This document shows positions 1-21,389 of a DNA stretch of 21,389 nt, piece after piece. The position numbers were made by a program, and so were the translations under genes. Source of the DNA: a virus; the IMG/VR virus record IMGVR_UViG_3300032677_000191, positions 1 through 21,389 of that record. One strand, given 5' to 3'. Below the pieces are notes generated by a model that was given only the letters and a program-made list of their open reading frames with translations, was not told where the DNA came from and did no database searches. Position 1 is the first letter of the stretch; the number at the start of each line of letters is the position of its first letter.

Positions 1-1
1 A

Positions 2-286
2 CCTATGGTTCGCTATCGCTCAGAACACATCCCGGCGACAGAAGAGGAGGTTTATAGCGGTTGCTATGGCAAAGCTATCCTCAATGCTTTTGCTTGGACG
101 AATGAGAAAAACGGCGACGGCATCTCCTTCGGCATCCAATTCTTCCAGAAGCTGAAAGATGGCGACAGGCTTGGCGGTGGAGGCTCCACCAATGTTTCAG
201 CGTGGATGGAAACTGTTCCGGACGAAGGTAATGCACCGGAGTCAACACGCGGCGGCGCTGGCGCTGGCGGCTTGTTTGGTAACTAA
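2..286 (+). CDS. DUF2815-type phage ssDNA-binding protein, 5' end missing
   Basis: The reading frame is open to the left edge, so this is the C-terminal part of a longer protein; the ATG at 5 is probably internal. The visible part carries the features I associate with phage DUF2815 proteins: YSGCYGKA, an aromatic-rich strand (NAFAW), a GISFGIQ strand, and DGDRLGGGG, followed by a flexible Gly-rich tail ending GGLFGN. The family is an OB-fold single-strand DNA-binding protein usually encoded near phage polymerase and primase genes, which fits the replication genes downstream. Family membership comes from motif memory, not a search. Confidence 0.8.
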   Translation, partial: PMVRYRSEHIPATEEEVYSGCYGKAILNAFAWTNEKNGDGISFGIQFFQKLKDGDRLGGGGSTNVSAWMETVPDEGNAPESTRGGAGAGGLFGN

Positions 287-297
287 ATCTTAACTGG

Positions 298-317
298 CGT
301 GGGGTATAAACCCCACG
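298..317 (+). other. Hairpin between the ssDNA-binding gene and the gapR-like gene
   Basis: CGTGGGG and CCCCACG form a perfect 7-bp stem around the loop TATAAA. No U-tract follows, so it is not a typical intrinsic terminator. It may be an mRNA-stability or processing element. The ribosome binding site AGGGGA of the next gene lies just downstream and is not within the stem. Confidence 0.45.
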
Positions 318-339
318 TCAACAACCACAGGGGAATGAC

Positions 340-567
340 ATGAGCGAAGGTATCAATGCGAGCGATATGATGCAGCTTCTTGACCGCATCGAGCGGCTGG
401 AAGAAGAGCGTAACGAGATTAACACGGATATTAAATCCGTTTGGCTCGAGGCCAAAAGCAAAGGCTTCACTAAAGAGCTGCGTAAAGCCTACTCCATCCG
501 AAAGATGAAACCTGAAGATCGCGCTGTTCTTGGCGTGTATGTTCAAGCCCTAGGATTATTTGACTGA
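340..567 (+). CDS. GapR-like DNA-binding protein (DUF2312)
   Basis: 75 aa. The first 45 residues form a charged helix containing LLDRIERLEEERNEI and IKSVWLEAKSKGF; the end is an EDRAVLGVYVQALG segment. This arrangement is the DUF2312/GapR signature. In Caulobacter, GapR binds overtwisted AT-rich DNA ahead of replication forks and stimulates topoisomerases. The length is that of the compact family. The start has AGGGGA six bases upstream, and the stop overlaps the next start (TGATG), so it is co-translated with the GcrA-like gene. In a phage it may manage supercoiling on replicating phage DNA or compete with the host protein; that role is inferred. Confidence 0.85.
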   Translation: MSEGINASDMMQLLDRIERLEEERNEINTDIKSVWLEAKSKGFTKELRKAYSIRKMKPEDRAVLGVYVQALGLFD

Positions 568-1103
568 TGAGTAACATCTTCTGGTCGCAAAAAGCGGTAG
601 CCCAGCTTATGAAGCTGGCGTCGAAGGGTTTGACCTCCCGTCAAATAGCCGATCAACTTGGTGCTGGTTTCACGCGTAATTGCGTTATCGGTAAGGCCCG
701 TCGCCTCGGAATACATCTTAGCGGTGGCAGAGAGACCGATCCGGATTATCAAAAGAAGACCGCAAAAGTAGTGCGCTTAAAACCACGCTTGAGAAAGAAG
801 GTTGAGCGCAAAATCCCTGACAAGACTGAAGTCGTCACAGGCAATGTCGTTTATCTCTTAGGGCTTAAAAACAATATGTGTCGCTATCCCATATCAGGTG
901 ACGGCAGCACAACATTGTTCTGCGGTGATGAAACTAAAGAAGGGTCTTGGTGCGACGCGCATCGTAAGATTGTTTTTAATCCAAGACCAAGGGTGGGTCG
1001 TGATGGGCAAAAGGTCGAACTTCGAGAGAAATCCGATGGACTTTTACCCAACGCCGCCGGCAGCAGTTTCGGTATTGCTAAAACGGCTGACCAGCCCAAT
1101 TAG
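567..1103 (+). CDS. GcrA-family cell-cycle regulator homologue
   Basis: 178 aa. Residues 1-50 are a helix-turn-helix with the GcrA pattern (LTSRQIADQLG, then TRNCVIGKARRLG). A basic linker follows, then a C-terminal module around residues 105-140 with CRYPISGD, FCG, WCDAHR and FNPRP; C105, C119, C129 and H132 match the conserved Cys/His spacing of GcrA. In Caulobacter, GcrA binds sigma-70 RNA polymerase and activates promoters with methylated GANTC. This homologue sits between a GapR-like protein and a methyltransferase. The last about 35 residues lie beyond the conserved module and overlap the methyltransferase start in another frame by about 100 nt. Confidence 0.85.
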   Translation: MSNIFWSQKAVAQLMKLASKGLTSRQIADQLGAGFTRNCVIGKARRLGIHLSGGRETDPDYQKKTAKVVRLKPRLRKKVERKIPDKTEVVTGNVVYLLGLKNNMCRYPISGDGSTTLFCGDETKEGSWCDAHRKIVFNPRPRVGRDGQKVELREKSDGLLPNAAGSSFGIAKTADQPN

Positions 1104-1533
1104 TTTTATCGAGCCTTGTGCGGGCGATGGGCGTCTCATCGATATGCTCGATTTTGCTGGTCATACCTGCACATTCGCGTCTGATATAGAGCCGCGGCGC
1201 AACGATATTTATGCGCTCAACGCTCTTGATCTTACGGAAAATGATTGTCTGTTCGCAGACATGATAATCACCAATCCGCCGTGGTCACGCGGCGTCTTGC
1301 ACCCCCTCATTCTACATTTCTGCCAGCTACGACCGACATGGCTCTTATTTGATGCGGACTGGGCCTACACTAAGCAAGCCAAGGTGTATCTTAAATACTG
1401 CGTGGAGATCATAGCGATCGGAAGATTAAAATGGATAGAGGATTCACCATACTCAGGAAAAGATAACTGCGCATGGTATTTATTCGATAAGGAGCAAACT
1501 GAACATGTTAGATTTTACGGAGTTGATAAATGA
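1003..1533 (+). CDS. Phage-type DNA amino-methyltransferase (adenine-type NPPW)
   Basis: 176 aa from the ATG at 1003. The open frame extends back to 898, but the family begins near DFYPTPP, so the later start is preferred; AAGGGTGGG lies upstream. Visible motifs are DFYPTPPAAV (12-22), the SAM-binding loop EPCAGDGRL (37-45), a second acidic strand FASDIEP, and the catalytic NPPW (91-94). The order of motifs (I then IV) and NPPW fit an N6-adenine, possibly N4-cytosine, methyltransferase. There is no obvious target-recognition domain and no restriction partner, so it looks like an orphan enzyme. It ends in an ATGA overlap with the next gene. Specificity cannot be read from sequence; GANTC is an attractive but unproven guess given the GcrA neighbour. 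Confidence 0.85.
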   Translation: MGKRSNFERNPMDFYPTPPAAVSVLLKRLTSPISFIEPCAGDGRLIDMLDFAGHTCTFASDIEPRRNDIYALNALDLTENDCLFADMIITNPPWSRGVLHPLILHFCQLRPTWLLFDADWAYTKQAKVYLKYCVEIIAIGRLKWIEDSPYSGKDNCAWYLFDKEQTEHVRFYGVDK

Positions 1534-1976
1534 GTGATGAAAAAAGTTTAATCGAAATTTTGAGAGCAATGGGTCCATCAATTAACGAACTGAGTTATCA
1601 ACCAAAGGAGAAGAACATGAGTGTAAATCTTTATGAGCGTGCACGCACACACGGCGATTTCATAGATGTAGCAAGCTACAGCCAATCTATCAAAGAAATC
1701 TTACATAGTGGTAAGAATTGGCCTTCACTTAATGATTCACAAAAAGAATCGTTAGAGTTTATTGCCGCAAAAATGGCTCGCATTTTAAATGGTAATGCAA
1801 ATTTCCGCGATCATTGGGATGATATTGCGGGTTATGGTCAGCTTGGTTCAGACAGTCTAGCGGTACAGCCTGTGACACCACCAGCTGCGCCACAAAACCC
1901 CGGTATTGATGACGTCATCACGCAAGCACTTCAACAAGCCATTATAGCTCCACCAAACGAAGATGCGCAGCAATGA
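1530..1976 (+). CDS. DUF6378-like phage protein
   Basis: 148 aa if it starts at 1530 (ATGA overlap, CGGAG upstream). An internal ATG at 1618 with GGAG upstream would give about 119 aa and coincides with where the family normally starts (LYERARTHGDF). The core, HGDF, SQSIKEIL, LNDSQKESLEFIAAKMARIL and DHWDDIAGY, is characteristic of a small helical phage domain whose function I do not know. The acidic DHWDD resembles metal-binding motifs of MazG-type pyrophosphatases, but this is weak. The last 35 residues are a Pro/Ala-rich tail. Confidence 0.7.
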   Translation: MSDEKSLIEILRAMGPSINELSYQPKEKNMSVNLYERARTHGDFIDVASYSQSIKEILHSGKNWPSLNDSQKESLEFIAAKMARILNGNANFRDHWDDIAGYGQLGSDSLAVQPVTPPAAPQNPGIDDVITQALQQAIIAPPNEDAQQ

Positions 1977-2022
1977 CAGGTTTTAAGTCTAAAAAACTTA
2001 ATACCTTAAACCGCTTTGACGG

Positions 2023-2050
2023 CTCAGTGATGTCTAACCACATCACTGAG
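2023..2050 (+). promoter_or_regulatory. Perfect 10-bp inverted repeat upstream of a small gene
   Basis: CTCAGTGATG and CATCACTGAG are exact reverse complements separated by TCTAACCA. The hairpin lies 27 bases before the ATG at 2078 and its ribosome site GAAGGAGA. No U-tract follows. It could be an operator or an mRNA structure that stabilises the following small-gene transcript. Confidence 0.45.
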
Positions 2051-2077
2051 ACAACCAAGAATGAAGGAGAAAAGACG

Positions 2078-2266
2078 ATGGATAAAAAAGATGATTTATT
2101 GAAACGTTTGTTATTTGCGCGTCGTTTGACACCTTTTGAGCGCGAGCAATTATGTATTGAAGCACATGATTTTATTCGTGAGAACGAACGTAAAATGTCG
2201 GAACTTGAAAAGAAACTTACAGAGTTGAAAAGACATTCGCCTTTTAATAAGGGAGAAAGATTATGA
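2078..2266 (+). CDS. Small charged helical protein, function unknown
   Basis: 62 aa from the ATG at 2078, chosen for GAAGGAGA seven bases upstream; the frame is open back to an ATG at 1973, but that extension crosses the perfect inverted repeat and is less likely to be coding. The protein is lysine- and glutamate-rich (LLKRLLFARRLTPFEREQL, then a likely coiled coil ENERKMSELEKKLTELKR). The stop overlaps the next start (TTATGA). I recognise no family. Confidence 0.6.
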   Translation: MDKKDDLLKRLLFARRLTPFEREQLCIEAHDFIRENERKMSELEKKLTELKRHSPFNKGERL

Positions 2267-2457
2267 GTGATCCTGTTGAAGTAAAACCACGCATCAAGAA
2301 AACTGTTTGGATGAACATATATGAATCTGATAACTATTTTATTTGGCCTAGAAAAAGCGATGCAGATCTTTCAGCGGAAGTAACTAAAGTTGATTAAGGT
2401 TATTGTCGCATCGCTTGCATAAAAGTTGAAATAGATTGCGAAGTAGGAGAGGGGGTA
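2263..2457 (+). pseudogene. Broken paralogue of the following gene, in-frame stop at 2395
   Basis: With AAGGGAGA upstream, an ORF of 44 codons begins at 2263 and reads VEVKPRIKKTVWMNIYE, which matches VEVKPRIKQTLWLNLYK of the next gene. It ends at TAA 2395-2397, but the same frame continues after the stop with RIACIKVEIDCEVGEG, matching SLACVKVEIDYEEGEG at the C-terminus of the next gene. So one codon interrupts an otherwise colinear copy. The 44-aa product may still be made. This small phage family (PRI.T.W.N.Y ... IACI.VE...EGEG) is common but of unknown function. A sequencing error at 2395 is an alternative. Confidence 0.7.
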
Positions 2458-2461
2458 GCCT

Positions 2462-2862
<401 letters not shown>

Positions 2863-2866
<4 letters not shown>

Positions 2867-2937
2867 GCGATGTAGCAGTAGATAATATTTGTGGAACACT
2901 GGTGCTGCTTTTCTTCCTTTGGTATTTTTTAAGATAA
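2863..2937 (+). CDS. 24-aa single-pass membrane microprotein
   Basis: ATG at 2863 has AAGGAGAAGGG directly upstream. The peptide starts with a short acidic segment (MSDVAVDN) followed by a hydrophobic helix rich in Leu, Phe and Trp (TLVLLFFLWYF) ending LR. It overlaps the end of the previous gene by four bases (ATGA) and precedes a membrane protein gene. No family recognised; the ribosome site and tight spacing are the main support. Confidence 0.5.
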
Positions 2938-2949
2938 AGGTTATCAAAA

Positions 2950-3252
2950 ATGGATAAATCATATCGTAGTTTTGTTAAAGCTATAACATGGCGCATTACT
3001 GGGTCGATTGATACTTTCTTCTTAACTTTTATTGTTACAAATAAATTTGATTTTGCACTTTCAATTTCTTTTCTGGAAGTGTTCACAAAAACACTTTTGT
3101 TTTGGGTGCATGAACGCATCTGGGATAGAGTTCGTTGGGGTAGGAAATCATGGACGCAGTATTTTGGATTTAATTTATATCAGCGAATTATAAATGGCGA
3201 TATAAAAATGGATGTGTTTGGTTATGAGAAAAAATCGACGGAGAATAAGTGA
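2950..3252 (+). CDS. DUF2061 membrane protein
   Basis: 100 aa. The N-terminal part carries the DUF2061 pattern: SFVKAITWRITGSIDTFF, a hydrophobic stretch with TFIVTNKF, a second helix ISFLEVFTKTLLFWVHERIW, then DRVRWG. Two transmembrane segments are predicted at about residues 18-36 and 42-60. The remaining 35 residues are polar. AAAGG lies upstream. The family is widespread in bacteria and phages and has no established function. Confidence 0.85.
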   Translation: MDKSYRSFVKAITWRITGSIDTFFLTFIVTNKFDFALSISFLEVFTKTLLFWVHERIWDRVRWGRKSWTQYFGFNLYQRIINGDIKMDVFGYEKKSTENK

Positions 3253-3470
3253 TGACTTATAATCTTGTGGAACGGCTACGGGCTGTTAATATTGTGGAAC
3301 GGCTACGGGCTGCTGATGTCAGTTGGAGCTACGAAGGGGAACTATGCGCTTGTGCTGCTGATCGCATTGAGCAACTGGAAGCAGCATTAAGAGAAGTTGT
3401 AAAAGTTGACTGCGGGTTTGTTTGCAAATGTGCTGAAATAGCTCGCACCGCATTAGAGGATAATAAGTAA
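3252..3470 (+). CDS. Small phage protein with duplicated VERLRA segment
   Basis: 72 aa from ATG 3252 (GGAG eight bases upstream; a GTG at 3249 is possible). The sequence VERLRAVNI VERLRAAD is a recent tandem duplication; the rest (CACAADRIEQLEAALREVV) is the usual phage 'AADRIEQLEAAL' helix of uncharacterised small proteins. It overlaps the preceding stop and the next start, so it is within the same transcript. Confidence 0.65.
   Translation: MTYNLVERLRAVNIVERLRAADVSWSYEGELCACAADRIEQLEAALREVVKVDCGFVCKCAEIARTALEDNK
3265..3312 (+). repeat. 21-bp direct repeat, 27-bp period
   Basis: The 21-nt segment at 3265-3285 (beginning TTGTGGAACGG) is repeated exactly at 3292-3312. The period of 27 nt is nine codons, so the duplication is in frame within the small gene. 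Confidence 0.9.
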
Positions 3471-3562
3471 TGGCTGAATGGAAACCAATAGAAACAGCAC
3501 CAGAAGATTCAGAAATACTTGATAATGTTCATGGATTGAAAAAACATGTCTCTTATCTTTGA
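3470..3562 (+). CDS. Truncated DUF551-like protein
   Basis: ATG 3470 overlaps the preceding TAA. The 30-aa product starts MAEWKPIETAPEDSEIL, the well-known opening of DUF551 phage proteins, which are normally about twice this long or more. Here the frame ends inside the DNA polymerase start (17-nt overlap), so the C-terminal half of the domain has been lost. It may be a remnant, or serve to carry ribosomes into the polymerase start, which has a weak ribosome site of its own. Confidence 0.6.
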   Translation: MAEWKPIETAPEDSEILDNVHGLKKHVSYL

Positions 3563-5723
3563 CTTCGAAACGCGTTCTCCTGTCGATCTGCTCAACAGAG
3601 GTGTGTATGTTTATGTAGAGCACCCTGAAACTGATGCTTTGCTTGCGTCATTTAAAATGAGTGGGCCATCTGATTTATGGACAGGGCCTGAAGGTATATG
3701 CCGCTGGAAACGCGGCGAGCCCTGCCCTTCTTATCTCAGGGACTATGTTGAAGCAGGGGGTGAGATATGTGCGCACAACGCGGCTTTCGAGCGGCTAATC
3801 TGGTGGCACGTCATGGTGCCCAAGCATGGATGGCCCAAACCAAAACTCGAGCAGTTCCGCTGCACCGCTGCGACCGCTGCGGCGATGTCGCTCCCACGCT
3901 CACTCGATTCATTAGGTAATGCTTTGGGGTTGACGATTAAGAAAGATCGATCAGGGAGTGATCTTATAAAAATACATTCCATACCCCTCGGCTTTGATAC
4001 GGAGGGGGGAGTGTTATGGCATCCTCTCGCGGATGACCCGACATCGCTTGAGGCGTTTCACAGATATTGCGACATCGATGTCCTCTCCGAGGAAGAAGCT
4101 CATCATCGTCTCATCCCTTTGTCCGATTATGAGATGGAGGTGTATTGGCTGAACGAGCGCATCAATGATCGCGGACTGCGCATCGATGTACGATCAGCCT
4201 ATGCGGCTCTCGAGCTTGCGGAGAAGAGCAAGGCTGAGATCAATAAAAAATTATATGATCTTACTGATGGTGCCGTCCCTGCCGTCACGCTGACCGCACG
4301 CATGAAGGAGTGGGTGCACTCAAAGGGTGTGCCGATTGCGGCGATGGATAAGGATGAGATCGATGAGACCCTTGCGCAGGATCTCCCTGACGATGTGCGC
4401 AAAGCTCTCGAGCTGCGCATCGAGGGTGGTAAGTCATCGGTTGAAAAGATCGCGGGGATGTTGCGCTCGGTCACAAGGGACGGCACGATCAAAGGTGTTT
4501 TCCTCCATCACGGGGCCGGTCAGTCTGGACGCTTCAGCTCCCGCGGCGGTGTGCAGGTTCATAATATGCCACGCCCCCGCAAGGTATTTGAGGACTCACA
4601 TATCAGGCGTGACGTTCTTTTCAATATGATCCGCACGGGCGACCCAGAGGTTTTGCATTTTGTCTACGGGGATATTCTTGGGCGACCGCTTCATCTTCTT
4701 GCGGATGCACTTCGCTCGTTTATATGGGCGGCACCGAACCATCGCTTTATAGGCGGTGACTTCAGCTCCATCGAGGGCCGCATCGCGGCGTGGTACGGGC
4801 GCGAGGAGTGGAAACTTAACGCTTATAGGGCTCTCGATGCCGGCACGGGTTTCGGTCTTTATGAAGTGGCTGCTGCTGGGATTTACAACATTCCCGTCCA
4901 GAGCGTCAGCAAGCAGCAGAGGCAGGTTGGTAAAGTCTCCGAGCTGGCGCTGGGCTTTGGCGGGGGCGTCGGTGCCCTCTCCCGCATGGCCCGTGCTAAC
5001 AAGCTGGATCTGGCGAGTGTCTATCCAACCCTGTGGGAGATAACGGATGCTGAGGGACGTGAGAGAGCTGACGAGCGTTATGAAGGTAATAAGGCCCGTG
5101 GCGACTCCGTAGCCAATGATCTGACGCGAGAGGCGTATATTGCTGCGGAGCTGATTAAAACCGCATGGCGTGCCAAACACCCCGGTACTGTCAATGCGTG
5201 GCGCTCCCTGATCGACGCGGCGTTTAAGGCTACTCAGAACCCCGGGCTTGCTGTTGAGACTGGTCTTCCCTATGCGCGGTACATTGTAAAACATGGCTTT
5301 CTCTGGCTCCAGTTACCGTCAGGCAGATGTCTTGCGTATGGTATGCCAGAAATCCGTGATGTGGAAGTGCCGTGGGCGGACAAGAACGAAACCCCTGACA
5401 AGCGGGAAAAGCAGCCCGCGGTGACTGTTAGGGGTGTGGGGGCCAATAATGCGTGGACGCGCTATCCCCTCAACATATCAATCTGTTACAACAACCTTGT
5501 TCAAGCCACCGCCCGTGATCTGCTTGTCCATGCCATGCTGAATGTGGAGAAGCACGGTTATCCCGTGCGGCTGCATGTTCATGACGAAATTGTGGCCGAG
5601 GTGCCTCATGGCTTCGGCTCCGTTGAGGAGTTTGAGCAGTTGATGTGCGAGGCCCCAGAGTGGGCAAAGCGGCTGCCGCTGGCGGCATCGGGTTTCACAT
5701 TGAAGCGTTATGCAAAAACCTGA
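3546..5723 (+). CDS. DNA polymerase, family A, phage type with 3'-5' exonuclease
   Basis: 725 aa. The N-terminal DEDD exonuclease has DFETRS (D6, E8), AHNAAFE around N78-E82, and YCDIDV (D178). The polymerase palm and fingers show motif A GGDFSSIEGR (D405), motif B RQVGKVSELALGFGGG (R459, K463), and motif C HVHDEI (D680, E681). The enzyme would replicate phage DNA with proofreading. The length is typical of bacteriophage-type PolA proteins that lack a 5' nuclease domain. It follows a run of overlapping small genes and precedes a small DNA-binding-like gene and a terminator. Only three GANTC sites occur in its 2.2 kb by hand count, well below chance. Confidence 0.97.
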   Translation: MSLIFDFETRSPVDLLNRGVYVYVEHPETDALLASFKMSGPSDLWTGPEGICRWKRGEPCPSYLRDYVEAGGEICAHNAAFERLIWWHVMVPKHGWPKPKLEQFRCTAATAAAMSLPRSLDSLGNALGLTIKKDRSGSDLIKIHSIPLGFDTEGGVLWHPLADDPTSLEAFHRYCDIDVLSEEEAHHRLIPLSDYEMEVYWLNERINDRGLRIDVRSAYAALELAEKSKAEINKKLYDLTDGAVPAVTLTARMKEWVHSKGVPIAAMDKDEIDETLAQDLPDDVRKALELRIEGGKSSVEKIAGMLRSVTRDGTIKGVFLHHGAGQSGRFSSRGGVQVHNMPRPRKVFEDSHIRRDVLFNMIRTGDPEVLHFVYGDILGRPLHLLADALRSFIWAAPNHRFIGGDFSSIEGRIAAWYGREEWKLNAYRALDAGTGFGLYEVAAAGIYNIPVQSVSKQQRQVGKVSELALGFGGGVGALSRMARANKLDLASVYPTLWEITDAEGRERADERYEGNKARGDSVANDLTREAYIAAELIKTAWRAKHPGTVNAWRSLIDAAFKATQNPGLAVETGLPYARYIVKHGFLWLQLPSGRCLAYGMPEIRDVEVPWADKNETPDKREKQPAVTVRGVGANNAWTRYPLNISICYNNLVQATARDLLVHAMLNVEKHGYPVRLHVHDEIVAEVPHGFGSVEEFEQLMCEAPEWAKRLPLAASGFTLKRYAKT

Positions 5724-5774
5724 TTGACTCGACTCAATCAAACGTCATACGTTCACAAATTCAGGGGAATTTTC

Positions 5775-5960
5775 ATGCGTCATAATTACAATACCAAATC
5801 TGTCACTTTGCGTGTCCCAGATCTTATTTATCAAGAAATACAAAAGCGCATCACCGATGATGTCCAGCAGACAGATGTCATTTTAAATGCGCTGTGCCGT
5901 GCGTTTGACATTGAACGCCCACGTCCACCAAAAAAGCAAGTTGAGACCGAGGCCGCATAA
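5775..5960 (+). CDS. Small ribbon-helix-helix-like protein
   Basis: 61 aa from ATG 5775, chosen for AGGGGA about eight bases upstream; the frame is open from a TTG at 5724. The N-terminal KSVTLRVPDLIYQEIQKR (a short strand followed by a helix) and the helix TDVILNALCRAFDI look like an Arc/MetJ-type ribbon-helix-helix fold. The C-terminus is a Pro/Lys tail. A DNA-binding regulatory role is plausible but not proven. A terminator follows at once. Confidence 0.6.
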   Translation: MRHNYNTKSVTLRVPDLIYQEIQKRITDDVQQTDVILNALCRAFDIERPRPPKKQVETEAA

Positions 5961-5991
5961 AAAACCCGATGCAGGGGAAGCATCGGGTTTT
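5961..5991 (+). terminator. Intrinsic terminator closing the early operon
   Basis: AAAACCCGATGC and GCATCGGGTTTT form a perfect 12-bp stem around a 7-nt loop, starting directly after the stop codon. The T run is short (four, inside the stem), and the symmetric A/T flanks would permit some termination from either strand. Confidence 0.8.
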
Positions 5992-6024
5992 CCAAAGGGG
6001 CGTTCGAAAGTTTGAAGCAGGACC

Positions 6025-6108
6025 ATGTGCGAGACAATCCTAATGTGTAATCTACTATTCATTGTTCAGGAAATCAAGACACCCACTATTACTGGGGGTG
6101 TGTTATGA
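6025..6108 (+). CDS. Possible 27-aa leader peptide overlapping the primase-helicase start
   Basis: An ORF starting at ATG 6025 (weak AGGA upstream) runs to TGA 6106-6108, overlapping the next ATG in an ATGA junction. Its last third crosses the hairpin that holds the downstream ribosome binding site. This is the arrangement expected for translational coupling, but the ribosome site is poor and the peptide has no recognisable family, so it may be chance. Confidence 0.3.
   Translation: MCETILMCNLLFIVQEIKTPTITGGVL
6079..6101 (+). promoter_or_regulatory. Hairpin sequestering the primase-helicase ribosome site
   Basis: ACACCC pairs with GGGTGT across an 11-nt loop. The right arm overlaps the GGGGG that is the only plausible Shine-Dalgarno sequence for ATG 6105. 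Folding would hinder initiation; ribosomes translating the upstream leader ORF would open it. The stem is short (6 bp, GC-rich). Confidence 0.4.
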
Positions 6109-8231
6109 ACATTCATAATCAACCCTCACTTTTTGCGGCTCACGCCGAGCAGCTTGTTCGCAACAAATGGCGTCCGCTTCCCGGTTACGCCGACACGAAG
6201 CGTCCATCGATCACGGGTTGGAGTGCGTATAATTCCCGCCAGTGGGAAGCGGACGAGCTGCAAGACATGATCGCCACACGCGGCCAGAGCGAAGGCAAGG
6301 TCATCTGTTTGGCTGTCCAGCGTGAGATTGTTGCGATTGATCTTGATATTGAGAACTTCGAACAGGCCATGGCTGTTCAAGCCTTGTTTGAGGAGCAGTT
6401 TGGTAAAACACCGCTTATTCGTATCGGGCGTGAGCCGCGAAAACTGCTGATCTATCGTAACGATGGAAGCATTAAATCCCGCAAATTACACCCGATTGAG
6501 ATTTTTTCGGGTTCAGGGGAAGTTGTGGCTTTTGGTTATCACGCCAAGGCTGGGCGCGATTATCTCTGGCCTTATCAAAACCCTCTGACCTTATCGGCTG
6601 ACAGCTTCGAGATCCCCTTGATCTCTCAAAGCGGTCTTAATGAGGTGCTCGATAAATGCTGGGACATTGTTGAGAGAAAAATCCAAGACAGAGCTGATTG
6701 GGTTGAGCCTGTTTTTATTGGAAGGGATCATGAGGCTGATCGCCTCCACGCCATTGCATTGCTCGGTCAAGCCGCTGACGAGCTCGCCAAAGCCCCGGAA
6801 GGCAATCGTAATAACCAATTATTTCATGTGTCCTATATTGCTGGTCGGGCCATCGGGGCTGGGCTTATTCAGCGTGACGAGGCGGAGATCACCATCTTAC
6901 ATGCCGCCGATAGCTGCGGGCTGTCGGAGGCGGATGGGCGGCGCTCCGTCCTTGCCACGATGCGCTCTGGCATTAAGCAAGGTGGGTATGATCCCTTTTT
7001 CATTGTCGGCAAATGGTTTGAGCCGATTGACGGCACCATCGAGGGGGAGTTTGATGGCGAGGGCGGCCATAACAGCCCGCAGACCATCGATGACTTTGAG
7101 TTTGACTCCGACATACCCTTCACCTATCCGCCATCCCTGATTAAGGGCTTGCTGCCCCGCAACGGCATCGCGTTCATCGGTGGGCAGTCGGGTGCTGGTA
7201 AGACTTTTATCGCTGTTGACCTGGCGGTGGCCTTAGCGACAGGGCAGACATTCTTCCAGCGCAAGATCAAGGAGAAGGTCGGTGTGGTCTTTATTGCGGG
7301 TGAGGGTGCCCAGACACTCCAGCCGCGCCTCACAGTCGCCCGCATGGCCCGTAACGTCGATACGACACTCCCGATCGCATGGACGGACAACTTTCCTGAT
7401 TTTACGAAAGAGGAGGAGGTCAAGGGCTTCATGCGAAAGCTCAGAGGGCTCAAGGCGCAGATGTTAAGAACGTATGGCGTACGTCTGGGGGCGATCATCG
7501 TTGATACCTTGGCGGCAGTTTTTAGTTTGCAGGATGAGAATGATAATTCAGAGGCGTCCAAGATCATCAGGATGATGAAGGTCATCGGGGATGCGCTGGA
7601 TGTTCTTATCATCCCCATCCACCATTACGGCAAAGGGGCGGAGACGGGCCTACGGGGCGCGTCCGCATGGCGTGCAGGGTCAGACAGTGTTCTGTCCATC
7701 ACGGCGGAGAGGAACCAGCTCACGGGCGTGGTGTCGGATCACAGTCTATGGCTGGCAAAGAGCCGTGTCGGGGAGGAAGGGCCTGTTGGGGCATTTGCTT
7801 TACGCACGATGCTGTTGGGGATGGATGAGGATAATGACGAGCTGACGTCGTGCTATGTCGTGCCTGAAGCTGCGGTGCGCAAGACGGTTGCGGAACGTCG
7901 GGAGAATGAGGTTGTGGCCTTGGAGCTGTTGGGGGTGGGTGAGTGGCGTGCGGACCCACGCGCCGAGCATTGGGCGGGTGAAGCGATCGCGGAAGCATTT
8001 GGTTACGACCTCAGCGATAAGAGACAGATGGTGCAGGTGAAGATCATTTTGAAGCGTTTATTGAGTGAGACTAAGCTGCGTGAAGTCATCCGTCAGGATG
8101 AAAAACGTATGAATCGTAAGTTCATTATAGTGCCTAAAAAGGACAATATGTCCTCAGAAATGGCTGCCCCAGTTGTTGCCCCAGTTGCTATTTTGGATGA
8201 TGAACTGGGGCAACCAAAATTGTTTGATTGA
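6105..8231 (+). CDS. Primase-helicase: prim-pol domain fused to RepA-like AAA ATPase
   Basis: 708 aa. Residues about 15-190 form a bifunctional primase-polymerase (AEP-type) domain: WRPLPGYADTKRPSITGW, the acidic AIDLDIEN (D79, D81), and IEIFSGSGEVVAFGYHAKAGRDYLW. A linker is followed by a RecA/RepA-like ATPase: Walker A GGQSGAGKT with K366, FIAGEGA, Walker B IIVDTL (D467), and IPIHHYGKG. The C-terminal about 110 residues end in an Ala/Pro tail encoded by copies of the repeat that continues downstream. It should open the phage origin and lay primers for the polymerase. The repeats at its 3' end may be its binding sites. Confidence 0.92.
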   Translation: MNIHNQPSLFAAHAEQLVRNKWRPLPGYADTKRPSITGWSAYNSRQWEADELQDMIATRGQSEGKVICLAVQREIVAIDLDIENFEQAMAVQALFEEQFGKTPLIRIGREPRKLLIYRNDGSIKSRKLHPIEIFSGSGEVVAFGYHAKAGRDYLWPYQNPLTLSADSFEIPLISQSGLNEVLDKCWDIVERKIQDRADWVEPVFIGRDHEADRLHAIALLGQAADELAKAPEGNRNNQLFHVSYIAGRAIGAGLIQRDEAEITILHAADSCGLSEADGRRSVLATMRSGIKQGGYDPFFIVGKWFEPIDGTIEGEFDGEGGHNSPQTIDDFEFDSDIPFTYPPSLIKGLLPRNGIAFIGGQSGAGKTFIAVDLAVALATGQTFFQRKIKEKVGVVFIAGEGAQTLQPRLTVARMARNVDTTLPIAWTDNFPDFTKEEEVKGFMRKLRGLKAQMLRTYGVRLGAIIVDTLAAVFSLQDENDNSEASKIIRMMKVIGDALDVLIIPIHHYGKGAETGLRGASAWRAGSDSVLSITAERNQLTGVVSDHSLWLAKSRVGEEGPVGAFALRTMLLGMDEDNDELTSCYVVPEAAVRKTVAERRENEVVALELLGVGEWRADPRAEHWAGEAIAEAFGYDLSDKRQMVQVKIILKRLLSETKLREVIRQDEKRMNRKFIIVPKKDNMSSEMAAPVVAPVAILDDELGQPKLFD
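8142..8152 (+). promoter_or_regulatory. GACA-N3-TGTC palindrome, copy 1
   Basis: GGACA-ATA-TGTCC at 8141-8153, inside the 3' end of the primase-helicase gene. Same motif as at 8230, 8480 and 12895. Confidence 0.45.
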
Positions 8232-8240
8232 CATCTTGTC
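8230..8240 (+). promoter_or_regulatory. GACA-N3-TGTC palindrome, copy 2
   Basis: GACA-TCT-TGTC at the stop codon of the primase-helicase gene. It is the exact reverse complement of the copy at 8480, so the two flank most of the iteron cluster as an 11-bp inverted repeat. Confidence 0.5.
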
Positions 8241-8383
8241 TTTTTAGAACTGGGGCACAACTGGGGCAGAGTTAAGTAGTTGAAATTATTAGGTTCTGCC
8301 CCAGTTATTTTAACTGTGGCAAACTGGGGCAACAACTGGGGCAAGGCCGCCTCAGTAAGTTTTGCCCCAGTTGCCCCAGTTGT

Positions 8384-8403
8384 GGCACCCCTTAAGGGGT
8401 GCC
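8384..8403 (+). repeat. 20-bp perfect palindrome at the edge of the iterons
   Basis: GGCACCCCTT followed at once by its exact reverse complement AAGGGGTGCC. It has no loop and no U-tract, so a protein-binding site or cruciform is likelier than a terminator. Confidence 0.8.
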
Positions 8404-8659
8404 TACTGTGGCAAGGGCAACTACGAGGAAAGGGAATTGACAGGATTTTTGTAAAATAAAAAATGATTTTAAAGGTTGGGACAAGATGTCCTTTGGGGGC
8501 CCCGCGCTTTAAAGACGTTTCATGATTTCAAAATTGAGGTAATTCAGAATTCGAAATTTTTGGAATCGCATTTCATATATATTGAATTTTTGAAAAGCTG
8601 TTTCTTCTGTGCGCGTGTGGCCCCCGTAGATATAGGCAGCCGCCAAAATAAATAGATAG
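8404..8659. other. AT-rich non-coding stretch downstream of the iterons
   Basis: No convincing gene on either strand. 8441-8480 and 8521-8600 are AT-rich, as expected for a DNA-unwinding element beside iterons; between them are a GACA-N3-TGTC site and the palindrome GGGGCCCC. A minus-strand frame here opens with TTG inside the adjacent repeats and has no ribosome site. Confidence 0.5.
8480..8490 (+). promoter_or_regulatory. GACA-N3-TGTC palindrome, copy 3
   Basis: GGACA-AGA-TGTCC at 8479-8491, the inverted partner of the 8230 copy, within the AT-rich part of the candidate origin. Confidence 0.5.
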
Positions 8660-8707
8660 AGCTTAACAATAACCAAGCTCGACAATAACAAAGCTCGACA
8701 ATACTAA
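8660..8707 (+). repeat. Tandem 16-mer, three copies
   Basis: Units start at 8660, 8676 and 8692 with consensus AGCTCGACAATAACAA; the first and third differ from the second at a few positions. A fourth partial unit (AGCTC) begins at 8708. Confidence 0.8.
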
Positions 8708-8736
8708 AGCTCACCGCAGCAGCGACCGCCTCGACC

Positions 8737-8768
8737 GCAGCGCCGCAGCGCCGCAGCGCCGCAGCGCC
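8737..8768 (+). repeat. Tandem 8-mer GCAGCGCC, four exact copies
   Basis: Four uninterrupted copies at 8737, 8745, 8753 and 8761, lying between the 16-mer and the 9-mer arrays. Confidence 0.9.
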
Positions 8769-8801
8769 TTGACCGCCAGCAGCTTGCGCAGCGCCAGCCC
8801 A

Positions 8802-8990
8802 TCGACCGCCTCGACCGCCTCAACCGCCTCGACCGCCTCGACCGCCTCGACCGCCTCGACCAAATCGACCGCCTCGACCGCCTCGACCAAATCGACCGCC
8901 TCGACCAAATCGACCGCCTCGACCAAATCGACCGCCTCGACCAGATCGACTAGATCGACTAGATCGACTAGATCGACCAGATCGATCAAA
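8802..8990 (+). repeat. Tandem 9-mer array, 21 units of TCGACYNNN
   Basis: Twenty-one consecutive 9-nt units run without a gap. The first five or six bases are nearly constant (TCGAC plus C or T) and the last three are GCC, AAA or AGA. Units of the GCC and AAA types alternate as an 18-mer from 8874 to 8936, showing expansion by duplication of unit pairs. The final units are TCGACTAGA and TCGATCAAA. Both strands read through as simple repeats (Ser-Thr-Xaa on +, Glu-Ala-Val and Asp-Leu-Val on -), but the minus-strand frame would start inside a terminator stem, so I treat it as non-coding. It may be a protein-binding array, for instance for origin organisation or partition. Confidence 0.85.
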
Positions 8991-9025
8991 AGAAATAATT
9001 GTTTTGGGGTGTTTGCTAAAAGAAA

Positions 9026-9056
9026 AGACCGCAAAACCTTATCAGTTTTGCGGTCT
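9026..9056 (-). terminator. Terminator of the minus-strand accessory operon
   Basis: AGACCGCAAAAC and GTTTTGCGGTCT form a perfect 12-bp stem with a 7-nt loop. Read on the minus strand the stem is followed by TTTTCTTTT, a good U-tract; on the plus strand what follows is A-rich. It lies 20 bases past the stop of the last minus-strand gene. Confidence 0.85.
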
Positions 9057-9076
9057 CAAAAAACATTTCCCGCGCC

Positions 9077-9208
9077 TTAATGGCGCTTATGTATTAACAG
9101 CCACAGCAGCAGCAGACCGCCTAGCACAGCTTGCGCTATCGCGAGCACCACCGCACCGAAGACTCGCACGAATGCGGCGAGCTTATTAAGATCATCATGA
9201 GTCGCCAT
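9077..9208 (-). CDS. 43-aa single-pass membrane microprotein
   Basis: Too short to be found by length alone. The start at 9208 has AGGTCGGTGG about seven bases upstream and sits 15 bases after the peptidase stop. A polar N-terminus (MATHDDLNKLAAFVRV) precedes one hydrophobic helix of about 22 residues rich in Val, Leu and Ala and ending in Trp-Leu, then the basic end LIHKRH. This predicts an N-out or N-in single-pass inner membrane protein; holin-like size, but no family is recognised. It is the last gene before the terminator. Confidence 0.6.
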   Translation of the reverse strand: MATHDDLNKLAAFVRVFGAVVLAIAQAVLGGLLLLWLLIHKRH

Positions 9209-9223
9209 CAGAGCCACCGACCT

Positions 9224-10186
9224 TCACACATAATGCCAGCGCGACTGAGCGCCATAAATCGACTCTTCAAAATCAAGAAGTTCGCTAATATCCACGCCCA
9301 TTGAGTCGAGAAAATCCGCCGCAAGCGCGGGATTGTCTTTAACGAATCGCAGTAAATCGTCAGACGAGCGACCAACGCCGACTCCATAGCCGTAGTCATC
9401 AAAATCGACGTCGCCCGCTTTGCGCGAGCAAACGAGCCGCGACTCATCAAAAGCCAGCAAAGACGAGCGCAGCGCCAGCGCGTGCGAGATAGATTGAGTC
9501 TCAAGGGGTGTGTGCTCTGACATATAACCGACGCTCAGATTGCTACACTCAGCGATCAGATTCGTATAATTCGCGGAGTCGGTAAAGACTCCCGTAGAAT
9601 CAATTTGATACCCAGCAGGTAAAAGCGGGACAATTGATTGAGCGAATGAGTCGGAGCAGCATCGACCGCCCGCTTGATGCGTAATGACCGAATGATACGC
9701 CCGCCTATCAAAAGCGATGCAAAAATCAATGTTATCAGTCAGTTCAGCGTGATTCTTAGCAAGCCAGTCCGAGCCAACCCCGCCGATTTCTTCGCTCGCA
9801 TGGAAGACATAAAGGCCAGCGACTCGAGCTTGAATCATCTCACGCATGAGCCAGACACCAGTCGTGCAGTCAGCACCCAAGCAGGTCGAGTCCGAGCCGT
9901 GCGCGAGCTTGAAAGAATCACCCGAGACGACAACTTTCTGGCGACCGCTTGTTTTGTGAACAGTATCAGTATGCGATGACCACATGACTCGCGACTCGCC
10001 GATTCGCACAATGTAATTGCCCGCGCCGTCATAGTCACCACCCAATGGCTCTAGCCACCGTGCGTTAAAAGCGTGCAGCTCTGGAGAATAAGCAGGACGA
10101 CACGACTCCAGCATCGCGCCGAGAGTCGCGATGGGTGTAAGAGCTGGAGCCGCCTTAATCTTATGTTTCTTAAAAAATCGAGTCAT
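9224..10186 (-). CDS. M20/M28-type metallopeptidase, phage encoded
   Basis: 320 aa from the ATG at 10186 (AAGGTGG seven bases upstream); longer frames would run into the neighbouring gene. All five metal-ligand positions of di-zinc aminopeptidase/carboxypeptidase families are present: SSHTDTVH (H72, D74), LGADCTTG (bridging D106, with the unusual C after it), HASEEIGG (E132 general base, E133 ligand), IAFDRR (D160), and SEHTPLE (H225). The substrate loop between is short. There is no signal peptide, so it should act in the cytoplasm on a peptide, an N-acyl amino acid or a similar amide. It follows the Cys-rich gene by one base. An uncommon gene for a phage. Confidence 0.85.
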   Translation of the reverse strand: MTRFFKKHKIKAAPALTPIATLGAMLESCRPAYSPELHAFNARWLEPLGGDYDGAGNYIVRIGESRVMWSSHTDTVHKTSGRQKVVVSGDSFKLAHGSDSTCLGADCTTGVWLMREMIQARVAGLYVFHASEEIGGVGSDWLAKNHAELTDNIDFCIAFDRRAYHSVITHQAGGRCCSDSFAQSIVPLLPAGYQIDSTGVFTDSANYTNLIAECSNLSVGYMSEHTPLETQSISHALALRSSLLAFDESRLVCSRKAGDVDFDDYGYGVGVGRSSDDLLRFVKDNPALAADFLDSMGVDISELLDFEESIYGAQSRWHYV

Positions 10187-10187
10187 A

Positions 10188-11618
10188 TTAGGCCACCTTG
10201 TCAAAGAGTGAAGCGTGTTCGGGGTCGATGTATTCAAAGACACCATCAAAATCGTGCGGCACATCGTCAGGCAGCACATAGCGACAGCGGAGCGAGTCAT
10301 CATCAACCCACGAGTCGCGAACGGCATATTGTTCAGGATAAAAGCGACCAGAAATGCGACATCTGAAAGCAAAATCCACAACAGCAGTCACCGCCCATGA
10401 CTGGACGTCCCAACCGCCGATTGAGCGCACTTTATAGACGTCAACGACATCGTCAAAAGTGTACTCGTCTGCATAATCGCAATAAGAGACACCTCGACGC
10501 TCTGCAATATCTTGCGGAACTTGTTCGCCATCAACCAAAATACAATCTTCAGAGTCGAAGAGAGCACCCTCAAAATCTGTTGCGTAATTCTCGCGACAAT
10601 GACAACACCAGCTCCGATCATATCCGCCAGAGTCGACAGTATTAAGATCGTCTTCATCTGTCTCATCCTCGCAACGCTCGCAAATGAAGCCAGAGTCACT
10701 AAGCCCCGTGGTAGTGCTTGCGACATATTCGCAGTCATCTTCGGAAATCACGAAAAACCCCTCGCAATTATCGAAGACATTTTGAATCCCATCTAAATAA
10801 GGCAGGACATATCGACCGCGCTTTTTATCCTCGATGCGCCTTATTCGAGCACCATCAAAATCGCCGCGCGTATAGCCAGCCGCTTGCAATAATCGCGCAA
10901 TAGTATCCGACGCCCCGTAGCAGCGCCCGTACAAGAATCTTTCGGGCCAGACTATACACCGCGCAGTAATTTCTTCGTCGTCATTTTCTAGATAAGCGAG
11001 CTGGAGATCAGAATCCCCATAGACGCGCACGGGATGGATAAAGGATTTGTAAGAGCTTGCGGGATGCGTCATACACGAGCGCGTATCACCCGCGCCGCGA
11101 TTCTTATCATAATGCGCCCGAGTATAGATCGACTCAATGTCATCAGCAGTCTTTGCAAACTTGACCGACCCTTGCGCAGCATATTTGCCAACGTGAATCT
11201 TATGATAAACACGCGCCGACTCTTCATCCAGACCATGAAATTGAGTCAAATACGCAACAACAGAGATTCGAGTCTGCACATCGCACGCGCCCTTGTCGGA
11301 GTCCTTTGTGTAAGCCAAGACTGAGGGATTGACTTTAGAAACGTGAAGAAAATGGTCAGAGATAGAAAAAAAACCATTCTCTCTGTAATACCAATCAGGC
11401 TTAACATAGTCGCCAAGAGCGAACCGCGCTTGCTCACGCTCTCGCCAGTTAGAATCACGATTCGCTATTTTGCGTGGTTGATATTTTGAGCCGTCATCAG
11501 AACTAGACGTGCGAGAGAAGGCCCAACTTGCAGCCTCTTGACCCGACTCAAACGCCAATGGCTTGCCATCAAGATCAAGAACCAGCTCGCCACTTTTAAG
11601 ATTGATGATATTGAACAT
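10188..11618 (-). CDS. 476-aa Cys-rich phage protein with zinc-ribbon-like pairs
   Basis: Function unknown. Residues 1-100 look like an N-terminal adaptor (LKSGELVLDLDGKPLAF). The middle has DTRSCMTHP (181-185), then HPVRVYGDSDLQLAYLENDDEEITARCIVWPE and GARIRRI, a pattern I recall from large uncharacterised phage proteins with an invariant 'SCM' motif. The C-terminal third has C313-x2-C316 and C338-C339-x-C341, likely one zinc ribbon, then further Cys at 360 and 380 in Asp/Tyr-rich surroundings. The protein is very acidic. It is preceded by a membrane microprotein gene and followed by the metallopeptidase, so the three probably work together. The coding DNA is unusually rich in GANTC. Confidence 0.75.
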   Translation of the reverse strand: MFNIINLKSGELVLDLDGKPLAFESGQEAASWAFSRTSSSDDGSKYQPRKIANRDSNWREREQARFALGDYVKPDWYYRENGFFSISDHFLHVSKVNPSVLAYTKDSDKGACDVQTRISVVAYLTQFHGLDEESARVYHKIHVGKYAAQGSVKFAKTADDIESIYTRAHYDKNRGAGDTRSCMTHPASSYKSFIHPVRVYGDSDLQLAYLENDDEEITARCIVWPERFLYGRCYGASDTIARLLQAAGYTRGDFDGARIRRIEDKKRGRYVLPYLDGIQNVFDNCEGFFVISEDDCEYVASTTTGLSDSGFICERCEDETDEDDLNTVDSGGYDRSWCCHCRENYATDFEGALFDSEDCILVDGEQVPQDIAERRGVSYCDYADEYTFDDVVDVYKVRSIGGWDVQSWAVTAVVDFAFRCRISGRFYPEQYAVRDSWVDDDSLRCRYVLPDDVPHDFDGVFEYIDPEHASLFDKVA

Positions 11619-11629
11619 TGCAAAACCCC

Positions 11630-11728
11630 TTATGCCATTGCCAAACAGATCAGAAACACAAAAAGACAGACCGCAGCAGCCGCGATCAAATCGACTAAAT
11701 CATGTAACAAATTAAACAAAACGCGCAT
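11630..11728 (-). CDS. 32-aa membrane microprotein, first gene of the operon
   Basis: Start at 11728 with a strong AAGGAG seven bases upstream; ends 11 bases before the Cys-rich gene. After a short amphipathic segment (MRVLFNLLHDLVDLI) there is one hydrophobic helix of about 18 residues with two Cys (AAAAVCLFVFLICLAMA). No positive residues follow the helix. No family is recognised. Good ribosome site, promoter upstream and tight spacing support it. Confidence 0.6.
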   Translation of the reverse strand: MRVLFNLLHDLVDLIAAAAVCLFVFLICLAMA

Positions 11729-11779
11729 ATTTTGACTCCTTGTCCATCTGGAAAATCCCAGCCCAAACAGAATAACGCG

Positions 11780-11808
11780 ATTCTATTAAAAAAGCACTAA
11801 AATGTCTT
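11780..11808 (-). promoter_or_regulatory. Predicted promoter of the accessory operon with GANTC in the -10
   Basis: On the minus strand, AAGACA (11808-11803) is followed after 17 bases by TAGAAT (11785-11780), a five-of-six match to the sigma-70 -10. The -10 overlaps GAATC, a GANTC site at 11779-11783. A GAGTC also lies in the ribosome-site region at about 11735. This is the geometry in which GANTC methylation and GcrA could affect initiation. Confidence 0.5.
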
Positions 11809-11812
11809 ACGT

Positions 11813-11840
11813 TTGCACAATAAAAAAGACGCATTATTTT
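11813..11840 (+). promoter_or_regulatory. Possible promoter for the DUF1376-like gene
   Basis: TTGCAC, 16 bases, TATTTT. It is divergent from and nearly abuts the minus-strand promoter. A transcript from it would begin at or within a few bases of ATG 11847, and no Shine-Dalgarno sequence is visible, so the mRNA could be leaderless. Confidence 0.35.
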
Positions 11841-11846
11841 ATACAT

Positions 11847-12305
11847 ATGGCAAAACAACCACCGAAAAGACTCCCCGCTTTTGCAATCGAGATCTTGACG
11901 AGCCACCCGCTCGCTTTAACGCTTCCGAGCGCCGCGTTTGGTATGCTATGCCGCTTAATTTTTCACTTTATTTTGACAGAGTGTAGACCGATTCCACCAG
12001 ACGGCGATAATTTACGCGGAATAATGCGAGCGCATCGATCGACTTGGATGGAGCACAAAAAAGAAATCATGATTATATTCGAAGAACTTGCACCGCTATT
12101 AAAAAAAGCAGATGAGCACTACAAACAGCGCCGCGCAGCTGTTACCGCCATGGGCGAAAAAGGCCGCGTCTCCCAACGACTCCGCGCACTCGCAAACAAA
12201 CCGCCGCGATCACAACCGACCGAACAGCTCACGCCAATCGCACCGAAACGCGCACCCGTCACACCAGCCCCCCAGCCCTTGCCGACCGACTCCGCATGGC
12301 GCTAG
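11847..12305 (+). CDS. DUF1376-like protein with Pro-rich tail
   Basis: 152 aa from ATG 11847; the frame is open to an ATG at 11802, but the conserved part begins LPAFAIEILTSHPLAL. The pattern (short N-terminal motif, PSAAFGMLCRLIFHF, IPPDGDNLRGIMR, a C-terminal RR.AV..MGEKG) resembles DUF1376, a phage and prophage domain often attached to replication or HNH modules. The match is weak. The tail of about 45 residues is rich in Pro, Ala and Thr. The gene shares the base composition of the adjoining minus-strand block rather than of the replication genes. Confidence 0.5.
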   Translation: MAKQPPKRLPAFAIEILTSHPLALTLPSAAFGMLCRLIFHFILTECRPIPPDGDNLRGIMRAHRSTWMEHKKEIMIIFEELAPLLKKADEHYKQRRAAVTAMGEKGRVSQRLRALANKPPRSQPTEQLTPIAPKRAPVTPAPQPLPTDSAWR

Positions 12306-12892
12306 GCGTGCAGCGCAGGTAAATGCGTCCCGCAAACCCTATGCCACCCAAAAAAAACCAGCTTTTAATCCCCATAACCCGCAGAACCCTCACCCCCGAT
12401 CATCCTAAAAAGCTCGCCCGCCTTGTTTCTTTGGGGTGTACTCCCGACAAAACGTCGTTTTGGTGTTTCTTTATGTCTCAGAACCCTTGATTCTGGTGTC
12501 TCAAAATGCGCCAGACCCTTTTAAGACTTGCGCTTTGATTAAGACCGCGCCCGACTCAATCACCAGATTAGGTCAGGAAAGGCCGAAAAAACCGCCGCGC
12601 TTCGCTCGCTTCGCTCGCTCGTGCCCCGCCGAGCCGTTGAGGCGTAAAGCCCAAAAGGCTTTGCAATAAAAAAAAAATTTTTCGCTCACTTCGTTCGCTC
12701 AGTTGCGGCGTTCGCTTCGCTCACCCCTTAGTTTCTGGTAGGTGCTACGCAGGTCAGGTGAGGACGGGGGTAGGGGAGGCTAGGGGGCAGGGCCTTCCCT
12801 CAAAAATTTTTCTGATTTTAAAAAGCAAATGGACCAGAACTAAAATTTTTTCGGCGCCTCCCTACCCGTGCCCCCCAAAAAATTTTTTCATG
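12306..12892. other. Non-coding stretch with TTCGCTC repeats
   Basis: I see no convincing gene. Positions 12601-12625 carry TTCGCTCGC repeats with a 9-nt period, and 12681-12723 carry diverged copies (TTCGCTCAC, TTCGTTCGC, TTCGCTTCG). A/T blocks at 12666-12682, 12810-12850 and 12876-12889 separate them from G-rich DNA around 12760-12790. A plus-strand frame at 12436-12669 is low-complexity and has no ribosome site. The stretch could hold the recombination site of the adjacent serine recombinase. Confidence 0.5.
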
Positions 12893-12921
12893 TTGACAGA
12901 TTGTCCTTTTTTACTTATTCT
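12893..12921 (+). promoter_or_regulatory. Sigma-70-like promoter of the serine recombinase gene
   Basis: A consensus TTGACA at 12893-12898, a 17-base spacer, and TATTCT. The gene starts about 39 bases further on. Confidence 0.65.
12895..12905 (+). promoter_or_regulatory. GACA-N3-TGTC palindrome overlapping the -35, copy 4
   Basis: GACA-GAT-TGTC shares four bases with the TTGACA box. A repressor bound here would block the recombinase promoter. The same motif flanks the iteron cluster. Confidence 0.45.
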
Positions 12922-12959
12922 GTAATGGAATCAAACGTTTAATCGAACAGGAGATGACC

Positions 12960-13514
12960 ATGAAATACGGATATGCACGCGTTTCTTCCAAAGATCAGGA
13001 CCTTTCCATCCAGCTGGAAGCCCTAAAAGCCGCATCTTGCGACATGATACGTTCCGAAAAACTGTCCGCCCGTGCTCTCGACAACCGCGAAGAGCTGAAG
13101 ATCTTGCTTCAGTTTCTTCGTGAAGGCGACACCTTGGTCGTCACAAGGGTTGACAGATTGGCTCGATCAGTGCGTGATCTCTCCAACATCGTCCATGATT
13201 TGAACGATCGCGGTATCAGCCTGATCGCCTTGCAACAGCAGATCGACACCGGTAATCCGACAGGCCGTGCGTTCTTATCCATGCTTGGTGTGTTCGCTGA
13301 GTTTGAGAATGAAATCAGGCGGGAGCGTCAAGCGGCTGGCATCCAGCGTGCCAAGGAGCAAGGTAAGTACATCGGAAAAGGCCGACCACCTGTTGTTGAC
13401 CCCACATTGATTAAACAGGCGGTGTCGCGGGGTGAAGGGGCAACGGCTATTGCGAAGCGGTTGGGGATTTCACGGGCGACAGTGTATCGGACGATGGCAA
13501 TGGAGCTGCATTGA
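12960..13514 (+). CDS. Serine recombinase of the resolvase/invertase family
   Basis: 184 aa from ATG 12960, preferred over ATG 12954 because AGGAG then sits at the right distance. The catalytic domain has YARVSSKDQD (R7, nucleophile S9), VTRVDRLARS (R64, D66, R67, R70), GRAFLSMLGVFAEFE and ENEIRRERQ; the C-terminal domain after GRPP is a Hin/resolvase helix-turn-helix (ATAIAKRLGISRATVYRTM). It is the small form, not the large serine integrase, so it is expected to resolve multimers or invert a segment. No second transposon gene is present. It has its own promoter. Confidence 0.93.
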   Translation: MKYGYARVSSKDQDLSIQLEALKAASCDMIRSEKLSARALDNREELKILLQFLREGDTLVVTRVDRLARSVRDLSNIVHDLNDRGISLIALQQQIDTGNPTGRAFLSMLGVFAEFENEIRRERQAAGIQRAKEQGKYIGKGRPPVVDPTLIKQAVSRGEGATAIAKRLGISRATVYRTMAMELH

Positions 13515-13528
13515 TTGAAGGAGAGCGG

Positions 13529-13603
13529 ATGACAAGATGGATTATCGAGATAGCAACACTCATGGCGATCATCTTCGTGGCATATATCGCCCGTTATGTG
13601 TAG
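13529..13603 (+). CDS. 24-aa membrane microprotein
   Basis: ATG 13529 has AAGGAGAG at an ideal distance. The peptide is almost wholly one hydrophobic helix (IIEIATLMAIIFVAYIA) with Arg at both ends. It follows the recombinase by 14 bases and overlaps the next frame for most of its length, so only one of the two starts may be used. Confidence 0.45.
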   Translation: MTRWIIEIATLMAIIFVAYIARYV

Positions 13604-13770
13604 AACCCGTAAGGACAGGATGGTTTAGATATGTGACCTACAGCCAGATCGACAATTATCACAGAGCTGGCTGGATGATTGTTGCGGATTTTGCGGGGAC
13701 ACATCATGGTCAATATGCCCTGATAATGTGGCGCTGCGATTGCGAGGATGGATATGAACACAGCCATTGA
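13537..13770 (+). CDS. Small phage protein, function unknown
   Basis: 77 aa. The C-terminal 50 residues (WFRYVTYSQIDNYHRAGWMIVADFAGTHHGQYALIMWRC) match a small phage protein type I recall: an aromatic strand, 'AGW', and 'THHG.Y...M'. The first 20 residues overlap the membrane microprotein in another frame and are not family-like, so the true start is uncertain; no other ATG or GTG is in frame. Its end overlaps the hydroxylase start. Confidence 0.6.
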   Translation: MDYRDSNTHGDHLRGIYRPLCVEPVRTGWFRYVTYSQIDNYHRAGWMIVADFAGTHHGQYALIMWRCDCEDGYEHSH

Positions 13771-14311
13771 AGTGATGAGTGGGTTAAATGTTTTACCCCT
13801 TTATGCCGAGTTGATGAACACGCCTTCATGGCAGGACATCACGATACGGCAGACTTATGAGGGGTCAGCCCATGCGGACACCGAGACGATCTTTATTAGA
13901 GGGCCTAAGAGTTTCTACCCAGAAGATTACTTCAACGACCTCGGCAGTTATGACTACCCCCACATAAATCTCTTTCCACAGGCCATGGTGCTGATCGAGC
14001 AGTTGCGGGAAATGTTGCCGATCACTGAATTGGGGCGGGTTTTGATAGTAAAATTAAAACCCGGCGGTTATGTAACGCCCCACATCGATGAGGGGCTGTA
14101 TGCCGATCATTTTGCGCGGTTTCATGTTGTGATCTCAACCAATTCGGAATGTGTGAACACCACGGGCGGGCAGTCCCTTCATTGGGAGGCCGGCAGCGTC
14201 TGGTGGTTTAATCACAAGATGACGCATACGGCCACCAATAACGGCTTGACCGATCGTATCCACATGATTGTTGATGCCGTCACACCCTTTACGGACAACT
14301 TGTCAAATTAA
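13754..14311 (+). CDS. Fe(II)/2-oxoglutarate Asp/Asn beta-hydroxylase-like protein
   Basis: 185 aa from ATG 13754 (GAGG six bases upstream; ATG 13748 is also possible). The double-stranded beta-helix signature is visible: VKLKPGGYVTPHIDEG gives the H-x-D pair (H110, D112), and WWFNHKMTHTATNN followed by DRIHMIVD gives the distal His (H158, or H154) and the 2-oxoglutarate-binding Arg (R168). Spacing of His to Arg is ten residues, as in Asp/Asn hydroxylases. Substrate unknown: a protein side chain or a small molecule. Phages carry such enzymes at times, occasionally to modify virion or host proteins. Confidence 0.8.
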   Translation: MNTAIEVMSGLNVLPLYAELMNTPSWQDITIRQTYEGSAHADTETIFIRGPKSFYPEDYFNDLGSYDYPHINLFPQAMVLIEQLREMLPITELGRVLIVKLKPGGYVTPHIDEGLYADHFARFHVVISTNSECVNTTGGQSLHWEAGSVWWFNHKMTHTATNNGLTDRIHMIVDAVTPFTDNLSN

Positions 14312-14349
14312 AATTCATCTGATAGGATGGCATCAGGTTGGGAGTTTTT

Positions 14350-14775
14350 ATGAACACAGAATTAGAGAGTTTCTTAGACGACCTTGCTGGGACGTTGAAG
14401 AAAGCGGCAGAGAGTGCGGTGTGGGATGTGCCCATGAACCACCGCACAAAAGATTCGATCTCGGCGTATAGAGCCGCCGTCGGGATGGTATCAGCCTGTG
14501 TGAGGGACGTGTTGGATAAACACCGCGCTCCTGCCGCAGTTACATCTGAGGATAAGACAAGTGTATCAACACAAATGGCAGCGCCTGAAAAGGTGGATGA
14601 AGAGACTGCTGATCCTGCTCAAGCGCCTATAGGCACTTCAGAAAATGCTGTTTCAGATTTGCTGGCAGGAGATCAGGAGCCTGTAGGGCTTGATATTAGC
14701 CAAGAAACCATGTTCCATGATGGGGTCGACAAACCCCGTCGTCGGAGGAGTGGTGACAGAAATGGCTCGCAATAA
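14350..14775 (+). CDS. Hypothetical protein with acidic low-complexity tail
   Basis: 141 aa from ATG 14350 with GGGAG five bases upstream. Residues 1-65 are a helical domain (LESFLDDLAGTLKKAAESAVWDVP, then RAAVGMVSACVRDVLDKH); the rest is a disordered Glu/Ala/Pro-rich tail ending in a basic RRRRSGDR. No family recognised. It precedes a run of tiny basic proteins ahead of the terminase. Confidence 0.65.
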   Translation: MNTELESFLDDLAGTLKKAAESAVWDVPMNHRTKDSISAYRAAVGMVSACVRDVLDKHRAPAAVTSEDKTSVSTQMAAPEKVDEETADPAQAPIGTSENAVSDLLAGDQEPVGLDISQETMFHDGVDKPRRRRSGDRNGSQ

Positions 14776-14827
14776 CCCAGACAAACCTCATAGAGATCGA
14801 GGAAACGGAGATCGAAATGCCCCTTAA
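14762..14827 (+). CDS. Possible 21-aa basic peptide
   Basis: ATG 14762 has GGAGGAG about ten bases upstream and reads MARNNPDKPHRDRGNGD before ending. It overlaps both neighbours. The polar, Arg/Asn-rich composition resembles the other tiny basic proteins nearby, but evidence is thin. Confidence 0.3.
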   Translation: MARNNPDKPHRDRGNGDRNAP

Positions 14828-14954
14828 GAAATCATCATCAAATAAAGCTGTTAGCGAAAACATTGGCAAGATGGTCAAAGAAGGAAAGCCCATCAAGCAA
14901 GCTGTCGCTGCGGCAAAACAGACCCAGCGCACAGCAGCTAAAAAAGGAAAATAA
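14817..14954 (+). CDS. 45-aa Lys/Ala-rich basic protein
   Basis: MPLKKSSSNKAVSENIGKM followed by VKEGKPIKQAVAAA and a basic end. This 'MPLKKG.S...I..NI..L...GKP..QA.AIA' type is a widespread tiny phage protein found near packaging genes, of unknown function. CGGAG lies upstream of ATG 14817. Confidence 0.75.
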   Translation: MPLKKSSSNKAVSENIGKMVKEGKPIKQAVAAAKQTQRTAAKKGK

Positions 14955-14956
14955 AA

Positions 14957-15106
14957 ATGATTAAGCGCCCTTCAACACAACCTGTTGGCGCTAAATTGAA
15001 AGACACACCCAAGGTGCAAAAGAAGGTGTCTTCAGTCGGCGTAAATCGCATCGCCAATCTGGGTGATTATGCGCACCCACCCAAGAGTAAAAAGAAGAAA
15101 ACCTGA
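14957..15106 (+). CDS. 49-aa basic hypothetical protein
   Basis: ATG 14957 follows the previous stop by two bases with AAAGGAAA upstream, and its TGA overlaps the next ATG (TGATG). Rich in Lys and Pro (MIKRPSTQPVGAKLKDTPK at the start; a KSKKKK end). No family recognised, but the tight packing supports coding. Confidence 0.6.
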   Translation: MIKRPSTQPVGAKLKDTPKVQKKVSSVGVNRIANLGDYAHPPKSKKKKT

Positions 15107-15291
15107 TGCCTCGAGTCTATAAGAAAAAAGAGGACGCTAAACGGGAAAAGGTAACAGTCCCCGTGTCCTCTACTTTTTTAGATCGGCTTAAGAGTTATGC
15201 AGAAACTGTAAAACTCTCACATACCGAAGCGGCGCGACGTTTCATCGAAGTTGGCTTAGATCAGGAGAAGCCGAATGATAAGCATGGATAA
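15106..15291 (+). CDS. Ribbon-helix-helix-like small protein
   Basis: 61 aa. A basic N-terminus (MPRVYKKKEDAKREK) leads into VTVPVSSTFLDRLKSYAE and SHTEAARRFIEVGLDQ, a strand-helix-helix layout typical of Arc/MetJ-type DNA binders. It sits two genes before the large terminase, so it could bind the packaging site or regulate the late operon; not proven. Confidence 0.6.
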   Translation: MPRVYKKKEDAKREKVTVPVSSTFLDRLKSYAETVKLSHTEAARRFIEVGLDQEKPNDKHG

Positions 15292-15529
15292 CATGATCGA
15301 GCGATGCGCAGGTGTTGTGAGTAAATGGTCAGAGCGTGCTATTACGCATGAAACTGTTAATGATTTTGCAGCTGTGTTCGGTATGGAGCTGAATTGGAAT
15401 TTAGCGCCAGTTGAGATCGAAACGCCCAAGGAGCCGCAAGATCCGCAACAATATGATATTTTTACCGAGTTATCGGGTGAGGATAAATACGCCATGAAAA
15501 GCTGGCGTGAAAACTCTGGTTTATTATGA
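15275..15529 (+). CDS. Hypothetical protein directly upstream of the terminase
   Basis: 84 aa; AGGAGAAG is well placed for ATG 15275. The N-terminus is helical (MIERCAGVVSKWSERAITHETVNDFAAVFGMEL), the C-terminus acidic and Pro-rich. It overlaps the terminase start (TTATGACG). Position would suit a small terminase partner, but it has no recognisable helix-turn-helix, so I leave it unnamed. Confidence 0.6.
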   Translation: MISMDNMIERCAGVVSKWSERAITHETVNDFAAVFGMELNWNLAPVEIETPKEPQDPQQYDIFTELSGEDKYAMKSWRENSGLL

Positions 15530-17412
15530 CGGTAAAATCATCGAAATGGCTCAAACTGTTTCAAGACTTTATCGCGGATATTCGTATCTCGTCGAAGGAA
15601 TCAACGTCGCAAGATGAACGTGGCGCGAAGCTGGAGTTGTGGGAGAGCCAGCGGCGTTTTATTCAAGAAGTCGGCTCTGGCCTCGATAATGACATCCATA
15701 AGTTTTATTGTTTAAAATCGCGCCAGCTTGGTGTGACGACTGTGTCATTGGCGATCGATGTGTTCTGGATGGCGCTGCACCCCAACATCATCGGTTGCCT
15801 TGTGACAGATACGGAGAAAAACCGTGAAGCGAACAGAATGCTGCTCGAGAAATATGTTGAGTCGTTTCCCGAAGGGTACTTTGGGGATACGTTCAAGATT
15901 GTACGATCCAATCGCCAGATGCTGCAGTTCTCAAATGGCGCACGACTTGACTTGCTCGTCGCAGGGACGAAAGACAAAGGGACGTCATGGGGCGAAGGTG
16001 TTGGGTACGCCTTCGGTCATTTGACGGAGGTTGCGGCGTATGGGTCGGCAGAGGGTTTGAAATCTCTAGAAGAAGGTTTCGCTCAGACCAATCCAAATCG
16101 TTTGTTTATTTATGAGTCCACAGCAAAAGGTTTTAACCATTGGCGCACACGCTATGTCGATGGTCTTAATGATCCGCTGACGGCACGCTCGTTCTTTGTT
16201 GGATGGTGGGCTGGCGACACGAATAAGATTGCCCGTAAAGATCCGCGGTTCCTACAGCATGGTCTTCATCCCCCTGAGTTTGAAGAACGCGAGATGATCG
16301 ATGCGGTCAAAGAGTTTTATGGTCACAAGATCAGCGCCGAGCAATTAGCGTGGATAAGATGGAAGACAGAGACCGCAGGTGCCGAGCAGACCTTGCTCGA
16401 TCAGAACCAGCCATGGACGGCAGAACAAGCCTTCGTGCAAACAGGTTACTCGTTCTTTCAGACCCGTGTCATTACAGCTGATATTAAGAAAATTGAAGAA
16501 GATAATGTACGCTACAGAGCCTATCGTTATGAGGTTGATGGCGACTTCTTTAATTTCAGAATGTATGAGTTAAAGCCCGGCGTTGACTCACCTGATGATA
16601 TTGAATTGAAGGTGTGGGAAGAGCCTGTTGAAGGTGGCAAATATGTTATCGGAATGGACCCGGCGTATGGCCGAAACGACCACAAAGATCATCATGTCAT
16701 TTCCGTATGGAGATGTTATGCTGATCGAGTTGTACAAGTTGCGGAATATTGTACAGCGGATGTGGAAGCAAAGCACGCGGCTTGGGTTCTTTTTCATTTG
16801 TCATCTGCTTATGTGGATTGCTTGGTGAACCCTGAGATCGGCGGCCCCGGCGCGTTGGTGCTTGGAGAGTTCGATCATTTACGCCAGTTACTATCACTTG
16901 AGAGTAATGCCGAACGTGTGAAAGCGCGTGGGTGGGAAGACGCTGCCGCGCACGCTCGTATGTATCTATACAAACGACCGGACTCAATGGGCGCAGGTTA
17001 TGTGCTGGGCTTTGCAACGAACTGGTCGACAAAATCTGTGCTGATGCACCAGCTGCGTGGATGCTATGTGTCGCGTGAGCTTGAGATCAAATCGAAAGCC
17101 CTGTTGCACGAGATGTCGTTGGTTGTTGTTGAAGACGGCAATATCGGTGCACCTGAATCACGCGATGAAAATTGTAAGGACGACCGCGTTTTTGCGATGG
17201 CCTTTGCGGTGCGTGCATGGAAAGACTGGACGCAGAAAGACCTGATGGCGCAGGGGTTGACCTATGAAGCGGTCTCATCTGCGCAACGCGGCGAGAAACC
17301 AACTGTCGCAACAACAGTTAATCGTATCGTTTTTAATTATTTAAAGACGATGCAAGAGCAAGCCGACAACGAAGAGGAGCCCGCAACATGGCAGACGGAG
17401 TACGGACTGTGA
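15526..17412 (+). CDS. Terminase large subunit
   Basis: 628 aa. The ATPase domain has the adenine-binding WESQRRFI (39-46), a Walker A variant CLKSRQLGVTT (62-72), Walker B with catalytic Glu in FGHLTEV (E168), and the coupling motif ESTAKG (197-202). The RNase H-like nuclease follows: GMDPAYGRND (D378), VNPEIGGPG, and a C-terminal CKDDRVFAMAFA supplying the last acidic residue. It pumps DNA into the prohead and cuts genome ends. It begins in a 4-nt overlap with the preceding gene and overlaps the next by 25 nt. The portal that it docks to is encoded on the other strand. Confidence 0.95.
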   Translation: MTVKSSKWLKLFQDFIADIRISSKESTSQDERGAKLELWESQRRFIQEVGSGLDNDIHKFYCLKSRQLGVTTVSLAIDVFWMALHPNIIGCLVTDTEKNREANRMLLEKYVESFPEGYFGDTFKIVRSNRQMLQFSNGARLDLLVAGTKDKGTSWGEGVGYAFGHLTEVAAYGSAEGLKSLEEGFAQTNPNRLFIYESTAKGFNHWRTRYVDGLNDPLTARSFFVGWWAGDTNKIARKDPRFLQHGLHPPEFEEREMIDAVKEFYGHKISAEQLAWIRWKTETAGAEQTLLDQNQPWTAEQAFVQTGYSFFQTRVITADIKKIEEDNVRYRAYRYEVDGDFFNFRMYELKPGVDSPDDIELKVWEEPVEGGKYVIGMDPAYGRNDHKDHHVISVWRCYADRVVQVAEYCTADVEAKHAAWVLFHLSSAYVDCLVNPEIGGPGALVLGEFDHLRQLLSLESNAERVKARGWEDAAAHARMYLYKRPDSMGAGYVLGFATNWSTKSVLMHQLRGCYVSRELEIKSKALLHEMSLVVVEDGNIGAPESRDENCKDDRVFAMAFAVRAWKDWTQKDLMAQGLTYEAVSSAQRGEKPTVATTVNRIVFNYLKTMQEQADNEEEPATWQTEYGL

Positions 17413-17732
17413 GACGCTCAGACGTTCGCTTTAGAGCAAAAGAAGATGTGATCGATGCGCCAGTATCTGATCTTATGGAGGCTGACCCAGTTGAAGATAA
17501 TTCGCTGAAATTTGATCCACTTCCAGAAGTCAATTCCGCTTTTCCTTATGATGGGCAGCCCGTGTGGTTGACTATGAACGGAACAACAATGGTGCCTGCC
17601 ACATGGCGCATCACACGCGCTTATGACGCGGCTAATGTGAAGTGGGTGTATAATGCTTATTGGGCGCGTCACAATGCCGGCGGTCAAAAAATAGATTTTG
17701 AACCTATTGGCTACAGAAAGATGGAAGAGTAA
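17388..17732 (+). CDS. Hypothetical protein following the terminase
   Basis: 114 aa; GAGGAG lies upstream of ATG 17388 inside the terminase end. The first 50 residues are acidic and probably disordered; the remainder (YDGQPVWLTMNGTTMVPATWRITRAYD, then WVYNAYWARHNAGG) looks like a small beta domain with conserved-looking Trp and Tyr. No family recognised. Confidence 0.65.
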   Translation: MADGVRTVRRSDVRFRAKEDVIDAPVSDLMEADPVEDNSLKFDPLPEVNSAFPYDGQPVWLTMNGTTMVPATWRITRAYDAANVKWVYNAYWARHNAGGQKIDFEPIGYRKMEE

Positions 17733-17733
17733 G

Positions 17734-18315
17734 ATGACCGTGACATTGGGGATCGACATGAATAAGTCGGACAATTTCTTAGAACCCACCAAATATAAAA
17801 TTCGCTATAAATGCGAATTGTGTGGGCATGAATACAGCCGCACTTATAAAGCCATTCCAATCAAAGATCCTTCATGCCCAAGCAAAGCCTGTATCGCTAA
17901 ACAGGAATTAGCTTCGCTCAAACAGCAGATGGCGAATTTGCAGCGCATGATCGAGGAGGGTCACGCCCCCGGACAGATCGGAAACAAGGTTGTCGTCAAG
18001 GCCGTTGATGAAACAGCGCGTATTGTGATGGAAGATTATAAGATGACGGATCTGAAAGATAACATCCGTCACGGCGAAAGTGTTGCGCCAAAATTGCCGG
18101 GCCAGCAGCAAACCCTTGCCGATAATTATTTTGGTGGCGGCGGTCTGCGTGCCGCAGGTATCAGCTCAAAACAAGCGCAAGCTCTTGGGCGTCGCGCCAT
18201 TGCGGGGGCTTTCCGCAGCACAGCTCTCAACCCCGGATCTATTCAACTACCCGAAGTCAAGAACGGGCAATCGCCTTTACGGGTTATGAGAACCGAACCA
18301 ACAGGTAAAAAATAA
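17734..18315 (+). CDS. Zinc-ribbon phage protein of the packaging cluster
   Basis: 193 aa from ATG 17734 (GGAAGAG upstream; the frame is open from 17698). Near the N-terminus, YKCELCGHEYSRTYK followed by CPSKAC forms a C-x2-C ... C-x4-C zinc-binding site. A coiled coil (LASLKQQMANLQRMIEEG) and a Gly-rich segment NYFGGGGLRAAG follow. The order terminase, small protein, zinc-ribbon protein, portal fits a head-assembly cluster; exact role unknown. Its stop codon lies inside the terminator stem. Confidence 0.7.
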   Translation: MTVTLGIDMNKSDNFLEPTKYKIRYKCELCGHEYSRTYKAIPIKDPSCPSKACIAKQELASLKQQMANLQRMIEEGHAPGQIGNKVVVKAVDETARIVMEDYKMTDLKDNIRHGESVAPKLPGQQQTLADNYFGGGGLRAAGISSKQAQALGRRAIAGAFRSTALNPGSIQLPEVKNGQSPLRVMRTEPTGKK

Positions 18316-18339
18316 GGGGCTCTGAGCCCCTTATTTTTT
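18307..18339. terminator. Bidirectional terminator between convergent terminase and portal units
   Basis: A perfect 15-bp stem (AAAAAATAAGGGGCT with its complement) around the loop CTG. The A and T ends give a U-tract on both strands. The stop codons of the plus-strand zinc-ribbon gene and of the minus-strand portal gene are both inside the stem. Confidence 0.92.
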
Positions 18340-20109
18340 CTTATGTGTTTGAGCTTTAAGTTCTTGCTCTTTTTCCGCTGCTTCGGCGCGAGCAATTTCG
18401 CGGCGCATAATACCAGCGCGAAGTTCGTCTGGATCGCTGACATCGACCTTGTCCACCAACTCGGCTGGTGACATAGCGCCGATGCGTTGCAAGTTGAAGG
18501 CAAGCTCTTTGGCGTCTTGTGAGAACGCTGGTGATGAAGAGTGTGAATCAACAGTGAGCGAGACGTCATCAGGTAGATCAGCAAAGGTAAATGTGACGGG
18601 CACAAGACCTTTGGCAGGTGGGATTAAAATCTTTTCCTCACCGGGAGCTGATGAATCTTCAAAACCCGCTGCCTCTTTTGGCACCCACGCGATCATCTTA
18701 TTGTCGACGTGTGCGCGGGCGAGATCGAGCATAAGTGCACCGAATTTTTCAACGTCACGCTCGATCAAGAGGGCACGGTCCTTAAAGCGTGGTGAGAACA
18801 TGCGCACAAGTGTTTCAGCGTGCTGGGCTGATCTAACACCTGCCTCGCCCTGACCTTTGGCGATGGGCGGTAAGCCCATCATCTCGTCAAACATACGCTC
18901 ATATTCGTGCAGCGATTCCCAGAGAGCTTGAGGGATTTGGACGTTGTCACGCTCGATCTTGGCGTTTGGGTTTGAATCAGTCCAATACCCGCCCGGCTTG
19001 TTAAAGCGGGATAAGGCTTGCTGGTTGACACCTGTCGAGCCCACAAATTTGGTTGCAGGTTCTTCTTGTTTGCGAAGCATCTTATTGATGCCTGTGATGC
19101 GCGAATTGATGGCTTCCTGAAGCAGGACAAGACGGGTGATTTCAGACGCACCCCAGAAATAATCAGGTACGGGGTTGGCGCAGAACATGTTGAAAGGGTG
19201 ACTACCCCTAAGAACGTCGTCAGTCTGCTTGGTGTGCGTATTATATGAAAAAGCACTGGTTATCTGATATTTGCCGTTGATGAGGATGTTATCCCCGATG
19301 ATCTGAAATGTCGCCCAATCGCCACGGGCATCATCCCAGACCCAGAGTTCATCCATCTCCAGCATCGAGGACTCAACAGCTGGATCGACGCTGGCGCGAG
19401 GCTGTGACATCCAGTCAACAATACCACGGCTTTGATTTGGCAAACCCGCACCACCTGCTTGGAAAGGATAAAGACCGCCAGTGACGATATTCATGGCTGT
19501 GCCAGAAGCATCCGACAGACTGCCTTTTGAGCTTTGCATATAGGCTTTGGCGCGTTCTTTCAGGTCTGACTCATCAGGGCGACCTCTTACAAGGTTGCGG
19601 AATTGAGCAGGTGAAATCAGCATCCGATGGTTGAAGGCTTCCATGTCTGCATCGAGCTTTGTGTAATTCTCATGCAGAACACCGAAGTTTTCTGGTTGAA
19701 CAAGTTGACACGAAAATTCTTTGTTGACGACATTTGCTTTCGTGAGGCCCAGACCTTTACGCAAGGCAATACCAACGGCTTGCGAAATCAAATTGTCCGA
19801 ATCAGTCTGCCGGCAAATCTTTCTGATTCGCGCCGCCGCGACACGACCTTTTGATTCATTGACGATGTTTGGAATGTCGGGGTCTGTGATCGCAAAGCGT
19901 AAAGAGACGGGTGAAAAAAGCAGCGACTCAAGATCATCGAGCGAGGCGTAAGTCTTATTAAACATCGCCGGAGCTGACGCATCGGCTGATCCAGAATTTG
20001 CGTAAGTCTCGAAAAATGCGCCACGATTTTGTCTGGCTTGCCTAGAAGACATGCAAATATTCGCTAGATTTCGGGCGAATGATTCAAGGTCTCTTTTTGG
20101 TATGTGCAT
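18331..20109 (-). CDS. Portal protein
   Basis: 592 aa from ATG 20109, which has AGGATGGG upstream; the longer open frame to 20289 crosses the promoter region. Typical portal features for this phage type are visible: SSRQARQNRGAFFETYANSGS near the start, a SPVSLRF segment, GGLYPFQAGG, RGIVDWMSQP, LDELWVWDDARGDW (written MDELWVWDD here), HPFNMFCANPVPDYFWGASEI, INSRITGINKMLRKQEEP, FNKPGGYWTD, and GEAGVRSAQHAETLVRMFSPRFKDRALLIE. The C-terminal 90 residues are acidic, ending in a Lys-rich tail. It forms the dodecameric gate for DNA at the capsid vertex. Its orientation opposite to the terminase is uncommon. Confidence 0.93.
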   Translation of the reverse strand: MHIPKRDLESFARNLANICMSSRQARQNRGAFFETYANSGSADASAPAMFNKTYASLDDLESLLFSPVSLRFAITDPDIPNIVNESKGRVAAARIRKICRQTDSDNLISQAVGIALRKGLGLTKANVVNKEFSCQLVQPENFGVLHENYTKLDADMEAFNHRMLISPAQFRNLVRGRPDESDLKERAKAYMQSSKGSLSDASGTAMNIVTGGLYPFQAGGAGLPNQSRGIVDWMSQPRASVDPAVESSMLEMDELWVWDDARGDWATFQIIGDNILINGKYQITSAFSYNTHTKQTDDVLRGSHPFNMFCANPVPDYFWGASEITRLVLLQEAINSRITGINKMLRKQEEPATKFVGSTGVNQQALSRFNKPGGYWTDSNPNAKIERDNVQIPQALWESLHEYERMFDEMMGLPPIAKGQGEAGVRSAQHAETLVRMFSPRFKDRALLIERDVEKFGALMLDLARAHVDNKMIAWVPKEAAGFEDSSAPGEEKILIPPAKGLVPVTFTFADLPDDVSLTVDSHSSSPAFSQDAKELAFNLQRIGAMSPAELVDKVDVSDPDELRAGIMRREIARAEAAEKEQELKAQTHKKK

Positions 20110-20151
20110 GTCATCCCATCCTATCGTTTTGATAACGCACAACTTTTCAGA

Positions 20152-20189
20152 TTTATATATTGACAAGCGTTCAATATACAACGTAATCT
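20152..20189. promoter_or_regulatory. Divergent promoters over a 23-nt palindrome
   Basis: TATATTGA (20156-20163) and TCAATATA (20171-20178) are exact inverted repeats with a 7-nt spacer. On the minus strand TTGTAT (20181-20176), 18 bases, TATAAA (20157-20152) would drive the portal. On the plus strand TTGACA (20160-20165) with a weak TAATCT 18 bases on could drive the microprotein unit. The palindrome overlaps both, so one regulator could control both. Confidence 0.5.
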
Positions 20190-20244
20190 TTTGTGGTGTT
20201 GAGATGGTAAGCTCTCTCGACGTTCCCAGCAATAGGAGTTTAAA

Positions 20245-20310
20245 ATGACTTTTAACGACACATGCGAAAAGCGCGGTAAAAAGTCCCACAAGCGCGGTAT
20301 GCGTAAGTAA
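20245..20310 (+). CDS. 21-aa basic microprotein
   Basis: ATG 20245 is preceded by ATAGGAG at a good distance. The product has ten Lys/Arg among 21 residues (MTFNDTCEKRGKK, then HKRGMRK). It is the first gene of the divergent plus-strand unit and stands alone between a promoter and a hairpin, which supports real expression. Likely nucleic-acid binding or structural; no family recognised. Confidence 0.6.
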   Translation: MTFNDTCEKRGKKSHKRGMRK

Positions 20311-20321
20311 GACTATTTGAG

Positions 20322-20347
20322 AGACGGGGGCTTACTGGTCCCCGTCT
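20322..20347 (+). terminator. Hairpin after the first microprotein, possible attenuator
   Basis: AGACGGGG and CCCCGTCT form an 8-bp stem with a 10-nt loop, followed by TTC TAC, a weak U-tract. Partial termination here would make the first peptide gene the most expressed in the unit. Confidence 0.55.
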
Positions 20348-20372
20348 TTCTACATTCTAAAGGATTTTGAAA

Positions 20373-20414
20373 ATGGCTTATCGTTCTGCAAAACGTCGCG
20401 TAAAGCGCAAGTAA
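20373..20414 (+). CDS. 13-aa Arg/Lys-rich microprotein
   Basis: MAYRSAKRRVKRK, preceded by AAAGGA about eight bases upstream and followed by a fresh ribosome site for the next gene. Seven of 13 residues are basic. This is very short, but the start signal, isolation in its own 40 nt and similarity in character to the 21-aa peptide upstream argue for a true gene, perhaps a DNA-condensing or capsid-interior peptide. Confidence 0.5.
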   Translation: MAYRSAKRRVKRK

Positions 20415-20441
20415 GTTTCTCTTAATTAAAGAGTAGAGATT

Positions 20442-20840
20442 ATGGCTATAGCGCCCATGCCAATGCCCGGCAATCCACCTGCCCCCGGTCTTCCAGGTGC
20501 AACACCACCCATCGGTGGTGCAGGTCCGGCCACTATGCCCGGTCCAATGGCCGGTTCTGGTCAGCAAGGAATGGCAGCTCTTAAAGTGGGTCTTGAGTCG
20601 CTTCAAAAAGCACTCCCCCAGCTACCAATGGGTTCAGCACTTCACCAAGCTGTTTTGAAAGCTGTTGCCGATATTGGCAAGCACTTGGAAAAAGAGGGTG
20701 GTGGAGCTGGCGACCAAATGGGAGCCATTCAGCAGCTAATGGAATTAGCACGAGCAGCTAAGACTCAGCCTAATATGGCTGGTATGATGCCGGGTGGAGC
20801 AGGAGCCCCACCCCCACCAACTCCGCCAATGGGCGCATAG
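20442..20840 (+). CDS. Pro/Gly/Met-rich structural-module protein
   Basis: 132 aa. The first 40 and last 25 residues are low-complexity Pro, Gly, Met and Ala; the centre is helical (LKVGLESLQKALPQL, HQAVLKAVADIGKHLEKE, IQQLMELARAAK). I associate such proteins with genes adjoining portals of this type in other phages, where they are probably virion or assembly components. No catalytic motif. AAAGAGTAGAGA lies upstream. Confidence 0.65.
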   Translation: MAIAPMPMPGNPPAPGLPGATPPIGGAGPATMPGPMAGSGQQGMAALKVGLESLQKALPQLPMGSALHQAVLKAVADIGKHLEKEGGGAGDQMGAIQQLMELARAAKTQPNMAGMMPGGAGAPPPPTPPMGA

Positions 20841-20849
20841 GAGAAGAAT

Positions 20850-21068
20850 ATGCCACAGGGTAAAGTTCCAGTCGCTTACGTTAATGACGTTAAAGAAGAC
20901 GACAAAATCATGCACTATGTCGATTTCCCTGTTATGGGCATCGGCGCTCGCAAATCCGGCCTTCCTTCAGACGGCACGAACCATATCAACAGCCTTGAGC
21001 ATGTTGGCACTGACGCTTCACGCGGCAAAGGTAAAAATGGTTCAACAGCTCCAAAGGGACGCGAATAA
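20850..21068 (+). CDS. 72-aa phage protein between portal and scaffold genes
   Basis: ATG 20850 has AGGAGAA ideally placed. The sequence (MPQGKVPVAYVNDVKEDD, then VDFPVMGIGARKSGLPSD) has no catalytic motif I know; the C-terminus is Gly/Lys-rich and likely disordered. Tight spacing to both neighbours supports a shared late transcript. Confidence 0.65.
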   Translation: MPQGKVPVAYVNDVKEDDKIMHYVDFPVMGIGARKSGLPSDGTNHINSLEHVGTDASRGKGKNGSTAPKGRE

Positions 21069-21071
21069 TCC

Positions 21072-21389
21072 ATGTCAATGACCCCCGATCAAATCGCTTT
21101 ATACCGTTCCAAAGAGCTTGTTGACGCTCTCTGGAATGACGGCGAAGTTGGTAAGAAAATCCAGCAAGCCGCTAAGGCAAAATGGAATGACATTAGGACA
21201 ACCGAGGACGTTGTTTCCCCGATTGTTGAGCCACATTTAAATAAACTCAAGCAAATGGAAGAGAAGTATGAAAAACTTCTCGAAGAGCGTCTTGAGGAGA
21301 AACGCGTTGCTGAAGACGAGCGCGTAAAGTTAAAACTTGAAGAGCAACTCGAGAAAGCTCGGCGTGACTATAATCTGACTGAAGAAGGC
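21072..21389 (+). CDS. Probable capsid scaffolding protein, 3' end missing
   Basis: 106 codons are visible before the window ends. After MSMTPDQIALYRSKELVDAL and a segment VVSPIVEPHLNKLKQMEE there is a long charged coiled coil (about residues 60-106, alternating Glu, Lys and Arg). Acidic, coiled-coil proteins just downstream of portal genes are usually scaffolds, and the major capsid gene would be expected next. Identity is inferred from composition and position. Confidence 0.6.
   Translation, partial: MSMTPDQIALYRSKELVDALWNDGEVGKKIQQAAKAKWNDIRTTEDVVSPIVEPHLNKLKQMEEKYEKLLEERLEEKRVAEDERVKLKLEEQLEKARRDYNLTEEG

Follow-up and report, generated by a model that had tools for sequence, protein, structure and literature searches.

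What might a phage gain from a compact set of antisense genes in which a predicted metallopeptidase is paired with a cysteine-rich protein and both are bracketed by membrane microproteins? The set in question occupies positions 9077-11728, minus strand, of a 21,389-nucleotide stretch of viral DNA (IMG/VR record IMGVR_UViG_3300032677_000191, the whole of which is called the window here). Its genes, numbered m1 to m4 in order, and the associated sites are:

m1, 11630..11728, minus strand: 32 aa, single-pass membrane microprotein, MRVLFNLLHDLVDLIAAAAVCLFVFLICLAMA
m2, 10188..11618, minus strand: 476 aa, SCM/zinc protein, with C182-M183, C-x2-C (313, 316) and C-x2-C (338, 341)
m3, 9224..10186, minus strand: 320 aa, predicted cytoplasmic metallopeptidase/amidohydrolase of clan-MH fold (PepT/M42/M20/M28), without lid domain
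m4, 9077..9217, minus strand: single-pass membrane microprotein, 46 aa from GTG or 43 aa from ATG 9208
Intrinsic terminator, 9025..9057, minus strand: 14-bp stem, -21.4 kcal/mol, z -6.3
Weak promoter-like site, 11780..11808, minus strand: AAGACA-17-TAGAAT, 9/12 consensus matches

Layout of the cluster and its microproteins

An earlier note, made from the letters of the DNA alone, described four tightly spaced genes with their own promoter and terminator inside a plus-strand genome. All four genes are present, separated by 11, 1 and 6 nt (from m1 to m4), and the start of m1 is preceded by an AAGGAG ribosome site. The terminator also holds up: it rates as strong, and a GC-rich hairpin with a T-run lies 3' of m4 in three related contigs (L002, L014 and L015) as well. 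The promoter fared less well, sites of its kind being no better than chance (8 found in the window, 4.1 +/- 1.8 expected from a shuffled background; no clear excess). No known RNA family was found in the window. The cluster is indeed antisense, but “plus-strand genome” is inexact: the minus strand also carries a portal-like gene (18331-20289); in L002, a relative, the portal-like gene is likewise opposite to the terminase. The strand shared with the portal-like gene would suit a virion maturation protease module acting on head or tail proteins, a reading made very improbable by the exopeptidase/deacylase type of the m3 fold, the position of the pair among early/replication genes in characterised phages, and its presence on plasmids (one is typed as conjugative).

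The bracketing microproteins are likewise real in the window, but they are clade-limited and lie outside the conserved system. A counterpart of m1 occupies the same position in L002 (MKILKIVLGDLVELVCLTLFLGAIFALSLAI; score 42 vs. 23 +/- 4.6 for shuffled sequences, p 0.0015), with the leader GGACAAGGAGTCAAAA common to both; m1 was seen only in these two and was not found in L014 or L015. For m4, the L002 counterpart has FGxVVLAxxQ and a KRH end in common (score 50 vs. 23 +/- 4.4, with 0 of 2000 shuffles as high), and L014 and L015 have a single-pass gene at the m4 position, so that an m4-like gene 3' of the peptidase is found throughout this four-member clade; similar-looking m4-type genes follow the peptidase in Rhizobium phage Pasto and in L035. 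A match of m4 to ACT_6 (E 0.0045, below the cut-off) was set aside as a chance match of its hydrophobic segment. In a loose scan of 69 loci, microproteins adjoin the pair upstream in 6 and downstream in 6; because so few pair-carrying loci have recognisable ones, microproteins were rejected as core components. These observations also bear on superinfection exclusion, in which the two membrane microproteins would be envelope effectors processed or regulated by the enzyme pair. Their bracketing of the pair in the window and the retention of m4-like genes in this position by four related contigs are consistent with such a role, but most pair-carrying elements have no recognisable adjoining microprotein and the similarity among microproteins is at clade level only, which makes this an improbable explanation.

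The metallopeptidase and its cysteine-rich partner

The clan MH co-catalytic site pattern (H-x-D, D, E-E, D/E, H) is present in m3. Its metal ligands and catalytic pair (H72, D74, D106, E132/E133, D160, H225) are invariant in an alignment of 56 sequences, bearing out the original description of a metallopeptidase with all metal ligands, and by inspection it has no export signal. A profile search matched m3 to phrog_4191 (“peptidase”; E 5.7e-69, residues 22-258). Pfam M28 (PF04389) scores it below the cut-off (14.3 vs. 21.3 bits), while one homologue (L136:6929-8590) exceeds this at 21.7 bits; m3 is placed by clan (MH) and PHROG, and not as an M28 member. In structural comparisons, its AlphaFold2 model (pLDDT 91.7) gave VIA Z 24.9 to the tripeptidase 3rza and Z 23.5 to TET1 (2wyr), with Z 20-25 over 215-229 residues against PepT, TET, DapE and CPG2. 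PepT, M42 TET and M28 peptidases (3rza, 3gb0, 2wyr) have the catalytic-domain fold and ligand pattern in common with m3 at 18-22% identity, but the alignment covers only ~227 residues and skips their extra (lid/dimerisation) domain, while a C-terminal helical extension is m3's own. The protein is thus confidently modelled as a lidless hydrolase of PepT/M42/M28 fold and is probably catalytically active; since there is no lid domain, large substrates should be able to reach the active site.

With tripeptidase/PepT and TET aminopeptidases as top structural matches, one possibility is that m3 carries the degradation of host peptides to completion and so supplies phage protein synthesis, with m2 as a binding accessory. 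The absence of an export signal is in keeping with this, but bacterial hosts encode PepT-like peptidases of their own, and neither the coupling to a large, fast-diverging zinc protein nor the presence on conjugative plasmids would be explained; nutrient scavenging therefore seems unlikely.

The zinc-ribbon cysteine pairs and SCM motif attributed to the 476-aa m2 are both genuine and conserved across homologues. In an alignment of 53 sequences C182 and M183 never vary and S181 hardly does; the zinc-site cysteines C313/C316/C338/C341 are kept by 10 diverse homologues; and m2 has the SCM block, R/Y/PYxD positions and C-x2-C...C-x2-C that characterise the family. Gene layout and conserved residues together support a coherent operon in which the metallopeptidase is intact and is joined by a zinc/SCM protein. 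A Pfam search assigned m2 to no family. It matches phrog_6980, annotated without function (E 1.9e-7), whose profile matches 29 of the 53 family members, and structure comparisons with its AlphaFold2 model (mean pLDDT 88, pTM 0.54) revealed no recognisable fold. By eye, PcfJ (PF14284) resembles m2 in a Cys-containing “HC[VI]...Y” block with beta strands after it; this kinship was unsupported by profile comparison (E 0.29 in hhalign against a PcfJ profile of 4 sequences), and the Pfam search returned no PcfJ hit.

For residues 148-255 of m2, nearly all of the top PDB folds are GNATs, among them the aminoacyl-transferring ATE1, MprF and L-PGS. This suggests a pair that forms and cleaves amide bonds: the SCM domain, as a divergent GNAT-like acyl-/aminoacyl-transferase with C182 in its active site, would modify a protein or metabolite by attaching a group, which m3 would remove or trim. 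The deacylases DapE, ArgE and LysK have the same fold as m3; a Foldseek search of viral models linked a portion of m2 with a phage protein labelled “Amidoligase enzyme” (A0A6J7X5D3, E 1.7e-4); and one peptidase lacking an SCM partner (L007) has two genes for ATP-grasp ligases, R2K and TTL, 3 kb after it, although this is a single case. The GNAT resemblance itself is marginal, with a best Z of 5.2 (rmsd 3.1-3.4, 83 residues) where chance resemblance can reach Z ~5, and a Foldseek E of 0.27 at best. By eye, the GNAT CoA loop (Q/R-x-x-G-x-G/A after strand 4) is absent from m2, which reads YGRCYGASDTIARLL at this point; across the aligned family Y-G is retained here, but the conserved columns contain no CoA loop. 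The amidoligase link, consisting of the one viral-model match, was dropped: Amidoligase_2 genes numbered 0 in 46 records, a search made uninformative by a control that was silent too. The GNAT fold is retained as a rival, and the amide-bond scheme built on it is considered unlikely.

Pairing and context across mobile elements

An m2-type (SCM) gene lies within 1.6 kb of the peptidase in 89 of the 92 non-redundant loci with adequate flank (89 of 95 if three extra loci with a short downstream flank are counted as lacking it), directly upstream and on the same strand in 80 of those 89. Conversely, the peptidase is present at 53 of 56 SCM loci; the collection was queried with an alignment of a closer subset of m2 homologues. 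The neighbourhood check proposed in the earlier note thus finds that the core genes are not independent in relatives: m2 and m3 are a near-obligate pair. They stay together despite strand flips (L051, L061, L066, L068, L082) and an order swap (L112), the peptidase tree implying at least seven changes of arrangement; both genes occur more than once in L098 and L136, and no m2-m3 fusion protein was found. Phages, prophages and plasmids are essentially the only carriers of the pair, and among the 289 genomes of class G003 the one strong match was a genome already known as a carrier. Because the coupling holds across phage families, plasmids, prophages, flips and swaps, both proteins are probably needed for function, and the near-invariable pairing marks them as a real joint system. 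The SCM gene is missing in a distant peptidase branch (L006, L007, L120, L121, L122, L128; in Thermus phage P23-45, too, no partner is annotated), suggesting that the hydrolase can act without it. Between the window and L002, identity is 90% for the terminase, 62% for m3 and 41% for m2, a fast evolution that speaks for the reading preferred below, against which other accessory genes of the window phage also diverge fast (h8, 44%).

The pair precedes the primase in phages KP34, VP93 and Buco, and in CB5-type phages the peptidase is inside the region defined as early by its authors (PMC6115819). An ArdA-like antirestriction gene adjoins the pair in Pasto, a neighbour seen once. By neighbour annotation, on a Sphingopyxis conjugative plasmid it lies beside ParB-like, DUF2958 and toprim genes, and on a Limnohabitans plasmid near a relaxase gene. 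RIIA-like genes directly follow it in one rhizobial phage clade, to which an association first considered general was narrowed. The neighbouring genes are not all of an anti-defence kind: those for integrases, terminases and DNA metabolism are found nearby just as often. Anti-defence genes of plasmid leading regions have been described in a paper whose text names no peptidase among them (PMC11541004). PADLOC, with a catalogue that covers defence and not counter-defence, has no family for m2, m3 or KP34 gp10, and identity with a known defence system was discarded. Overall, the context favours an early/establishment role without choosing among peptide inactivation, take-over and exclusion, all raised in the earlier note.

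The reading we prefer, with a probability of about 0.4, is an early establishment module, serving host takeover or counter-defence, where m2 would provide the target and m3 would cleave an amide or peptide bond by hydrolysis. Such a two-protein module of phages and conjugative elements would be expressed at cell entry or take-over, presumably also early in the window phage. m3 would be an active dinuclear-metal exopeptidase/amidohydrolase of PepT/M42/M28 fold; m2, as its physical partner, would use a Cys-dependent (SCM) domain and zinc-binding repeats to recognise or chemically prime a host molecule. Jointly they would trim or remove a peptide or amide group on the target, with the result that a defence is disarmed or a host protein redirected. 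The window phage and its closest relatives would add one or two co-transcribed single-pass microproteins, which may tether the module to the inner membrane or act there. A broader and more tentative proposal is a mobile-element-wide system whose target is set by the Cys/zinc protein and edited at entry by a dedicated MH-clan hydrolase; podoviruses, larger phages and conjugative plasmids might all neutralise a common bacterial barrier in this way, with membrane-anchored variants including that of the window. If counter-defence or take-over is correct, the target would be a barrier or hub common from Klebsiella to Bradyrhizobium and sphingomonad hosts.

Counterparts in named phages

The earlier note knew of no named phage system with this composition. 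This needs correcting: the core pair is already annotated, though with no function assigned, in hundreds of phages, so the composition is not peculiar to the window phage. KP34-type and CB5 genome papers list a “putative peptidase” only, no paper treating the pair or the peptidase's function was found in the literature, and m2-m3 as a coupled pair looks undescribed. Through the coupling, two orphan families, annotated separately as “hypothetical” and “putative peptidase” in several hundred phage genomes, become a single system open to testing, to which m3 brings a predicted active site and m2 a cysteine that is a candidate for catalysis.

In Klebsiella phage KP34 the counterparts of m2 and m3 are gp10 (hypothetical, 655 aa) and gp11 (putative peptidase); the same pair is found in Vibrio phage VP93 (gp6-gp7), Shigella phage Buco (gp9-gp10) and Vibrio phage GHSM17 (gp40-gp39). 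In all four the genes are adjacent and co-directional, the SCM motif and invariant m2 residues align, and the peptidase active site is identical to that of m3. Identity to the window pair is only 22-32%, however, and the KP34-type SCM proteins have a longer N-terminal part that is hard to align with m2; their pair lies in a plus-strand early region before the primase, with no microprotein pair recognised. In Rhizobium phage Pasto, CPT_Pasto_004-005 (hypothetical and zinc peptidase) are 28% identical to m2 and 37% to m3, and a 35-aa single-pass gene directly follows the peptidase, as m4 does here. Unlike that of the window, the Pasto pair lies on the sense strand, in the early region of a T7-like phage that carries an RNA polymerase, and adjoins the ArdA-like gene. 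The 121-kb Bradyrhizobium phage BDU-MI-1 (ARQ95236-ARQ95237) has the pair in the same order as the window, differing in the rIIA gene that comes after it, a feature of 13 loci in one clade.

The antisense operon and its closest relatives

The minus-strand operon of the window, a 21,389-base virus record, consists of four genes running from 11728 down to 9077, with intergenic gaps of 11, 1 and 6 nt, and the earlier note's observation of a four-gene antisense unit with its own terminator is sound. Its claims of a dedicated promoter and of an otherwise plus-strand genome fare less well: the candidate promoter hardly rises above background, and a second minus-strand gene is portal-like.

Main features of the window
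minus strand: m1, single-pass membrane microprotein, 32 aa, near-perfect ribosome site AAGGAG
minus strand: m2, Cys/zinc protein with SCM motif, 476 aa
minus strand: m3, peptidase, 320 aa
minus strand: m4, single-pass membrane microprotein, 46 aa with the GTG start at 9217 or 43 aa with the ATG start at 9208
9025-9057: predicted operon terminator, 14-bp hairpin, -21.4 kcal/mol, z -6.3
11780-11808: promoter-like site, hardly separable from background
probable start 11844, plus strand: h1, divergent from the operon
15526-17412, plus strand: terminase large subunit
18331-20289, minus strand: portal-like gene, named from its own sequence (SU10_portal match weak)

The related contig L002 (identity to the window 90% for terminase, 66% for h1, 62% for m3 and 41% for m2) has the same gene order: after the divergent h1 come m2 and m3, with membrane proteins of 31 aa before m2 and 35 aa after m3, and then a hairpin terminator. 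The leader ahead of m1 is near-identical in both, and similarity exceeds that of shuffled controls for m1 (p 0.0015) and m4 (0 of 2000 shuffles). The next members of the clade, L014 and L015 (SH-aLRT 99), keep a single-pass gene in the m4 position, followed by a hairpin, but m1 was not found in either. The microproteins are therefore real and clade-specific, a local addition to the m2-m3 pair.

Other peculiarities of these contigs include the portal-like and terminase genes, which lie on opposite strands in both the window and L002, an unusual head-gene layout. A tandem array lies 3' of the operon terminator in the window (8800-8985, 9-bp TCGACC units), L002 (9207-9266, 18-bp units) and L015 (6319-6598, 58-bp units); its place is constant while the unit sequences are unrelated, and the L002 and L015 contigs terminate within it. 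The window also encodes a serine recombinase of resolvase/invertase type (12954-13514, plus strand; PF00239, E 1e-40) with no match in L002, a possible source of inverted gene blocks. Thirteen perfect ATA repeats (2775-2813, in the ORF at 2462-2866), read as 12 consecutive asparagines, may be a phase-variable or slippage site.

Coupling and distribution of the m2-m3 pair

The peptidase m3 matches phrog_4191 ("peptidase", E 5.7e-69), and its type is present in 382 phage records by tblastn; m2 matches phrog_6980, which has no assigned function, and 53 phage records. The two types adjoin in phages Pasto, BDU-MI-1, KP34, Buco, VP93 and Vibrio GHSM17. Peptidase loci from viral contigs, bacterial genomes, phage records and plasmids were searched with profiles of both proteins, giving 102 non-redundant loci, of which 10 at contig edges were set aside. 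An SCM (m2-type) gene lay near the peptidase in 89 of the remaining 92 and was absent from 3, and the reverse search found a peptidase in 53 of 58 non-redundant SCM loci (two of the other five are cut off by a contig end); because these samples share loci and the first was ordered by how closely its members resemble m3, the coupling figure holds for the window's branch of the family. Three edge loci show no SCM gene in the 1.9 kb or more available upstream; including them gives 89/95. The SCM gene was immediately upstream on the same strand in 80 loci, upstream after a gap in 3, upstream on the opposite strand in 5 and downstream in 1. The peptidase tree shows at least seven changes of arrangement, and a search for m2-m3 fusions found none. 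More distant peptidases lack the partner (L006, L007 and L128, one group; L120 and L122).

The core pair is thus not independent in relatives, and the pairing extends far beyond the window's phage; the earlier note's "unknown composition" was half right, the parts being known solely by their names. No paper treating the pair as a system was found, most subscription papers being outside the search's reach.

The pair occurs in T7-like phages (a T7-type RNA polymerase is present in 5 of the 46 records sampled), ~120-kb phages, prophages and plasmids. Besides Alpha-, Beta- and Gammaproteobacteria, a few other phyla are represented. The peptidase is a mobile-element gene rather than a core host gene, since the only strong match among 289 genomes of one bacterial class was G003, preselected as a known carrier.

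Two peptidase and at least two SCM genes lie within a few kb in a Mesorhizobium contig (L098) and a Methylobacterium plasmid (L136), either through duplication of the whole pair or through two separate acquisitions. Among SCM-less peptidases, that of the large-phage fragment L007 precedes GroEL and a pair of ATP-grasp ligase genes, one of R2K and one of TTL type (region 9404-13886), and that of L006 is flanked by an NFACT-R domain gene, with a NADAR-domain gene slightly farther (region 7098-10340). Thermus phage P23-45 gp56 (L215, 4004-4888), a related peptidase without an annotated SCM partner, is a few genes ahead of two others, one annotated as chaperone/Lon protease and one of von Willebrand A type.

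Genomic context and possible role

RIIA-like genes lie directly 3' of the pair in 13 loci from one rhizobial phage clade, a single lineage; T4 rII is known for resisting Rex exclusion. In Pasto an ArdA-like antirestriction gene is directly 5' of the m2-type gene. The pair is ahead of primase in KP34, VP93 and Buco, a region defined as early by the CB5 authors, who name only the peptidase there (PMC6115819). On a Sphingopyxis conjugative plasmid it is flanked by ParB-like and toprim genes, with DUF2958 nearby, and on a Limnohabitans plasmid it is near N6-methylase and relaxase genes; plasmid leading regions, which may include the pair, are known anti-defence hotspots (PMC11541004). The wider neighbourhood is mixed. 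Competing roles are exclusion, nutrition, virion maturation, and amide ligation with hydrolysis. Weighing the early region, the ArdA-like, plasmid and RIIA-like neighbours and the mixed surroundings, we tentatively favor an early establishment module in which m2 and m3 would act jointly on a host target (probability about 0.4).

Predicted structures and known enzymes

The m2 model (pLDDT 88, pTM 0.54) suggests several domains in uncertain mutual arrangement. Its PDB resemblance, sought and seen mostly over residues 148-255, is to GNATs at Z 5, within the chance range; the GNAT CoA loop was looked for and is missing. Conserved positions are S181-C182-M183, Y165, P196, Y200, R220, Y234, G256-A257, P273-Y274-x-D276 and the zinc cysteines, bearing out the SCM motif and Cys pairs first noticed in the window alone. 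The invariant Cys, set in a conserved block, is compatible with catalysis, without proving it.

In m3, H72, D74, D106, E132, E133, D160 and H225 are invariant across 56 sequences, in agreement with the earlier claim of intact metal ligands. The protein is named by clan and PHROG because its Pfam M28 score (14.3 bits) falls below the 21.3-bit cut-off, although one homologue passes. Its model (mean pLDDT 91.7) matches PepT-like tripeptidases, TET/M42 aminopeptidases, DapE, LysK and carboxypeptidase G2 over ~220 residues (Z 20-25); these enzymes have an extra domain, which the m3 alignment skips.
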